Shown in pieces: positions 1 to 64,000 of a DNA stretch of 64,000 nucleotides. The DNA is from Actinomadura spongiicola. GTDB taxonomy: Bacteria > Actinomycetota > Actinomycetes > Streptosporangiales > Streptosporangiaceae. Both the position numbers and the translations under genes were made by a program. Position 1 is the first letter of the stretch; each line of letters begins with the position of its first letter. The stretch lies in the NCBI RefSeq assembly GCF_003432485.1, contig NZ_QVNQ01000004.1:62001-126000 (forward strand), read 5' to 3'. Below the pieces are notes generated by a model. That model did not search any database and had not been told where the DNA came from. It saw only the letters and a program-made list of their open reading frames with translations.

Positions 1-681
1 GCGGCCGCTCAGCAGGTCGTGGCCCTCGATGTTGCCCGCGAACTCGATGCCGTGGTTGCCGCCGCCGGACAGCAGCTCATGGGCCCGTTTCGTCGCCTTG
101 TTCCCCTTGCCCGGCTCGGCGCCGATGTTGAGGAGGCCGACCGTGGGACGGTCGAGCCCCAGCAGGATCTGCCCGTACGCGGTGCCGAGCGCCGCGAACT
201 GGACCAGACCCTCGGGCTTGACGTCCGCGGTGGCGCCCGCGTCCAGCAGGATCGTCGGACGCGGTCGGGTCGGCAACGTCACCGCGATCGCGGGCCGCAT
301 CACGCCCTGCTGGCCCTTCAACCGCAGCCGCGACGTCGCCACGACCCCGGCGGTGCTGCCCGCCGACACCAGCGCCGACGCCCGCCCCTGCTTGATCAGA
401 TGGCAGGCGATCGCGATGGACGAGCGGGGCTTGCGCCAGCTGGCCAGCGCGCCCTCGTCCATGTCCAGGGCCTCGTCCGCGTGCACGATCGGGATCTTGC
501 CGACGGCGTCGTAGCGCTCCAACTCCTGGCGGATCCGCGCGGCCTGCCCGACCAGGACGAGCCCGACGCCGTGCTCGCGGGACGCCTCCACCGCGCCCGC
601 GATGATCTCCTCAGGGGCGTGGTCGCCGCCCATCGTGTCGACCGCGATCGGCAGCGGACGGATCGCGCCGGTGCCGGTCAT
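1..681 (-). CDS. plsX: Phosphate acyltransferase PlsX (3' end outside window)
   Basis: PlsX makes acyl-phosphate from acyl-ACP and inorganic phosphate, the first step of the PlsX/PlsY route to phosphatidic acid, at the cytoplasmic face of the membrane. The visible 227 codons carry the family hallmark DTMGGDHAP near the N-terminus, then EALDMDEGALASWRKP and the SAGSTAG segment. Full-length PlsX is about 330 aa, so roughly a third of the C-terminus lies beyond the left edge. The ATG at 681 is chosen because CTGGAG sits 5 nt upstream. A small membrane-protein gene lies upstream on the same strand instead of the usual yceD-rpmF pair. Identity is secure from motifs. Confidence 0.93.
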   Translation of the reverse strand, partial: MTGTGAIRPLPIAVDTMGGDHAPEEIIAGAVEASREHGVGLVLVGQAARIRQELERYDAVGKIPIVHADEALDMDEGALASWRKPRSSIAIACHLIKQGRASALVSAGSTAGVVATSRLRLKGQQGVMRPAIAVTLPTRPRPTILLDAGATADVKPEGLVQFAALGTAYGQILLGLDRPTVGLLNIGAEPGKGNKATKRAHELLSGGGNHGIEFAGNIEGHDLLSGR

Positions 682-792
682 GGCCGCTCCAGAGGGGTGC
701 CGGGGAACAGGGGAGGGAAGGAGGTCGAACGCGGTGCGCCGCGATCACGCAGCTCACCGCATCGTAGGACGTTCCTCCGTCCGCCATGACGA

Positions 793-1212
793 CTACCCGT
801 CCTTCGCCCGGCAATCCGCCCCGAGGCACGGCTTGTTCTCCACGACCGGTCGGCCGTCCACGAGAATCGTGTAGTAGCTCTTGCGCGTCTCCTGCTCGCC
901 GCTGCCGAGGACCTCGACGGTCTTCTTGTCGGAGGTCGTGCCGGTGCAGGACACGCGCATCTTCGTCTTCGTCCAGCCGGGCAGGTCCTCGCACTTCAGC
1001 GGCGACGCCAGGCTCACGCCGTGTTCGCGCAGCTCGGCCGCCGCCGTCACCGGCAGCGCCGCCCGCAGCGCGGACTGCGTCTTGTACTGGAGCTCCTCGC
1101 GGCCGGTCAACAGGAACGCGACCCCGCCGCCCACCAGCACGAGCACGAGCAACCCCGCGGAACCCAGGACCAGGGCCTTTCCGCGCTTCGTGCCGGTGGC
1201 CTTGCGGCTCAT
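793..1212 (-). CDS. Small membrane-anchored protein, DUF4333-like
   Basis: A 139-aa protein with a short basic N-terminus, one hydrophobic segment (about residues 12-35) and an outer domain of about 100 residues. The outer domain contains a Cys in SPLKCEDLPGW, another in VSCTG, and CLGADC near the C-terminus, so disulfides outside the membrane are plausible. Its size and pattern resemble the DUF4333 group of actinobacterial lipoprotein-like proteins, but I cannot confirm the family. ATG 1212 is preferred over GTG 1239 because GGTCGTGGAG lies directly upstream of the ATG, whereas nothing like a ribosome site precedes the GTG. It lies on the same strand as plsX, 111 nt upstream. Function unknown. 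Confidence 0.75.
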   Translation of the reverse strand: MSRKATGTKRGKALVLGSAGLLVLVLVGGGVAFLLTGREELQYKTQSALRAALPVTAAAELREHGVSLASPLKCEDLPGWTKTKMRVSCTGTTSDKKTVEVLGSGEQETRKSYYTILVDGRPVVENKPCLGADCRAKDG

Positions 1213-1239
1213 CTCCACGACCTTGCGACGTATATCCAC

Positions 1240-1623
1240 AACAGAAACGTCACCGTCAGTAGTTGTTTACATGCGACGAGTGACGGCTTTTTCCGTCCCG
1301 TATGCGGATTCTTGCCCGTGCGACGTGCGTCCCGGCCATGGCGGGACGGAGCGAGAGTTCTTCCGGAGTCCGGCTCTGGAGAGTCTCCTGACGCAGCAGC
1401 CCGCGTGCCGTTGTCGTTGTACTGGTGATGTGACGCCAACGATGATGTCCAGGCGATTCGGCGGGATTGCCGTGACCTGCTTTGCGGTCACCGGGTGGCG
1501 GGCATCAATTCGGCATGAACCCGTCTTAACGGGTTGAATGGGGGTGTTCTGAGGAAATCGATCACGGTCCGTGATGACGCACCTCAGGGTGCGCCTCCCG
1601 CTGACAGCAAGGAGAACCAACAC
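1240..1623 (+). promoter_or_regulatory. 384-nt intergenic leader with serial hairpins upstream of the KamA-type gene
   Basis: No convincing gene lies here. Perfect inverted repeats are: 1328-1348 (7-bp stem, 7-nt loop), 1378-1388 (GGAGAGTCTCC), 1472-1491 (GTGACC/GGTCAC, 8-nt loop), 1518-1535 (AACCCGT/ACGGGTT, 4-nt loop), 1561-1575 (ATCACGGTCCGTGAT) and 1578-1593 (CGCACC/GGTGCG, 4-nt loop). The last two lie 49 to 31 nt before the GTG start. They could be operators or folded RNA. I do not recognise a known riboswitch, including the lysine or glycine classes. Confidence 0.5.
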
Positions 1624-2940
1624 GTGACACTGGTGAACGACGCGGCACCCGCGGTGCGATCCACCGGTCGCAAGTTCCGCGCCTTCACGGCGAAGCACCT
1701 GGACGAGCTCACCGCTCGCGCGGGGCTGTCGCCCGCGCAGCGGCTCGCCACCCGGGCGGTGGCGACGGTTCTGCCGTTCCGGACGAACGCCTACGTCGTC
1801 GACGAGCTCATCGACTGGTCGGTCGCGCCCGACGATCCGATGTACCGGCTGGTCTTCCCGCAGGAGGACATGCTTCCGGCCGAGGACGTCGCGCACCTGT
1901 CCGACCTCCTGCGCCGCGAGGCCCCCAAGGCGGAGATCGAGGCCGCCGCGCACGCCGTACGGATGAAGCTGAACCCGCATCCCGCCGGTCAGATGGAGCT
2001 GAACGTCCCGAGCTTCGGCGACGGCAAGATCCCGGGAATGCAGCACAAGTACGACGAGACCGTTCTCTACTTCCCCAAACAGGGGCAGACCTGTCACGCG
2101 TACTGTACGTACTGCTTCCGCTGGGCCCAGTTCGTCGGCGAGGCCGACCTCAAGATGGCCGGGGACGACGTCACCGCCCTGCGGGACTACCTCGTCACGC
2201 ACCCCGAGGTCACCAGTGTGCTGTTCACCGGTGGCGACGCCATGATCATGGGCGAGCCGGTGCTGCGCCGCTACATCGAGCCGCTGCTCGACCTCGAACA
2301 GCTCGAATCCATCCGGATCGGGACGAAGTCACTCGCGTACTGGCCGCAGAAGTTCGTCACCGACCCGGACGCCGACGACATGCTGCGCCTGTTCGAGCAG
2401 GTCGTCGAGTCGGGCAAGAACCTGGCGTTCATGGCCCACTTCACGCACCCGCGCGAGCTCGAACCGCTCATGGTCACCGAGGCGTGCCGCCGGATCCGCG
2501 ACACCGGCGCGGTGATCCGCACCCAGTCCCCGGTCATTCGGACGATCAACGACGACGCCGTGACCTGGGAGACCATGTGGCGCGTCCAGACCCGGATGGG
2601 CCTGGTGCCGTACTACCTGTTCGTCGAGCGCGACACCGGACCGCAGGACTACTTCGCCGTGCCGCTCGTCCGCGCGTACGAGATCTTCCGGGACGCCTAC
2701 CGCAACGTCTCCGGGCTGTCGCGCACCGTCCGGGGGCCGTCCATGTCCGCCACCCCGGGGAAGGTCTGCGTCGACGGCGTCGTGGACCTGCACGGCGAGA
2801 AGGCCTTCGCCCTTCACTTCATCCAGTGCCGTGACTCCGACCTGGTCGGCAAGCCGTTCTTCGCGAAGTTCGACCCGGACGCGGTCTGGCTGGACGATCT
2901 CGAACCGGCCTTCGCCGATCGATTCCCCTGGCAGAAGTAG
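1624..2940 (+). CDS. KamA-type (lysine 2,3-aminomutase family) radical SAM protein
   Basis: A 438-aa radical SAM protein of the lysine 2,3-aminomutase family, whose characterised members move an amino group from C2 to C3 of lysine using a 4Fe-4S cluster, SAM and PLP. The cluster motif CxxxCxxC is C157, C161, C164 (CHAYCTYC). The family's PLP-lysine region, usually PGGGGK, is reduced here to SATPGKV near residue 380, so the substrate may not be lysine. GTG 1624 is chosen because AAGGAG lies 8 nt upstream; the reading frame stays open to 1534 but that extension has no ribosome site. The gene is alone, with a structured leader and a strong terminator. Family sure, substrate unknown. Confidence 0.85.
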   Translation: MTLVNDAAPAVRSTGRKFRAFTAKHLDELTARAGLSPAQRLATRAVATVLPFRTNAYVVDELIDWSVAPDDPMYRLVFPQEDMLPAEDVAHLSDLLRREAPKAEIEAAAHAVRMKLNPHPAGQMELNVPSFGDGKIPGMQHKYDETVLYFPKQGQTCHAYCTYCFRWAQFVGEADLKMAGDDVTALRDYLVTHPEVTSVLFTGGDAMIMGEPVLRRYIEPLLDLEQLESIRIGTKSLAYWPQKFVTDPDADDMLRLFEQVVESGKNLAFMAHFTHPRELEPLMVTEACRRIRDTGAVIRTQSPVIRTINDDAVTWETMWRVQTRMGLVPYYLFVERDTGPQDYFAVPLVRAYEIFRDAYRNVSGLSRTVRGPSMSATPGKVCVDGVVDLHGEKAFALHFIQCRDSDLVGKPFFAKFDPDAVWLDDLEPAFADRFPWQK

Positions 2941-2951
2941 CACTCGCCGTC

Positions 2952-2984
2952 GGCGTGTCCGCCGCCCCCACGAGCGGACACGCC
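2952..2984. terminator. Bidirectional terminator hairpin
   Basis: A perfect 11-bp stem (GGCGTGTCCGC / GCGGACACGCC) with an 11-nt loop sits between the convergent KamA-type gene (stop at 2940) and the AraC gene (stop at 3016). There is no T tract, which is common for actinobacterial terminators. Confidence 0.72.
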
Positions 2985-3015
2985 CCACGGGACGCGCCGC
3001 GATCGAAACGGCCCG

Positions 3016-3804
3016 CTACCGGTGGCCGGGCGTGTGACCGTACTCCTTCCGGAACGCGTGGATGAACGCGGACGGACTCGCGTACCCGACCTCGTGGGCG
3101 ACCGTGCCCACCGGGTGAAAGTCCAGCAGCACCCGGGCGGCGCGCAGCCGCAGCAGGGTCCGCCACCGCGTGTAGGGCATGCCGAATTCTCGGACGAAGT
3201 CACGCTGCAACGTCTTGACGCTGACGCGGAGCCGGACGGCCCACTCGTCGAGCCGCGTCGGATCGGCGGGGTCATGGGAGAGGCTGCGTGCCACGGCCAG
3301 CGCGAACCCTGTGCCGCCGCCGGTCCCCGCGGCGTGCGGCCCCGAACCGTCCGGCGCGCCGATCCCCGCCAGGATGCGTCGGCGGGCGGTGAGCGCGGTC
3401 GCCTCGTCGCAGCCGCGCCGGGCGATCAGCGTGATGAGCCGCGCGGCCTCGTCGTCGACCGGCACCGGCCCGGCGCGGAGGCCGTCCAGCGCGGGCGGCT
3501 GCTCCCGCAGGCAGATCCGGTAGACGGTCTGCCGGTCGCCCGCGCGCACCTCGTGGCTCACCGCGCGCCGAGCCCAGAACCCCTCCCCGGCGCCGACGAA
3601 CCGGACGGACGGCCCGTGCAGTGTCGCGAGCGGCCCGTCCGGGGACCAGTACAACTGATGCAGGAAGTCCTGGCGGCTCTCACCGAACGCGAGCGCGACC
3701 GCCGACCGGTACCGGAGCACGAGGATCCCCCCGGGATCGCCGAGGCCGTAACCGAACTCCTCGCAGATCTCCGGATCGTCCACCGGATGGCGCGTCATCG
3801 ACAC
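3016..3804 (-). CDS. AraC-family transcriptional regulator
   Basis: A 262-aa regulator with a divergent N-terminal sensing region and a C-terminal AraC double helix-turn-helix (about residues 165-258). The recognisable part runs from RLRVSVKTLQRDFVREFG to VAHEVGYASPSAFIHAFRKEYG. It is transcribed away from the siderophore operon, across an IdeR-type box, so it is probably a local activator or repressor of iron uptake. GTG 3804 is chosen because GGGAGGA lies 6 nt upstream. Longer starts (TTG 3831, GTG 3828) abut or overlap the iron box and lack a ribosome site. The ligand could be the siderophore itself, as in Bacillus Btr or Pseudomonas PchR, but that is inference. Confidence 0.88.
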   Translation of the reverse strand: MSMTRHPVDDPEICEEFGYGLGDPGGILVLRYRSAVALAFGESRQDFLHQLYWSPDGPLATLHGPSVRFVGAGEGFWARRAVSHEVRAGDRQTVYRICLREQPPALDGLRAGPVPVDDEAARLITLIARRGCDEATALTARRRILAGIGAPDGSGPHAAGTGGGTGFALAVARSLSHDPADPTRLDEWAVRLRVSVKTLQRDFVREFGMPYTRWRTLLRLRAARVLLDFHPVGTVAHEVGYASPSAFIHAFRKEYGHTPGHR

Positions 3805-3833
3805 AGGGTGTCCTCCCAGCGATATCACCAAGG

Positions 3834-3852
3834 TTAAGTAAGGCTTACCTTA
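3834..3852. promoter_or_regulatory. IdeR/DtxR-type iron box
   Basis: TTAAGTAAGGCTTACCTTA matches the mycobacterial/corynebacterial iron-box consensus TTAGGTTAGGCTAACCTAA at 15 of 19 positions and is a near-palindrome. It ends 6 nt before the start of the binding-protein gene and lies 30 nt from the chosen AraC start, so it can block both promoters. Repression by an iron-loaded IdeR/DmdR protein is expected. Confidence 0.82.
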
Positions 3853-3858
3853 GTAGCC

Positions 3859-4866
3859 ATGCCTTTTGCCATGACCAGCGCCACCACCAGGGGACTCGCC
3901 GCCGTGTGCGCCGCCGCGCTCGTGCTGGCGTCCGCCTGTGGTTCCGGGAACTCCTCGACGGAGTCCGGCTCCGGCGGAACGCGGGTCTTCGCCGCCGACA
4001 ACGGAAAGATCAAGATTCCGGCCGAGCCGAAGCGGGTCGTCGCGACCGGCTACGCGGTGCCGGTGCTCATCGAGCTCGGCGCCCCGCTGGTCGGGATCTC
4101 CACCTGGAAGCGCGGTATCCCGATGATGAGCGCCGAGGACCGCGCCACCTACGAGAAACTGGACAAGGTGGCCGGTGAGTCGGCCGCCGAGACCAACTAC
4201 GAGGCCGTCGCCAAGGCCGACCCCGACCTCATCGTCATCGGGGTGCCGAAGCCCGTCCTCGGCGACCTCAACATGAAGCGCCTGGAGTCCGTCGCGCCCG
4301 TCGTCGTCCTCGGACCCGCGTCACCGTCCGACTGGCGTGACCTCTCCCGCCGCCAGGCCGAGGCCGTGGGAAGCGTCGAGGGTTACGGCAAGGCCAAGGC
4401 CGAGTACGAGCGGAAGGCCGCGACGATCGCGGCCAAGTACAAGGGCGCCCTGGCGGGCCTGAAGTTCGGGCACGTCGGCGGCTATGGCAAGGTGGCGTCC
4501 GGAACGTTCATGCGCGAGTACGCCCGATCGTGGGGCACGAACGTCGCCGGGGACATCGGCGTCCCCTACTACGGCGAGGTCAAGGAGAAGCGCGGCGGCG
4601 GGACCAACGTCTCCGAGTACCCGTCGATCGAGAAGCTCTCCGAGAGCCTGGGGGAGGCCGACGTCATCACCTACACCCTCGAACCGGACGGCACGGTCGG
4701 CCCGGCCGTGAAGTACGTCCTCGACTCCGACCTGTGGAAGCGCCTGCCCGCGGTGAAGGCGGGCCGCGCCTACGGGATCCGGTACACGCAGGCGGCGACC
4801 TACCCGTCCGCGCTGAAGACGCTCGACGCCCTCGACCAGGCCCTCGCGCCGCTCCTGAAGTCATGA
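3859..4866 (+). CDS. Siderophore ABC transporter substrate-binding lipoprotein
   Basis: A 335-aa FecB/FepB-type periplasmic-binding-fold lipoprotein that captures ferric siderophore outside the membrane and hands it to the FecCD permeases. The signal peptide ends in LASACGSG, an acceptable though not ideal lipobox because Ala rather than Leu is at -3. After it come the typical PKRVVATGY and DPDLIVIG segments of the family. The first ATG (3859) is only 7 nt from the iron box and has no ribosome site, so the message may be nearly leaderless; ATG 3871 is an alternative. First gene of a five-gene operon; its TGA overlaps the next ATG. The siderophore class cannot be read from sequence. Confidence 0.93.
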   Translation: MPFAMTSATTRGLAAVCAAALVLASACGSGNSSTESGSGGTRVFAADNGKIKIPAEPKRVVATGYAVPVLIELGAPLVGISTWKRGIPMMSAEDRATYEKLDKVAGESAAETNYEAVAKADPDLIVIGVPKPVLGDLNMKRLESVAPVVVLGPASPSDWRDLSRRQAEAVGSVEGYGKAKAEYERKAATIAAKYKGALAGLKFGHVGGYGKVASGTFMREYARSWGTNVAGDIGVPYYGEVKEKRGGGTNVSEYPSIEKLSESLGEADVITYTLEPDGTVGPAVKYVLDSDLWKRLPAVKAGRAYGIRYTQAATYPSALKTLDALDQALAPLLKS

Positions 4867-5678
4867 AGATGGACCGCAGCGACCCGCGCGGGCGGGTCGC
4901 CGAACACCATCGTTCCGGGACGGGCGTCGCGCGCATCGGCTACCCGATCGAGGTCCGGACGGCCACCGTCGCCCGCCGGGAGCGGCTGACCCCGAACCTG
5001 CTGCGGCTCACGCTCGGCGGCCCCGGCCTCGCCGGATTCCACAGCTACCAGTGCGACGACCACATCAAGATCGTGTTCCCGGACGCGGATGGAACGCTTC
5101 GTGCCCCCGTTCCGGGCGACGACCTGGAACTCGACTGGCCGCACCCGCTGCCGCCGACGCGCAAGTACACGGTCCGGCGCTACGACGAGAAGGCCCTCGA
5201 ACTCGACCTCGACTTCGTCCTGCATCCCGGTGGGCTGGCCTCCACCTGGGCGGACGGCGTCCCGGTCGGCGCGGAGGTCACGATCGCCGGGCCGCCCGGC
5301 GCCAAGGCGTTCCCGCACAACCACGACCACTACGTGTTCGCGGTCGACGCCACCGCGCTGCCCGCGTTCGCGCGATGGCTGGAGGAGGCCCCGCCCGGCG
5401 TCCGCGCCCACGCGGTGATCGAGACCGACGACGCGGCCGACCACGCCTACCCGCTCGCCGTCCGCGACGGGGTCGAGGTCGTGTGGCTCACGCGGCGCGA
5501 CGGCCGCTCCGCGCTCGCCGACACGGTCCGCGCGCTGCCGCGTCCTGACGGCCGGACGTTCCTGTTCGCCGCGGGCGAGGCCGACGCGATCAAACCGCTG
5601 CGCGCCTGGAGCAGGGGCCGCGCCGACGCGTTGTTCACCGGCTACTGGAAACGCGGAGTGGCCGGGCTTGAGGATTGA
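4863..5678 (+). CDS. Siderophore-interacting protein (FAD-binding ferric reductase family)
   Basis: A 271-aa cytoplasmic flavoprotein of the SIP/ViuB family that reduces ferric siderophore after import to release iron. Visible family features are the FAD-binding RKYTVRRYD segment (near residue 100), the N-terminal beta-barrel with DDHIKIVFPD, and the C-terminal NAD(P)H domain ending in WKRG. The start is ATG 4863, which overlaps the upstream TGA as ATGA; a second in-frame ATG at 4869 is possible. It is the second gene of the iron operon and the only visible iron-release enzyme here, so it probably acts on whatever siderophore the transporter imports. Confidence 0.92.
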   Translation: MKMDRSDPRGRVAEHHRSGTGVARIGYPIEVRTATVARRERLTPNLLRLTLGGPGLAGFHSYQCDDHIKIVFPDADGTLRAPVPGDDLELDWPHPLPPTRKYTVRRYDEKALELDLDFVLHPGGLASTWADGVPVGAEVTIAGPPGAKAFPHNHDHYVFAVDATALPAFARWLEEAPPGVRAHAVIETDDAADHAYPLAVRDGVEVVWLTRRDGRSALADTVRALPRPDGRTFLFAAGEADAIKPLRAWSRGRADALFTGYWKRGVAGLED

Positions 5679-6657
5679 CCTGACCCGGCGGGTCGCGTTC
5701 CTCGCGGTGACCGTGCTGGCGCTGGCGGTGCTCGCGGTCGCGAGCGTGTCCGTCGGCGCCCAGGCCGTCCCGCCGGAGGAGATCTGGCGGGTGTTCGCCG
5801 GGGGCGCCGGGGCGGAGGCGGAGTCGATCGTCCGCGACATCCGGGGGCCGCGGACGGTCCTCGCCTGCTGCGCCGGCGCGGCCCTGGCGACGGCCGGGAC
5901 CCTGATCCAGACCATGACCCGCAACCCGCTCGCCGAGCCGGGCGTCCTCGGCGTCACCGCGGGCGCCGCCTTCGCGATCACCCTCGGCACGGTGCTCGGG
6001 GTGACCGGGTCGCAGCCGTCCCGGATGGCGCTCGCGGTTGGCGGGGCCGCGCTCGCCTCCGTCGCGGTGTACACGGTCGGCCGGACGTTCCCGCTGCGGC
6101 TCGTGCTGGCGGGCTTCGCGCTCACCGCCGTCCTGGCCGGGCTGACGCTCGCGCTGCGCCTGCTGTTCCCCGACGCGCTCGACGAGTACCGGTACTGGCA
6201 CGTCGGGTCGCTGGCGGGCCGCGAGCAGACGCCGCTGGCGCTGCCGCTCGCGGTGATCGTCGTCGCGCTGGCCGGGGCCGTGCTCGTGACGCGGCCGCTC
6301 GGCGGGCTGATGCTCGGCGACAGCGTCGCGCACGCGCTCGGCGCCCGCGTCCGGCGCGTCCGGATCGCCGTGCTCGTGTTGATCACGCTGCTGACCGGCG
6401 CGGCCACCGCCGTGGCGGGGCCGATCATCTTCGTGGGGCTGCTCGTCCCGCATCTGGCGCGGCGGCCCGCGGCCGGGTCGGTCGCGTGGCTGATGGCGTA
6501 CACGATGGTGCTCGGGGCGGTGCTGCTCGTCGCCGCCGACATCGGCTCCCGCGTCCTGCTCCCCACCGGCGAACTGCCCGTCGCCGTCGTCACCGCGTTC
6601 CTCGGCGGACCGGCGCTCATCTGGATCGTCCGGCGGCACGGGGCGGTGGCCCTGTGA
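5668..6657 (+). CDS. FecCD-family siderophore ABC permease (first subunit)
   Basis: A 329-aa integral membrane permease with the many hydrophobic segments of the BtuC/FhuB/FecCD family. The conserved TRNPLAEPGVLG motif and the ATPase-contact segment GPIIFVGLLVPHLAR are both present. Translation probably begins at TTG 5668, inside the end of the preceding gene (11-nt overlap), with GGAG 9 nt upstream; no later ATG or GTG would keep the first membrane segment. It forms the transmembrane channel together with the following gene. Confidence 0.93.
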   Translation: MRIDLTRRVAFLAVTVLALAVLAVASVSVGAQAVPPEEIWRVFAGGAGAEAESIVRDIRGPRTVLACCAGAALATAGTLIQTMTRNPLAEPGVLGVTAGAAFAITLGTVLGVTGSQPSRMALAVGGAALASVAVYTVGRTFPLRLVLAGFALTAVLAGLTLALRLLFPDALDEYRYWHVGSLAGREQTPLALPLAVIVVALAGAVLVTRPLGGLMLGDSVAHALGARVRRVRIAVLVLITLLTGAATAVAGPIIFVGLLVPHLARRPAAGSVAWLMAYTMVLGAVLLVAADIGSRVLLPTGELPVAVVTAFLGGPALIWIVRRHGAVAL

Positions 6658-7673
6658 GCGCGCTGGTCGTCCGTGCGGGCCCGGTGTCGGCGCTGGTGGA
6701 GCGGCGGGCGCTGGTCGCCTCCTGCGTCCTCGTCGCCGCCATCGCGGGGCTCGCGCTGGCCGCGCTGTGCCGGGGCGACTCCTGGGACGCGCCGGGCGAC
6801 GTCCTGCAAGGGCTGCTCGGCCGCGGCGACTCGGCGGTCATCGTCCGGGAGTGGCGGCTGCCGCGCGTCACCGCCGCGATCGTGTTCGGCGCCGCGCTCG
6901 GCGCGGCGGGCTCGGTGTTCCAGAACCTCACCCGCAACGCGCTCGGCAGCCCCGACGTCATCGGCCTCGACGCGGGCTCCTACACCGGCGTCCTCATCGC
7001 GATCACCCTGTTCGGCGGGACCGCGGCGGGCCTGGCCACCGGCGCGCTGGCGGGCGGGCTCGCCACCGCCGCCGCCGTCTGCGCGCTGGCGCTGCGGTCC
7101 GGGGTCAGCGGGCTGCGGCTCGTCGTCGTCGGGATCGCCGTGAACGCCATGCTGACCGCGACGAACTCCTGGATCGTGCTGCGCGCCGACCTGGACGTCG
7201 CCATCGCCGCGACCGGCTGGCAGGCGGGCACCCTCAACGGCGTCGAATGGGCGGGCCTGCGGTTCCCGCTCATCGTCATCGGCGCGCTCGCGGTGCTGCT
7301 GGCCGCGCTGTCCCAGGGCATGCGGCAGGCGGCGCTCGGCGACGACGTCGCCGCCGCGTCCGGGCTCGGCCTCGGCCGGTTCCGGCTTCTCGCGGTGCTG
7401 GCCGGGGTGGGGCTGACCGCGGGCGTCACCGCCGCCGCCGGGCCGATCGTGTTCGTCGGGCTCGTCGCCCCGCAGATCGGCCGCCGGATCGCGGGCGCCG
7501 CCGGGGTGCCGCCGCTGCCCGCCGCGCTGACCGGCGCGGCGCTGCTGCTCGCCGCCGACCTCATCGCCCAGACCGTCCTGTCGCCCGTCCAGCTCCCGGT
7601 CGGCGCCGTGACGACGGTGCTCGGCGGAGGTTACCTCTGCCTGCTGCTCTTCAAGGAGGTCGAACGGGGATGA
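6654..7673 (+). CDS. FecCD-family siderophore ABC permease (second subunit)
   Basis: A 339-aa second permease of the same family, pairing with the product of the preceding gene. The motif at the first conserved loop is TRNALGSPDVIGLDAG, the usual variant in the second subunit, and GPIVFVGLVAPQIGRR is the ATPase-contact segment. GTG 6654 overlaps the upstream TGA as GTGA, a translational-coupling arrangement used repeatedly in this window. The open frame upstream of this start is out of frame with the first permease and is not coding. Confidence 0.93.
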   Translation: MSALVVRAGPVSALVERRALVASCVLVAAIAGLALAALCRGDSWDAPGDVLQGLLGRGDSAVIVREWRLPRVTAAIVFGAALGAAGSVFQNLTRNALGSPDVIGLDAGSYTGVLIAITLFGGTAAGLATGALAGGLATAAAVCALALRSGVSGLRLVVVGIAVNAMLTATNSWIVLRADLDVAIAATGWQAGTLNGVEWAGLRFPLIVIGALAVLLAALSQGMRQAALGDDVAAASGLGLGRFRLLAVLAGVGLTAGVTAAAGPIVFVGLVAPQIGRRIAGAAGVPPLPAALTGAALLLAADLIAQTVLSPVQLPVGAVTTVLGGGYLCLLLFKEVERG

Positions 7674-8458
7674 AGGGACGGCTCACCGCCCGGGACGCCA
7701 CCCTCCGCTACGGCGACCGGGTCGTGTCGGCGGACCTGGACCTCGACGTCCCGGACGGCGCGTTCACCGCCATCGTCGGTGCCAACGCGTGCGGCAAGTC
7801 GACGTTGCTGCGCTCGTTCGCCCGGCTGCTCGCGCCGTCGTCCGGGCATATCGCCTTCGACGGACGGGACGTGCGGGACTACCGTCCGAAGACCATCGCC
7901 CGGGAGATGGCGTTCCTGCCGCAGGGCCTCGTCGCGCCGGAGAACATGGTCGTCCGGCAGCTCGTCGCCCGCGGCCGCTACCCGCACCAGACGCTGCTGT
8001 CGACCTGGTCGGCGGACGACGAGCGCGCCGTCACCGCCGCGATGACCGCCGCGGGCGTCACCGACCTGGCGGAGCGGCGCATGGAGAACCTCTCCGGCGG
8101 ACAGCGGCAGCGGGTGTGGATCGCGATGGTGCTGGCCCAGGAGACGCCCTACCTGCTGCTGGACGAGCCCACCACGTTCCTCGACATCACGCACCAGTAC
8201 CAGCTTCTCGCGCTGCTGGCCCGGCTGCGCGACGACGGCCGGACGATCATCGCGGTGCTGCACGACGTCAACCAGGCGTGCCGGTTCGCCGACCACATCG
8301 TCGCCATGCGCGACGGCCGGGTCGTCGCGGCGGGCGCGCCCGCCGACATCGTCGACGCCGCCCTGATCAAGGAGGTGTTCGACCTGTCCTGCGTGATCAC
8401 GCCCGACCCGGTCACCGGCACCCCGATGATCGTCCCGACCGGGGAGTACGCGGGATAG
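7670..8458 (+). CDS. Siderophore ABC transporter ATP-binding protein
   Basis: A 262-aa FepC/FecE-type ATPase that powers the permease pair. Walker A is GANACGKST (residues 37-45) where most relatives have GPNGCGKST; the essential GKST is intact. The signature LSGGQRQR (near 142), Walker B LLLDEPTTFLD and the H-loop VLHDVNQA are all present. The ATG overlaps the upstream TGA (ATGA), and AAGGAGG lies upstream. Last gene of the iron operon; its stop is one base from the stop of the convergent PEBP gene, leaving no room for a dedicated terminator. Confidence 0.94.
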   Translation: MKGRLTARDATLRYGDRVVSADLDLDVPDGAFTAIVGANACGKSTLLRSFARLLAPSSGHIAFDGRDVRDYRPKTIAREMAFLPQGLVAPENMVVRQLVARGRYPHQTLLSTWSADDERAVTAAMTAAGVTDLAERRMENLSGGQRQRVWIAMVLAQETPYLLLDEPTTFLDITHQYQLLALLARLRDDGRTIIAVLHDVNQACRFADHIVAMRDGRVVAAGAPADIVDAALIKEVFDLSCVITPDPVTGTPMIVPTGEYAG

Positions 8459-8459
8459 C

Positions 8460-8966
8460 TCAGGTCCCGTAGGTCCCGATGATCGTGGCGCGGGCGAGGG
8501 TGTGGGCGGTGATGTTGAAGCCCACGGCGGCCGGGGGCGTGTCGGGCCCGACGCCGAGCGACTCCACGTCCAGCGCGTGGACGGTGAACACGTAGCGGTG
8601 CGGGTCGCCGGGCGGCGGGGCGGCCCCGCCGAACGCCTTCGTGCCGAAGTCGTTGCGGGCGTGCACGCCGACCTTGGCGTCCTCGGATCCGGCGCCGGTG
8701 GGCAGCTCCGTCACGTCCGCCGGGATGTCGAACAGCGACCAGTGCCAGAAGCCGCTGCCGGTCGGCGCGTCCGGGTCGAAGCACGTCACCGCGAAGCTCT
8801 TCGTCCCGGCGGGGAAGCCCGACCAGCGCAGGTGGGGGGACTCGTTGCCGCCGTCGTACACCTGCCCGTCCGCGAGACGCTCACCATCGGTGACGTCGTC
8901 GCTCGTCACGGTGAACGACGGGACCTCGGGCAGAAAGTCGTGCGGAAGCGGCGGCCTACCGGCCAT
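8460..8966 (-). CDS. YbhB/YbcL-family PEBP-like (Raf kinase inhibitor-like) protein
   Basis: A 168-aa cytoplasmic protein of the phosphatidylethanolamine-binding-protein fold. Family signatures are [28 protein letters not shown] and WHWSLFDIP in the N-terminal half, and a short [14 protein letters not shown] strand later. Bacterial members have no firmly established role. The start is ATG 8966 with GAGGAGGG 4 nt upstream. It ends one base from the convergent iron operon and appears to be a single-gene unit. Confidence 0.93.
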
Positions 8967-9052
8967 GGTGCCCTCCTCAAGGAGACTCGATGAGAAACGT
9001 GCGCGTGTCCCCTCATCTTTATCAGGGGCGCCTCAGGGCACGGCGGCTTCGG

Positions 9053-9847
9053 TCACTTCCCCGTCGCCTCGACGTAGGCGGCGACGACCTCCTCGGGGTC
9101 GCCGTCCATGTGCATCCGGCCGTCGTCGATCCAGATGACGCGGTCGCACATCTCCTTGATCGTGTCGAGTTGGTGGGCGACGAGGAACACCGCGCCCGCC
9201 TCCTTGCGCAGCTCGTCGATCCGGCGCTTGCTCTTGGTCCGGAACTTGGCGTCACCGGTGGCGAGGGCCTCGTCGATCAGCAGTACGTCATGGGTCTTGG
9301 CCGCCGCGATCGCGAACCGGAGCCGGGCGCCCATGCCGGACGAGTACGTCCGCATCGGGTACTGGATGAAGCCTTCCTTGAGCCCGGCGAAGTCGACGAT
9401 CTGCTGGTACCGGGACTTGGTGTCCGCAGGGGACATGCCCATCGCGAGGCAGCCGAGGACGATGTTGCGCTCGCCGGTGAGGTCCTTCATCAGGGCCGCG
9501 TTCACGCCGAGCAGGGACGGCTGCCCGTCGGTGTAGACGCCGCCGCTGTGCGGGGGCAGCAGCCCGGCGATGGCCTTCAGCAGCGTCGACTTGCCGGAGC
9601 CGTTGGTGCCGATGATGCCGACGGCCTCGCCCCGGTAGACGACGAACGACAGGCCCTTGATCGCGTGGACCTCCGTCATCGACGGACGGTGCTGGCGGCG
9701 CACCACCCGCGCGAAGGCCGAGGCCGCATTGCCCTTGCCGCCCGCGCCGTACACCCGGTAGACGATGTGCAGATCGTCCACGACGACGATCGGCTCCCGG
9801 CTCGGGTCGATCTCCACGTTGTTCCCGCGCACCTTCGTCTCAGCCAC
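9053..9847 (-). CDS. Polysaccharide/polyol-phosphate export ABC ATPase (Wzt/TagH-like)
   Basis: A 264-aa ATPase of the ABC-2 polysaccharide-export group, related to TagH and the mycobacterial galactan exporter subunit. Walker A is GTNGSGKST (about residues 80-88), the signature is YSSGMGARLRF, the shortened form typical of this group, and Walker B is VLLIDEALA. There is no long C-terminal carbohydrate-binding extension. GTG 9847 overlaps the permease stop by 8 nt. With the permease it should flip or export a lipid-linked wall or capsule polymer; the polymer cannot be deduced because no glycosyltransferase adjoins this pair. Confidence 0.91.
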   Translation of the reverse strand: MAETKVRGNNVEIDPSREPIVVVDDLHIVYRVYGAGGKGNAASAFARVVRRQHRPSMTEVHAIKGLSFVVYRGEAVGIIGTNGSGKSTLLKAIAGLLPPHSGGVYTDGQPSLLGVNAALMKDLTGERNIVLGCLAMGMSPADTKSRYQQIVDFAGLKEGFIQYPMRTYSSGMGARLRFAIAAAKTHDVLLIDEALATGDAKFRTKSKRRIDELRKEAGAVFLVAHQLDTIKEMCDRVIWIDDGRMHMDGDPEEVVAAYVEATGK

Positions 9848-10808
9848 GGCCGTACCGCTCCTCGGCTTTGTAGAAGTACAGGAACCCGCCGACGAGCATC
9901 ACCACGGACCAGATCCCGGCGGTCAGCCACAACTGTCCCACGTCCATGGGGTACTTGCGCTCGATGTACTCGCGGTAGTCGCTGAGCAGCACGTGCCTGC
10001 TCAGCTCCAGGTACACGTACGCGGGGTTGAGCTGGAGCAGTTCGCCGAGGAGGGGGTACTGGGAGAGCTTGGAGCCCTTCTCCATCAACGACGGCAGGCT
10101 GAAGATCACGCCGGACGCGTAGAGCCACGTGCGCATGACGAACGGCAGCAGCTGCGTGATGTCGCGGTTGAACGCGCCGATCCGGGCCATGACCATGCTG
10201 ATGCCCACGTTGAACATGAGCTGGAGCATCACCACGGGCACGAACAACAGCAGGTACAGGCTGAGCGGCTCGCCGTAGGCGAACACGATCGCGAACAGGA
10301 CGCCCAGCGACAGCAGCAACTGCTGGAGCTCGACGACGGCGATCGCGAGCGGCAGCGTGGCCCGCGGGAAGTGCAGCGCCCTGATCAGCGACAGGTTGTC
10401 GCCGACGGACTTGGCGCCCGAGGTGACCGACCGCTGCGTGAAACCGAACAGGAAGACGCCGGTCACCAGGAACGGGATGAAGTCCGGCAGCCCGCGGCTG
10501 AGGCCGAGCAGCAACCCGAAGATCAGGTAGTAGACCGCCGCGTTCAGCAACGGCGTGAGGACCTGCCAGACCTGGCCGAGCCGCGAGTCGCTGTACAGCG
10601 AGATGTTCTTCGCGGACGCGAACGCCCAGATGAAGTTCCGGCGTGCCCACACGCTCTGGAGGTACTTGCCGAGCGGGGGGCGCGCGGCGCTCTGCCTCAG
10701 CCCGTGGCGGGCGGCGTAGTCGGCCAGCTTCTCGTTCACGTGAGGAGGCTCCGCGATCGTTCCGACCGACTCACCACCCGGGGAACCGAGCCGTTCCGGG
10801 TGACTCAT
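9840..10808 (-). CDS. Polysaccharide export ABC-2 permease (Wzm/TagG-like)
   Basis: A 322-aa ABC-2 type membrane protein with about six hydrophobic segments, preceded by a cytoplasmic N-terminus with the amphipathic segment FIWAFASAKN. Typical family features include QVLTPLLNAAVYYLIFGLLLG near residue 90 and the late segment LNPAYVYLELSR. ATG 10808 is the only reasonable start; the ribosome site is weak. It is the first gene of the two-gene exporter operon, divergent from the PAP2-DAGK fusion gene across 110 nt. Confidence 0.9.
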   Translation of the reverse strand: MSHPERLGSPGGESVGTIAEPPHVNEKLADYAARHGLRQSAARPPLGKYLQSVWARRNFIWAFASAKNISLYSDSRLGQVWQVLTPLLNAAVYYLIFGLLLGLSRGLPDFIPFLVTGVFLFGFTQRSVTSGAKSVGDNLSLIRALHFPRATLPLAIAVVELQQLLLSLGVLFAIVFAYGEPLSLYLLLFVPVVMLQLMFNVGISMVMARIGAFNRDITQLLPFVMRTWLYASGVIFSLPSLMEKGSKLSQYPLLGELLQLNPAYVYLELSRHVLLSDYREYIERKYPMDVGQLWLTAGIWSVVMLVGGFLYFYKAEERYGRG

Positions 10809-10918
10809 GCCGCGAAGCCTATTGCAGTCGCCGAGTCCGGAGTGACGTACACCCTCATGTGACCCCTGATTTGAGATCTTTGCGGAATCATGTCGGCGTC
10901 CCTGGGGATACCCGGGGC

Positions 10919-12532
10919 ATGCGCGTCAACCATTCACGGCGGCCCCAAGCGGGTGGTGCCGCGCCGAGACGGTCCGTCCCACCACGCCGTCACCGGAGGT
11001 CACCGGAGCCCCGTCGCGGTCTGCTGCGCAGGCTCGGACGGGTGGACCGGTGGGCGTTCGACCAGGTGGCGGCGGCACGGCTGCGCGGGCTGGAGTACGT
11101 CCTGCCGAGGCTGTCGAGGTTCGCCGACCACGGCGTCCTGTGGTTCACGACCGCGGGTGTGCTGGGCGCCACCGGACGGGCCCGGCTGCGGCGGGCCGCG
11201 CTTCGCGGCTCCATCGCGATCGCGGTGGCGAGCCCGGCGGTGAACCTGCTCGGCAAGCAGGCGTTCCGCCGCAAGCGACCGGTCGTCGACCTGGTGCCGC
11301 CGATCCGGATCCGGTGGAAGCTGCCGACGTCGCACGCGTTCCCGTCCGGGCACTCGGCGTCGGCGGCCGCGTTCGCGACCGGCGTCGCGCTGGAGGCGCC
11401 GCGTCCGGTGGCCGTGCCGGTCGCGGCGACGGCGGCGGCGGTCGCGTTCGCCCGCGTCTACACCGGCGCGCACTACCCGGGCGACGTGCTGGCCGGCGTC
11501 GGGATCGGCGCGCTGGCCGCGCTCGGCACGCGCGTGGTGTGGCCCGCTCGCCCCCCGGTGGCCCGCGTGACCCGGAGCGAGGACGCGAAGGACCTGGTCA
11601 GCGAGGACGGCGACGGGCTGGTCGTCGTCGTCAACCCCGAAGCGGGCGGTGTCGGAGGCGCGACCGCGGCGATCCTGCCGGGCCGTCCGGAATTGGCGGT
11701 CGAGCTGGTCCGGCGGGAGTTGCCCGCGGCGGAGATCGTCCGGCTCGGCCCGGACGAGGACGTCGACAAGGTGTTCGGCCAGGCCGCGGAACGGGCCTCG
11801 GTGCTCGCGGTCATCGGCGGGGACGGCACGGTGAACGCGGGTGCGCGCGCCGCGCTGAGGCACGATGTGCCGCTGCTCGTCGTCCCCAGCGGGACGTTCG
11901 ACCATTTCGCCCGCGCGCTCGGCGTGGAGTCGGCGGCGCAGGCGGTCGCCGCGTACCGGGACGGGCGCCTCGGCCGCGTGGACGTGGCATATATCACACC
12001 CGCCAACGGTGCGGCGGCGGGCGAGGAGGAGCAGCTGTTCCTCAACACGGCGAGCTTCGGCGCCTACGCCGAACTGGTCGACCGGCGAGCCCGGCTGGAG
12101 AAGCGGCTCGGGAAGTGGCCGGCGCTCGCGATCGCCGCCGTCCGCACGCTGCGGCACTCCGAACCGGTCGAGGTGACCGTGGACGGCCGGGACCGCCGCG
12201 TGTGGCTGGCGTTCGTCGGGAACTGCGTGTACGGCTCGCGCGGCGCCGCCCCCACCTGGCGCGAGCGGCTCGACGACGGGCGGCTCGACATCCGGATGGT
12301 CGCGACCGGGCGCCGCGTCCCCCGCGTCCGCGCGACCGCCGCCGTCATGGCCGGGCATCTGCACATCACCCCCGGATTCCGCGCGTGGCGGGCCTCCGGG
12401 CTGGAGGTGGCGTCCCGGTCGGGCGGGCTCCGGATCGCCCGGGACGGTGAGGTGTCGCCGTCGCCGGGGCCGGTGCGGTTCGGCAAGCACGCCCGCGCCC
12501 TCGCGGTGTTCACGCCGGTCGGCTCCGGGTAG
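10919..12532 (+). CDS. PAP2 phosphatase - diacylglycerol/lipid kinase fusion
   Basis: A 537-aa two-domain lipid enzyme. The N-terminal part is a PAP2 phosphatase with all three motifs: KQAFRRKRP, PSGHSAS (near residue 141) and RVYTGAHYPGD. From about residue 230 a diacylglycerol-kinase catalytic domain follows, with VVVVNPEAGG and GGDGTVN (near 300). One half removes a phosphate from a lipid phosphate or pyrophosphate, the other phosphorylates a lipid such as diacylglycerol or undecaprenol. A basic, Arg-rich region of about 40 residues precedes the PAP2 domain. ATG 10919 is chosen as the first ATG giving a complete protein, although GTG 11041 just before VDRWAFD would also work. The physiological substrate is not inferable. 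Confidence 0.9.
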   Translation: MRVNHSRRPQAGGAAPRRSVPPRRHRRSPEPRRGLLRRLGRVDRWAFDQVAAARLRGLEYVLPRLSRFADHGVLWFTTAGVLGATGRARLRRAALRGSIAIAVASPAVNLLGKQAFRRKRPVVDLVPPIRIRWKLPTSHAFPSGHSASAAAFATGVALEAPRPVAVPVAATAAAVAFARVYTGAHYPGDVLAGVGIGALAALGTRVVWPARPPVARVTRSEDAKDLVSEDGDGLVVVVNPEAGGVGGATAAILPGRPELAVELVRRELPAAEIVRLGPDEDVDKVFGQAAERASVLAVIGGDGTVNAGARAALRHDVPLLVVPSGTFDHFARALGVESAAQAVAAYRDGRLGRVDVAYITPANGAAAGEEEQLFLNTASFGAYAELVDRRARLEKRLGKWPALAIAAVRTLRHSEPVEVTVDGRDRRVWLAFVGNCVYGSRGAAPTWRERLDDGRLDIRMVATGRRVPRVRATAAVMAGHLHITPGFRAWRASGLEVASRSGGLRIARDGEVSPSPGPVRFGKHARALAVFTPVGSG

Positions 12533-12565
12533 GGGACGAGGCGCCCGCGGAGGAGGAGGCAGTAC

Positions 12566-12802
12566 ATGACGACCGATGACACCGAACTGGGGGTCGACCC
12601 CGGCGACCTCACCGACGACGACCTGTTCCGTGAGCTCGCGCAGTTGTACGCGACGCGGATGGACGCCCTCAGGCACGCCGCCGACCAGGCGTACGGGGAG
12701 CACACGCGCCGGATGAACCAGTTGGAGGCCGAGTATCTCCGGAGGTGGCCGGGCCGCGAGATCGACCCCGAGCGGCTGCGTGAGGGCGCCCGGGCCCGCT
12801 GA
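12566..12802 (+). CDS. Small acidic protein, DUF6158-like
   Basis: A 78-aa soluble, charged protein: an acidic N-terminus (DDTELGVDPGDLTDDDLFREL), then a helical stretch with HTRRMNQLEAEYLRR and an ELERLREGARAR-like tail. The pattern resembles a small actinobacterial family I recall as DUF6158, but that label is tentative. The ribosome site is excellent (GGAGGAGG with a 7-nt spacer before ATG), 33 nt after the PAP2-DAGK gene, so the two are probably co-transcribed. No function known. Confidence 0.82.
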   Translation: MTTDDTELGVDPGDLTDDDLFRELAQLYATRMDALRHAADQAYGEHTRRMNQLEAEYLRRWPGREIDPERLREGARAR

Positions 12803-12880
12803 CGGGCCTGGATTCGCTGTTGTCCGGGTGTTGTTCGCGCAAAGACCCGGGCGTGGCGGGTCAGGCCGGGGGAGGGTTCG

Positions 12881-13885
12881 TTGCGGGATCCCCGCCCAGG
12901 GGACCCGCGGGGGGTGTGGAGTTCCGTGAGGCGGACCCGGACCGGCGGGGGGAGACCCGGCCGGAGGAGGCCCGGTGGCGCGAGGGCCCATGACGAGAGA
13001 GCCGGTGGCGGGAAAGGACGGTGCCATGCGCGGCAGCCGGAGTTGCGCGACTGCGTCCGGCAGTGGTGGCCGTTCGTCGCGGGCGCGCTGGCGACGACCG
13101 GGCTTCTGCTGGGTGCTTACCTGGGGCTCGCGCGGGGGTCCGGCGCGTCCGCGACGCAGGCCGCCCGTGAGCAGGTGCCGCGCGACGACGCCTTACCGGT
13201 GAAGGCGGTCCCCGACCGGGGAACACGCGCGAAGCCGATGAGCGGTTACACGACCTGGTTCGAGCCCGGTGAACCCCGGGTGCGCAACATCGCGCTCGCC
13301 ACCGAGATCCTGGACGGCCACGTCGTCGCTCCGGGCACGACCTTCTCGTTCAACGATGTCGTCGGCCCGCGCACCGAGAGCCGGGGCTACGTGCCCGCGC
13401 CCGCCATCATGGGGTCGCGGCTGGTGAACGATGTGGGCGGCGGCGTGTGCCAGGTGTCGTCGACGCTGTTCAACGCGGTCTTCCGTGCGGGTCTGGACAT
13501 CCGGAAGGCTCGTGCGCACTCGATGTACATGCCGGAGTACCCGGAAGGGCGAGAGGCGGCCGTGTCGTACCCCGGCCTGGACTTCACCTGGCGGAACGAC
13601 ACGAACCGTCCCGTGCGCATCGAGGCCGTGCTCACCGCGTCGTCGCTGACGGTGAACCTGTGGGGCGAACGCCGATACCGGGTTCTGTCCAGGTCGTCCG
13701 AGCGGTACGGATTCACGCCGTTCAGCACGGGTTCCGGACGCGGGTGGGACTGCGTGCCCACCCGGGGACGCAACGGATTCGAGATCGACGTGTGGCGGAC
13801 GCTGCTGAGCGACGGTCGCCAGGTCCGCCGGGAGAAGTTCCACACCGAGTACCGTCCACAGCCCAGGGTGACCTGCCTGGAGTGA
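12881..13885 (+). CDS. VanW-family protein, membrane anchored
   Basis: A VanW-domain protein with one membrane anchor (WPFVAGALATTGLLLGAYLG, near residue 65) and an outer domain. The VanW signature is clear: IALATEILDGHVVAPGTTFSFND, then GGGVCQVSSTLFNAVFRAG with its conserved Cys. VanW occurs in some vancomycin-resistance clusters and is widespread in actinobacteria, with an undefined envelope role. The start is uncertain: TTG 12881 has GGAGGG 4 nt upstream, while GTG 12914 or GTG 12926 (GGAG upstream) are also in frame. The Arg-rich cytoplasmic tail depends on this choice. No van ligase genes are nearby. Confidence 0.85.
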   Translation: MRDPRPGDPRGVWSSVRRTRTGGGRPGRRRPGGARAHDERAGGGKGRCHARQPELRDCVRQWWPFVAGALATTGLLLGAYLGLARGSGASATQAAREQVPRDDALPVKAVPDRGTRAKPMSGYTTWFEPGEPRVRNIALATEILDGHVVAPGTTFSFNDVVGPRTESRGYVPAPAIMGSRLVNDVGGGVCQVSSTLFNAVFRAGLDIRKARAHSMYMPEYPEGREAAVSYPGLDFTWRNDTNRPVRIEAVLTASSLTVNLWGERRYRVLSRSSERYGFTPFSTGSGRGWDCVPTRGRNGFEIDVWRTLLSDGRQVRREKFHTEYRPQPRVTCLE

Positions 13886-13920
13886 CGCGTTCTTGGTGGG
13901 ACGCGTGTCATGGTGAACAG

Positions 13921-14451
13921 ATGGCAGTTCGAGAAGGAACGTACGAGCTGGGACCGGACAACGGCCGCCTGCTGGTCAAGACGGGCCGCAGCGGGCTCGG
14001 ACGGCGGGCGGGCCATGACCTGATCATCGAGGCCACACGCTGGTCGGCGACGGTCGAGGCCCGCGAACCGCTGGACGCCTCGTCGGTCGAGGTGGTCGTC
14101 CCGCTGGACGGGCTGGAGGTCCGCTCGGGCACCGGCGGCGTCAAGCCGCTGACCGACCAGGACCGCGCGGAGATCAAGAAGGCCCTGGGCAAGGTCCTGG
14201 AGACCCGGCGAGACCCGGAGATCACGTTCACGTCGACGAGCGTCGGCACGGACGCCATCGAGGGCGACCTGACCATCATGGGCCGGGTGAAACCGGTCCG
14301 GGTGACGGCCGCCCTGGAGGGCGACGTGGTGCGCGGCTCCGCCACCGTGACGCAGAGCCGATGGGGCATCAAGCCGTATTCGGCGTTCTTCGGGGCCCTC
14401 AGGCTCGCCGACGACGTCGAGGTGGAGTTCGAGGTGACGCTTCCCGCCTAG
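13921..14451 (+). CDS. YceI-family protein
   Basis: A 176-aa lipocalin-like protein of the YceI family, members of which bind long isoprenoid chains. Features include the GRRAGHDLIIEATRWSATVE segment, DPEITFTSTSV and GDLTIMGRVKPVRV. No signal peptide is present, so unlike E. coli YceI it is probably cytoplasmic. ATG 13921 is chosen because nearby ATG 13910 and GTG 13913 are out of frame. It lies 35 nt after the VanW gene on the same strand. Its last 53 nt overlap the 3' end of the convergent glycosyltransferase-like gene. Confidence 0.9.
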   Translation: MAVREGTYELGPDNGRLLVKTGRSGLGRRAGHDLIIEATRWSATVEAREPLDASSVEVVVPLDGLEVRSGTGGVKPLTDQDRAEIKKALGKVLETRRDPEITFTSTSVGTDAIEGDLTIMGRVKPVRVTAALEGDVVRGSATVTQSRWGIKPYSAFFGALRLADDVEVEFEVTLPA

Positions 14452-15202
14452 CGCGGGACGCGCGGGCGAACTGGTCGTCGAGGCTGCGCGGAAACGGCAA
14501 CATATGGTGCATGTCTCGCCACTGAGCGTACTGGCGGACGGCGTTGAACCCGGCCGCGGTGACGATGCGTTCGACGTTCGGGCCCGGCGGGCAGGCCGGG
14601 TAGGCGTCCAGGTGCGCGACTCCCGGTGGCAGGCCGTCCGGCCTCCGCGGCGACACCAGCGTCATCGGGGGCCGGACGCCCTCGACGGACGCCATGTCCC
14701 GCGCGTAGGCGACGAGTTCGAGCGTCTCCGCGTCGGGCCCGCTGTGGACGATGAGCCAGCCGTCCACGTCGAGCGGCTCCACCGGTGGATCGACGAGCGT
14801 CAGCGGGACGACCTCATCGGAAACCGCGCCCAGGTAGGCGTGGTGCGCGGGGTCCAGGGGTTCGAGGACGAACGTGCGGTCGAAACGCGGCGGGTCGGCG
14901 GGAAGCAGCGGCCGGTAGGCCTCCCAGCGCAGCGACCGCGCCAGATGGGTGACCCGCGCTCCCGGCGGGACGCTCGTCAGCTCGCCCCTCAGTCCGGCGG
15001 GGAAGGCGTCGACGATCACCTCGTCGGCGTCCACGCCGTCGAGGGACGGCACGACGCGCCAGCCGCCCGTGACGCGCGGATCGGCCGCGAACGGGGAGGT
15101 CGTCGCCACGGTGACGGGACCGTCCCGGCGCAGCGTGTGCAGGACGGAGCGCAGGCGCGTCAGATGCCCGAGCCCGTCCCCGGCCGCGTAGCAGGCGATC
15201 AA
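14399..15202 (-). CDS. GT28/MurG-like glycosyltransferase fragment-sized protein
   Basis: A 267-aa protein beginning IACYAAGDGLGHLTRLRSVL, which resembles the glycine-rich GHLTR acceptor motif at the start of MurG/GT28-type enzymes. The C-terminal part has VERIVTAAGFNAVRQYAQWRDMHHMLPFPRSLDDQFARA, like the nucleotide-sugar half of those enzymes. It is shorter than a full GT-B enzyme (usually over 350 aa), so it may be compact or a divergent member. The start is TTG 15202, overlapping the upstream TGA as TTGA. The last 18 residues, ending in PPRRRRRA, are encoded antisense to the end of the YceI gene. Last gene of a coupled operon. Confidence 0.72.
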   Translation of the reverse strand: MIACYAAGDGLGHLTRLRSVLHTLRRDGPVTVATTSPFAADPRVTGGWRVVPSLDGVDADEVIVDAFPAGLRGELTSVPPGARVTHLARSLRWEAYRPLLPADPPRFDRTFVLEPLDPAHHAYLGAVSDEVVPLTLVDPPVEPLDVDGWLIVHSGPDAETLELVAYARDMASVEGVRPPMTLVSPRRPDGLPPGVAHLDAYPACPPGPNVERIVTAAGFNAVRQYAQWRDMHHMLPFPRSLDDQFARASRARREASPRTPPRRRRRA

Positions 15203-16320
15203 CGGACCGCGTCGAGGACGGCGAGGTACCCGGCGGTCTCCGCGGCCGGGGTGAAGTCGCGCCGGATCCGCTCCGCCGCGTCGGTGCCGAGCCGCGCGAG
15301 TTCCGCGTCGTCCGCCCGCGCGGCCCGGTCGATCGCCGCGCGGCAGGCGTGCGCGTCGCCCGCCCGGAACACGAAGCCGATCTCGTCGTCGGCGACGTCC
15401 GCGAGCCCGCCTCCGTCCGAGGCGATCAGCGGCACGCCGAGCGCCGCCGCCTCCAGCGCCACGTTCGGCATCCCGTCGTAGAACGACGGCAGGGCGACCA
15501 GGTCGCAGCTCGCGTACACGGCGGGAAGCTCGTAGCGGTCGAGGAACGGCAGGAACGAGTGCGGCACGGAGTCCTCGCGGGCGCCGAGCCACTCCGTCAC
15601 GGACTCCTCGACCTCGCCGACCAGCAGCAGATGGAACGTCTCGGCGTGCCCGGACGCGGCCAGCGCGTCCAGGAAGAACCCGACGCCCTTCTTGACCTTG
15701 AGCTGCCCGATGAGCCCGATCGTGCGACGCCCTTCACGGACGTGCTCGTCCCGCCACGCCAGACCCCGTTTCCGCTCGGACGGCAGGATCCGCCAGTGCG
15801 CGGTGTCGACGCTGTTCGCGACGAACGTCACCGCCGCGCCCGGCGCGAGCGCGGTCACCAGCGGAATGTGCGAGCGGGCGACGACGCACACGCGGGCCGA
15901 GGCGCGCAGCGCGTCCGCCAGCACGCCGCGCCGCCGCATCGAGAACACGCCGACGTCGATGTCGTTGCCGCGCAGCAGCGTGACCAGCGGAGCGTCCAGC
16001 AGCGCGGACAGGACGGGCGCGGCGAGCAGCGCGTACACGCCGCCGAACGCGACGACGTGGTCGTAGCCGGTGAGGTCCTCGGCGGTGAGGGTCGTCCACA
16101 GCCGCCGCAGCGCGTTCTCGGTGTCGTCGCCGAGCGGCGCCGTGACGAGCCGCCCGCCGTGCTCGCGCGTGACGCCCCACGGCTGGGCACGGCGCGTCAG
16201 GTGCGCCACGTCGACCTCGACCCCCGCGCCGCGCAGCCCCCGGACGATCCGGTCGCACGACTGGGACATGCCGCCCCGGCTCGGCGGATAGTGCTCGGTG
16301 ATCCACAGGACGCGGCGCAT
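15199..16320 (-). CDS. Glycosyltransferase family 4
   Basis: A 373-aa GT-B fold glycosyltransferase. The N-terminal domain starts RRVLWITEHYPPSRGGMSQS, the usual GT4 acceptor-domain opening with a double glycine. The C-terminal nucleotide-sugar domain has IGLIGQLKVKKGVGFFL, LPSFYDGMPNVALEAAALGVPLIAS (the conserved Glu region) and DVADDEIGFVF. It transfers a sugar from an activated donor to an unknown acceptor, at the cytoplasmic membrane face. ATG 16320 overlaps the upstream TGA (ATGA). It is one of two clear GT4 enzymes in this five-gene operon. Confidence 0.9.
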   Translation of the reverse strand: MRRVLWITEHYPPSRGGMSQSCDRIVRGLRGAGVEVDVAHLTRRAQPWGVTREHGGRLVTAPLGDDTENALRRLWTTLTAEDLTGYDHVVAFGGVYALLAAPVLSALLDAPLVTLLRGNDIDVGVFSMRRRGVLADALRASARVCVVARSHIPLVTALAPGAAVTFVANSVDTAHWRILPSERKRGLAWRDEHVREGRRTIGLIGQLKVKKGVGFFLDALAASGHAETFHLLLVGEVEESVTEWLGAREDSVPHSFLPFLDRYELPAVYASCDLVALPSFYDGMPNVALEAAALGVPLIASDGGGLADVADDEIGFVFRAGDAHACRAAIDRAARADDAELARLGTDAAERIRRDFTPAAETAGYLAVLDAVR

Positions 16321-16679
16321 CAACTGTCCACGAATCCCGTGTCGTCGTCCGGCCCCCAGTCGCCGCCGTGCGCGTAGTCGTCGCCCGGGTCGAACGCCCC
16401 ACGGTCGTACTCGTCGAACGACGCGTACCAGGTCGCGTCGGCGTAGGCGTGGGAGCTGCTCTGGTAGTAGTGGCGGCGGTATCCGGCCGTCCACGACGGC
16501 TCGTGCGGGTCGTGCGTCCCGTAGCCCTGCGCGGCCGCGCACTCGGGGCACAGCCCGCCCGGTCCGGCGTGCGCGGCGCAGACGGGACGGACGCACCGCG
16601 CGCACGACGCGGCGGCCGCCTGCCCGCAGCGGCCGAGCACGAAGAACCCGGTGGTCACATGGCAGCGGGTCACCGTCAC
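16320..16679 (-). CDS. Small Cys/His-rich (B-box-like) protein
   Basis: A 119-aa protein I cannot place. The first 45 residues contain a CxxC-type cluster: CHVTTGFFVLGRC, CARC, CAAH and CPEC, which looks like a B-box or similar zinc-binding treble-clef module. The remainder is rich in Tyr, Asp and Gly (YYQSSSHAYADATWYASFDEYD) and has no hydrophobic segment. GTG 16679 overlaps the upstream TGA (GTGA), with GAGGAGG 5 nt before it; GTG 16673 is an in-frame alternative. Placed inside a glycosyltransferase operon, it could be a scaffold or adaptor for the enzymes, which is inference. Confidence 0.75.
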   Translation of the reverse strand: MTVTRCHVTTGFFVLGRCGQAAAASCARCVRPVCAAHAGPGGLCPECAAAQGYGTHDPHEPSWTAGYRRHYYQSSSHAYADATWYASFDEYDRGAFDPGDDYAHGGDWGPDDDTGFVDS

Positions 16680-17401
16680 CGGGCCCTCCTCGCCGCCGTG
16701 CCCGGCGGCGTCCACCGGAACGGCTCCGTCGACACGTGCAGGATCCGGTCGATCATGGCCTGGTCCTCCAGCGGTCCGGGGAACTTGCCGTTGGCGCGGA
16801 TCACCATCCGGGCGCCCCGCTTGACCCGCACCCTGATCCAGCGGGGCGGCGGCGCGGCGGGCGGCCGGACGACCGCGTCCTTCGCCAACCGCCGGGTGAC
16901 CCGCACGATCTGTACCGTCTTCGACTTGCTCTTGAGCTTGACCTTTCCGCGTGCGTTCTTGCGGTACCGGCGATTCCGGATCCGGTCGGTCACGTCGAGC
17001 TCGACGACGCTGCCGTCGCGCAGCTCCGCCCGCATCCGCAGCCACGGGTCGACCACGTACCACTGCCGCATCGCCGAGATCGGCGGCCGGGTGGGCACGT
17101 GCTGCTCCGGCCCCTTCTTCTCCGGGACGCCGGAACCCCGCATGTCCGCGGCGACCGACAGCACCCCGTCGGGCGGCATGTCGGCGGCGAGGATCCGCAG
17201 CATCGGCACCAGGACGCCCGGGACCCGCTTCGGCAACCGCCATCGGCGTCTCCGTACCTCGGCGCCGTGCCGCGCGAGGCTCTGGATCACCGGCTCCCAG
17301 TCGTCCCGCCGCAGCGACACCGCGCAGGCGCGGTCCAGGATCAGCGCCCGGTGCAGCGGGTGGAACCGCTCGATGGCGGCCTTCTGCTTACGCCAGAACA
17401 T
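16676..17401 (-). CDS. Unrecognised basic protein in glycosyltransferase operon
   Basis: A 241-aa soluble, strongly basic protein of unknown family. It starts FWRKQKAAIERFHPLHRALILDRACAV and has a Lys/Arg-dense middle (KNARGKVKLKSKSKTVQIVRVTRR). An acidic/aromatic segment before it, MRQWYVVDPWLRMRAELRDGSVVELDV, looks like a beta-rich domain. No membrane segment or signal peptide is visible. It lies 10 nt after the upstream GT4 gene and overlaps the next GTG start, so it is co-translated with the glycosyltransferases. The positive charge suggests binding to an anionic polymer, nucleic acid or membrane, but nothing catalytic is visible. Confidence 0.7.
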   Translation of the reverse strand: MFWRKQKAAIERFHPLHRALILDRACAVSLRRDDWEPVIQSLARHGAEVRRRRWRLPKRVPGVLVPMLRILAADMPPDGVLSVAADMRGSGVPEKKGPEQHVPTRPPISAMRQWYVVDPWLRMRAELRDGSVVELDVTDRIRNRRYRKNARGKVKLKSKSKTVQIVRVTRRLAKDAVVRPPAAPPPRWIRVRVKRGARMVIRANGKFPGPLEDQAMIDRILHVSTEPFRWTPPGTAARRAR

Positions 17402-17411
17402 CGCGAACCAC

Positions 17412-18596
17412 CTATCGATCCGACGGCGCGATCGTACGGTAGACCTCGGCCAGCAGGGCCCGTGACCGCGCCCAGGTGAGGCCCCGCTCGACGCGTTCGC
17501 GGCCGCGTCGTCCCATCGCGGCGGCCTCGTCCGGGTACTCCAGCAGGATCCGGACGGCCCTGGCCAGTTCGGCGGGACGGTCGGCCGGGACGAGCCGTCC
17601 GTGCACGCCGTCCGCCATCAGTTCCCGCACCGCCGGAAGATCGGACGCCACCACCGGCACGCCCGCCGCCATCGACTCGATGACCTTCAGCGGGGCGCAG
17701 CCCTGGTCGAGGTTGCGGGCGCAGCCGGTGAGCGGCGCCACGGACACCTCCGCGTGCGCGAGCCACGCCGCCACCTCGGAGTGCGGCAGCGTGAACCGCC
17801 AGTCGACCCGGTCGGCGATTCCGAGCCGCTCGGCCAGCCGCCGCACCGGCTTCGCCCGCCGCTCGGGGACAGACGCGCACACCACGAGCCGCAGACCGTC
17901 GAGGTCGGCGAGCCGCGCGAACGCGCGCATCAGCACGTCCAGGCCCTGCCAGGGCTGCAAGGCGCCGACGTACACGATGTAGCGTTCCGGCGCGTCCACG
18001 GGACGCTCCGCCGGTCCGGGGACCTCCGCGCCGTTCGGCACGAGGTGGATCTTCGTCTCCGGGACGCCGAACCGCCGGACGGCCGCACCGATCACCGCCG
18101 AGGGCACCACGACCGCGTCGCTGCGCTCCAGACAGAACCGCTCCAGGTCCCGGATCTTGGCGAGCGTCCCGGGCGCGGCCCACGGCCAGGTGTGCGCCAT
18201 CTCGATCGACGGGAGCCCGTTGACCTCGTACAGCACGCGGTGGCGGCGGCCGTCCGCGACGGCCGGTAGAGCGCTCCACGGATCCCGGACGTGGCAGACC
18301 TCCAGGGTGTCGCGGTGCGGCTCCAGATGGCCCGCGACCCACCGGGAGAACGCCTCGGCCCGGTCGATAAGGTTCGGCACCGGCGTGTCGAAGCGGGCGA
18401 CCTCCCGCGTCCCCTCCCGCTGGTACCGGGGCAGGTCGGCGCCGCCGATCACGGCGAGCAGCCCGCCCCCGAACCGGGTGAACAGCTCGTCGGCCATCTG
18501 CGCGATGTGCACCGCCGAGCCCTTGCTGGACGGAAACCGATCGAAAGCGACATAGGCGGCCCTGTGCCCCGCGCCGCCCCCGTGAACCACCCGCAC
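17412..18596 (-). CDS. Glycosyltransferase family 4 (first gene of operon)
   Basis: A 394-aa GT-B glycosyltransferase. The N-terminal half has the GT4 opening FDRFPSSKGSAVHIAQMADEL and CHVRDPWSALPAV. The donor domain has YIVYVGALQPWQGLDVLMRAFARL, APLTGCARNLDQGCAPLKVIESMAAGVPVVAS (the E-x7-E region) and LVPADRPAELARAV. It probably adds a sugar to a lipid-linked or protein acceptor. GTG 18596 is the assigned start; GTG 18590 is two codons later. Four more genes follow, three of them in stop-start overlap, making one coupled unit with an unknown glycan product. Confidence 0.9.
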   Translation of the reverse strand: MRVVHGGGAGHRAAYVAFDRFPSSKGSAVHIAQMADELFTRFGGGLLAVIGGADLPRYQREGTREVARFDTPVPNLIDRAEAFSRWVAGHLEPHRDTLEVCHVRDPWSALPAVADGRRHRVLYEVNGLPSIEMAHTWPWAAPGTLAKIRDLERFCLERSDAVVVPSAVIGAAVRRFGVPETKIHLVPNGAEVPGPAERPVDAPERYIVYVGALQPWQGLDVLMRAFARLADLDGLRLVVCASVPERRAKPVRRLAERLGIADRVDWRFTLPHSEVAAWLAHAEVSVAPLTGCARNLDQGCAPLKVIESMAAGVPVVASDLPAVRELMADGVHGRLVPADRPAELARAVRILLEYPDEAAAMGRRGRERVERGLTWARSRALLAEVYRTIAPSDR

Positions 18597-18670
18597 CCGG
18601 GCACTTTATCCGTCTCCGGCGAAACACGGCGGGGCATCACGCGAGGTCGAACCCGTACAAGGCGCCCGCG

Positions 18671-19519
18671 TCAGGACTTGCGGGCCATCCCGCCGTAGCC
18701 GTGGACGTGAGGGGGTTCGCCCGTGGAGGGGTCCGGCCGCCAGTGGGAGACCGAGACGACGCCCGGCTCCAGCATCTCCAGACCGTCGAAATACCCCTCG
18801 ATCTGCTCGGGACTGCGCAGGGTGTACGGCTGCGCTCCGGACTCGGCGTACTTCTCGGTGCTGCGCCTGGCCTGCTCGGACGTGTCGGAGGAGTCCCACA
18901 CGACGAGGAAGCTGCCCGACGGCACGCCCGCCATCGTGTCGGCCACGATCTGCCTGGCCGTCTCGTAGTCCGGACAGAACCCCAGGACGCCCATGAACAT
19001 CACCGCGATGGGCCGGTTGAAGTTCAGGACGTTCGCGGCCTCCTCGAGGATCCGCCGCGGCTCGTGGAAGTCGGCGTCGAGGTAGCCGGTGACGCCCTCC
19101 GGCGTGGTTCCGCGCATCAGGGCCCGCGCGTGCACGAGCACCATCGGATCGTTGTCGACGTACACGACCCGTGAGTCGGGCGCGACCTGCTGGGCGACCT
19201 GATGGGTGTTGGACTCGGTGGGCAGCCCGGCGCCGATGTCGAGGAAGTTGCGGATGTTCTCCTCGGTCGCCAGGTACTTCACGGTGCGGCTCAGAAACCG
19301 GCGACCCTCCCTGGCCTCCTGGAAGATCTCGGGATGCAGTGCCGCGGTGGCGTCGCCGACCGCCCGGTCGACCTCGTAGTTGTCCTTGCCGCCCAGCCAG
19401 TAGTTCCACGTCCGCGCGGGGGAGGGGATGTCGGTCCGGAAGCGTGCCTGGACGTCCTCGGGCAGGCGGGGGGCGGGGTGCGCGGATGAGCCGCCGGGGG
19501 TGGCACCGGATGGGGGCAT
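18671..19519 (-). CDS. SAM-dependent methyltransferase, SAV2177/DUF574 family
   Basis: A 282-aa Rossmann-fold methyltransferase of the SAV2177-like family, abundant in Streptomyces and Streptosporangiales. The family opening is DIPSPARTWNYWLGGKDNYEVDR, followed by the SAM-binding FLDIGAGLPTESNTHQ and VVYVDNDPMVLVHARAL. The C-terminal portion has PIAVMFMGVLGF and WRPDPST. Substrates of this family are largely unknown, and this copy has no biosynthetic neighbours. ATG 19519 has GAGGAG 6 nt upstream. It appears to be a monocistronic unit. Confidence 0.92.
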   Translation of the reverse strand: MPPSGATPGGSSAHPAPRLPEDVQARFRTDIPSPARTWNYWLGGKDNYEVDRAVGDATAALHPEIFQEAREGRRFLSRTVKYLATEENIRNFLDIGAGLPTESNTHQVAQQVAPDSRVVYVDNDPMVLVHARALMRGTTPEGVTGYLDADFHEPRRILEEAANVLNFNRPIAVMFMGVLGFCPDYETARQIVADTMAGVPSGSFLVVWDSSDTSEQARRSTEKYAESGAQPYTLRSPEQIEGYFDGLEMLEPGVVSVSHWRPDPSTGEPPHVHGYGGMARKS

Positions 19520-19641
19520 GGTCGGCTCCTCTGGTCTTGACCGCTGAGAAGGATCTTACGTTTCGCCGACCGGCGCGTGAACCGTCGCCGAATTCCGCCC
19601 GCGCGTTCCGGACCGTTCCGGAGGCGACGTGCCCCGCGTCC

Positions 19642-21285
19642 TCATCGAGGACGGGACACCCGGGCCTCGTCCCAGACCGGTTCCGGGGACTCGTAGACGG
19701 ACCCGTCGGCGCCGAAGACCAGGAAGCGGTCGAAGGAGCGGGCGAACCAGCGGTCGTGCGTCACCGCCAGGACGGTGCCCTCGTAGGACTCCAGGCCCTC
19801 CTGGAGGGCCTCGGCGCTGGCCAGGTCGAGGTTGTCGGTGGGCTCGTCCAGGAGGAGGAGCGTGGCGCCGCCGAGTTCCAGGAGAAGGATCTGGAGACGG
19901 GCCTGCTGACCCCCGGAAAGGGTCTCGAAGCGCTGTTCCGCGCAGTGCTGGAGTTCGTAACGGGCCAGGTCGTTCATCGCGTTGTCGCGGAGCCGGGCGT
20001 GCTCGGTCATGACGATCTCGCACGGGGTACGTCCGGCCAGGTCCGGCCGGGCGTGGGTCTGCGCGAAGAGGCCGGGGACGACGCGCGCCCCGAGACGTGC
20101 CGTGCCGGTGTGGGCGACGGGCGCCGCCGGGGTCGCGCCGCGCGGAAGCGTCTCGGCGATGGTGGCGAGAAGCCGCAGGAAATGCGACTTGCCCGAACCG
20201 TTGGAGCCCAGGACGGCGACGCGTTCGCCGTACCAGATCTCGGTGTCGAACGGCTTCATCAGGCCGGTCAGTTCGAGGTTCTCGCAGATCACCGAGCGTT
20301 TGCCGGTACGGCCGCCGCGCAGGCGCATCTTCAGACTCTGGTCGCGGGGCGGGATCTCCGGCGGGCCCGCCTCCTCGAACTTGCGCAGGCGGGTCTGCGC
20401 AGCGCGGTAGCGGGACGCGAAGGAGTCGTTCGTGGTCGCCTTGACCTTGAGGTTGTTGACGAACTCCTTGAGCCTCGCGTGTTCCTCGTCCCAGCGGCGG
20501 CGCAGTTCCTCCAGGCGTTCGTTGCGGTCGCGGCGGGCGGCGGCGTAGGTGGAGAAACGGCCGCCGTGGATCCAGACGCGGGACGCCTCGACGGTGACGA
20601 TGCGGTCGGCGGAACGGTCGAGGAGTTCACGGTCGTGGGACACGAGAAGGACCGTCTTGGACGTCTCCCGCAGCTTCTCCTCAAGCCATCGCTTCCCCGG
20701 CACGTCGAGGTAGTTGTCGGGCTCGTCCAGAAGAAGGACCTGGTCGGGGCCGCGTAGCAGCGCCTCCAGGGCCAGGCGTTTCTGTTCGCCGCCGGACAGC
20801 GTGCGCACCTCGCGCCACCGGCAGGAGTCGTAGGAGATCCCGCGGGCCGCGACGCAGCACGCGTCCCAGAGGACCTCGATCTCGTAGCCGCCCGCGTCGC
20901 CCCACCCGGACAGGGCCGTGGCGTAGCGGAGCTGGGTCGGTTCGTCGTCGCGTTCCATCATCGCCAGTTCGGCCGCCTCGACCGCGGCCGCCGCCTCGCG
21001 GACCCGGGGCGGCGCGACGGAAAGCAGCAGGTCATGGACGGACGAGTCGTCCCGCATCCCCCCGATGAACTGTCGCATCACGCCGAGCCCGCCGCTGTGC
21101 GCGACCGTGCCGTCCTGCGGGGCGATGTCCCCGGCGATCAACCGTAGAAGCGTCGTCTTCCCCGCGCCGTTCGGGCCGATGAGCGCGGCGACCGCGCCTT
21201 CCCCGACGCGGAACGACACGTCGTCCAGCAGGACGCGGCCGTCCGGCAGAACATGACGCACGTGACCGACCTCGACGTGTCCCAT
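19642..21285 (-). CDS. ABC-F family ATP-binding protein
   Basis: A 547-aa soluble protein with two ABC ATPase domains and no membrane segment, the ABC-F layout of ribosome-acting proteins. Domain 1 has GPNGAGKTT and LSGGEQKRLALEAL; domain 2 has GSNGSGKSH and LSGGQQARLQILLLELGG. The charged linker between them contains ERLEELRRRWDEEHARLKEF. Members either release stalled ribosomes or protect them from antibiotics such as macrolides, lincosamides and pleuromutilins. It follows the TetR gene by 56 nt on the same strand, so a drug-inducible resistance role is plausible. Which substrate is unknown. Confidence 0.92.
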   Translation of the reverse strand: MGHVEVGHVRHVLPDGRVLLDDVSFRVGEGAVAALIGPNGAGKTTLLRLIAGDIAPQDGTVAHSGGLGVMRQFIGGMRDDSSVHDLLLSVAPPRVREAAAAVEAAELAMMERDDEPTQLRYATALSGWGDAGGYEIEVLWDACCVAARGISYDSCRWREVRTLSGGEQKRLALEALLRGPDQVLLLDEPDNYLDVPGKRWLEEKLRETSKTVLLVSHDRELLDRSADRIVTVEASRVWIHGGRFSTYAAARRDRNERLEELRRRWDEEHARLKEFVNNLKVKATTNDSFASRYRAAQTRLRKFEEAGPPEIPPRDQSLKMRLRGGRTGKRSVICENLELTGLMKPFDTEIWYGERVAVLGSNGSGKSHFLRLLATIAETLPRGATPAAPVAHTGTARLGARVVPGLFAQTHARPDLAGRTPCEIVMTEHARLRDNAMNDLARYELQHCAEQRFETLSGGQQARLQILLLELGGATLLLLDEPTDNLDLASAEALQEGLESYEGTVLAVTHDRWFARSFDRFLVFGADGSVYESPEPVWDEARVSRPR

Positions 21286-21341
21286 GGCGCCGAGTCTCGG
21301 AAACGGCCGACCACCGCGTCAATCGAATTTCGGTCGGGGGA

Positions 21342-22055
21342 CTACTCCGGGACGGGGAGACCGAGGGAGTGCACCAGGTTGCCGATCTCGGCGCGGTAGA
21401 TCTTGGCGGGATTGGGGGTCTGGCCGCTGAGATGGCCGTAGATCTCCAGGGAGAGCAGACCGTGCAGGCGGCCCCACATGCGCAGCGCCTCACCGACGGC
21501 CCCCGGGGGCAGGCCGGGAAACTCCGCGCGGACCTTCGTGACCAGGGCGGAGTCGAAGTCGTCCCAGTCGTAGGCGTCGGCGGGACGGAGCCGTTCGGTC
21601 CGCGGCCAGGCGGCGGCGACCAGGCCGGTCAACCCCATGCAGGTGCGTTGCTCGGCCTCGGGCGCGGCGCCACCCTCGGGCGGCCGGTAACCGGGCACCG
21701 GATCGCCGTAGATCAGCCGGAAGCCCTGGGGGTTCGCGAGCGCCCACTCGCGGAAGGCCAGCCCCCAGGCCATGATCCGGCGGCCGGGATCGTCGGCCGG
21801 GACGTTGTCGCGGGCCCGCTCCACGGCGTCGACCAGTGAGGTGTGCACCTCCTGGATCAGCATGGTGACCAGGTCGTCGCGGGTCGGGAAATAGCCGTAG
21901 ATGGCGCCCGCGGTCATGCCCATCTCGCGGGCGATGGCGCGCAGCGAGATCGCGCCGGGACCGCCCTCGGCCATCAGCTTCAACGCGATCCCGCGGATCT
22001 CGGCGATGGTCTCGGCCCGCAGCCGGGCGCGGCGGCGCGGCGTCTGCTCACTCAC
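21342..22055 (-). CDS. TetR-family transcriptional regulator
   Basis: A 237-aa TetR repressor. The N-terminal DNA-binding helix-turn-helix runs through ISLRAIAREMGMTAGAIYGYFPTRDDLVTMLIQE (about residues 36-70). The C-terminal ligand domain contains NPQGFRLIYGDPVPGYRPP, a segment shared with TetR proteins having the WHG-type C-terminal domain. It is divergent from an SDR-MFS operon whose promoter begins 3 nt from this gene's GTG start. Two copies of a near-palindrome around that promoter are good operator candidates. It probably controls the SDR-MFS operon and perhaps the downstream ABC-F gene. Confidence 0.9.
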   Translation of the reverse strand: MSEQTPRRRARLRAETIAEIRGIALKLMAEGGPGAISLRAIAREMGMTAGAIYGYFPTRDDLVTMLIQEVHTSLVDAVERARDNVPADDPGRRIMAWGLAFREWALANPQGFRLIYGDPVPGYRPPEGGAAPEAEQRTCMGLTGLVAAAWPRTERLRPADAYDWDDFDSALVTKVRAEFPGLPPGAVGEALRMWGRLHGLLSLEIYGHLSGQTPNPAKIYRAEIGNLVHSLGLPVPE

Positions 22056-22057
22056 GC

Positions 22058-22086
22058 TTGACAGCCTACAGCGTTCAGGATCTAAT
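22058..22086 (+). promoter_or_regulatory. Sigma70-type promoter of the SDR-MFS operon
   Basis: TTGACA at 22058-22063 and TCTAAT at 22081-22086 are separated by exactly 17 nt, a near-consensus pair and unusually strong for an actinomycete. Expected transcription start is near 22093, about 58 nt before the ATG. The -35 element sits 3 nt from the TetR gene's start codon. Confidence 0.72.
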
Positions 22087-22114
22087 CCCCATGCAGTTAC
22101 TACACGGCGTTCAG
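22066..22114. promoter_or_regulatory. Two candidate TetR operators
   Basis: CTACAGCGTTCAG at 22066-22078 lies within the promoter spacer, and CTACACGGCGTTCAG at 22100-22114 lies just past the expected transcription start. The second copy matches its own reverse complement at 11 of 15 positions. Sites overlapping and following the promoter fit TetR-type repression. Confidence 0.5.
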
Positions 22115-22150
22115 TTTTTGGACGGCGTAATCTTCATGAAGGGGATTTTC

Positions 22151-22915
22151 ATGGATCTGGGTCTGTCGGGTCGCGCCGCCGTGGTCACCGGTGCCAGTCG
22201 CGGGATCGGGCTCGCGATCGTGCGCGCGCTCACCGCCGAGGGCGTCCGCGTCACCGGTGCCGCCCGTACCGTCACGCCCGAGTTGAAGGAGACCGGCGCC
22301 CTCGTCGTCGAGGCGGACCTGACCACCGACGAGGGCGCCACGCTCCTCGTCGAGCGGGCGGTCGCGGAACTCGGAGACGTCGACGTGCTGGTCAACAACG
22401 TCGGCGGCGGTGACACCTTCGCCGTCGGCGGCTTCCTGAGCGCGGACGACGCGATGTGGCGGAACGCGTTCGACCGGAACTTCTTCAGCGCGGTGCGCGT
22501 CACCCGCGCCGCGATGCCGAGCCTCCTCCGGCGGCGGGGCACCGTCATCAACATCTCGTCCGTGGTGGCCCGCGCGCCCGGTGCCGGGACGGTCGACTAC
22601 AGCGTTCCGAAGGCCGCGTTGACCGCCCTGGGCAAGGCGCTGGACGAGGAGTTCGGACCGCGGGGCGTACGCACGACCACCGTGTCGCCGGGGCCGGTGC
22701 GCACCGCGTTCTGGGACGCCCTCGCCACCGCCTACGGCACCGACGCCGCCGTGCTGCTCACCGGAATCCCCGCCTCGGCCGGGATGACGACCGGGCGGGT
22801 GATCGAGCCCGAGGAGGTCGCCGACCTGGTCGCGTTCCTGGCCTCCGACCGCGCCCGCAGCGTCGCCGGAAGCGATCACCTGCTGGACGGCGGCGCGCTG
22901 AAGGTCGCGTCGTGA
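22151..22915 (+). CDS. Short-chain dehydrogenase/reductase (SDR)
   Basis: A 254-aa classical SDR oxidoreductase using NAD(P)H. The cofactor motif VTGASRGIG is at residues 15-23, NNVGGG follows, and the catalytic Ser plus YSVPK (YxxxK) are in the middle. The C-terminal SPGPVRTAFWD and GSDHLLDGGALK are also typical. ATG 22151 is chosen because AAGGGG lies 6 nt upstream; earlier in-frame ATGs at 22136 and 22091 lack such a site. Its stop overlaps the MFS gene start, so enzyme and exporter are produced together, consistent with detoxification or metabolite export. Substrate unknown. Confidence 0.93.
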   Translation: MDLGLSGRAAVVTGASRGIGLAIVRALTAEGVRVTGAARTVTPELKETGALVVEADLTTDEGATLLVERAVAELGDVDVLVNNVGGGDTFAVGGFLSADDAMWRNAFDRNFFSAVRVTRAAMPSLLRRRGTVINISSVVARAPGAGTVDYSVPKAALTALGKALDEEFGPRGVRTTTVSPGPVRTAFWDALATAYGTDAAVLLTGIPASAGMTTGRVIEPEEVADLVAFLASDRARSVAGSDHLLDGGALKVAS

Positions 22916-24378
22916 GACGCACCGGCCCCATGCTGGCGCTGCTGGCGTTCGCCCAGTTCGTCGTCGCGGTCGACTACAACATCGTCTACGTGGCGCTGCC
23001 CGACATCGGGGACGCGCTGGGCTTCTCCGCGCGGTCCCTCCAGTGGGTCGTCAGCGCGTACGCGGTCGCCTACGGCGGTTTCCTGCTGCTGGGCGGACGG
23101 CTCGCCGACCGGCTGGGCGGGCGGCGCGTGTTCGTCCTCGGCTCAGTGATCTTCGGGCTGGCCTGTCTGGTCGGCGGTTTCGCCACCGAGCCCGGCGTCC
23201 TCATCGCCGCGCGGGCGGCGCAGGGGCTGGGCGGCGCGCTGCTGTCACCGGCCACCCTGATGCTGATCAACACGCGGTTCCAGGAGGGCCCGCCACGGAC
23301 CCGCGCCATGGCCGTGTGGGGCGCGGCGGGCAGCGGCGGACTCGCCGCCGGGGCACTGCTCGGCGGCCTGCTCACCCAGGCGTGGGGTTGGGCCTCGGTG
23401 CTGTTCGTCCTGGTCCCGCTGGCGCTGGCCGCCGCCGCGCTCGCCCCGGCGCTCCTGCCGCCGGACGCTCGACACGCGTCCACGCGCGGCGGGTTCGACG
23501 CTCCCGGCGCGGTCCTGGCCACCGTCGGATCGGCGCTGCTGGTGTTCGGCCTGGTCAGCGGCCCGGAAGCCGGCTGGTGGTCCCCGCGCGGCCTCGGGGC
23601 CCTGGCCGCCGGTGCGCTGCTGCTCGCGGTGTTCGGCCTGGTCGAGGCGAGGACGACGGACCCGTTGGCGCCGCCGCGGCTGTTCGCCAACCGTGCGCTG
23701 ATGGTGGCGATCGGCGTGATCCTGGTCTTCCAGAGCGCCCTGGGCGGCGCGTACTTCCTGTTCACCACCTACATGCAGAACGTGCTCGGGTACCGGGCGC
23801 TGGAGGCCGGGCTCGCCTTCGTCCCGCTGACGCTCATCTCCATGGCCGCGTCGCTGCGGCTGGCCGGGGCGCTGCTCGTCCGCTGGGGTCCTCGCATGAC
23901 GCTGTTCGCGGGGATGGCCGTCAACGGCACGGGCATGGTGGTGCTCGCGGTGACCATGTCGACCGGAGCCTCCTACTGGGCGCTCCTGCCGGGCGTGGTG
24001 ATCTGGGGCGTCGGCGGAGGCGTCACGTTCCCGGCGATGTTCGTGTGCGCCGCCTCGGGCGTCCGCCCCACCGAGGCCGGGATCGCCTCCGCCGTCGCCA
24101 CCACCGCGCAGCAACTCGGCGGCGCGGCGGGACTCGCCGTCCTGGTGGCCGTCGCCACGGCGGGTCTCGGCGGCTCGCCCGAACTCCCCGCGGTCGCGGA
24201 CGGTCTCCGCACGGCGATGTGGGTCGGCGGCGCCGCCTCCATCGCGGGGGGCCTCCTGGCGTTCGTCCTCCCACGCGCACGCCCGGCCCGGCCCGCCCGG
24301 ACCGCCACCGGCGATCCGGTCGCGGCCCCGGTCACCGGCGGTCGTGGCGGCTCGCGGTCCGGCGGGCTCAGCCCGTGA
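22912..24378 (+). CDS. MFS transporter, DHA2 (14-segment) drug exporter type
   Basis: A 488-aa major facilitator with about 14 hydrophobic segments, as in EmrB/QacA proton-driven drug exporters. The loop motif GGRLADRLGGRRVFVLG and the following ARAAQGLGGALLSPATLMLI are conserved family features. GTG 22912 overlaps the SDR stop as GTGA. A Pro/Arg-rich tail closes the protein. The last 11 nt overlap the end of the convergent proline-tRNA ligase gene. With the TetR regulator this resembles a compact efflux cassette; substrate unknown. Confidence 0.92.
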   Translation: MRRTGPMLALLAFAQFVVAVDYNIVYVALPDIGDALGFSARSLQWVVSAYAVAYGGFLLLGGRLADRLGGRRVFVLGSVIFGLACLVGGFATEPGVLIAARAAQGLGGALLSPATLMLINTRFQEGPPRTRAMAVWGAAGSGGLAAGALLGGLLTQAWGWASVLFVLVPLALAAAALAPALLPPDARHASTRGGFDAPGAVLATVGSALLVFGLVSGPEAGWWSPRGLGALAAGALLLAVFGLVEARTTDPLAPPRLFANRALMVAIGVILVFQSALGGAYFLFTTYMQNVLGYRALEAGLAFVPLTLISMAASLRLAGALLVRWGPRMTLFAGMAVNGTGMVVLAVTMSTGASYWALLPGVVIWGVGGGVTFPAMFVCAASGVRPTEAGIASAVATTAQQLGGAAGLAVLVAVATAGLGGSPELPAVADGLRTAMWVGGAASIAGGLLAFVLPRARPARPARTATGDPVAAPVTGGRGGSRSGGLSP

Positions 24379-26062
24379 GAAGCGAGCGGACGTGCGAGGA
24401 AACGGACGCCAGAGGAACCTTGACGGTGTCGCCGGTGGCACGCGTGGTGACCTCGGCGGTGCCGTCGGCGAGGCCCCGGCGGCCCACGGTGACACGGAAC
24501 GGGATGCCGGTCAGTTCGGCGTCGCGGAACTTCACGCCCGCTCGTTCGGAACGGTCGTCGATGACCGTCTCGACGCCGGTGGACGTGAGGGCCGTGTAGA
24601 CGTCCTCGGCGGCCTGGGCGACCTCGGAGTCGTCCGACTGCGCGGCCACCACGACGACCTGGAACGGGGCGACGGACAGGGGCCAGACGATGCCGCGGTC
24701 GTCGTGGTGGTTCTCGACGATCGCGGCCATCGCGCGTTCGACGCCGATGCCGTAACTGCCCATGATCACCGGGACGCGGCGGCCGTCCGCCGCGAGGACC
24801 TCGGCGCCGAGCGCGCGGGCGTAGCGGTCGCCGAGCTTGAAGATGTGGCCGACCTCGATGGCCCGCTGGATCTCCAGGGGCTCCCCGCAGCGGACGCAGC
24901 GCTCGCCCGCCGCGACCTCCCGCAGGTCCGCCCACAGGCCGACGTCGATGTCGCGGTCGACGTCGACGCCGCGCAGGTGGACGTCGTCGGTGTTCGCGCC
25001 GGTGAACATGGCCCGGCGGCCGCGCAGCGCCTCGTCCGCGATCACCGGGAGCGACACGCCGACCGCGCCGAGGCTGCCCGGTAGCGCGCCGAGGGCGTCC
25101 CGGATCTCGGCCGGGTCGGCGGCGCGCAACGCGGTCGCGCCCGTCGCGTCCACGAGCTTCTGCTCGTTGAGGGGGTGGTCGCCGCGGAGAAGGACGAGCG
25201 TCAGCGTCCCGTCCAAGATGTAGACGAGGGTCTTGATCTGGCGGTCGGCGGGCGCGTCGTAGGCCAGCAGGTCCTCGATGGTGCGGACGCCCGGGGTGTC
25301 GAAACGCTCGGGGGTCGGGAGGCCGGGCTCGTCGGAGACGGCGGGCAGGACGGACGTCGCGCGTTCGATGTTGGCCGCGTAGCCGCAGGCGGCGCAGTGG
25401 ACGAGATGGTCCTCCCCGACGTCGGACGGGCACATGAACTCGGTGGAGCCGGAGCCGCCCATCGTGCCGCTGGACGCCTCGCACGGCAGCGCCGGAATGC
25501 CGAGCCGGTCGAAGATCCGCGTGTAGGCGCCGTGGTAGGCGTCGAACGAGGCGTCAAGGCCGGGACGGTCGATGTCGAAGCTGTAGGCGTCCTTCATGGT
25601 GAACTCGCGGGTCCGCATGAGGCCGCCCTTGGGGCGCGGCTCGTCCCGGAACTTCGTCTGGAACTGGTACCAGCTCTGCGGAAGCTGCCGGTAGGAGTTC
25701 AGCTCCCCGGCGACCGTCGCGAAGATCTCCTCGTGCGTCATGCCGAGGGCATGGTCGGCGCCGCGCCGGTCCCGGAGGCGGAACATCTCCCGGCCCATCA
25801 GGTCCCAGCGGCCGGACCGCTGCCACGGCTCGGCCGGGTGCAGGGCGGGCAGCAGCATCTCCTGCGCGCCGATCGCGTCCATCTCCGCCCGGACGATCGC
25901 GATGATCTTGGCCCGGACGCGGACGGCGAGCGGCAACAGAGAGTAGTGCCCGGCGGTGAGCTGCCGGATGTAGCCCGCGCGCAGCAACAGCCGGTGGCTC
26001 GGCGCGTCGGCCTCCGCCGGATCGTCACGGAGCGTGGGCGCGAACATCTGGGACCAGCGCAT
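24368..26062 (-). CDS. proS: Prolyl-tRNA synthetase, bacterial type with editing domain
   Basis: A 564-aa class II aminoacyl-tRNA synthetase that charges tRNA-Pro. Motif 2 is FRDEPRPKGGLMRTREFTMKDAYSF and motif 3 is GSYGIGVERAMAAIVE. Between them, about residues 220-400, lies the insertion (INS) domain that deacylates Ala-tRNA-Pro, so this is the true bacterial architecture. The C-terminal anticodon-binding domain ends VKVPLASV. ATG 26062 gives the family start RWSQMFAPTLRDDPAEA. It is divergent from a second, structurally different ProRS gene 70 nt away. The pair is discussed as a finding. Confidence 0.95.
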   Translation of the reverse strand: MRWSQMFAPTLRDDPAEADAPSHRLLLRAGYIRQLTAGHYSLLPLAVRVRAKIIAIVRAEMDAIGAQEMLLPALHPAEPWQRSGRWDLMGREMFRLRDRRGADHALGMTHEEIFATVAGELNSYRQLPQSWYQFQTKFRDEPRPKGGLMRTREFTMKDAYSFDIDRPGLDASFDAYHGAYTRIFDRLGIPALPCEASSGTMGGSGSTEFMCPSDVGEDHLVHCAACGYAANIERATSVLPAVSDEPGLPTPERFDTPGVRTIEDLLAYDAPADRQIKTLVYILDGTLTLVLLRGDHPLNEQKLVDATGATALRAADPAEIRDALGALPGSLGAVGVSLPVIADEALRGRRAMFTGANTDDVHLRGVDVDRDIDVGLWADLREVAAGERCVRCGEPLEIQRAIEVGHIFKLGDRYARALGAEVLAADGRRVPVIMGSYGIGVERAMAAIVENHHDDRGIVWPLSVAPFQVVVVAAQSDDSEVAQAAEDVYTALTSTGVETVIDDRSERAGVKFRDAELTGIPFRVTVGRRGLADGTAEVTTRATGDTVKVPLASVSSHVRSLLTG

Positions 26063-26075
26063 CCCGCGAGAGTAG

Positions 26076-27585
<1,510 letters not shown>

Positions 27586-27587
<2 letters not shown>

Positions 27588-27638
27588 CCGAACCGTCCGA
27601 CCGCACCGTCCGACCGACCCGTCCGACCGAACCGGTCC
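27586..27638 (+). repeat. Four tandem 13-bp repeats
   Basis: Consecutive units GACCGAACCGTCC, GACCGCACCGTCC, GACCGACCCGTCC and GACCGAACCGGTCC begin at the stop codon of the second ProRS gene. No role is evident; slippage is a simple origin. Confidence 0.85.
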
Positions 27639-27664
27639 CTGCGGTAGGCGACCCCTGACCCGGT

Positions 27665-27686
27665 ACCGGCCGCCGGCCGTGCCGGT
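27665..27686. terminator. Possible terminator between convergent genes
   Basis: A GC-rich inverted repeat (ACCGGC ... GCCGGT with a 10-nt loop) lies between the convergent second proS and the DUF6328 gene, touching the latter's stop codon. The stem is short and no T tract follows, so this is a weak call. Confidence 0.38.
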
Positions 27687-28222
27687 CAGGTGTCGTCGTT
27701 CTGTAGTCTGCGGTTCGCGGCTCGCCGTGTCAGATAGGGCTGGACGAACCACGCCCATCCGGACAGCAGCAGGACGACCGCGATCGTGACGACCGTCAGG
27801 GCCGCCTTCTCCTCCAGCGACTCGACGATCAGCGTGGTCGCCGCGGTGATCGAGATGCTGAGCGCGAACGCGCCGAGGATCCCGAACCGGTTCGCGCGGC
27901 GGATCAGCAGCGCCTTCTGCCCGAGCTGGAACAGGATCCGGTGCTGGAACACGGGCGCGATGAAGCAGATCGAGGCGAACGCCGCACCGAACAGGGCGAT
28001 GTAGAACAACGTCACCCCCGGGCCGTCGACCTCGTGGAAGTTCGCGGAGAACGGCACGGTGAGCAGGAAGGCGAAGAGAACCTGCACACCGGTGACCGCG
28101 ACGCGGAACCCCTGGAGGAGTTCCATCAACTGTCGGTCGAGACGTTCGTGCTCGGTCTCGTTGCGGGGCTTGTCCGCAGGATCCACGGTCATGGGAAAAG
28201 ATCTACCCTGCAAATCGGACAT
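27686..28222 (-). CDS. DUF6328-family membrane protein
   Basis: A 178-aa integral membrane protein with four hydrophobic segments near residues 45-62, 72-90, 118-135 and 143-160. Family-like features are HERLDRQLMELLQGFRVAVTGVQVLFAFLLTVPF and PVFQHRILFQ. Function is unknown across the family. Its ATG 28222 comes 3 nt after the stop of the SpoIIE-phosphatase gene, so the pair is an operon; ATG 28192 (MTVDPADK) is an alternative start. Coupling to a GAF/PAS phosphatase suggests a link to envelope stress signalling, inferred from neighbourhood only. Confidence 0.85.
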   Translation of the reverse strand: MSDLQGRSFPMTVDPADKPRNETEHERLDRQLMELLQGFRVAVTGVQVLFAFLLTVPFSANFHEVDGPGVTLFYIALFGAAFASICFIAPVFQHRILFQLGQKALLIRRANRFGILGAFALSISITAATTLIVESLEEKAALTVVTIAVVLLLSGWAWFVQPYLTRRAANRRLQNDDT

Positions 28223-28225
28223 CTA

Positions 28226-30220
28226 TCAGGTAAGGGACGGTGGTTCCACCCGCATCGCCAGCATCGACACGTCGTCGCGAAGGTCGCCGTCGCAGAACTC
28301 CAGCAGCACCCGCTCCACCCCGGCGAGCATCCCCTGCGGGGTGTCGCCCGCGTGCGCCGCGAGGGTCTCCAGGAGGCGTTCCTGCCCGAACTCCTGCCGC
28401 ATCATGTCGCACGCCTCAAGGACGCCGTCCGAATGCAGGATCAGCGTGTCGCCCGCGGTGAGATCGACCGTGTCGAGGCCCGGCTCGAAGTCCTCGAACA
28501 GGCCGAGCGGGACACCGCCACGGGACGCCGTCCTGATCACGCCGTCCGCGCGGACCACGATCGCCGGGGGATGGCCCGCCGTGCCGAGCGACACGATGAC
28601 CTTCTCCGTCTCCACCGTCAACCCGGCCATGACGGCGGTGACGAAGCGGTCCTCGTCCAGCAGCGCCTCGTTCACGATGCCGAGCACGTCCCCGGGCCGC
28701 GATCGCCACCGGGATGCCAGCCGCGCGCAGTGCCGGGCCGTCGCCGTCACCGCCGCCGCGTCCTCGCCCTTGCCGCACACGTCGCCGAGGATGAGCCCCC
28801 AGCCGTTCTCGGTGCGGAACACGTCGTAGAAGTCGCCGCCGACCTCCGAGCCGTGCGTCGCCGTCAGGTACTTCGCGGCCACGGTCACCCCCTCGATGGT
28901 CGGCAGCACCCGCGGCAGCAGCCCGGCCTGCAACGTCTCCGCGACCTCCGCGCGGCGCCGGTAGAGCCGCGCCGCCCTGATCACCAGGGCCAGATAGCGG
29001 CCGAGGCGCTGGACGACGCCGAGGTCCATGAGGTCGAACGGGCCGTACTCGCCGCTCGCCGCCAACGTGATCGTCCCGATGGCGCGGTCGCCGTCCTCGA
29101 TCGGGACGCTCAGCACCGACGTCGCGCCGATCTTGCCGCAGACCGGTTGGCCGTCCGGGCAGACGCCGAGGACGTCGAGGCTCTCCACATGCGGTCGCAG
29201 CGCGCTCTGCCGGGTGACGAACACGGTGTGCGGGAGCGTCCCGTCGACCGGGTCGACCTCCTCCAGGGTCCGCGCGGCCTCCACGGAATGCTCGTCCTCG
29301 GGGCCCATCACGACCTGCCGGCGTAGCGGGATCTTGCCCGCCACGTGGGCGCCGGTGGGCGCGGCCCCCGCCGGGCCGCCGCCGCTCGGCACCGTCAGGT
29401 CGATGAACGCCCAGTCGGCCAGCTCGGCGGCCAGCAGCCGGGCGCACCGCCGGACCGCCACCGTCTCGTTGAAGACCGGCTCGTCCAGCAGCAGCTCGCT
29501 GGCGGTCGCGAGGACGTCCATCCGGTGCACGATCGTCGCGACGGCCTCGTCGTCGGGCGGCCCGCCCTGTGCGCCCCTGGTCTGCGCGACCTTCGCCCGC
29601 GGGGAGCGCGCAGGGTCCTGCCCGTCCTGGGCGGACGTGTCGTCGGTGGGGGTGTTCGTAGAACCGGCGGCCACCATGACCATCGGATCGGGTTCGCCGC
29701 GGATCCACACGCGGGCGAACGTCACCACCGCGTCCACCGGACGGTCCCGGCCCAGGAAACGGACCTGGACGCGGCGGCGGCGGCCCGTCCGGACCACCGC
29801 GGCGAGTTGCGACCGCACCGCCGCACGGGTCGCCATGTCGCAGAACGCAGTGAACTGTTTACCCGACACATATCCGGACGACGTGCCGAGCAGCATCGCC
29901 GCCTGCCGGTTGACCCGCCGCACGCTCGTGTTGCGGTCCAGCAGGAACAGGGGCACCGGGGCGTCCTGGAAGACGGTCCGCAGGACCCGCCGCTCGTTCT
30001 CCGCCGCCGCCGACCCGCCCTGCTCGCCGATGTGCTCGCCGCCCATCGTCCGGAGCACGGTCAGCGCCAGCTCCAACTCGACCAGCGCCGCGTCCAGCGT
30101 GACCCGTAGGTCGGGTTCGGGCACGCCCGCGGCCTGGCGCAGCTCACCGATGCGCCCTTCGAGGTCCGAGATCTCCCGCATCAGGGACTCGGGTTCGAGC
30201 TGGTCGGGCCGATCGTGCAT
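28226..30220 (-). CDS. SpoIIE-type PP2C phosphatase with PAS and GAF domains
   Basis: A 664-aa soluble signalling phosphatase. A short coiled coil is followed by a PAS domain (VFQDAPVPLFLLDRNTSVRRVN, about residues 88-180). A GAF domain follows at about 235-430 and a C-terminal SpoIIE/RsbU phosphatase at about 440-660. The phosphatase metal-site pattern is visible: VGGDFYDVF, LILGDVCGKG and GVLEACD. Such enzymes dephosphorylate STAS-domain antagonists in partner-switching sigma control. ATG 30218-30220 has GAGGGAGA upstream. No anti-sigma kinase is fused here, unlike the phosphatase at 36419. The closest STAS candidate in the window is at 48348. Confidence 0.93.
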   Translation of the reverse strand: MHDRPDQLEPESLMREISDLEGRIGELRQAAGVPEPDLRVTLDAALVELELALTVLRTMGGEHIGEQGGSAAAENERRVLRTVFQDAPVPLFLLDRNTSVRRVNRQAAMLLGTSSGYVSGKQFTAFCDMATRAAVRSQLAAVVRTGRRRRVQVRFLGRDRPVDAVVTFARVWIRGEPDPMVMVAAGSTNTPTDDTSAQDGQDPARSPRAKVAQTRGAQGGPPDDEAVATIVHRMDVLATASELLLDEPVFNETVAVRRCARLLAAELADWAFIDLTVPSGGGPAGAAPTGAHVAGKIPLRRQVVMGPEDEHSVEAARTLEEVDPVDGTLPHTVFVTRQSALRPHVESLDVLGVCPDGQPVCGKIGATSVLSVPIEDGDRAIGTITLAASGEYGPFDLMDLGVVQRLGRYLALVIRAARLYRRRAEVAETLQAGLLPRVLPTIEGVTVAAKYLTATHGSEVGGDFYDVFRTENGWGLILGDVCGKGEDAAAVTATARHCARLASRWRSRPGDVLGIVNEALLDEDRFVTAVMAGLTVETEKVIVSLGTAGHPPAIVVRADGVIRTASRGGVPLGLFEDFEPGLDTVDLTAGDTLILHSDGVLEACDMMRQEFGQERLLETLAAHAGDTPQGMLAGVERVLLEFCDGDLRDDVSMLAMRVEPPSLT

Positions 30221-30359
30221 CTGGTCTCCCTCTCATCCAGCCACATGGCGGAGCCAGGGCGGCCTCCGCCCTTCCGGGACCGGAGATCACCGGGCCGCCT
30301 TCCGCGGTCCGGCAGTGCGCAGCTTATGCGCCGCACCCGTATGCGCCTAGATATCTGGC

Positions 30360-31205
30360 CTAGGGAAGCCCCTGGTGACCGACGATACGCTGGGCGAGCG
30401 CGGTGAGCTTCACGTGACGTGTCTGTGAGATGCGCCGTAGCTCGGCGAACGCCTCGTCGGCGTCGCATCCGAGCGCGTGCATCAGGATGCCCTTCGCCTG
30501 GTCGACGATGGCCCGTGCCTCCACCGCCTCCTGCAACTGTATGGCGGTGCGGTGCACGTCGTCGTACTGCTGGGTGTTGCTGACCGCGGCGGTGCCCTGC
30601 GCGATCAGCAGGGACGCCAGCGCGTGCCGGTCGTGCCCCAGCGCCTTCGGCGTCACCCCGTACAGGGTGAGCGTGACCAGGACGGGCGGGTTCAGATGCG
30701 GGGTCGTGGTGAAACATCGCACCCCGCGGCGGAGCATGTCGGACATCGCCTCCGGCCAGCGGGTCTCCCCGAGGATGTCGTCCGACGACAGCGTCCGGCG
30801 GTCCAGCACCACGTCGAAGATCGGTCCGTGGCCGCGGGACAACTGCCGGTCGGTCACCTCGGCGAGGTCGGGATGGCTGGCCGCGGCGGCCAGCGGCTCG
30901 GGACGGGTCTCCTCCGGCGCCGGGACGTCCGGCGGGAACACCTCCGGCGCGGGCGTCTGCGCCGGAACGCGCGGCATCTCCCGGGACGGGTCGGGCGGCA
31001 GCCCGAGCGCCGACCCCGGATCGTTTCCGGCCGTGTCCGGCAACGCCCAGCGCACGCTCGCCGCCCCCGCGCACCCCGGAACGGCGCGCGAGGCGAGTTC
31101 CGTCACCCGGTGCAGGGTGCCGATGTCGGACGACTCCCCGACCATTCCGAGCCGGGCGATCTCCAACGCGAGCTGGTCCGTCAGGACCGTTTCGGTGGGT
31201 GTCAC
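30360..31205 (-). CDS. GAF-ANTAR domain protein
   Basis: A 281-aa protein with a GAF-like region interrupted by a Pro-rich stretch (about residues 70-110), and a C-terminal ANTAR RNA-binding module. The ANTAR pattern is clear: AIVDQAKGILMHALGCDADEAF followed by LRRISQTRHVKLTALAQRIV. ANTAR proteins bind paired hairpins in transcripts and prevent termination; actinobacterial ones often respond to ligands through GAF. GTG 31205 is the start. It lies 139 nt upstream of the SpoIIE gene on the same strand, probably a separate unit. Confidence 0.9.
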   Translation of the reverse strand: MTPTETVLTDQLALEIARLGMVGESSDIGTLHRVTELASRAVPGCAGAASVRWALPDTAGNDPGSALGLPPDPSREMPRVPAQTPAPEVFPPDVPAPEETRPEPLAAAASHPDLAEVTDRQLSRGHGPIFDVVLDRRTLSSDDILGETRWPEAMSDMLRRGVRCFTTTPHLNPPVLVTLTLYGVTPKALGHDRHALASLLIAQGTAAVSNTQQYDDVHRTAIQLQEAVEARAIVDQAKGILMHALGCDADEAFAELRRISQTRHVKLTALAQRIVGHQGLP

Positions 31206-31231
31206 CCTTACGACTCTACGCGTGCGCCGCG

Positions 31232-31651
31232 CTAGTTGTTCGGGGGCGCCTTGCTGATCTTGCTCAGCGGGCCGTCCTCCCCGTCGGCGAGGACCAGGTC
31301 ACCGATGGACACGATTCCGACCGGACGCTGCTCGTCGTCCACGACGGGAAGCCGCCGCACGGCCTGTTCGACCATCAGCCGCGCCGCCGTCACGGTGTCG
31401 TCGTCGAGCCGCAGGGTGGTCAGTTCGGCCGTGCACACGTCCCCGAGGGGAGTGAGAGAAGTGTCACGGCTCTCCGCGACGGCTCGGACCACGATGTCAC
31501 GATCGGTGATCAGGCCGCAGAGCCGTCCGGCATAGGTGACCAGCACGTCCCCGATGCCATGGTCCCGCATGACCTGGGCGGCCTCGTACAGCGTCGCGTC
31601 CAACGGCAATGTATGGGGCTTGGCCGTCATCACGTCGCGGACCCTGTTCAT
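31232..31651 (-). CDS. CBS-domain pair protein
   Basis: A 139-aa protein made of two CBS domains: an N-terminal MTAKPHTLPLDATLYEAAQVMRDHGIGDVLV and a C-terminal VEQAVRRLPVVDDEQRPVGIVSIGDL. CBS pairs sense adenosine nucleotides. This stand-alone type resembles actinobacterial hypoxia/stress proteins of the Hrp1 kind, though that is inference. ATG 31651 is selected for its strong site, GAGGAG 9 nt upstream; the frame remains open further upstream without a ribosome site. It lies 26 nt upstream of the ANTAR gene on the same strand, so they may be co-transcribed. Confidence 0.92.
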   Translation of the reverse strand: MNRVRDVMTAKPHTLPLDATLYEAAQVMRDHGIGDVLVTYAGRLCGLITDRDIVVRAVAESRDTSLTPLGDVCTAELTTLRLDDDTVTAARLMVEQAVRRLPVVDDEQRPVGIVSIGDLVLADGEDGPLSKISKAPPNN

Positions 31652-31859
31652 GGCATTTCTCTCCTCTTTAGGCCCTGACGGGCCTCCATCGTCGAGAAAC
31701 GCGGGCGATCGCCGGCATCGCCTCGTCACGCCCGGCGAGGTGGCCGATCGCGGGCGTCGGGCTGCTGCGTGGTTACGACGATGGGTTGGGGTTGGTGGAT
31801 GACCGGATGAGTTTCGCTCTCGGTACCCGGTGGACAACCCCTCATGCACCGAACAGGAC

Positions 31860-31890
31860 GATCCCGCAAGCACGGGGCACCTGCGGGATC
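31860..31890. terminator. Possible terminator after the ECF sigma gene
   Basis: A perfect 9-bp stem (GATCCCGCA / TGCGGGATC) with a 13-nt loop starts 34 nt past the stop of the ECF sigma gene on the minus strand. On the plus strand it is followed by GCGTCTTTCC. It could also be an upstream element for the CBS gene. Confidence 0.5.
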
Positions 31891-31923
31891 GCGTCTTTCC
31901 GGATCCTCAGAGAGGACGGGGGC

Positions 31924-32523
31924 TCAGGCGGCGAGCACGTGGTCGGAGAGGGCTTCGCGGAGCTGCTTGCGGCCGCGGTGGAGTCGGGACATGACCGTGC
32001 CGATGGGCGTGCCCATCATCTGGGCGATCTCCTTGTAGGGGTACCCCTCGACGTCGGCGAGGTACACGGCGTCGCGGAAGTCCTTGGGCAGGGCGCGCAG
32101 GGCCGCGGCGATCCCGGCGTCGGGGATGCGGTCGAGCGCCTCCGACTCCGCGGACCGGAAACCGGACGAGCTGGCCTCGGCCTGGGCGATCTGCCATTCC
32201 TCCAGTTCCTCGGAACCGGCCCGCTGGGGCTCGCGCTGCTTCTTGCGGTAGGTGTTGATGAAGTTGTTGGTGAGGATGCGGTGCAGCCAGGCCTTGAGAT
32301 TCGTGCCTTCCTGGAACTGGTGGAAGTTCACGTACGCCTTGGCCAGGGTCTCCTGGACGAGGTCCTCGGCGTCCGCACTGTTGCGGGTCATGCGGACCGC
32401 GCTGACGTACAGCGGGTCGGCGAGCGGCAGCACGTCGCGCTCGTAGCGTCGCGTGCTCTCGATGGTCGCGTTGTTCTCGGTGTCGCGGTTCTTGGCGTCG
32501 CGGCGGATGGTGACAGCGGTCAT
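31924..32523 (-). CDS. ECF sigma factor, SigR-like
   Basis: A 199-aa ECF sigma factor closely patterned on Streptomyces SigR, the disulfide-stress sigma. Region 2 is [52 protein letters not shown] and region 4 is [31 protein letters not shown] 32523 has GGGGAG 7 nt upstream. A SigR is normally followed by its zinc anti-sigma gene rsrA; here the next gene on that side is a CBS protein after a 272-nt gap and a hairpin. It is therefore either a SigR paralogue controlled by another anti-sigma factor, or a free-standing one. Confidence 0.88.
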
Positions 32524-32937
32524 CGTTCGCTCCCCGTGGATAGTGGCCCGTGGCCGTACCGGTTTCTGGCGCGTGTTCGGGGGCACGCGCGGACCGGGCG
32601 GACGAGCCGCCCACCGTCAGGTGATACGTGCCACCGTTCCCGGCGGGTTCGCGTGCGGCCTCGTTCGAGGGTCGGGTCGAGGCTCGTGCGTCGGATCGGC
32701 TGTGCCAGGGCGACCCCGTTCTGCGGGACGTCGCGGGCCGTGCTCGATCAGAAAGATTCCACCCACCGGTGGTCTTCCTGCCTTGTAAGACGCGGGGGAG
32801 GGCGTGAATGGTTGCGTCTGACCACGTGTCGTTCATCACATGCTGCTGCGCCGTTAACTGATCTTGCGGTATGGGGACCCGGGCCCGGGAGCCCGGCGTG
32901 GCCGGGCTCCCGGTGTCCGTTCTCCGGGGTCGTCGGG
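32524..32937. other. 414-nt intergenic region
   Basis: No gene is supported here. It holds the M14 peptidase terminator at 32885-32913, a 10-bp palindrome CCACCGGTGG at 32763-32772, and the upstream region of the ECF sigma gene. On the minus strand there are GGAAT and GGAAC elements of ECF -35 type, but I see no matching GTT at 16-18 nt, so autoregulation is not supported by eye. Confidence 0.6.
32885..32913 (-). terminator. Terminator of the M14 peptidase gene
   Basis: A perfect 13-bp stem (CCGGGAGCCCGGC / GCCGGGCTCCCGG) with a 3-nt loop lies 24 nt past the peptidase stop. It is all G/C at the base and lacks a T tract, the common actinobacterial form. Confidence 0.75.
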
Positions 32938-35900
32938 TCAGTCGAGCAGGTGGTCGAGTGCCCTGGCGATCAGGGCGCGCTGGTCCGCGGCCTGCTCGAC
33001 GCCGAAGCCGAGCAGGACGGTGTCCCTGGTCGCGACCGCCGAGACGGCGTCGATCTGTGCCTGCGCGCGGACGAACTCGGTCGTGTTCCCGGGGCTTCCG
33101 GGCGGGGCGCCCTTGACGGCCCACGGGCCGAGACCGGATTCGAAGCCTTCGGCCTCAGGCTGCCCGCCGGACGTGGTGATCTTCGTGTCGTCGATGAACA
33201 GCCCCGTTCCGCCGGATCCGGGGTCGCTCACGTAGGAGATGGACACCTCGACTTTCTTGCCCGCGTAGGCGGACAGGTCGAACGCGACGGGAACCCAGCC
33301 GTTGGAGTTGCCGGTGATGGCGTTCCACTGGCCCGACGTCCCGGTGTTGCGGCAGGGATTGCCCCCGGTCAGGTAGTGGCCGAGGAACGGGTGCATGGCC
33401 AGGAGGTAACCCTGTTCGCAATCCGTCGGGACGTTGGTGCTCGTCCGGCCGTTCTTGTCGGCCAGCGTGGTCCAGTCCTCGGCCCCGGCGGTGTGCGCCT
33501 CGACGATGATGTTGTCGTAACCCGTCTCGGTGCTGTAGGAGAGCTGGGCCTGGAGGGTCGGCGCCTGCGCGGCGGTGACCGTGGACAGGTCGACCGTCCG
33601 GGTCAGTCGCCGATAGCTGGCGTCCTCGTGCGCCCCGGCCACGTACCACTGGCCCTCGATGGGTTCGGTGGGCGCGGCCGCGCCGGTGTAGTCGCCCGCC
33701 TTCCAGCTCTTGAACTGCGGGAAGTCGTCCTTGGGCAGGACGGTGGAGGTGACCTGGAATCCGCCCGCCTCGTTCAGGGGGTTGGACGGGGTCCCGGTCA
33801 GTTTCGAGGTGAGGTTCTTGTACGGGGTGTCGGTACCGGTGAACGCGGTCGGTGCGCCGACGAGTTGCCTGTCATAGGCGCCTAGGTAGTACTGGAAGAA
33901 GTCGTCCGACAGCAGCTCGCAGTCGTCACGGAAATTGCTGGTGACCACGCACGGCTTCTCGGGGTGCCCCTTCAGGCCGTAGAAGATGCCTCCGCCGTTG
34001 AGACGGCTGACCGGGCCGTAGTATCCGGTCGTCTCACCGGCGTGCAGGAGCTTCCCGCCCTCGTTCAGGTAAGAGCGGACCGACAGGACGAGGTCCTTCG
34101 CGCGGTCGGCCACCTGCGAGTCGGGCTGGTCTCCGAGGTAGGTCTTCACCGGGTCGTCGGCGGGGTCCTGGGTGAGACGGTTGTCGCCCAGGTACCAGAC
34201 GGCCGCGTCGAAGTGGCCCAGAACGCCGAGGTCATGCGGGACGCCGTCCTTGTCGATGTCCCAGACGAGCGGCTTGTGCTTGGCGGACTTGACGAGGTCG
34301 GCGTACTGCTGGGCGTAGCGGGGCTTGTTCGTCCCGGCCGGGTACTTCGGATTGATTCCGGTGTAGTCCTCGTCCGCGATGATCAGGACATCGGCCTTCT
34401 GCTGGTCACGGACGGTGTAGGTGAAGTGCTTGCTCTCGACGACGCGGATGCCGTCCTTCCTGCCGCTGAACCACACCTCGACCTTGTCGCCGGGCTTCTG
34501 CCGTCTGACCTGGCCGCGGAACTCGCCGTAGTAGAGGTCGTTCTCGTCGCCGTACCGCTCGCCGCCGTCCCACTCGTGCACGCGGGTGGTCTGCTCGCGG
34601 CCGCCGTTGATCCGGTAGTGCAGCTGCTTGTGGCTCAACGACCTGCGGATCACCGAGGCGACCTCCTGCGAGCCGCCGTACGACGTGGTGAACGCGTCGG
34701 TCTCGAAGTCGGGCGTGGTCCGGCCGACGGGGGAGACGGGCTCGTCCGGGTTCTGCGCGGACTTGCCGACCGCGAGGGCGAACGCCAGGTTCTTCTGGAA
34801 CTCCTTCTGGACGAGCGTCTCGTCGTCCGGGAACTCGAAGACGCTGCCGCAGTTCTCGGGCTCCCACTCGTCGTCCGGGTCGGACCGCGAGGCCGTCACG
34901 CAGGTCGCCATCTCCGGCGTGATCGACAGGGCGCCGTAGTGGTTGTCGGCCTGCCCGTCGGTGTCGCCGTTGGTGGTGTACAGCTGCGCGCCGAGCTCCG
35001 GGGTGTAGCCGGGGACGGCCGGGTGGTCGATGTCGCCGAGCAGCGCGTCGTGGATCACGTCGTCGGGGCTGCGGGTCAGCGCCTGCCAGCCGACCCCGTG
35101 CAGCAGCAGCTCCGCGGCCGAGTGGTAGTTGATCAGGTAGGCCGGGCGGAGCCGCTTGTAGAGGTTCATCTGCGCCCGGGTCTCGGGCTCGGACGCCGGC
35201 GACTTGCCGCGGTAGGTCTGGCTGGCGGGCTGCGGCGAGGAGCCCTCGTTGTCATAGCCCCACTTGTGGGGGAAGTTGCGGTTGAGGTCGATGCCGTCCG
35301 CGCCGGTGATCTGGCCGTCGCCGTCGTTGTCGCGGACGTTCTTGCGCCAGAGCCGGAACCCCTCCGTGAACGTCAGGTCGTAGCCGTCGACGTTCACGAC
35401 CGGGACGAACCACAGCTCGGTCGAGTCGATGATCTTGGTGATCTCGGCGTTCTCGCCGTAGCCCTCGACATAGTGGTGCAGCAGCCGGCGCACCATCTCC
35501 GGCGTGATCCACTCGCGGGCGTGCTGCGCGGCCTGGTAGACCACGACCGGCCTGTCGGTCCGCTTGTGCCGTGCCACGTCCTTGGTGACCCGGACGGCGG
35601 TGATCGGCTTGCCCTGGACGGTCTCGCCGATGTCCACGGCGGACGCGATGGACGAGTGGTCGGCCGCGACCTTCAGCAGCTCCTCGCGGAGGTTGCCGGG
35701 GCCGGTGTAGGGGCGGAACACCTTGGGCGCGGCCGCCTTGGCGCGCTGCCTGGCGTCCTTGCCGCCGACCTTCTTCACGGTGAGGCCGAGGCCGTGCCGG
35801 TTGAGCGCGGCGGCCTGGGCGGCGCTCATGACGGCCTCGACGTGGACGCCGCCCTTCTTCTTGCTCTTGGAGAACCGGACGTCCTCGCGATCGAGACCGG

Positions 35901-36081
35901 CGGCGTTGAACAGCTTCACCTGGGCCGCGTCGAGGTCGGCCGCGTAGACGTCGACCGCGGCGCCCGCGCCCGGGGGTCTCGGGGCCGCCTCGGCGGGAGT
36001 CGCCGCCAGCGTTCCGAGCAGGAGCGCGGCGGCGGCGAGGAGGGGGGTGAGTCTTCGATGTCGGAACAGCGTGCGCGACAT
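32938..36081 (-). CDS. Secreted M14 zinc carboxypeptidase, multidomain
   Basis: A 1047-aa secreted protease. A signal peptide (about residues 1-32) precedes a propeptide-like region. The M14 domain (about 120-440) carries the zinc motif HAREW (H187, E190), LNRNFPHKWG, the third zinc His in YLINYHSAAELLLHG, and the ITPEMAT segment likely holding the catalytic Glu. A Ca-like loop DNDGDGQITGADG sits before LNRNF. About 470-550 looks like a beta-sandwich; 560-760 resembles a flavodoxin/ThuA-like fold; 780-960 resembles the immune-inhibitor/MAM-type lectin domain. It probably trims proteins outside the cell. AGGGAGG precedes the ATG. Confidence 0.9.
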   Translation of the reverse strand: MSRTLFRHRRLTPLLAAAALLLGTLAATPAEAAPRPPGAGAAVDVYAADLDAAQVKLFNAAGLDREDVRFSKSKKKGGVHVEAVMSAAQAAALNRHGLGLTVKKVGGKDARQRAKAAAPKVFRPYTGPGNLREELLKVAADHSSIASAVDIGETVQGKPITAVRVTKDVARHKRTDRPVVVYQAAQHAREWITPEMVRRLLHHYVEGYGENAEITKIIDSTELWFVPVVNVDGYDLTFTEGFRLWRKNVRDNDGDGQITGADGIDLNRNFPHKWGYDNEGSSPQPASQTYRGKSPASEPETRAQMNLYKRLRPAYLINYHSAAELLLHGVGWQALTRSPDDVIHDALLGDIDHPAVPGYTPELGAQLYTTNGDTDGQADNHYGALSITPEMATCVTASRSDPDDEWEPENCGSVFEFPDDETLVQKEFQKNLAFALAVGKSAQNPDEPVSPVGRTTPDFETDAFTTSYGGSQEVASVIRRSLSHKQLHYRINGGREQTTRVHEWDGGERYGDENDLYYGEFRGQVRRQKPGDKVEVWFSGRKDGIRVVESKHFTYTVRDQQKADVLIIADEDYTGINPKYPAGTNKPRYAQQYADLVKSAKHKPLVWDIDKDGVPHDLGVLGHFDAAVWYLGDNRLTQDPADDPVKTYLGDQPDSQVADRAKDLVLSVRSYLNEGGKLLHAGETTGYYGPVSRLNGGGIFYGLKGHPEKPCVVTSNFRDDCELLSDDFFQYYLGAYDRQLVGAPTAFTGTDTPYKNLTSKLTGTPSNPLNEAGGFQVTSTVLPKDDFPQFKSWKAGDYTGAAAPTEPIEGQWYVAGAHEDASYRRLTRTVDLSTVTAAQAPTLQAQLSYSTETGYDNIIVEAHTAGAEDWTTLADKNGRTSTNVPTDCEQGYLLAMHPFLGHYLTGGNPCRNTGTSGQWNAITGNSNGWVPVAFDLSAYAGKKVEVSISYVSDPGSGGTGLFIDDTKITTSGGQPEAEGFESGLGPWAVKGAPPGSPGNTTEFVRAQAQIDAVSAVATRDTVLLGFGVEQAADQRALIARALDHLLD

Positions 36082-36120
36082 GGCGCCTCCCTGACGGCGA
36101 TCACAACGGGGGGTCGCGTG

Positions 36121-36149
36121 ATCTTCTGCCGAGGAAAGAAGGGTGTCAA
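36121..36149 (-). promoter_or_regulatory. Candidate promoter of the M14 peptidase gene
   Basis: On the minus strand TTGACA (36149-36144) and GAAGAT (36126-36121) are spaced 17 nt. The -35 is perfect and the -10 is weak (3 of 6). The predicted start near 36114 leaves a leader of about 33 nt before ATG 36081. Confidence 0.45.
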
Positions 36150-36418
36150 TGGGCCTTTAGTGCCTTATGCCGCATTCGGTCATTGCCGGGGTCGGCCACG
36201 GGGGCTCGGCGCCGGTCACGAGCAGGCGAACCGCCGAAACCGCCTTTCCGCCCTGGCCACTCCTGGCCCCTCGCGCGCCCGGTCCATGACGGAGCGGCCA
36301 CCTCCGGCCGGACGAGTTCCGCGGACTCCCAGCGACGATCCGCTTACACGAGGTAACGTCTCCTTTACCAAGAGTTGCCGGGAGCGCCTTTGCCCTCACT
36401 CTGGAGGAGGGAGACCGC
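36150..36418. other. Intergenic region between divergent genes
   Basis: Together with the promoter segment this 337-nt gap separates the M14 and SpoIIE genes. No gene is supported. GGTAA (36352-36356) and TTACC (36365-36369) form a short inverted repeat about 50 nt before the SpoIIE start and could be an operator. Confidence 0.5.
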
Positions 36419-38887
36419 GTGGTCATCGCCGACCTGCTGGGTGTCGCCCGGATGGCGGCCATCACCCTCGACGACGACGGCCGGATCGCCCACTGGGACG
36501 ACACCGCGACCGACCTGTTCGGCGTCGGACGGCGCGAGGCCGTGAGCCGCCCACTCGGTCTGCTGCTGCGGCTGCCGCCCGAGGTCCGCGGCGTCTTCGA
36601 GCCGGAGATCTTCGGACATGTGTGGTGCGGCGCCTGCACCGTTCCCCGCGTCGACAACGGCGAGCCCGTCGAGGTCGCCTGGTGGGTGTACCCGATCGAG
36701 GCGGGCGCCCCGTGCGGCGGCCGGAACGCGCCGGGCGACGGGAACCGGGACGTCCGCGTCCTCGCCCTGGCGGCCGACCTGCGCAGGCTTCGCACGGACG
36801 GTCCCGGCGTCACCATCGGCGACCAGCCCGTCGAAGCGCCCGACGGGTGCGCCCGGCGCGCGTCCGGGGCGCGGCTCCTGCGTGTCGAACCCGTGCTGGC
36901 CACACCGTCCGTGGAGCCCGCCTCCGCTCCCTACGCCGGGCCGTTCGCCGCCCGCCTGGCCGAACTGATGCCGGGCGTCGGGGCCGCCATGTCCGAATGG
37001 CTCGCCTCGCGGGTGCTCGGCCTCGGCTGCCCCGCCGTCTCGCTCGGGGTGACCGTCCCGCTGCCGATCGTCCCCTACACGGGACGTGCGACGCCCGTTC
37101 CGAACCCCGGCTCCGCCACGTCACGTCCGCAGCCGTCCCAAAGTTCACGCCCGGACGCGACGCGCCCGCCCCCCGACCCGAGTCCGTGCCCTGAGAAGGG
37201 ATTGGAGACGATGGCCGTGCGGGAACCCCTGACCTATCTCGGCGAGGCCGGACAGCAGATCGGCAGCTCGCTCGACCACCTGCAGACCGCCCGGACCCTG
37301 GCCGAGGTGCTCGTGCCGCGCCTCGCCGACTACGCCGCCGTCGAACTGCTCGAATGCGTCGCCACCGACTCGGCGCCGCCCGCCGCCCAGATCGACGAGA
37401 CCACGCAGATGCGCCGCGTCGCGGTCGTCCACAACGACGAGCCCGGACGCTGGGACGACGCCGTCCCCGCGGGCGAGCCCCTGCTGCTGCCGCCCGCCAA
37501 CCCGTTCGTCCAGGCCATGCGGACGGGACGTCCCGTCCACATCCCGCGCGTCGGGGCCAAACGGGCCGCCGAGCTGTCCGCCCTGCTGGGCGACCGCGAC
37601 CTGCGTCCGCTGTTCACCGGCCGGGCGCTGCTGGTCGTCCCGCTGATCGCGCGGGGACGGGTGCTCGGCACGTTGAAACTGCTCCGCAAACCCGACCGGC
37701 CCGCGTTCGGCGACCTCGACCTCGCCATGGTGGACGAGCTGGCCCGCCGCGCCGCGCTGTGCATCGACAACGGCCGCCTGTACCGGCGCGAGGTCCAGGT
37801 CGCCGAGGAACTCCAGCGCAGCATGCTGCCCGACGACCCGCCGGACGTCGCGGGCGCCCGCGTCCGATACCGCTACCGTCCCGCCGAGCAGGCCGTCAAC
37901 GTCGGCGGCGACTGGTTCGACGCCATCCCCCTGCCCGGCTGCCGGCTCGGCATCGTCGTCGGCGACGTGATGGGCCACGGCCTCACCTCCGCCGCGATCA
38001 TGGGCCAGCTGCGCACCGCCGTCCGGACCCTCGCCGCCGAGGACATGCGGCCCGCCCGGCTGCTGCGCCAGCTCGACGGCCTCGCCCGCCGCCTCGGCGA
38101 GGGCTACCTCGCCACCTGCCTGTACGCGGTGTACGACCCGGTCGAGCGGCGCTGCACGCTCGCCAACGCCGGGCACGTGCCGCCCGTCCTGGTGTCGGCG
38201 CTCGGCGACAGCCGCGTCCTGCCGCTCCCGTCCGGTGTGCCGATCGGTGTCGGCGGCGAGCCGTTCGAGGCGATGGAGATCGAGGTGGAGGACGGGGCAC
38301 AGCTCGTCCTGTGCACGGACGGCCTGCTGGAACGCCGCGACCGCGACATCGAACAGGGCCTCGCCGAACTGCGGGAACGCCTCGTCGACGCGACGACCGA
38401 CCTCGACCTGACCTGCGACTCCCTCCTCGACGGCCTCGCCGCGTCCACGCCCGCCGACGACATCGCCATCGTGGCGGTCGGCTTCGACGGGATCCCCAAG
38501 GACGACGTCGGCACCTGGTCCCTCGACCCGGAGCCGAGCACCGTTCCGTGGGTGCGCTCGCAGGTCGCCGGGAAGCTCGCCGAGTGGAACCTCGAAACGC
38601 TCACCGACACCGTCCAGCTGCTCGTCAGCGAACTCGTCACCAACGCGCTCGTCCACGGCGCGGGCGCCATCGATCTCCGCCTGATCAAGGGCCTGAACCT
38701 GCTCTGCGAGGTCTACGACGACGGCGCCGACCTGCCGAGACTCCGCCACGCCGACGCCACCGACGAGTCCGGCCGCGGGCTCCAGCTGGTCAGCCACCTG
38801 TCGTCCCGCTGGGGAACGCACCGCGCCGAACGGGGCAAGGTCGTCTGGTTCGAACACGACTTCCCCAGACCGCGCCCGCCGGGATAG
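36419..38887 (+). CDS. PAS-GAF-SpoIIE phosphatase with fused anti-sigma kinase domain
   Basis: An 822-aa one-protein partner switch. A PAS-like sensor lies at about residues 10-110, then a Pro-rich linker near 235-260. A GAF domain spans about 275-440, a SpoIIE/RsbU phosphatase about 465-670 (VNVGGDWFDAI, IVVGDVMGHG, DGLLERRD) and an RsbW-type histidine-kinase-like ATPase about 690-815 (LLVSELVTNALVHGAG, ESGRGLQLVSHLSSRWG). One polypeptide can thus bind or phosphorylate an antagonist and reverse it. GTG 36419 follows GGAGGAGGGAG by 5 nt. No sigma or STAS gene adjoins it, so its partners are elsewhere. Confidence 0.93.
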   Translation: MVIADLLGVARMAAITLDDDGRIAHWDDTATDLFGVGRREAVSRPLGLLLRLPPEVRGVFEPEIFGHVWCGACTVPRVDNGEPVEVAWWVYPIEAGAPCGGRNAPGDGNRDVRVLALAADLRRLRTDGPGVTIGDQPVEAPDGCARRASGARLLRVEPVLATPSVEPASAPYAGPFAARLAELMPGVGAAMSEWLASRVLGLGCPAVSLGVTVPLPIVPYTGRATPVPNPGSATSRPQPSQSSRPDATRPPPDPSPCPEKGLETMAVREPLTYLGEAGQQIGSSLDHLQTARTLAEVLVPRLADYAAVELLECVATDSAPPAAQIDETTQMRRVAVVHNDEPGRWDDAVPAGEPLLLPPANPFVQAMRTGRPVHIPRVGAKRAAELSALLGDRDLRPLFTGRALLVVPLIARGRVLGTLKLLRKPDRPAFGDLDLAMVDELARRAALCIDNGRLYRREVQVAEELQRSMLPDDPPDVAGARVRYRYRPAEQAVNVGGDWFDAIPLPGCRLGIVVGDVMGHGLTSAAIMGQLRTAVRTLAAEDMRPARLLRQLDGLARRLGEGYLATCLYAVYDPVERRCTLANAGHVPPVLVSALGDSRVLPLPSGVPIGVGGEPFEAMEIEVEDGAQLVLCTDGLLERRDRDIEQGLAELRERLVDATTDLDLTCDSLLDGLAASTPADDIAIVAVGFDGIPKDDVGTWSLDPEPSTVPWVRSQVAGKLAEWNLETLTDTVQLLVSELVTNALVHGAGAIDLRLIKGLNLLCEVYDDGADLPRLRHADATDESGRGLQLVSHLSSRWGTHRAERGKVVWFEHDFPRPRPPG

Positions 38888-38975
38888 CGACCGCATGTCG
38901 GCCATGCGAGCCAATTGTCCCATTCGCGCCAGTTAGTTTTCTCCGGGCCCGTCCGGTCTCATCGATATCGTTGAC

Positions 38976-39875
38976 ATGCGCCGAGGCCCCACGGGGGAAC
39001 AGTTGGGTGAGAAACTTACGCTGCCCGTTCCGGAAACGCTCTACGGCACCTACGCCGTGGCGCTTCCCGAGCCCATCACCGACCCCGCCCAGTTGGCCCG
39101 CGACGAGGTGGCCCGACGCACTGCCCCCCCGCTCCGCGACCGTGTCCTCGCCATGCTCGACAGCCCCATGCTCACCCTGGACCAGCGCCCGACGGCGGAC
39201 TTCCCACCGCTGCCCCGCGACCTCCTCGCCGCCTACGGCACCGCCACCTCCGACCTGGCGGCCATCGACACCGCCGCCCACCTCCTCGCCGTCCGCGCCG
39301 CCTACCGTCCGGGCCATCCCCCCGCGCACGAATGGTCGGCCCGCGCGGTCGCCGGCGCCGTCGCGGCCGCCCTGGCCACCCCGGTCATCGACGTGTTCAC
39401 CCCCCAGGTCCTCGTCTTAAGCCACCTCGAACGCTCCCTGCCCGGCCCGGACGGCACCGTCCGGCTCACCGATTGGATGCTCCTCCCGCACAGGTCCGGC
39501 CCACGCGGCTTCTTCTTCAGCACCAGGGGCCTCGCCCGATACGGCCTCCCCGAACTCCAGACCGAGGACGTCCCACCCGCCCTCGTGGTGGAGTGGGGCC
39601 GCCTCCTCAACGGCCTCGCGCTCCGCGTCCTCGAACTCTGGCTGGACGAACTGCGCGTCGACCAGCCGTCCGTCATCGACCTCCCCGAGATCGTGTCCGT
39701 GGGCCTCCGCGACATCGCCGCGGCCGAGGGTGCCGACGACCCGTCCCCCCGCGAGGTGGCCGTCCGACTCCGCCTCGACCGCTCCCCGGACCTCGCGCTC
39801 GTCGTCCTCCCGGCCGAGGACGACCTCGAATCCCTGTGCGCCACCCTCTTCGGCCCATCACAAAGCCACCGATGA
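38976..39875 (+). CDS. Unrecognised 299-aa protein
   Basis: A soluble protein with no membrane segment and no family I can name. It is Pro-, Leu- and Ala-rich with several regular helical stretches, for example LRDRVLAMLDSPMLTLDQRP and ALVVEWGRLLNGLALRVLELWLDELRV. A beta-rich part reads LTDWMLLPHRSGPRGFFFSTRGL. Codon use matches the neighbours, supporting a real gene. ATG 38976 lacks a clear ribosome site; TTG 39003, which follows GGGGGAA, is an alternative. It lies just upstream of the large repeat protein on the same strand and may be functionally linked to it. Confidence 0.7.
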   Translation: MRRGPTGEQLGEKLTLPVPETLYGTYAVALPEPITDPAQLARDEVARRTAPPLRDRVLAMLDSPMLTLDQRPTADFPPLPRDLLAAYGTATSDLAAIDTAAHLLAVRAAYRPGHPPAHEWSARAVAGAVAAALATPVIDVFTPQVLVLSHLERSLPGPDGTVRLTDWMLLPHRSGPRGFFFSTRGLARYGLPELQTEDVPPALVVEWGRLLNGLALRVLELWLDELRVDQPSVIDLPEIVSVGLRDIAAAEGADDPSPREVAVRLRLDRSPDLALVVLPAEDDLESLCATLFGPSQSHR

Positions 39876-39913
39876 CCTTGCCCATGATCTTGATCTGAGC
39901 GCAGGATCGACAC

Positions 39914-42496
39914 GTGAGATTCGGCCCGCGTGACCGTAGCCCCGACCCCGAGGACCCCGGCACCCCGGACCCCGACCCGACGCCACCTCCCGGCCCCTAC
40001 CCGGAGGACGTCCACGTGGCGGGCAGAAGCTCCACCCCCAGACCCGAACCGACCGTCACGGACTGGCAACCCGTCCAGCCCCCACCGCAACCGCCCACAC
40101 CGTCCGACCCGACCCCGCCCGACCACCCCCTGGCCTCCCAACCGTGGACCCCCCACACCCGCCCCCCATCGCCCGGTGGCTCACCGTCAAGTTGGGCGCC
40201 ACCCCGCCCACCCGAACCACCAACTGCCGAGACAGGGCGCCCGACATCGGGCGAACGCCAGACGCCGCCGCCGTTCGGGTCACCTGAGCCGTCGACCGGT
40301 GAGGCGTCGCAACCCGCGCCCCCCAACGTGCGCCCGTCCTCGGCCGGTGGCTCACCGTCGGGGTGGACGCCGCCCCGCCCGCCCGAGCCGCCCGTCGAAG
40401 GACCGCGGCCTCCAGAGTCGGGAGGACGACCGGCGCCTCCGCCGTTCGGGTCAGCTGAGTCGTCAAGCGGTGAGGCTTGGCGGCCTGTGTCCGCAGACCC
40501 GCGCCCGTCGTCGGCGGGTGGGTCACCGTCGGGTTGGGCGCCGCCCCGCCCGCCCGAGCCGCCCGTCGAAGGACCGCGGCCTCCAGAGTCGGGAGGACGA
40601 CCGGCGCCTCCGCCGTTCGGGTCAGCTGAGTCGTCAAGCGGTGAGGCTTGGCGGCCTGTGTCCGCAGACCCGCGCCCGTCGTCGGCGGGTGGGTCACCGT
40701 CGGGTTGGGCGCCGCCCCGCCCGCCCGAGCCGCCCGTCGAAGGACCGCGGCCTCCAGAGTCGGGAGGACGACCGGCGCCTCCGCCGTTCGGGTCAGCTGA
40801 GCCGTCGACCGGTGAGGCTTGGCGGCCCGCGTCCGCAGACCCGCGCCCGTCGTCGGCGGGTGAGTCACCGTCGGGTTGGGCGCCGCCCCGCCCGCCCGAA
40901 CCACCGACTGCCGAGGCAGGGCGTCCAGCGTCAGGTGAACGCCCGGCGGCTGCGCCGTTCGGGGTAACTGGGCCGTCAAGCGGTGAGGCTTCGGAGACGC
41001 GTCCGTCTGCGGGTGGTGGGTCAGCTTCGAGTTGGGTGCCGCATGGGACGGCCGAGTCGTCGACCGGTGGGGGAGGGCGGCGTCCAGTATCGGGCGAGCC
41101 TTCGGTGCCGGTGGGGGAGTCACCGGCGGCTCGGGCGCCTGCTGAAACGCCGACCGATGAGGGCACGGGGGCTTCGGCTTCGAATGTGCGGAACTCATCC
41201 GCCGGTGGGGCGTTGGGGTGGGCGCCGCGTGGCGCGACCGGATCGACGGGTGGCGAGGGAGCGCGGCCTTCAGCGTCGGGGGAGCAGCCGGCGGCTGCGT
41301 CGTTCGGGTCAGGTGAGCCGTCGAGCGGTGAGGCTTCGGAGTCCTTGGCTTCGGACGCGCGACCGTCGTCGGGCGGTGGGGCATCGTCGGGTTGGGTGCC
41401 GCATGGGGCGGCCGGGGCGTCGTCCGGTGGGGGAGGGCGGCGTTCATCATTGGGCGGGTCATCGGCGGCTGAGCCGTTGGCCGGTGGGGCTTCGGGGTCT
41501 TCAGGGTCGGGTGGACGGGCGTCGTCGGGGTGGAGGCCCCATGGGGCGGAGGAGGATCCGTTGTCCTGGGGGCTGCGCGACGCGGGGAGCGCGTCGCGGG
41601 AGGCGGGTGCCGGGGCGTCGGAGGCGCCGCCGTCATGGGGGCGGACCGGGGGACGTCACGAGCGGGTCGACGAGCCGTTCCTGCCCGGGAAGGGGTTGGC
41701 GGTCGCGCCGCCCTCGGTGACGGAGCCTGATCCGCTGCCGCGTCCGCGGGCGATCGTGGATCCGGGGCGGCGCCGGGCACAGGCGGACGCGTTCGTCGCC
41801 GAGTTCGTCGGCGGTGCGACCTGGCGGGCGACGCTCGCGGTGCTGGACGGAGCGTTCCCGGGGCTCGGCCTTGCGGCGACGCTGTCACGCCGGACCGATG
41901 AACTGTGGCGGATGGTGGACGCCGCCGACCGGAGGGCCGCGGTCAGGCTCGGTGTCCCGCTGTGGCTGGACGACGCGGGCATGGTGTTCGACCTCAGCGC
42001 CCACCTCGGTGTGCGCGCCGTCCGGGCGCCGCTGGCGGGGCGGACGGCGCCGCCGCGGGCGTCCAGGCCGTACGCGGGGGCGTTCGTCATCGACACGCTC
42101 GATCCGCTGCGGTACCACCGGGCCGTGGGCGGGCCGCGGGCGCCGCGTGCCCTGGCGGGTGACCATGTGCTGCCGGTGCCGGACGACGTCGAGGACGACG
42201 ACACCGGTGTCGTGATCGTCGCGAACCTGCGGTCGGCGGGGGTGCGGGTGCTGGACTCGGCGGCGCTGTGGCGGTACGCGAGCCAGATGATCACGGACAC
42301 GTTGCATGAGGCGGCGCGTCCGGAGACACGGGTTCGGGCGCGCAGGGCGCTGCGGGCGTTGCGGCATGTCGTCGTCGTCGACCCGGACCTCGGGCTCGGG
42401 CTGTGCCTCCAGGTCGACGTGGCGCGTGTGCCGCGGTGCCTGCTGGCGTTCGGCGTGGACCGGACGGAGGGCCTGTCGCGCTTCGTCCGGCCTTGA
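39914..42496 (+). CDS. Large Pro/Ser/Gly-rich repeat protein with novel C-terminal domain
   Basis: An 860-aa protein with two parts. Residues 1-630 are low-complexity, Pro-rich then Ser/Gly-rich, and include three near-identical 57-aa repeats (about residues 152-322) with a recurring PSSAGGSPSGWAPPRPPEPP core. Residues 640-860 form a compact, ordinary-looking domain I do not recognise, beginning RAQADAFVAEFVGGATWRATLAVLDGAFPGLG and ending VARVPRCLLAFGVDRTEGLSRFV. No signal peptide or membrane segment is seen, so the low-complexity part is probably a flexible cytoplasmic spacer. GTG 39914 has AGGA 7 nt upstream. Its TGA abuts the stop of the convergent gene. Confidence 0.75.
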   Translation: MRFGPRDRSPDPEDPGTPDPDPTPPPGPYPEDVHVAGRSSTPRPEPTVTDWQPVQPPPQPPTPSDPTPPDHPLASQPWTPHTRPPSPGGSPSSWAPPRPPEPPTAETGRPTSGERQTPPPFGSPEPSTGEASQPAPPNVRPSSAGGSPSGWTPPRPPEPPVEGPRPPESGGRPAPPPFGSAESSSGEAWRPVSADPRPSSAGGSPSGWAPPRPPEPPVEGPRPPESGGRPAPPPFGSAESSSGEAWRPVSADPRPSSAGGSPSGWAPPRPPEPPVEGPRPPESGGRPAPPPFGSAEPSTGEAWRPASADPRPSSAGESPSGWAPPRPPEPPTAEAGRPASGERPAAAPFGVTGPSSGEASETRPSAGGGSASSWVPHGTAESSTGGGGRRPVSGEPSVPVGESPAARAPAETPTDEGTGASASNVRNSSAGGALGWAPRGATGSTGGEGARPSASGEQPAAASFGSGEPSSGEASESLASDARPSSGGGASSGWVPHGAAGASSGGGGRRSSLGGSSAAEPLAGGASGSSGSGGRASSGWRPHGAEEDPLSWGLRDAGSASREAGAGASEAPPSWGRTGGRHERVDEPFLPGKGLAVAPPSVTEPDPLPRPRAIVDPGRRRAQADAFVAEFVGGATWRATLAVLDGAFPGLGLAATLSRRTDELWRMVDAADRRAAVRLGVPLWLDDAGMVFDLSAHLGVRAVRAPLAGRTAPPRASRPYAGAFVIDTLDPLRYHRAVGGPRAPRALAGDHVLPVPDDVEDDDTGVVIVANLRSAGVRVLDSAALWRYASQMITDTLHEAARPETRVRARRALRALRHVVVVDPDLGLGLCLQVDVARVPRCLLAFGVDRTEGLSRFVRP
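40368..40880 (+). repeat. Three tandem 171-bp in-frame repeats
   Basis: Copies at 40368-40538 and 40539-40709 appear identical, and the copy at 40710-40880 has a few substitutions. 171 bp is 57 codons, so the frame is kept. Flanking sequence contains diverged versions, which suggests older duplications followed by a recent expansion. Confidence 0.9.
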
Positions 42497-43396
42497 TCAC
42501 TCGTCGGGGCGCAGCCAGGACAGGTCGCTCTGCCGGTCCGTGGGAAGGGCGCGGATGAGGTCCACGAGTTGCCGCGGTGGCGCGGGCGGCGCGTCACCGT
42601 CCGGGACGACGCCGCAGACGAGCGCGTCCGCCGTTCCAGCGGCGGTGAACGGGCCGAACTGGACGACGCCGCCGCCGCGCAACGCCGCCAGCTCGGCGAG
42701 CAGCGCGTTGAGGGCGGTCGGATCGTCCGGCGAGTCCATGCCGCGGACGTGGGCGAGGAGGTCTTCGGCGAGCGCCTCGGGGCGGCGACCCGAGAGGTGG
42801 TACACCGTTCCGCGGTAGGTGCCGGTGGCCTGCGCGGCGCGCTGGTCGCGGACCCGGACCCGGAGCCCGTACTCGGCGGCGCAGCGCTCGTAGGCGCCGG
42901 CGAGCAGCGTCTCCGCCTCGCCCTCCTCGCTGAGCAGGACGCCGGTGACGACGCCCTCCTCGCGGTCCAGGCGGTCGAGCATCTCCCGGTGGAGTTCCAC
43001 GACGTCCCGCTCCACCGCGTCCAGCGAGCGGGCCAGCGCGCGCTGCGCCTCGCGGTCGAGGTCGAGACCCGCGACTTCGCCGGACAGGTCGCCGAACTGC
43101 TTCTCCAGCCGCTCCACCCGGCCGGTGATGGAGTCGAGCCGGTCGAGAAGATCGGTGGGCGGGTCCTCGGGGTGCTGCGGCGGGATCGGGATGCCGGCGG
43201 GTTCGGTCGCCTCGTCCACCACCGCCTTCAGCGTGTCGTGGCGGCGCGCCAGCTCCGACACCTGGCCACGCAGCTCACGCAGTTCCGCCTGGGCGCGGGG
43301 CAGCCGCTTGTCGGACGCCAGGTACAGTTCGCGTCCGGCGATCGCGAGGCAGAGCAGCACCAGGATCACGGTGGTCATGGTCACGACGATAACCAT
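42497..43396 (-). CDS. Membrane-anchored coiled-coil protein, unknown
   Basis: A 299-aa protein with an N-terminal hydrophobic segment (VTMTTVILVLLCLAIAG) and then long helical, probably coiled-coil stretches: LPRAQAELRELRGQVSELARRHDTLKAVVDE and RVERLEKQFGDLSGEVAGLDLDREAQRALARSLDAVERDVVELHREM. The C-terminal part, from VVTGVLLSEEGEAETL, is globular and unrecognised. ATG 43396 is chosen because the upstream extension to ATG 43480 has low third-position GC, unlike the rest; ATG 43378 is also possible. Topology suggests the coiled coil extends into the cytoplasm. Its stop abuts the stop of the repeat protein. Confidence 0.72.
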   Translation of the reverse strand: MVIVVTMTTVILVLLCLAIAGRELYLASDKRLPRAQAELRELRGQVSELARRHDTLKAVVDEATEPAGIPIPPQHPEDPPTDLLDRLDSITGRVERLEKQFGDLSGEVAGLDLDREAQRALARSLDAVERDVVELHREMLDRLDREEGVVTGVLLSEEGEAETLLAGAYERCAAEYGLRVRVRDQRAAQATGTYRGTVYHLSGRRPEALAEDLLAHVRGMDSPDDPTALNALLAELAALRGGGVVQFGPFTAAGTADALVCGVVPDGDAPPAPPRQLVDLIRALPTDRQSDLSWLRPDE

Positions 43397-43495
43397 CCGC
43401 GGCCCGATTAACCGAGAGCGCGGCGGATCTCGTCCGAATGGCCCGGCAATATCCGGTGGCGTGTCGCCACCGGAAACCATCGGGCGCGTTGCCGG

Positions 43496-45112
43496 TCAGC
43501 CGAAAAGGCCGCCCAGAAGGCCGCCGAGGATCTCCGCGGCGCCACCCGCGATCTCCCCGGCCACATCGCCCGCGACCCCTCCGGCGACGTCGGCGGCGAC
43601 GTTCCCGGCGATCTGGCCGGCGGCCTGGCCCGCGTATCCGGCGATCGCGTTGCCGAACGCGTCCACGGGATGGCCCGCGACGTAACCCGCCGCGTTCTGC
43701 GCGTATCCGGCCGCGTCGCCCATCGCGCCGATCGCCATGCCGCCCGCGATCCCGGCCGCGGCGGCACCACCGACCACACCGGCGGCGGCGCCGTACCCGC
43801 GGTGCCCGTGGTGGCCGGGCGGACCGTGGTGGTGGACGTGCGCGGGCGGCTGCCCCGGGTGCCCGTGCGCCGCGGGCGGGTAGGGCATGGGGCCCGCCGG
43901 GAGTGGCGCGGCGTGCGGCGGCGGGTAGGCGCCTCCCTGCCCGGGCATCGGGGGCGGCGGTGGGCCGCCGGGCGGCGCGTGGCCGGGCGGGTGGTGAGGG
44001 GGAGGTGGGGCGTGACCGGGCGGCGGGGGAAGCGGCGGGCCGCCATGACCCGGCATGGGGGCGTGGCCGGGGAGGCCGCCCGGAGGCGGCGGCGGAAACG
44101 CCTGCCCTGGGTGGTGACCCGGTGGACGGGCCGGTCCGGGCGGCGGCGCGTGGCCTGGGGAATGCATGGCCGCGGGCGCGTGGCCCGGAGCGGGCGCGGG
44201 CGGCGGGACGTGCGCGCCTCCCGGGTGACCGTAGTCTCCGGGCCCGCCGTAGGACGCGGCGGGCCGTGCCGCCGGTGGTGGCGGCGGGAACGGCGACCCG
44301 CCACCCGGAGGCGGCAGCGGGCTCCCATGGGCGGCGCCGCCGGCCGAGCCGGAACGGGACGAGCGCGGCAGCGCGACCGCCGCCTTAAGCCACTGGTTGA
44401 TCTTGGCGTTCCAGTCGGTCTCGGCGGCCTCCGCGTGCGACACCTGGAAGACGCCGAACGACTCGTCCGTCGGGGTCTTGCGGTCCTCGGCGCGGAGCAC
44501 GAAGGCCATGCTGCGCGGGCTGGCGACGAAGCTCAGCCCGACCTTCTCGATCCGCCCCGCGTACGCGGACGGCGGGTTGAGATGGATCTCCTGGTGGAAC
44601 GGAAGCTGCTGGGAGACGCCCCTCAGCTTGGACGACTCGAACGTGACGTTGGTGATCTGGAAGCCGAGCCGGGCGATCGCGGCGAGCACCCACTGCTGCG
44701 ACTCCAGCGGCTCCACGGAGATCGGGTCGATGTCGCCCGGGTCGGGCTGCCCCTTGGCGTCGACCTCCGTGCACATGCCGATGGTGAAGCCGGGCAGTTC
44801 GTGGCCGAGCACGGTCGTGAACGGCAGCTCGTACGGCAGCGGAATGGAGAACGACAGGTCGCGCTGCTGCGCGGCGTCCAAGCGGAACCCCCGAGTAAGG
44901 GCGCCCCGGTACACCTCGGGTCCGGCCGTCTCACCGCCGTAGCCGTTCTGCATGCGCGGCATGAGCGCGAGCGTCACATGGCGGATCTCCACCGGTCCGG
45001 CACCGCCGCGCAGGTGCACCTTGCCCGCCACGACGCCGCCGGGTTTGCAGTTCGGCTCCGACAGGATCGTGTCGACGGACGGCCCGCCGCCTGCCATCTG
45101 TCCGTAGGACAC
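43496..45112 (-). CDS. Spo0M-family protein with Pro/Gly-rich tail
   Basis: A 538-aa protein whose first 280 residues match the Spo0M/SpoOM sporulation-control family (arrestin-like fold): SVDTILSEPNCKPGGVVAGKVHLRGG, then LSFSIPLPYELPFTT and ESQQWVLAAIARLGFQI. From about 290 a long Pro/Gly/His-rich linker follows. The end is a Gly/Ala-rich segment with repeated GxxxG spacing (VAGHPVDAFGNAIAGYAG, then VAADVAGGVAGDVAG). This could be a glycine zipper that contacts membranes or oligomerises. GTG 45112 follows GGGAGAAGGGAA by 7 nt. The exact role of Spo0M is unsettled even in Bacillus. Confidence 0.88.
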   Translation of the reverse strand: MSYGQMAGGGPSVDTILSEPNCKPGGVVAGKVHLRGGAGPVEIRHVTLALMPRMQNGYGGETAGPEVYRGALTRGFRLDAAQQRDLSFSIPLPYELPFTTVLGHELPGFTIGMCTEVDAKGQPDPGDIDPISVEPLESQQWVLAAIARLGFQITNVTFESSKLRGVSQQLPFHQEIHLNPPSAYAGRIEKVGLSFVASPRSMAFVLRAEDRKTPTDESFGVFQVSHAEAAETDWNAKINQWLKAAVALPRSSRSGSAGGAAHGSPLPPPGGGSPFPPPPPAARPAASYGGPGDYGHPGGAHVPPPAPAPGHAPAAMHSPGHAPPPGPARPPGHHPGQAFPPPPPGGLPGHAPMPGHGGPPLPPPPGHAPPPPHHPPGHAPPGGPPPPPMPGQGGAYPPPHAAPLPAGPMPYPPAAHGHPGQPPAHVHHHGPPGHHGHRGYGAAAGVVGGAAAAGIAGGMAIGAMGDAAGYAQNAAGYVAGHPVDAFGNAIAGYAGQAAGQIAGNVAADVAGGVAGDVAGEIAGGAAEILGGLLGGLFG

Positions 45113-45198
45113 CGGCCGTTCCCTTCTCCCGACGGCGAGGACGTTCCTCGCACCAGTCGTGCGCACGGCTTTCCGCGACACCCGGTCACGGATTCCGG

Positions 45199-45212
45199 CC
45201 CATACATATGGG
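45199..45212. promoter_or_regulatory. Candidate operator upstream of the Spo0M gene
   Basis: CCCATACATATGGG is a perfect 6-2-6 palindrome about 87 nt upstream of the GTG start. The AT-rich centre could also supply a -10 element. Confidence 0.4.
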
Positions 45213-45336
45213 ACTCACTCCACCATGCCACTGGTTCACCCCGCGAGCGGATCCCGCACCCATTTCACCCGAGGACATCCCAACTCGCCACCCGCCCACC
45301 CAGCGCAACGCCCCCCGCCTACGCCCGTCTTCCGTC

Positions 45337-45370
45337 CCCGCCCCGGCGACGCTCAAGTCGCCGGGGCGGG
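45337..45370. terminator. Terminator hairpin after the M16 peptidase operon
   Basis: A perfect 14-bp stem (CCCGCCCCGGCGAC / GTCGCCGGGGCGGG) with a 6-nt loop lies 130 nt past the M16 operon stop on the minus strand and upstream of the Spo0M promoter region. It has no T tract, and the distance is long for an intrinsic terminator. Confidence 0.65.
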
Positions 45371-45499
45371 TGTACCGCACGACGTTTCGGCTGCTCACCG
45401 CGTCTCGAAGTGTGCAGCTGAGCTGCGTGGGGTGCCTAATGGTTTTCGCGGTTGTGCGACGGTGTGGGTGGTCGCAGCGTTCTTAGGGTGCGGGGGAAG

Positions 45500-46858
45500 T
45501 TACTCCTTGGCGGTTATGGTCACCGGGGCGTAGCCGAGTTTTTCCAAGGGTTCGCGGATTTGGGCGGCGTCGCCGACGGCGATGACGGTCAGGGCCTCCG
45601 GGTCGATGTGTTCGCGGTAGGCGTGGACGACGCCGTCGGGGGTGGAGGCGCGGACGGCGGCCAGGTAGGCGCTGGGGTAGTCGGCGCCGAGGCCGCTGGC
45701 GGACACGTCGGCGAGTTCGGCGGCGACGGCGCGGGCCGTCTCGTACTCGGCCGGGGCGCGGTCGGCGAGGGCGCGGACGGACGCGCCGTGCTCGTCGGCG
45801 TCGATGCCCCGGGAGACGATGCCGCGCAGTTCGGTCAGAGCGTCCGTGACGGCGTCGGCGGTGACCTCGGTGTGGACGGCGCCCTGGGCGATGAACACCC
45901 CGCAGTGCCGCATGCGCAGCAGGCCCGCCCGCATTCCGTAGGTGTAGCCCTTCTCCTCGCGCAGCACCGCGTTGAGCCTGGACGTGAGGCCGCCGCCGAG
46001 GACGTGCGAGGCGACCGTCAGTGACGGCCAGTCGTGGTGGGAACGGTCGGGGACGCCGTGCCCGAAGGCGAGGTAGGTCTGCACGGAACCGGGACGGTCG
46101 ACGACGACGATCCTGGCGGCCGACTCGGGCATGATCCGGTCGGCGGTGGGCAGCCCACCGGTGCCCGCCCAGCCCGTCAGGGCGGCCGTGAGCGCCGCGT
46201 CGGCGTCCGCCCCTGAAAGATCGCCCGCGACGACCGCGGTGGCCTCGGCGGGCACCACGGAGGCGTAGAAGTCGCGGACGTCGGAGCCCTGGAGCGCGTC
46301 GACCGAGGCGCGGGAGCCGCCGGTGGGACGGGACGCGCGGGCCCGCGCCGGGAACATCACGGCGCGCACCTCGCGCATGGCTCGGGTGCCGGGGTCGGCG
46401 TCCTCCTGCGCGATCTCCTCCAGGCGCTCGCGGACGAGACGGCGGACGTCGGCGTCGTCCAGCGCGGGGCGCCGGACCACGGAGGAGAACAGGTCGAGGG
46501 CCTCGTTGAGCCGCGTCACCGGGACGTCCAGCGCGATCCGCAGCGCGGTCAGGTCGGCGGACGCGTACAGGCTGGCGCCGAGCCGTTCGAACGCGGCGGT
46601 CAGGGCGGTGCCGCCGCCGGGCTCGGTGCCCTCCAGCAGTGCGCGCGCCGCGAGGGTGGCGACGCCGTCGAGGTCGTTCGGTTCCCGGCCCGCGCCCGCG
46701 TGCAGGACGAGCCGGACGGCGGCCAGGCGCCGTCCGGGCAGGTCGCAGCGAAGCGTGCCGGGACCGGCGGGAACACGGCCCGCGGTGGCGGCCGGGAACG
46801 CCCACGCGGGGACGGGCCCCGGGACGGGACGGGGCTGGAGGTTCAGTCCGGTGCTCAC
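45500..46858 (-). CDS. M16-family peptidase-like protein, catalytically degenerate
   Basis: A 452-aa second member of the M16 (insulinase/pitrilysin) pair. The fold is clear, with the C-terminal hallmark HVLGGGLTSRLNAVLREEKGYTYGMRAGLL, the R/Y-type segment that assists the catalytic partner. The zinc motif HxxEH is absent: the equivalent N-terminal region reads GVATLAARALLEGTEPGGG. It therefore probably works as the non-catalytic half of a heterodimer, as in mitochondrial processing peptidase. GTG 46858 overlaps the upstream TGA as GTGA. An N-terminal Pro-rich stretch precedes the fold. Confidence 0.9.
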   Translation of the reverse strand: MSTGLNLQPRPVPGPVPAWAFPAATAGRVPAGPGTLRCDLPGRRLAAVRLVLHAGAGREPNDLDGVATLAARALLEGTEPGGGTALTAAFERLGASLYASADLTALRIALDVPVTRLNEALDLFSSVVRRPALDDADVRRLVRERLEEIAQEDADPGTRAMREVRAVMFPARARASRPTGGSRASVDALQGSDVRDFYASVVPAEATAVVAGDLSGADADAALTAALTGWAGTGGLPTADRIMPESAARIVVVDRPGSVQTYLAFGHGVPDRSHHDWPSLTVASHVLGGGLTSRLNAVLREEKGYTYGMRAGLLRMRHCGVFIAQGAVHTEVTADAVTDALTELRGIVSRGIDADEHGASVRALADRAPAEYETARAVAAELADVSASGLGADYPSAYLAAVRASTPDGVVHAYREHIDPEALTVIAVGDAAQIREPLEKLGYAPVTITAKE

Positions 46859-48111
46859 GAGGCGCCTCCGTAGGTCAGGGCGGTGCGGGCGCCCGGCCCG
46901 AGCCACCGGCCCGCCATCTCCTTGATCGCGTCCGCGGTTACCGCGGCGGCGCGGCCGGGGGCGGTGAAGACGCGGGCCGGGTCGTCGAACTGCGTGGCGT
47001 TCTGCGACAGGGCGTTGGCGAGCCCCGTGACGGTCTCGGTCTGCTCCAGGAAGCCGCGCTCGGCCTGTGCGGTGGCGCGGGCGGTCTCGTCGGCGTCCGG
47101 GCCCTCGGCGGCGAACCGTTCGAGTTCCTCGTCCAGCACGGCGGCGATCTTGTCCGGTTCCGGCCCGACGGCGTCCACGATCGCGAGGGACGGGCCGGAC
47201 GCCAACCGGGTCACGCCCGCCCACACCTCGGTGGCGATCTCGTCGCGCCGCACCATCCGGTCGTACAGGCGGGAGCCGGAGCCGCCGCCGAGGATCTCGA
47301 CCGCCAGCTCGGCGGCCTCCACGTCGTCGCCGCCGTCGGTGGGCAGGGTGAACATCGCGAAGTAGGCGGGGGACGGGACGTCCTCGTCCAGCAGCTCCTC
47401 GCGGACCCCGGTCAGCGGGCCGAGCTCACCGGACCGGGCGGGAGGCTTCTCCGGGCCCGTGGGAATGCCGCCGAAGTAGCGCTCCACCGCCGCGATGGTC
47501 TTCTCCGGGTCGACGTCGCCGACGACGGACAGGACGGCGTTGCCCGGCGCGTACCAGGTGGCGAAGAAGTCGGCGCAGTCGTCGAGCGTCGTGGCGTCCA
47601 GGTCTTCCATGGAGCCGATCGGGGTGTGCGCGTACGGGTGCCGCTCGGGGAACGTCAGCGCGCACAGCCGCTCGAACGCCGTCCCGTAGGGCTGGTTGTC
47701 GTAGCGCTGGCGCCGTTCGTTCTTCACCACGTCGCGCTGGTTGTCGAGGTTGGCCTGGGTGAGCGCGGCGGGCAGCGTGCCCATCCGGTCGGCCTCCAGC
47801 CACAGCGCCAGCTCCAGATGGCTGACCGGGACCGTCTCGTAGTAATTGGTGCGTTCAAAGGACGTGCTGGCGTTGAACGCGGCGCCCGCGCTCTCCAGCA
47901 GCGCCGCGTGTTCGCCTTCCGCGACGTTCGCCGAGCCCTGGAACATCAGGTGTTCGAAGAGGTGGGCGAGGCCGGTGCGGCCGGCCCGCTCGTGCCGCGA
48001 GCCCACCCCGTACCAGATGTTCACGGCGGCCAGTGGTACGACATGGTCTTCGCAGACCACCACCCGGAGGCCATTGCCGAGCGTGTGCTCATGCAGCGGC
48101 TGTTCTGCCAC
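46855..48111 (-). CDS. M16-family zinc peptidase (catalytic subunit)
   Basis: A 418-aa insulinase-family metallopeptidase with the inverted zinc motif HLFEH (HxxEH) at about residues 51-55 and a downstream Glu in the ALLESAGAAFNASTSFERT region. The C-terminal half has the usual DRMVRRDEIATEVWAG segment. No signal peptide is evident, so it acts in the cytoplasm or on cytoplasmic peptides. GTG 48111 is chosen for GGGAG 6 nt upstream; ATG 48168 is in frame but lacks a site. It is translated together with the degenerate partner gene downstream. Confidence 0.91.
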   Translation of the reverse strand: MAEQPLHEHTLGNGLRVVVCEDHVVPLAAVNIWYGVGSRHERAGRTGLAHLFEHLMFQGSANVAEGEHAALLESAGAAFNASTSFERTNYYETVPVSHLELALWLEADRMGTLPAALTQANLDNQRDVVKNERRQRYDNQPYGTAFERLCALTFPERHPYAHTPIGSMEDLDATTLDDCADFFATWYAPGNAVLSVVGDVDPEKTIAAVERYFGGIPTGPEKPPARSGELGPLTGVREELLDEDVPSPAYFAMFTLPTDGGDDVEAAELAVEILGGGSGSRLYDRMVRRDEIATEVWAGVTRLASGPSLAIVDAVGPEPDKIAAVLDEELERFAAEGPDADETARATAQAERGFLEQTETVTGLANALSQNATQFDDPARVFTAPGRAAAVTADAIKEMAGRWLGPGARTALTYGGAS

Positions 48112-48347
48112 GGAGCGCTCCCGTCCGTTCGATGGGTCGGCTGCAGCACCGCGCGCTCGGCGGGACATGCCCAGGCGGCGGGCTTGATCTCGGTTTCACC
48201 GTACCGGGTGGGCGCGGCCGTGGGCGCGTCCGCGTGAACTGTGGATGACTTCGGCGACCGGCTGCGACGGCGTGACCGGAGCGGCCACGGTCGGACGAGT
48301 GGAGACGCCGCGACGGAGGTGGCGTCAGGAGGCCGCGCGGCCGGCGT

Positions 48348-48701
48348 TCACGAGGTGGCGGACTCGTGGGCGGCGATGGCGTCGTCCAGTGACCGGTACA
48401 GGACGAAGATCTTGGTGAGCTGGGTGACATGGAAGACGCGGCGCACCCGGTCGTTGACGCCCATGAACGACATGGAGCCGTCGCGTGCGCGGAGCCGGTG
48501 GTAGACGCCGACCAGCACGCCGAGGCCGGTGGAGTCGAGGAAGGTGACCTCGCCGAGGTCGATGACCAGGTGGGAGCCGCCGTTGTCGATGATGTCGAGC
48601 AGGGCTTCCCGCAGGCGAGGACTGGTGAAGACGTCGATCTCACCGTTGATCTTCACGATCGTGAGGCCCTTTTCGACACGGTGCTCGACGGCGAACTCCA
48701 C
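48348..48701 (-). CDS. STAS-domain anti-sigma factor antagonist (BldG-like)
   Basis: A 117-aa STAS protein resembling Streptomyces BldG. The phosphorylation site is the Ser in FLDSTGLGVLVG (about S57); VKINGEIDVFTSPRLREALL opens the fold. Such proteins are phosphorylated by RsbW-type kinases and dephosphorylated by SpoIIE-type phosphatases, releasing sigma factors. It lies between the M16 operon and an RsbW-like ATPase on the same strand, so ATPase and antagonist may be partners. The second partner could be the SpoIIE proteins elsewhere in this window. Confidence 0.93.
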   Translation of the reverse strand: MEFAVEHRVEKGLTIVKINGEIDVFTSPRLREALLDIIDNGGSHLVIDLGEVTFLDSTGLGVLVGVYHRLRARDGSMSFMGVNDRVRRVFHVTQLTKIFVLYRSLDDAIAAHESATS

Positions 48702-48785
48702 CGATGCTCCTCTCTGCCGGTCATCTCCTCATGACCCGGGTGGGGAACTTCTTGTTACCCGTGTGGCCCGCCGTTACGCCCCGGT

Positions 48786-49400
48786 TCAGGCGGTGTGGAA
48801 CAGTGCCCACACCACCTTGCCTCGCGGCAGCGTGCGCCACCCCCATCGGGCGCTGAACGACTCCACGAGATGCAGGCCGCGCCCGGTTTCGGCGATGTAG
48901 TCCGGTTCCCTTCGGCGGGGCGCGGCACGGCTCGCGTCCAAGATTCCGCAGAGCAGCCAGTGGGTGTCGAGGCCGAGCCGCAGCCTGATCGCCGACGGCG
49001 CGGAGCCGAGTGGGTCGGCCGGGTCGCCGTACACGCCCTCGTGGTGTACGGCGTCGCCCGGCCGACCGCTCGTCCCCCCGCTGTGGCGCAGGGCGTTCGT
49101 GACGAGTTCGGACACGACGAGGCCCACGTCGTCGACCAGGTTCGGCAGCCGCCATTCGAGCAGGCGGGACACCGCGAAGTGACGGGCGGCGGTGACCGAT
49201 TCCGGGTCCGGTTCGACGGTGTAGGAGACCGTGGCGCCCCGCAGCTCGGTCAGCTCCCTGACGGCCGCGTCCAGGCGTGGCGGCAGGTCGGAGGCCTCCG
49301 GGACGGGGGCCGACGGCGCGGCGCGGTCGTACGGGTCGGCCGGCCCCGCTACGGGGCCGAGCTCCCACCGCGTGTCGTCGTGCGCATGGCGTGACGTCAT
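48786..49400 (-). CDS. RsbW-like ATP-binding anti-sigma-type protein
   Basis: A 204-aa HATPase_c protein of the RsbW/AbaA type. The ATP-binding boxes are VVSELVTNALRHSGG and ETGRGLHLVESFSARWGWRTL. An acidic N-terminal tail of about 60 residues precedes the fold. ATG 49400 is taken as the start because upstream sequence lacks coding character, although the open frame continues to 49589 and the ribosome site is weak. It diverges from an XRE/DUF397 pair, the layout of whiJ- and abaA-type loci in Streptomyces. It may act on the STAS protein at 48348 or on the DUF397 protein. Confidence 0.88.
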   Translation of the reverse strand: MTSRHAHDDTRWELGPVAGPADPYDRAAPSAPVPEASDLPPRLDAAVRELTELRGATVSYTVEPDPESVTAARHFAVSRLLEWRLPNLVDDVGLVVSELVTNALRHSGGTSGRPGDAVHHEGVYGDPADPLGSAPSAIRLRLGLDTHWLLCGILDASRAAPRRREPDYIAETGRGLHLVESFSARWGWRTLPRGKVVWALFHTA

Positions 49401-49483
49401 TCCAACCGGACCCCGCAGAGTGATCTCGTTGTGCAGCCGTGCTCGGAAGTCTCGTGCGTTATCCTGCGCATCGTAGCGTGCGA

Positions 49484-49507
49484 ATGCAAGGCCCAATGCA
49501 CGTGCAT
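49484..49507. promoter_or_regulatory. Palindrome upstream of a divergent promoter
   Basis: ATGCACGTGCAT at 49496-49507 is a perfect 12-bp palindrome. On the minus strand, TTGCAT (49489-49484) follows it by 6 bp and CAGGAT lies 17 nt further (minus-strand -10), a good promoter for the RsbW-like gene. The palindrome is a natural site for the XRE regulator. Confidence 0.5.
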
Positions 49508-49565
49508 CTGCGCCGGGAGGGTGCGGGGAGGCGCGGACGCCACGGAAGTGATCGGAGGTAGCCGC

Positions 49566-49595
49566 AGGACACAGACGCCAGTGACACACTAGGTT
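49566..49595 (+). promoter_or_regulatory. Candidate promoter of the XRE-DUF397 pair
   Basis: AGGACA (49566-49571) and TAGGTT (49590-49595) are spaced 18 nt. The -10 fits the actinobacterial TAnnnT pattern; the -35 is weak. The predicted start near 49602 leaves about 25 nt before GTG 49627. Confidence 0.4.
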
Positions 49596-49626
49596 CGCTG
49601 TCCGCCGAATAGCCGGGAGGTTGGGC

Positions 49627-50493
49627 GTGACTCCAGAGACGCCGGGAAGCGGGTCGACGGTTCGCCGGATCCTGCTCGGGTCACAACTTCGCCGTCTGCG
49701 TGAGCAGAAGGGCGTGACCCGTCAGGACGCCGGCTACGTCATCCGCGCGTCGGAGTCGAAGATCAGCCGCCTGGAGCTGGGGCGAGTCAGCTTCAAAGAA
49801 CGAGACGTGGACGACCTGCTCTCGCTGTACGGCGTCAGCGACGCGACTGAACGCGAGGCGCTGCTACAGCTTGCGCGGGAGGCCAACACCCCCGGATGGT
49901 GGCACCGGTACAACGACGTGTTGCCGAACTGGTTCCAGACCTATGTCGGTCTGGAGGAGTCGGCGGCGATGATCCGCACGTATGAACTGCAGTTCGTCCC
50001 GGGACTGCTGCAGTCGGAGGGGTATGCGCGAGCGGTGATCCGCCTGGGCAACGCCGGAGCCACGGCACAACAGATCGAACAACGCGTGGAACTTCGCCTG
50101 CGACGGCAGGAACGACTCACGGGCCCGGAAGCACCGCGCCTGTGGGCGGTGGTGGACGAGGGGGCGCTGAAGCGTCCCATCGGAGGCCCGGAGGTGATGC
50201 GGGGACAGTTCGAACACCTCATCGAGATGTCGAAACTGCCGAACGTCACCATCCAGATCATGCCGTTCAAGTTCGGGGGCCACGCCGCCGAGGGAGGCGC
50301 GTTCACGATCCTGCGCTTTCCCGAGCAGGACCTGCCGGACGTGGTTTACGTCGAGAACCTCACCGGCGCGATGTACCTGGACAGGCGCGACGACGTCGAC
50401 ACCTATCTGCAGGCGATGGAACGTCTGTGCGTCGACAGTGCGACCCCGGAGAGCACCGTCGAGCTTCTCGGTGATTTTCTCAGAGAGACATGA
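49627..50493 (+). CDS. XRE-family regulator with DUF5753 domain
   Basis: A 288-aa regulator: an N-terminal helix-turn-helix (LRRLREQKGVTRQDAGYVIRASESKISRLELG, about residues 18-50) and a C-terminal DUF5753 domain from about residue 95 (TPGWWHRYNDVLPNWFQTYVGLE, then FVPGLLQSEGYARAVI). DUF5753 regulators are very numerous in Streptomyces and Streptosporangiales, usually beside a DUF397 gene. GTG 49627 is chosen because GGGAGG lies 6 nt upstream; TTG 49621 is two codons earlier. Its stop overlaps the DUF397 start (ATGA). The pair behaves like a toxin-antitoxin or partner pair in some developmental loci. Confidence 0.94.
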   Translation: MTPETPGSGSTVRRILLGSQLRRLREQKGVTRQDAGYVIRASESKISRLELGRVSFKERDVDDLLSLYGVSDATEREALLQLAREANTPGWWHRYNDVLPNWFQTYVGLEESAAMIRTYELQFVPGLLQSEGYARAVIRLGNAGATAQQIEQRVELRLRRQERLTGPEAPRLWAVVDEGALKRPIGGPEVMRGQFEHLIEMSKLPNVTIQIMPFKFGGHAAEGGAFTILRFPEQDLPDVVYVENLTGAMYLDRRDDVDTYLQAMERLCVDSATPESTVELLGDFLRET

Positions 50494-50744
50494 TGCTCCG
50501 AACCGACTACGACAACGGGATGCCGGCCGCCAACCTTCACGGGGCCCGGTGGCTGAAGTCCCGGCGAAGCAATTCCCAGGGGAACTGTGTTGAGATCGCC
50601 GAACTGCCCGACGGGCAGGTGGCGATGCGAAACTCCCGTCATCCCGACGGTCCCGCTCTGATCTACACCCGCCCTGAGATCGAGGCGCTCATCCTTGGAG
50701 CCAAGGACGGCGACTTCGACCATCTCATCGCATCCAGTAACTGA
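50490..50744 (+). CDS. DUF397-domain small protein
   Basis: An 84-aa protein of the DUF397 family, partner of the XRE/DUF5753 regulator. The core runs from WLKSRRSNSQGNCVEIAELPDGQVAMRNSRHPDG to the typical IYTRPEIEALILGAKDGDFD. In Streptomyces related proteins (WhiJ-locus, BldB-type neighbours) influence development, apparently by modulating the DNA-binding partner. ATG 50490 overlaps the upstream stop. A rho-independent terminator follows about 157 nt later. Confidence 0.94.
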   Translation: MMLRTDYDNGMPAANLHGARWLKSRRSNSQGNCVEIAELPDGQVAMRNSRHPDGPALIYTRPEIEALILGAKDGDFDHLIASSN

Positions 50745-50850
50745 AGACCGCCAACGAAAGCCGATGACCGGCGAACGGCCGCCGCCCGAGCGTGCTACAG
50801 GAGAACGAGGTTCTTACCTCGGCGAGCGGCCCGACGGTCAGCCGAACGGC

Positions 50851-50886
50851 GACGGGTCGACCCGGTGAACCGAATGTCGACCCGTC
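50851..50886 (+). other. Inverted repeat in a 3' region
   Basis: A perfect 11-bp stem (GACGGGTCGAC / GTCGACCCGTC) with a 14-nt loop lies between the DUF397 gene and the terminator at 50901. It may support termination or be a small RNA element. Confidence 0.45.
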
Positions 50887-50900
50887 CGCCGACGAACAAG

Positions 50901-50932
50901 GGCCACCCGCAATGAGGGTGGCCTTCTCGTTT
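50901..50932 (+). terminator. Intrinsic terminator after the DUF397 gene
   Basis: Stem GGCCACCC / GGGTGGCC with a 7-nt loop, followed directly by the T-rich TTCTCGTTT. This is one of the few hairpins in the window with a recognisable T tract on the plus strand. Confidence 0.75.
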
Positions 50933-50964
50933 CAGGGCACGCGCCGCGCGTGCGCCTTCTGTGT

Positions 50965-52743
50965 CTAGCCGCAATTGCCGTAGGGCGCGGTACCGCCGTT
51001 ACCGCCGAACCGGACGCACGTGCCGGGCGCCTGCACGTACACCGGCCCCGCGTACCAGGCGAACGAACCGCTGTCGGCGATCTTGCTGCCGCCCTTCTTC
51101 TGGATCCACGTCGACACCGGTGATTTCGTGCCCACCTTCAGCGTCTTGATCGTGACCGCGCAGTTGTAGGTGGAGCTGTTGTAGAGCAGATAGGCGGTGC
51201 CGCCGGGAACGCCCAGCGAACGTTGCACGTAGTAGCCGCTCCCATGGCCGCCGCTGTTGCAGACCTGCTGCGGGCTGTACTTGTTCGCCGGCTCCTTGGG
51301 GGCCGTGCCGCCGCCTCCGCCGCCTCTCGACGGTGTGGAGCCGCCGTCCTGTGGCGTGCCCGGCTTCTTGGACGAGTTCGGGTTCGCGGGGTTCCGGCTC
51401 CGGGTGCCGTTCGGTTGTCCGGGCTTGGTGTCCGCCGGGTTCCGGGCCTCGCCGCCGGGGCTCGCCACGGTCCCGGGGCCGCCCCGGGCCCCCTGGTCGT
51501 CGCCGGACGCCGCCCGCTGGTCCTTGCCGTCGCCGGCACCGGCGCTCGTCGCCGCCCAGACGGCACCGCCCGCGATGACGGCCGCCACCGCCGCGGCCGC
51601 CGCGACCGGGATGAGCCGTCCGCGCCTCCCGTCGCCCCTCCCAGGACCAGGGGACGGCGTGCCCTGCGCGTACCCGCCGGGTCCCTGGGGCGGCGGCTGC
51701 TCGGCGAAGGGATGGGGGTGCGGTGCCGTCCTGTGCCGGGGGCCCGTGGGGTCCGTGACGCGGTCGGACGGCAGGACCGAATCGGCCCGCGGGCCCGTCG
51801 AAGCCGGAGGGGTGTGCTGGGACATCGCCGGGAAGGCGGGCAGCGGCTGCACGGGCGGAGCGGACACGGGGGTCGCGGACGCGGACATGCCGCTGGCCGC
51901 GCCGACGAGACGCTCCTGGGCCTCCCGCGCCGTCGGACGGAGCGCGGGATCCTTCGCCAGGCACGCCGCGACCAGGTCGCGCATCGGCCCCGACAGGTCG
52001 CCGAGATCCGGTTCACCGGTCAGGATCCGGTGCATGACCATGGCCATCTCGTCGTTGCCGAAGGCGGGACGTCCCGTGGCGGCGAAGGTCATGGTCGAGC
52101 CCCAGGCGAACATGTCCGACGCCGTGCTGACCTGGCCGCCGGTGAAATGCTCGGGCGCCATGTAGGCGGGCGTGCCGACGTTCTGCGTCTCGCCGGCGGC
52201 GTCCAGGGCGCGCGCCACACCGAAGTCGATGACGCGGGGCCCGTCCGGGCCCATCACCACGTTGTGGGGTTTGAAGTCGCGGTGGACGATCCCGGCCTGG
52301 TGGATCGCCGTGAGCGCGGTCAGGGTGCTGATGGCGAGCCGTTCGAGAGCGCCGCCCGTGCGGGGGCCGTCCGTGCGCACCACCTGGTGAAGGGACAGGC
52401 CGCGGACGTACTCGCTGACGATGTAGGGCCGGTCACCGGCGACGTCGGCGTCGATGACCTGGGCCGTGCAGAACCGCGCCACGCGCTTGGCGACTTCGAG
52501 TTCCCGGACGAAGCGTGCCCGGGCGGCGTCCTCACCGGCGAGACCGCCGTGCAACAACTTGATGGCGACATAGTCCCCGGCGGGGTCATCGGCCGGACGG
52601 AATTCGGTCTCACTGGCCGGACGGCCCAGGAACACCGATCCCTGCCCGCCCTCGCCGAGGCGGCCCAGGATCTCGTACCCGCCCAACCGGGTCGGATCGC
52701 CCGACCGCAGCGGCAGGGCGTCCGGCATCGTCCTGTCCGTCAC
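50965..52743 (-). CDS. Ser/Thr protein kinase with a SapA-like outer domain
   Basis: A 592-aa eukaryotic-type receptor kinase. The kinase domain (about residues 20-270) has LGRLGEGGQGSVFLG, catalytic HRDFKPHN, DFG in VIDFGVARA and GTPAYMAPE; the invariant Lys is in YVAIKLL. A Pro-rich linker leads to one membrane segment (about 380-400). Outside, a Ser/Gly/Pro-rich stretch is followed by about 105 residues resembling Streptomyces spore-associated protein A, with YSPQQVCNSGGHGSGYYVQRSLG and FAWYAGPVYVQAPGTCVRFGG. GTG 52743 follows GGGAAGCGAG. The outer domain is a candidate ligand sensor. Confidence 0.9.
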   Translation of the reverse strand: MTDRTMPDALPLRSGDPTRLGGYEILGRLGEGGQGSVFLGRPASETEFRPADDPAGDYVAIKLLHGGLAGEDAARARFVRELEVAKRVARFCTAQVIDADVAGDRPYIVSEYVRGLSLHQVVRTDGPRTGGALERLAISTLTALTAIHQAGIVHRDFKPHNVVMGPDGPRVIDFGVARALDAAGETQNVGTPAYMAPEHFTGGQVSTASDMFAWGSTMTFAATGRPAFGNDEMAMVMHRILTGEPDLGDLSGPMRDLVAACLAKDPALRPTAREAQERLVGAASGMSASATPVSAPPVQPLPAFPAMSQHTPPASTGPRADSVLPSDRVTDPTGPRHRTAPHPHPFAEQPPPQGPGGYAQGTPSPGPGRGDGRRGRLIPVAAAAAVAAVIAGGAVWAATSAGAGDGKDQRAASGDDQGARGGPGTVASPGGEARNPADTKPGQPNGTRSRNPANPNSSKKPGTPQDGGSTPSRGGGGGGTAPKEPANKYSPQQVCNSGGHGSGYYVQRSLGVPGGTAYLLYNSSTYNCAVTIKTLKVGTKSPVSTWIQKKGGSKIADSGSFAWYAGPVYVQAPGTCVRFGGNGGTAPYGNCG

Positions 52744-52855
52744 ACCACTCGCTTCCCGTCGCCTTCGGCTGATCGGCAGTGCACCAGCCTAGGCCAGATG
52801 ATGATATGTGCTTTGCACGGCGGTTGATCACCAGGGTGGTACCGCGACGCTAAAA

Positions 52856-52867
52856 GGACTACAGTCC
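52856..52867. promoter_or_regulatory. Candidate TetR operator
   Basis: GGACTACAGTCC is a perfect 5-2-5 palindrome located 23 to 34 nt before the chosen start of the TetR gene, where autoregulation is expected. Confidence 0.45.
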
Positions 52868-52889
52868 GTATATGGGGGAGGGGATGTCC

Positions 52890-53525
52890 ATGGACCGTGG
52901 TCCGGCCGGTGGGAGACGCGTCGACCTGGAACTGATGCGGACGCCGCCGCCCCGGGAGCGGGCGGACGCCGCGCGCAACCGGGTCAAGGTCCTCGAAGCC
53001 GCCGCCGCGCTCTTCGCCCGCCATGGCGTCGAGTCGGTCTCGATGGACGCGATCGCCGCGGCCGCGGGCGTCGGCAAGGGAACCCTCTTCCGCCGGTTCG
53101 GCGACAAGGCGGGCCTGGCCGCGGCCCTCCTGAACGAGCGCGAACGCGACCTGCAGAACGCGATCCTGTCCGGCCCGGCCCCCCTCGGCCCCGGCGGCGC
53201 GGACACGGCCGTCCGGCCGTCCGAACGCCTGCACGCCTTCGTCGACGCCTACCTGGACTACGTGCTGGACCACCTGTCCCTGGTCCGCATGTCGGAGACG
53301 GCCTCGCCGGGCGCGCGCTACCGCATCGGCGCCTACGGCTTCTGGCACCGGCACCTGACGATTCTGCTGGACGAGACCGTGCCCGACGCGGAGGCGCTGG
53401 CACACGCCCTACTGGCCGCCCTCGGCGCGGAGCATCTCACCGCGATGGTCGAGAACGTGGGACCGGTACGCACACGCGCCGCCGTCCACGCCGCCTTCGA
53501 CACGCCGAACTCCGAACCTCGTTGA
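52890..53525 (+). CDS. TetR-family transcriptional regulator
   Basis: A 211-aa TetR repressor. The DNA-binding module reads RVKVLEAAAALFARHGVESVSMDAIAAAAGVGKGTLFRRFGDKAGLAAALLNERE (about residues 29-83). The C-terminal part contains LHAFVDAYLDYVLDHLSLVRMSE. The start is uncertain: ATG 52890 has GGGAGGGG 6 nt upstream, while ATG 52872 and ATG 52884 are in frame but too close to or ahead of that site. It diverges from the Ser/Thr kinase gene. No obvious target gene lies on its own strand downstream, so it may act mainly on itself or on the divergent kinase. Confidence 0.86.
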   Translation: MDRGPAGGRRVDLELMRTPPPRERADAARNRVKVLEAAAALFARHGVESVSMDAIAAAAGVGKGTLFRRFGDKAGLAAALLNERERDLQNAILSGPAPLGPGGADTAVRPSERLHAFVDAYLDYVLDHLSLVRMSETASPGARYRIGAYGFWHRHLTILLDETVPDAEALAHALLAALGAEHLTAMVENVGPVRTRAAVHAAFDTPNSEPR

Positions 53526-53598
53526 CGCCTGCCGGGCGTACCGACGCCACCGGACGGGATTGCGGTGCCCGCGGTGGCGGTGGGGTCGTGGTGGTGGG

Positions 53599-53781
53599 TC
53601 AGGCCGGGTCGGGGCTGGGGCGTCGGGTGCCGCGTTCCGCCCGGCCGTCTGCTTTGCCCGGCGGACCCTCCTGTGCATGGTTCTGTTCCAGGCGCGCGGC
53701 GACCACCAGGGCACGGAGCGAGGTGGTCTTCATCCGGTCGCGGGGGGAGTGGGGGCGGGTCCTCGGAATGCTGCTCGGCAC
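53599..53781 (-). CDS. Possible 60-aa peptide
   Basis: A short open frame with GTG 53781 and a strong ribosome site, GGAGG 6 nt upstream. The predicted peptide is basic and includes MKTTSLRALVVAARLEQNHAQEG; an in-frame ATG at 53733 would give a 44-aa version. Third-position GC is high, consistent with coding, but in a GC-rich genome this is weak support. No relatives are known to me. It lies between the TetR and the AAA protein genes, on the strand of the latter. Confidence 0.4.
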   Translation of the reverse strand: MPSSIPRTRPHSPRDRMKTTSLRALVVAARLEQNHAQEGPPGKADGRAERGTRRPSPDPA

Positions 53782-53948
53782 GGTTGACCTCCATGGGGGC
53801 TGGACCTGAGTGCTACCCGGCCGACCGGATCTCGCACGTTGGTTGCAACCGCAAGGTCTTTTGGGCTATTCCGAGTGATCGTTCCAATTGGGCGCCGTGT
53901 GGAACCGGCCGCCGCCGTGGCGGCGACCGGCGCGAACGGCGGTGCCGG
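53782..53948. other. Intergenic stretch
   Basis: Between the possible peptide and the AAA gene. A long antisense frame that starts at 53794 overlaps the TetR gene and is not believed. Nothing else is supported here. Confidence 0.5.
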
Positions 53949-56900
53949 TCAGAGGTACATGCCCGGTGCCTTCGGGGACTCCGGCCCGGTCATGTGCAGG
54001 TCCTCGGCCTTCAGGGTGCGGAGTTCGTCCGCGTCCGACGACGTGGCGAGGCGTTCGGACTGCGCGGCGACGGCGCGGTCGAGGAGGTTGCGGATGAGTC
54101 GCCCGTTGCCGAAGGACGGCCCGCGCGGCACGTCCCGGAGCAGGCCGCGCAGCCGCGCCGGCACGTCCGCGGCGAGGGTGAGGCCCTCCGCGCCGGCTAG
54201 GCGGCTGAAGATCTCGACCAACTCGTCGTCGGAGTAGTCGGGGAAGGCGATGCGCTTCGGGAACCGGGATTCGAGTCCGGAGTTGGCGGCGAGGAAGGCG
54301 TTCATCTCCCGCTCGTAGCCCGCCGCGATGACGACCAGGTCACCGCGGTACTCCTCCATGAGCTGGACGAGCGTGGCCACGGCCTCCTGCGTGTAGGCGT
54401 CGCCGGTCAGGGAGTACGCCTCGTCGATGAACAGGACACCCCCAAGGGCCTGCTCGACCGCGGCCCGCACGCGCGGGGCCGTCTGACCGGTGTAGGACCC
54501 GACGAGATCCGCGCGGGAGACCTCGACAAGGTGCCCGGACGAGAGCAGGCCGAGGTCGGCGTACACGGCGGCGACGAGACGGGCGACGGTCGTCTTGGCC
54601 GTCCCCGGGTTGCCGGTGAACACCATGTGCCGGGTCGGCGCGCCGACCGGCTGCCCGGCCGAGCGGCGCAGGTCGGCGGCGCGGACCTCGGCCGCGAGCC
54701 GTCGCACCTCCTGCTTGACGTCCGTGAGGCCGACGAGGGCGTCCAGTTCGGCGAGCGGGTCGGTGACGGGCCGGACGCGGGCGGCGCCGGAGAGCGTGTC
54801 CGGGACGTCCTCGGGAAGCAGCGCCGAAAGGTCCTCCGGGGTGGGGTCGGTCAGCGCGGTCACGCGGCGGGCCTGGAGGGCCGTCGCGCGCTCGCACAGG
54901 TTGCGCATGGCGCGGGCGTTGCCGAAGGAGCGACCGCGGGGCGCGCGGCGCAGGAGTTCGGCGACCCGGTCCCGCACGCCCGCCTCCGGGCGCAGCCCGG
55001 TGGCCGCGGCCCGCGCCTCGAAGATCTCGATGAGCTCGGCGTCGGTGAAGTCGGGGAAGCGGACCGTGCTGGGGAACCGCGACGCGAGACCGGGGTTGGA
55101 CGCCATGAACCGCTGCATCTCGCGCTCGTAGCCCGCGATGACGACGACGAAGTCGTCGCGGTGGCCCTCCATGAACTTCAGCAGCTCGGCGATGGCCTCG
55201 GGACCGTAGTCCTCGTCCACGCCCTCCTGGACCAGCGAGTACGCCTCGTCGATGAACAGGACGCCGCCGACGGCGCGCCGCGCCACGCTCCGCGTCTTCA
55301 CGGCGGTCTCGCCGATGTAGGTGCCGACGAGCGAGGACCGGGACGCCTCGACCAGATGCCCGGACGAGAGCACGCCGAGGTCCTTGAGGACGCGGGCGAG
55401 CAGCCGGGCGACGACGGTCTTGCCGGTGCCGGGGCTGCCGGTGAACACGGTGTGCCTGGCGGGCGCGTCGGCGGCGGGCAGCCCCGCGTCCCGGCGCAGC
55501 TTCGCGGCCTTCGCGCCGGCGACGATCAGCTCGATCTCGTGCTTGACGGCGCCGAGGCCGGTGAGGGCTTCCAGCTCGGCCATCGGGTCGGCGCCGGGCG
55601 AGTCGAACGACGCGGGGATGTCGGAATGCCTGACGACCAGTTCCTGGCCGGGTTCGGTCCGCTCGCGCACCGAGTCCACGACGATGTCGGCGAGGCGCTG
55701 CGCGAGCCGGGCGTTGCGCAGGTTCCGGACGGGCGTCGCGTCGGCGAGCACCCGCCCGGCGGCCGTCAGGGCGCGCTTGTGCGCACGCGCCCCGCGCTGC
55801 TGGACGGCCCGGTTGAACAGTTCCGCGTGCCCTTCGGCGGTGAACGGGTGCGTGCGGACCACCTGGAACCGCAACGCGAGCCCGGGGTTGAGGTCGCGGA
55901 TCAGGTCGTCGCCGCCGGGCTCGCACAACACCACGACGTGCAGGTCGTCATGGACGTCGATCGCCCGGTGCAGCTGTTCGAGGCTGGCCTCGCCGCTGCG
56001 CTCGTCCCTGGAGATGTCGTCGAGACCGTCGATGACCATGAGCCGGACCCCGTCGCTGTCGCGGGCCTCGCTGTACAGCTGCGACGTGGCGGCCGAGATC
56101 TCCTTGCCGGCGAAGAAGTCGTCGGACAGCCACAGGGGCGGGTCGGTGATGCCGTGCCGCTGGACGAGCTGGACGATCTCCTGGGCCGCGTCGCGCTTGC
56201 CGGTGCCGTCCGGACCGACGATCATCAGCCGGACCGGTCCCGGCCCGTTGGCGATGTCCTCCAGCGCGGCGACGACCTCCGGCTGGCCGATCAGCCCGGT
56301 CTCCACCTTCGTCCGGCCGCGGGCGCCGCGCGGGCGGGACCGGGACGCGCCGAGGTTCGCGGCGAGCGGGTTGACGATCCGGCGGCGCGGGGCGAACAGC
56401 CGCCGGACGTCCTCCTGGAACCCCTGGATCGGGATCCATACCCGGTCGGGGCCGACCGGCGGACCGGGAAGTCCCTGGACGGCGCCGGTGAAGCGCATCG
56501 CCATGTCGAGCCAGCCGCGGCAGGCGTCGACGGCACCGGCGCCGACGGCACGGGCGAGCCAGGCCCACTCGTCCAGCGACCACGCTTCCCGGTCGAAGGA
56601 GTCGCGTGCGTCCTCGAACCGTCCGAGCAGTTCGCCGTACCGGTCCTCGGTGAGGACGACGGACAGTTCGGCGGGCACCTGCTCCAGACCGGCCTGGAGC
56701 AGCAGGCGCACGAGCAGGTCGTCGGCGGTCTCGCGGTGGGGGGCGACCTGGCGCAGGTGTTCGTGGACGGGCAGCAGACCCGAGCACACCCATTCCAGGT
56801 GGCCGATGGGCCCGGCCAGTTCGGGCAGCGCGGCGACGACGTCGTCGCTCGCCCGCGCCGCCCACAGGTCCCGTCGCTGGTCCAGCGGAAGCTTGAGCCA

Positions 56901-57410
56901 GTCGCCGGGCGGGGGGTTCTCGTACAGCTCCACCAGAGCCCGGCGGCGGGACTCGAAGGGTTCCAGGCCCTCGAAGACGCCGAGCGACTCGCGCGCCAGG
57001 GTCAGCGCCAAGTCCTGGTCGCCGCAGTCCTCCAGCCACTCGAACGCGCGGAACTCGCCCGATAGAGCGCTCCAACCGTCCCTGCTGTGATCGGTGTCCG
57101 CCGGTCCGTCCAGGTAGCGCCTGAATAGCTCGCTGTACAGGTGACTGAAGGTTCCGGAGTAGACGGCGGCGGCACCGGGCAGGTAGGCGAGGGTGCTGAT
57201 CATCTCGGCGGCGACCAGTGGCGCGGGGTTGGTCATCATCGCGTGCCGGTCCGTCGTCAGCGCAACGCAGCGGGGGTCCTTGACGAGGGCGTCGACACGG
57301 TCCCGGATCTCCTCGTACAGGCCGTCCGGTACGCGCCACGGCCCGGCGGCGTACAGGTCGATGACGGGTTCGTCGGACACGAGAAGTTCCAGCTGTTCCG
57401 GCAGCCGCAC
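53949..57410 (-). CDS. CbxX/CfxQ-type AAA protein with three ATPase-like modules
   Basis: A 1153-aa soluble protein. About residues 1-370 form an unrecognised helical N-terminal region. Three AAA modules follow: the first (near 400) has the altered Walker A GPDGTGKRD and a weak Walker B region, so it is probably inactive. The second (near 657, GSPGTGKT) and third (near 931, GNPGTAKT) are complete, each with GGVLFIDEAYSL and an ERDxxR-type arginine region. CbxX/CfxQ AAA domains occur in Rubisco activases and in type VII secretion EccA ATPases. GTG 57410 is preferred over GTG 57449 because a G-run ends 6 nt before it. The partner is unknown. Confidence 0.88.
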   Translation of the reverse strand: MRLPEQLELLVSDEPVIDLYAAGPWRVPDGLYEEIRDRVDALVKDPRCVALTTDRHAMMTNPAPLVAAEMISTLAYLPGAAAVYSGTFSHLYSELFRRYLDGPADTDHSRDGWSALSGEFRAFEWLEDCGDQDLALTLARESLGVFEGLEPFESRRRALVELYENPPPGDWLKLPLDQRRDLWAARASDDVVAALPELAGPIGHLEWVCSGLLPVHEHLRQVAPHRETADDLLVRLLLQAGLEQVPAELSVVLTEDRYGELLGRFEDARDSFDREAWSLDEWAWLARAVGAGAVDACRGWLDMAMRFTGAVQGLPGPPVGPDRVWIPIQGFQEDVRRLFAPRRRIVNPLAANLGASRSRPRGARGRTKVETGLIGQPEVVAALEDIANGPGPVRLMIVGPDGTGKRDAAQEIVQLVQRHGITDPPLWLSDDFFAGKEISAATSQLYSEARDSDGVRLMVIDGLDDISRDERSGEASLEQLHRAIDVHDDLHVVVLCEPGGDDLIRDLNPGLALRFQVVRTHPFTAEGHAELFNRAVQQRGARAHKRALTAAGRVLADATPVRNLRNARLAQRLADIVVDSVRERTEPGQELVVRHSDIPASFDSPGADPMAELEALTGLGAVKHEIELIVAGAKAAKLRRDAGLPAADAPARHTVFTGSPGTGKTVVARLLARVLKDLGVLSSGHLVEASRSSLVGTYIGETAVKTRSVARRAVGGVLFIDEAYSLVQEGVDEDYGPEAIAELLKFMEGHRDDFVVVIAGYEREMQRFMASNPGLASRFPSTVRFPDFTDAELIEIFEARAAATGLRPEAGVRDRVAELLRRAPRGRSFGNARAMRNLCERATALQARRVTALTDPTPEDLSALLPEDVPDTLSGAARVRPVTDPLAELDALVGLTDVKQEVRRLAAEVRAADLRRSAGQPVGAPTRHMVFTGNPGTAKTTVARLVAAVYADLGLLSSGHLVEVSRADLVGSYTGQTAPRVRAAVEQALGGVLFIDEAYSLTGDAYTQEAVATLVQLMEEYRGDLVVIAAGYEREMNAFLAANSGLESRFPKRIAFPDYSDDELVEIFSRLAGAEGLTLAADVPARLRGLLRDVPRGPSFGNGRLIRNLLDRAVAAQSERLATSSDADELRTLKAEDLHMTGPESPKAPGMYL

Positions 57411-57511
57411 GGCCGTCCCCCCCTGATCACAGCGAGCCTGGCCGGACACCTTATCGACGAGAACGGACGGCCGCCGACGTCAACGAAAAATCGCAAGATC
57501 TTCCTTCTTAG

Positions 57512-57521
57512 CGGAATTCCG
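57512..57521. promoter_or_regulatory. Short palindrome in a divergent promoter region
   Basis: CGGAATTCCG is a perfect 10-bp palindrome in the region between the AAA gene and pyc. It could be a binding site for either gene but is short. Confidence 0.3.
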
Positions 57522-57587
57522 AAGCAATGCTGACGATCTCGTGCGGGTTCCAGGCTGCCGCGACCGCTCAACTGGGTACGTACACCG

Positions 57588-57605
57588 GGACCGTCCCCAC
57601 GGTCC
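57588..57605 (+). promoter_or_regulatory. Leader hairpin upstream of pyc
   Basis: A 7-bp stem (GGACCGT / ACGGTCC) with a 4-nt loop lies about 80 nt before the pyc start. It may be an operator or a leader RNA element. Confidence 0.4.
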
Positions 57606-57686
57606 GTTCCGCCGCGGTGCGGCGCGCTCCCGCGAACTCCGGCGGGCGCGGACGGACCTCCGCGTCGCCGTCTCCTGGAGAGTCAC

Positions 57687-60600
57687 GTGATCACGAAGCT
57701 GCTCGTCGCCAACCGTGGCGAGATCGCCGTCCGCGCCTTCCGCGCGGCCTACGAACTCGGCATCGCCAGCGTCGCCGTCTACGCGCACGAGGACCGGCTG
57801 TCCCTGCACCGGCAGAAGGCGGACGAGGCGTACGAGATCGGTGAGCACGGCCATCCCGTCCGCGCCTACCTGGACGTCGACGGCATCGTGGAGACCGCGC
57901 TGCGGGTCGGCGCCGACGCCGTGTACCCCGGATACGGGTTCCTGTCGGAGAGCCCGGAGCTGGCGGAGGCGTGCGAGCGCAACGGGATCACGTTCGTGGG
58001 CCCGCCGTCGTCGGTGCTCAGCCTCGCGGGCAACAAGATCGAGGCGGTCGCGGCGGCGCGGCGCGCGGGCCTGCCGGTGCTGCGGTCGGCGACGCCCGAG
58101 CCGGGCGGGGAACTCGCGGCGGCCGACGAGGTCGGGTTCCCGCTGTTCGTGAAGGCCGCGGCGGGCGGCGGCGGGCGCGGGCTGCGCCGCGTCGACCACC
58201 GCGCGGACCTTGAGGCGGCCGTCGACACCGCGCGGCGCGAGGCGCAGAGCGCGTTCGGCGACCCGACGGTGTTCCTGGAACAGGCGGTGGACCGCCCGCG
58301 CCACATCGAGGTGCAGATCCTCGCCGACGGCGCCGGGCACATCGTCCACCTGCGCGAACGGGACTGCTCGGTGCAGCGCCGCCACCAGAAGGTGGTGGAG
58401 ATCGCCCCGGCGCCGAGGCTGGACCCGCACGTGGCGCGGCGGCTCTGCGAGGACGCGGTGAAGTTCGCCCGCGAGATCGGATACGTGAACGCCGGCACCG
58501 TCGAGTTCCTCGTGGACGAACAAGGCGAGCACGTCTTCATCGAGATGAACCCGCGCATCCAGGTCGAGCACACCGTGACCGAGGAGGTCACCGGGGTCGA
58601 TCTCGTGCAGAGCCAGTTGCGCATCGCGGGCGGTGAGACGCTCGCCGACCTAAGCATCGCGCAGGACGAGGTCACGGTCAGCGGGTTCGCCGTCCAGTGC
58701 CGCATCACCACCGAGGACCCGGCGAACGGCTTCCGTCCCGACACGGGCAAGATCTCGGCGTACCGGTCGCCCGGCGGCGCGGGCGTGCGCCTGGACACGG
58801 GCACCGCGTACGGCGGCGCGATCATCTCCCCGCACTTCGACTCGCTGCTGGTCAAGCTGACCTGCCGCGGACGGACGTTCGAGGAGGCCGTCGGCAGGGC
58901 GCGGCGGGCCGCCGCGGAGTTCCGCATCCGGGGCGTCGCGTCGAACATCCCGTTCCTGCGTGCCCTGCTCGACGAGCCGGACTTCCGCGCGGGCGGCGTC
59001 ACGACGTCCTACATCGCCGACCATCCCGAGCTGCTCACGGCACGGTCGAGCGGTGACCGCGCGACACGACTCGTCCGGTACCTGGCGGACGTGACGGTCA
59101 ACAAGCCGCACGGCGACGCGCCCACCCATCTGGACCCGGCGACGAAGCTGCCGCCCCTCTCCCTCGACGGCCCGTTCCCCACAGGTTCACGAGACCGGCT
59201 GTTGACGCTCGGCCCCCGCGCGTTCGCCGAGCGGCTCCGGTCCCAGAGCGCCCTGGCCGTCACCGACACCACCTTCCGGGACGCGCACCAGTCGCTCCTC
59301 GCCACCCGGGTACGCACCTACGACCTGCTCGCCGCCGCGCCCTACCTCGCGCGCATGACCCCGCAGCTTCTCTCCATCGAGGCGTGGGGCGGCGCGACGT
59401 ACGACGTCGCGCTTCGCTTCCTCGGCGAGTCGCCCTGGGACAGACTGGCCGCGATCCGTGACGCCGCTCCTAACCTGTGCATCCAGATGCTCCTGCGCGG
59501 CCGTAACACCGTCGGGTACACCCCGTACCCCGACTCGGTGGCGCGTGCCTTCGTCAAGGAGGCGGCCACTACCGGTGTCGACATCTTCCGTGTGTTCGAC
59601 GCGCTGAACGACGTCGAACGGATGCGTCCGGCCATCGACGCCGCACTGCAAACACACGCGCTCGTCGAAGGAACCCTCTGCTACACAGGCGACCTGTCGT
59701 CACCGAACGAGCGGCTCTACACGCTCGACTACTACCTGCGCCTCGCGGAGGAACTCGTCGAGTCGGGCGTCCACATCCTGTGCGTCAAGGACATGGCGGG
59801 ACTGCTCCGCGCACCGGCCGCCCGCACGCTCGTCAAGGCCCTCCGTGAGCGTTTCGACCTGCCCGTCCATCTGCACACCCACGACACGGCCGGTGGCCAG
59901 ATCGGCACCTACATCGCCGCCATCGAAGCCGGTGTCGACGCGGTGGACGGAGCCGCCGCGCCGCTCTCCGGCACCACCAGCCAGCCGCCACTCCAGGCGA
60001 TCGTCGCCGCGACCGACTCCACCGACCACGCCACCGGGATCGACCTGGACGCGCTGACCGTCATGGAGCCGTACTGGGAGGCCGTCCGGAAGCTGTACGC
60101 GCCGTTCGAGATGGGGCTCCCGTCGCCGACCGGCCGCGTCTACCAGCACGAGATCCCGGGCGGGCAGTTGTCGAACCTTCGGCAGCAGGCCGTGGCGCTC
60201 GGGCTCGGCGACCGTTTCGAGGAGATCGAGCGTCTGTACGCGGCGGCCGACGCGATCCTCGGACGGCTCGTGAAGGTCACCCCGTCCAGCAAGGTCGTCG
60301 GTGACCTGGCGCTGCACCTGGTCGCCGCGGGCGCCGACCCCGCCGACTTCGCCGAGAACCCGGAGCGCTACGACATTCCCGACAGCGTCATCGGTTTCCT
60401 GAACGGCGAACTCGGCGACCCTCCGGGCGGATGGCCCGAGCCGTTCCGCACCAAGGCCCTCGCCGGACGCCAGTACACGCCGGCCCGCGCCGAACTGGAC
60501 GGCGCGGAAGAGAAGGCCCTGCACGGCCCCGAGGTCCGCGACACCCTCGACCGCCTTCTGTTCCCCGGTCCCGCGAAGGACTACCGCGAGGCCCGAGCCG

Positions 60601-61061
60601 CCTACGGAGACCTGTCCGTCCTTCCCACGGGCCCGTTCCTCTACGGGCTCCGCGCGGGGCACGAGGTCGTGTTCGACCTCGAACCCGGTGTACGCGTGCT
60701 GGCCGGGCTGGAAGCGGTCGGCGACATCGACGAGGCGGGGGTGCGGCAGGTCATCTGCACGGTGAACGGCCAGCTCCGCACGCTCTCCGTCCGCGACAAG
60801 TCCGTGGTGTCGGACGTGCCGCCGGTCGAGCGGGCCGACCCGGACGAGCCCGGCCATGTCGCCGCGCCGTTCGACGGTTCCGTGACGCTCCGCGTGTCCA
60901 AGGGCGACGAGGTCGCCGCCGGGGACGTGGTCGCCACCATCGAGGCGATGAAGATGGAGGCCGCCATCACCGCGCCCGTGTCCGGCGTCGTCGTCCGCCT
61001 CGCCGTACCCGGGACGACCCCGGTTCAGGCGGGGGATCTTCTTCTCGTCGTCCAAAGCTGA
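57687..61061 (+). CDS. pyc: Pyruvate carboxylase
   Basis: A 1124-aa biotin-dependent enzyme converting pyruvate, bicarbonate and ATP to oxaloacetate, an anaplerotic step. The biotin-carboxylase half (about residues 1-450) starts ITKLLVANRGEIAVRAF and has the ATP-grasp loop GGGGRGLRRV. The carboxyltransferase (about 520-800) starts DTTFRDAHQSLLATRVRTYD, and the C-terminal biotin domain has EAMKMEAAI near 1085. Length matches single-chain pyruvate carboxylases. GTG 57687 has TGGAG 7-8 nt upstream. It is followed, after 48 nt, by a sigma factor gene. Confidence 0.97.
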   Translation: MITKLLVANRGEIAVRAFRAAYELGIASVAVYAHEDRLSLHRQKADEAYEIGEHGHPVRAYLDVDGIVETALRVGADAVYPGYGFLSESPELAEACERNGITFVGPPSSVLSLAGNKIEAVAAARRAGLPVLRSATPEPGGELAAADEVGFPLFVKAAAGGGGRGLRRVDHRADLEAAVDTARREAQSAFGDPTVFLEQAVDRPRHIEVQILADGAGHIVHLRERDCSVQRRHQKVVEIAPAPRLDPHVARRLCEDAVKFAREIGYVNAGTVEFLVDEQGEHVFIEMNPRIQVEHTVTEEVTGVDLVQSQLRIAGGETLADLSIAQDEVTVSGFAVQCRITTEDPANGFRPDTGKISAYRSPGGAGVRLDTGTAYGGAIISPHFDSLLVKLTCRGRTFEEAVGRARRAAAEFRIRGVASNIPFLRALLDEPDFRAGGVTTSYIADHPELLTARSSGDRATRLVRYLADVTVNKPHGDAPTHLDPATKLPPLSLDGPFPTGSRDRLLTLGPRAFAERLRSQSALAVTDTTFRDAHQSLLATRVRTYDLLAAAPYLARMTPQLLSIEAWGGATYDVALRFLGESPWDRLAAIRDAAPNLCIQMLLRGRNTVGYTPYPDSVARAFVKEAATTGVDIFRVFDALNDVERMRPAIDAALQTHALVEGTLCYTGDLSSPNERLYTLDYYLRLAEELVESGVHILCVKDMAGLLRAPAARTLVKALRERFDLPVHLHTHDTAGGQIGTYIAAIEAGVDAVDGAAAPLSGTTSQPPLQAIVAATDSTDHATGIDLDALTVMEPYWEAVRKLYAPFEMGLPSPTGRVYQHEIPGGQLSNLRQQAVALGLGDRFEEIERLYAAADAILGRLVKVTPSSKVVGDLALHLVAAGADPADFAENPERYDIPDSVIGFLNGELGDPPGGWPEPFRTKALAGRQYTPARAELDGAEEKALHGPEVRDTLDRLLFPGPAKDYREARAAYGDLSVLPTGPFLYGLRAGHEVVFDLEPGVRVLAGLEAVGDIDEAGVRQVICTVNGQLRTLSVRDKSVVSDVPPVERADPDEPGHVAAPFDGSVTLRVSKGDEVAAGDVVATIEAMKMEAAITAPVSGVVVRLAVPGTTPVQAGDLLLVVQS

Positions 61062-61109
61062 AATGCGTCGCCTGGTTCAGGATGTTCCACGATCGGGTAC
61101 TGAGAACGG

Positions 61110-62165
61110 GTGACCCGTTCCCTCCCGGCCGGACGAACAAAGGACACCGCCCTGAACGCCAGCGACGCGCCCAGCGTGCCCCCCCGTGCGACCGTGAACC
61201 GCGCGCCCGCGGGCGGCGCGCCCGCTCGTGCGCGCGTCGAGCGCACGACCGTGAACGTCGTCGACCCGATGAAGGACTATCTCTCCCGCATCGGTCGCAC
61301 CGCGCTGCTCACCGCCGAGCAGGAGGTCGACCTCGCCAAACGCATCGAGGCCGGGCTGTTCGCCCGCGAGCGCCTGGAGACCCTCGGTGACGACCTCAGC
61401 CTCCAGGACCGCGCGGACCTGGAATGGATCGCCGCCGACGGCCAGCGCGCCAAGGAGCACATGGTCGAGGCGAACCTCCGCCTCGTCGTCTCGCTCGCCA
61501 AGCGCTACATGGGCCACGGACTGCCGCTGGGCGACCTCGTCCAGGAGGGCAACCTCGGGCTGATCCGCGCCGTGGAGAAGTTCGAGTACCGGCGCGGTCT
61601 GAAGTTCTCCACCTACGCCGTCTGGTGGATCAAGCAGGCGATCAGCCGCGCGCTGGCCGACCAGAGTCGCACGATCCGCATCCCCGTGCACGTCGTCGAG
61701 GTCCTGAACCGGATGACGCGTGTCCGGCGGCGCATGATGCAGGACCTCGGCCGGGAGCCGACGTCGCAGGAACTGGCCGTCGAGCTCGACGTCACGCCGG
61801 AGAAGGTCGAGTGGTTGCGCAGGCAGGCCCGTGAGCCGCTGTCCCTGCACACCCCGCTCGGCGAGGACGGCGACGGCGAGCTCGGCGACGTCATCGAGGA
61901 CCCGGACGGCGGCGACCCCGCCGACGTCGTCGCGTCCTCGATGCTGCGCGGACGGCTCGACGCCGTGCTGGAGACGCTCACCGAACGCGAGGCGGGCGTC
62001 ATCTCGATGCGGTTCGGGTTGGCGGGCGGCGAGCCGAAGACGCTCGAAGAGGTCGGCAAGGTCTACGGAGTGACCCGCGAACGGATCCGGCAGATCGAGT
62101 CCAAGGGCATGCACAAGCTGCGGCATCCGTCCCGCCGCGAGACCCTGGCCGACCTGCTCGGCTGA
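61110..62165 (+). CDS. Principal-type (group 1/2) sigma factor, SigB/HrdB-like
   Basis: A 351-aa sigma70-family factor lacking the long region 1.1 of the primary sigma, so more like mycobacterial SigB or a Streptomyces Hrd paralogue. Region 1.2/2.1 is [34 protein letters not shown]; regions 2.3-2.4 contain [35 protein letters not shown]. Region 4.2 is [31 protein letters not shown] 61110 follows the TACTGA element at about 61099-61104, so the transcript may be leaderless. It is transcribed from the same strand as pyc. Confidence 0.9.
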
Positions 62166-62195
62166 CCCGCCCGCCCCCCGAAGGCCGCGCCGTGT

Positions 62196-62223
62196 CCGGA
62201 AGGAGTGAGAAATCTCCTTCCGG
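62196..62223. terminator. Terminator after the sigma factor gene
   Basis: A perfect 10-bp stem (CCGGAAGGAG / CTCCTTCCGG) with an 8-nt loop lies 30 nt after the sigma gene stop and before the serine hydrolase gene. No T tract follows. Confidence 0.7.
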
Positions 62224-62293
62224 GGTCGGATGACAGCGAGGAGACTCCCCGAGAAACTCACTGTGGGTGTGCACATAACTGGAGAAGAGGACC

Positions 62294-63682
62294 ATGGCGA
62301 AGCGGTTCGACCTACGGGGACGGCTCGCCGACATCGCCGCGGCTTGGGGTGCCGCGGTCGTCGTCACACTGGCGCTGACGGTGACGCCCGCCCATGCGGC
62401 GGCCACCGCACAGGGCAATCCTGCACAGGGCTACGCAGGACAGGGCAATGTAGGACAGGGCAATGCCGGACCGGCGGCCCCCGCCGGTGTGGCGCTCGCG
62501 CGTCCGCCGACGGGGCCGTTCGACCCGGCGAAGCTGCGCGCCACCTTGGACGCCGCGCACGACGCGGGCATGTACGGGACATGGTCGGCCGCTCAGGACG
62601 GGCGCACCGCGTGGAACGGAGCGTCCGGTGTCGCCGACGTCCAGACACGGCGACCCGTCAAGCCGGACATGCGACAGCGTGTCGGCAGCATCACCAAGAC
62701 GTTCGTCGCGACGGCGATCCTCCAACAGGTCGAGAAGGGCCGCCTCGAACTCGACGCACCGGTCGGCCGGTACCTGCCCGACGTCTTTCCCGGACGGCAC
62801 GGCAAGCAGGTCACCGTGCGGATGCTCCTCAACCACACCAGCGGCCTCGGCGACTACCTGCTCCTGGCGTTCCCCTCGTTGTCGGACCTCTCGCCCGAGA
62901 GCCTGGACGAGAACCGGTTCCGGCGCCTCACCCCGGAGCAGCTCATCACCTGGGGAATGCAGGCACCGCGCACCGGTGAACCGGGCGAGCGCTACTCCTA
63001 CTCCAACACCAACTACGTCATCGCTGGACGGCTCCTGGAGAAGGTGACCGGCACGACCGCGGAGCGGTACATCGACCGGAACGTCATCGGCAAGGCGGGG
63101 CTGAAGCACACCTACTTCCCGTCTCGCGCACGCGTCTCCGGCCCGCACTCGCGGTTGTACGAGTCGCTCTACCAGCACGTGGAACCGCCCCGCGACTACA
63201 GCACGTACGACGTGAGCTGGGCGTGGACGGCGGGCGCGCTGGTCTCCACGATGGACGACCTCAACCGCTTCTACCGCAGGCTCCTCACCGGCGAACTCAT
63301 CGGCGAGGACGCGCTGGCGCAGATGCGACGCACCGTCCCCGTCAAGGACGCGGACGGCAACGTGCTGAAGAACTACGGTCTCGGGCTCTACTCGACCGAA
63401 CTGCCGTGCGGGACGTTCTGGGGCCACGACGGCACCGTCTTCGGGTCCGGAACTCAGTCGCTGTCGTCCGCGGGCGGGGCGCGGCAGATCTCCCTGACCA
63501 CCAACCTCGCGAGGTATTCGAAGCTCGACTCCAACGGCGTGCCCGTCCCGCATCCGATCGACAGCGCGCTGGGCGCGCACGTGGTGGAGGCGCTCTGCGG
63601 CAGCAGGCCCGTCACCGAGTCCCCGGGGCGGGAGCGTCCGGTCCGGGTGCTGCCGTTGCAGGTGCTGCGCCTTCTCGGTTGA
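62294..63682 (+). CDS. Secreted serine hydrolase, beta-lactamase/D-Ala-D-Ala carboxypeptidase type
   Basis: A 462-aa secreted penicillin-binding-type serine hydrolase of the class C/EstB-like family. The signal peptide (residues 1 to about 36) ends near TPAHA. Active-site motifs are S132-I-T-K135 (SxxK), YSYSNTNY and the WGHDGTV region. Between signal and catalytic domain is a short repetitive Gln/Gly/Asn segment (QGN and QGY units). The substrate could be a D-Ala-D-Ala peptide or an ester. ATG 62294 has GGAGAAGAGGACC upstream. It stands alone, with its stop 8 nt from a convergent gene. Confidence 0.92.
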   Translation: MAKRFDLRGRLADIAAAWGAAVVVTLALTVTPAHAAATAQGNPAQGYAGQGNVGQGNAGPAAPAGVALARPPTGPFDPAKLRATLDAAHDAGMYGTWSAAQDGRTAWNGASGVADVQTRRPVKPDMRQRVGSITKTFVATAILQQVEKGRLELDAPVGRYLPDVFPGRHGKQVTVRMLLNHTSGLGDYLLLAFPSLSDLSPESLDENRFRRLTPEQLITWGMQAPRTGEPGERYSYSNTNYVIAGRLLEKVTGTTAERYIDRNVIGKAGLKHTYFPSRARVSGPHSRLYESLYQHVEPPRDYSTYDVSWAWTAGALVSTMDDLNRFYRRLLTGELIGEDALAQMRRTVPVKDADGNVLKNYGLGLYSTELPCGTFWGHDGTVFGSGTQSLSSAGGARQISLTTNLARYSKLDSNGVPVPHPIDSALGAHVVEALCGSRPVTESPGRERPVRVLPLQVLRLLG

Positions 63683-63690
63683 GGTGCCCT

Positions 63691-64000
63691 TCAGCCCAGG
63701 TCGGACGGGTCGGTGTTGGCGCCGCACAGCAGGACCACGACCCGTTCGTCGGGGGCCGGCCGGTACGCGCCGGAGCGGAGCGCGGCGACGGCGGTGGCGG
63801 CGCCGTGCTCGATGACCAGGCGGTACTCGGCCCACACGAACCGGCGCGCCTCGATGATCGCCTCCTCGGAGACGAGGACCGGGAGGACCCCGGTGCGGGA
63901 GGCGACCGAGAACGCGATGTCGCCGAGGCGGGTGGCGCCGAGCGAGTCGGCGGCGACGCCGGAGACGTCCACGTCGACCGGGCGTCCCGCGTGCAGCGCG
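63691..64000 (-). CDS. Threonine/serine dehydratase-like PLP enzyme (5' end outside window)
   Basis: The last 103 codons of a fold-type II PLP enzyme of the threonine dehydratase kind. The visible part, AGRPVDVDVSGVAADSLGATRLGDIAFSVASR, then RRFVWAEYRLVIEHGAATAVAALRSGAYRP and the ending VVVLLCGANTD, matches the C-terminal region of such enzymes. These deaminate threonine or serine to 2-oxo acids. The active-site Lys lies upstream beyond the right edge, so specificity cannot be set. The stop is 8 nt from the convergent serine hydrolase stop. Confidence 0.85.
   Translation of the reverse strand, partial: ALHAGRPVDVDVSGVAADSLGATRLGDIAFSVASRTGVLPVLVSEEAIIEARRFVWAEYRLVIEHGAATAVAALRSGAYRPAPDERVVVLLCGANTDPSDLG

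Follow-up and report, generated by a model that had tools for sequence, protein, structure and literature searches.

A convergent pair of undescribed protein families in Actinomadura, one carrying a fast-evolving tandem-repeat arm

Introduction

PopZ of Caulobacter is a polar condensate scaffold in which the balance between a disordered region and an assembly domain tunes condensate behavior (PMC9512792). In-frame amino-acid tandem repeats that form disordered regions have been described in Borg elements (PMC9879509), and the Spo0M protein of B. subtilis, an interactor of FtsZ and ZapA, is found at the poles and septum (PMC5325327). Here we describe a locus of Actinomadura spongiicola, located in a window of 64,000 nucleotides (the whole stretch of DNA that was analyzed; contig NZ_QVNQ01000004.1, positions 62,001 to 126,000), that has a point of contact with each of these systems and on which we found no literature. 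It consists of a gene encoding a protein with a repetitive arm and a conserved C-terminal domain (C-domain), and of a convergent gene encoding a putative partner protein.

The repeat protein, for which a Pfam search gave no match of any kind, is like PopZ in having a probably disordered region and a separate candidate assembly domain, and the resemblance is one of design only. It differs from PopZ in that the folded domain is predicted to be alpha/beta, the arm is tandemly repetitive with Trp motifs, and there is a partner that is predicted to be membrane anchored. As in the Borg elements, its tandem repeats are recent, independently formed, in frame, and situated in a likely disordered region; unlike the Borg repeats, they belong to a chromosomal gene of cultivated actinobacteria, they are flanked by recurring motifs, and they are accompanied by a conserved domain and a conserved neighbor. 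Spo0M (PF07070) is encoded by a conserved neighbor of the partner gene, a functional link being suggested by gene position only, and neither protein of the pair was seen to match Spo0M in sequence. The 299-aa protein encoded immediately upstream of the repeat gene and in the same direction (38976..39875, +) resembles DUF4026_C (PF22789) in 11 of 31 members, with E values down to 4.9e-4. These matches fall below the curated cut-off where bit scores are given (21.9 versus 27), and the window member has no match.

Results

The repeat protein gene (39914..42496, +) encodes 860 amino acids from a GTG start codon with AGGA seven bases 5' of the GTG, and orthologs are present in 35 of the 36 genus genomes. 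The first ~615 residues (39914..41758, +) form an arm rich in Pro, Gly, Ser, and Ala, containing 16 Trp, 1 Lys, and no Cys, which is probably disordered, as judged from composition. Toward its N terminus the arm bears the short motif PYPEDVHVAG (39995..40024, +), for which the genus consensus is P[HY]P[GE]D[VI][HR]VAG, and near its other end it bears the motif GRHERVDEPFLPGKGL (41651..41698, +), a short way N-terminal to the C-domain. By-eye comparison finds the latter in similar form in many orthologs and in a related form in another genus; a GRH...DEPFLPxKGLSAEPP-like motif stands N-terminal to the C-domain in many full-length orthologs. A 610-aa open reading frame on the minus strand over the repeat (40056-41888) was discounted, since the plus frame runs on into the conserved domain. 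The GC content at the three codon positions of the window gene is 0.74/0.80/0.73 in the arm versus 0.81/0.54/0.91 in the C-domain. With a third-position value of 0.73 against 0.91, the arm (39914-41758) has nearly lost the usual high-GC codon signature.

A sequence-only reading of this DNA had proposed a recent expansion of a 171-bp unit, with two copies identical and a third nearly so, lying in frame within a low-complexity region. TRF places a 171-bp array of 4.3 copies at 40263..40991 (+), with 90% matches and a score of 1102, and lag analysis and unit comparison agree. The in-frame units are at 40337-40507, 40508-40678, and 40679-40849 (+), with a diverged fourth at 40850-41020. Self-comparison at a lag of 171 reveals one exact 263-base run, 40368-40630 versus 40539-40801, so that two unit-length stretches are identical (spanned region 40368..40801, +); an exact in-frame match of this length cannot be chance. 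When compared in the protein frame, units 1 and 2 show 5 nt differences, as do units 2 and 3, and the fourth unit is ~48-53 nt divergent. Both the identity of the copies and their in-frame position, within a P/G/S/A-rich region of ~612 residues, are therefore borne out. The Trp residues within the window array are spaced 38 and 19 residues apart, and the corresponding position in one other species (locus L111) is occupied by a 57-bp (19-aa) array, a hint that the array contains a 19-residue subunit.

Full-length orthologs, which were recognized by the N-terminal motif pattern, number 39 and are ~382-1221 aa long; the presence of the motif in 39/39 is partly circular, the same pattern having defined the set. 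A further 11 ortholog rows were left out, being truncated by contig ends or without the exact pattern. Across the 39, the arm ranges from 136 to 980 aa with a median of 385, and its composition is 24.5% Pro and 2.3% Trp with no Cys. The frames open around the C-domain in the genus genomes extend from 391 to 2247 aa, a stop-to-stop measure that overstates gene length in GC-rich DNA. TRF arrays with a score of at least 80 were detected in 19 of the 39, and the top period is divisible by 3 in every one of them (19/19), while only 2 of 39 partner genes contain a TRF array. The nearest relative, A. pelletieri, the C-domain of which is 94% identical, has at the same place another, separately homogenized array of 348 bp (2 x 174) in 3.0 copies. 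The arm has been re-expanded independently across orthologs, and the proposed recent expansion is upheld at the level of species, the comparison having been made with one genome per species. The window protein contains 14 W-x-P motifs where 3.8 are expected from shuffles; this excess is clear in many orthologs and absent in several.

The C-terminal part had been singled out from the letters as compact, conserved-looking, and unfamiliar, a description that the analysis confirms. It comprises a conserved domain of 245 aa (41759..42493, +), predicted to be alpha/beta by AF2 (mean pLDDT 80.6, pTM 0.81, with two loops at low confidence), and the mean column identity is 56-57% across 30-46 species. 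In comparison with A. pelletieri, dN is 0.029 and dS 0.191 (dN/dS ~0.15), values that indicate purifying selection. Pfam and NCBIfam searches with the window protein gave no match, C-domain included, and a PDB sequence search with the C-domain likewise gave none. A profile match to a known family had been named beforehand as a possible refutation, and no credible match was obtained for any of the 46 C-domain members: the search returned only five isolated single-member hits, the best with an E value of 0.01 (Pfam). Structure comparison gave a best E value of 0.19 with Foldseek and a best Z score of 2.8 with VIA-align, that is, no fold recognizable by either tool, the absence of a match being no proof of a new fold. 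RecA-like, acetyl-CoA carboxylase, and nuclease readings of the domain were rejected at Z scores under 3. By these comparisons the C-domain is an undescribed protein family, confined to part of one GTDB family in the samples examined.

The partner gene (42497..43378, -; 293 aa, the open reading frame being extendable to 43480) converges on the repeat gene, and the two stop codons abut without a gap in the sequence TGATCA (42494..42499). Convergence is found in all 30 mapped loci; the gap between the genes is 0 bp in 24 of the 50 listed loci and 1-4 kb in a few. The partner protein opens MTTVILVLLCLAIAGRELYLASDKR...; a hydrophobic helix, MTTVILVLLCLAIAG, lies at its N terminus, and it also has coiled coils and an alpha/beta C-terminal domain. 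Because positive charges follow the helix, the C terminus would be cytoplasmic, the topology being read by inspection of the sequence. No usable match emerged from Pfam/NCBIfam searches of the partner, and coiled-coil hits to it were discounted as a composition effect. Its end domain is modeled mostly at pLDDT 85-95, and VIA-align gives a Z score of 5.0 to an ACT domain protein and many S6-like rows at 4.2-4.6, values below the tool's reliable level that weakly suggest a ferredoxin-like/ACT-like fold. A Roadblock/LC7 assignment, which had come from strand order alone, was dropped when structure comparisons gave ferredoxin/ACT-like chains instead. The partner is, by the same comparisons, a second undescribed protein family.

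The pair is duplicated, a diverged version of it being present at another place in the genome. A second C-domain relative, without the long arm and 31-38% identical (a weaker match), is present in 34 of the 36 genus genomes, and in ten genus genomes that were inspected it lies beside a partner paralog. Profile-profile comparison of the duplicated pair gave probabilities of 97.4% for the C-domains and 99.2% for the partners. Either or both of the pairs occur in other genera of the family, where the two genes likewise converge; in one genus they are separated by 4.3 kb. In several other genera the convergent open frames of the second pair overlap by ~43 bp, the same length recurring repeatedly (locus L090, 3181-3223; likewise L091, L092, L093, L095, and L096). 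DUF1963 and SUFU-family genes (locus L052, 12034-12861 and 14725-15900) are found a few kilobases from the second pair.

A third partner-type paralog (MTVILVLLCLAIAGRELYLAF...; L082:1474-2457, -, and G000:C1:551250-552086) is without a C-domain neighbor and, by inspection, adjoins a NarL-like response regulator. In the Actinomadura loci that were read, no hidden C-domain was found converging on this paralog, and the gene that it does converge with is enoyl-CoA hydratase-like. One genus (g69) encodes three partner-type proteins and has no detectable C-domain. From this genus and from the third paralog it follows that the partner family is not always dependent on the C-domain. In another genus, the last part of a 354-aa protein (L097:1976-3037, -) is weakly like the paralogous C-domain (E 2e-7), and its N-terminal part is different; the match covers no more than the final portion of the domain, and the lead went nowhere.

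The C-domain is present in 35 of the 36 genus genomes, and the 49 named C-domain loci all belong to Actinomadura or Spirillospora. Among 200 genomes of the GTDB family, 26 encode the C-domain, 30 the partner family, and 25 both, a co-occurrence that is supportive and not statistical proof, these being related genomes and not independent samples. Outside the GTDB family, no relatives of the C-domain were found in a sample of 246 class genomes, none of the paralogous partner in a sample of 246 phylum genomes, and none of the 299-aa protein in a sample of 149 phylum genomes. Relatives of the partner were not found in viral contigs, nor were relatives of the C-domain found in plasmids.

Several genes recur around the pair. 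The 299-aa gene lies upstream in the same direction in 28 of 30 loci, a GAF-SpoIIE-HATPase regulator (36419..38887, + in the window) is nearby in 22 of 30, and Spo0M (43496..45181, -, upstream of the partner gene) adjoins the partner in 27 of 30, these counts being lowered by loci cut by contig ends. A search for sigma-70-type promoters and T-run terminators in 38700-45400 found none beyond chance expectation.

Discussion

The locus exhibits repeat turnover, in-frame constraint, a conserved domain, and conserved convergent and duplicated pairing. The convergent partner gene and the duplicated pair, on which the sequence-only reading had not remarked, tell the most. At the least, two undescribed protein families occur together, and one of them has a fast-evolving repeat arm. 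Our best explanation, to which we assign a probability of about 0.4, is that the two proteins would form a membrane-associated scaffold of variable arm length at the inner face of the cell membrane. The partner would be anchored in the membrane by its N-terminal helix, its coiled coil and end domain being cytoplasmic, and the C-domain of the repeat protein would dock on it. The Trp-bearing W-x-P repeats of the flexible arm would then act as repeated weak binding sites, in the manner of stickers and spacers, and repeat expansion would allow a quick change of reach and valency while the ends of the arm stayed fixed. This reading draws by analogy on the general behavior of disordered arms beside assembly domains, as in PopZ, and the topology and disorder calls on which it depends were made by sequence inspection. 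The 30/30 convergence, the abutting stop codons, the paralogous pair, the C-domain dN/dS, the co-occurrence (25/26 of C-domain-positive and 25/30 of partner-positive genomes), the W-x-P excess, and the in-frame periods would all be consistent with a scaffold. Against it, convergent genes form no operon, and duplication of a single segment would by itself have given paired paralogs. Many repeats are evidently not essential, because several orthologs show no W-x-P excess and the arm can be as short as 136 aa. A role at sites of growth or division is a guess that goes beyond the rest of the model, made because Spo0M is encoded next to the partner at almost every locus and its B. subtilis counterpart is located at the poles and septum.

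It is possible, if rather doubtful, that the arm is instead no more than a passive linker, encoded by GC-rich, repeat-prone DNA that would grow and shrink by slippage or recombination, remaining in frame only for the sake of the downstream C-domain; the C-domain and partner would cooperate while the repeats did nothing specific. The sevenfold range of arm length, the individual array of each species, the lack of a scored array in 20 of the 39 full-length orthologs, and the weak codon-position GC signature of the arm are all compatible with this. The W-x-P excess over shuffles, the 2.3% Trp content, and the recurrence of the end motifs in distant species suggest, to the contrary, that selection has acted on arm content. 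We regard as unlikely a regulatory module of SpoIIE-type partner switching or developmental signaling, in which the repeat protein would be an adaptor and its functional partners would be the phosphatase encoded upstream and the 299-aa protein. The co-directional upstream genes and the adjoining Spo0M would fit a module of this kind; however, about a quarter of loci have no SpoIIE gene close by (some of these loci stop at a contig end), the paralogous pair lacks such neighbors, and in the Pfam/NCBIfam and profile searches the C-domain is unlike any known regulator.

Bacterial surface proteins often vary in their tandem repeats, and the genus includes agents of mycetoma, so the arm might be thought to belong to a secreted or surface-displayed protein that varies in length for adhesion or antigenic change. 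This is highly improbable: inspection of the 860 aa turned up neither a signal peptide or hydrophobic helix at the N terminus nor a lipobox or cell-wall anchor, and the gene is also carried by species named for soil, litoral, lichen, and termite sources (judging from names only). Least credible of all is that the repeat count is an assembly artefact. The 263-bp exact repeat is longer than ordinary short reads, but the contig runs on for 781 kb, and independently sequenced species have differing arrays at the same place, even if each individual count could be wrong. That orthologs assembled independently also contain arrays speaks against a pure artefact, the copy number in the window being that of the assembly.

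An extended form of the scaffold reading, which we think improbable as a whole, would be a hitherto undescribed membrane scaffold that is confined to Actinomadura and its near relatives and exists twice, in parallel, in each cell. In it a membrane-anchored coiled-coil protein would recruit a new-fold domain with a rapidly evolving Trp-sticker arm, and condensate or tether properties would be retuned in each species by repeat expansion. If our best explanation is right, the locus encodes a lineage-specific protein pair without described relatives, found in almost all members of one genus of mycelial actinobacteria. The orthologs would then provide a natural series in which a single conserved domain carries arms of ~40 different lengths (136-980 aa), so that the effect of arm length and Trp-motif number on scaffold behavior could be tested. 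At minimum, two undescribed protein families are defined, together with a checkable prediction of partnership.

Repetitive sequence in the window is also found outside the pair. The Spo0M protein encoded at 43496-45181 (-; PF07070, E 3.2e-50) has a long Pro/His/Gly-rich tail of ~200 residues and an Ala/Gly-rich repetitive C terminus, and its gene contains a 24-bp TRF array at 43545-43600; it is a second low-complexity protein beside the pair. Farther away, at 62410-62471, there is a 15-bp tandem repeat of 4.1 copies, ACAGGGCAATGCAGG.
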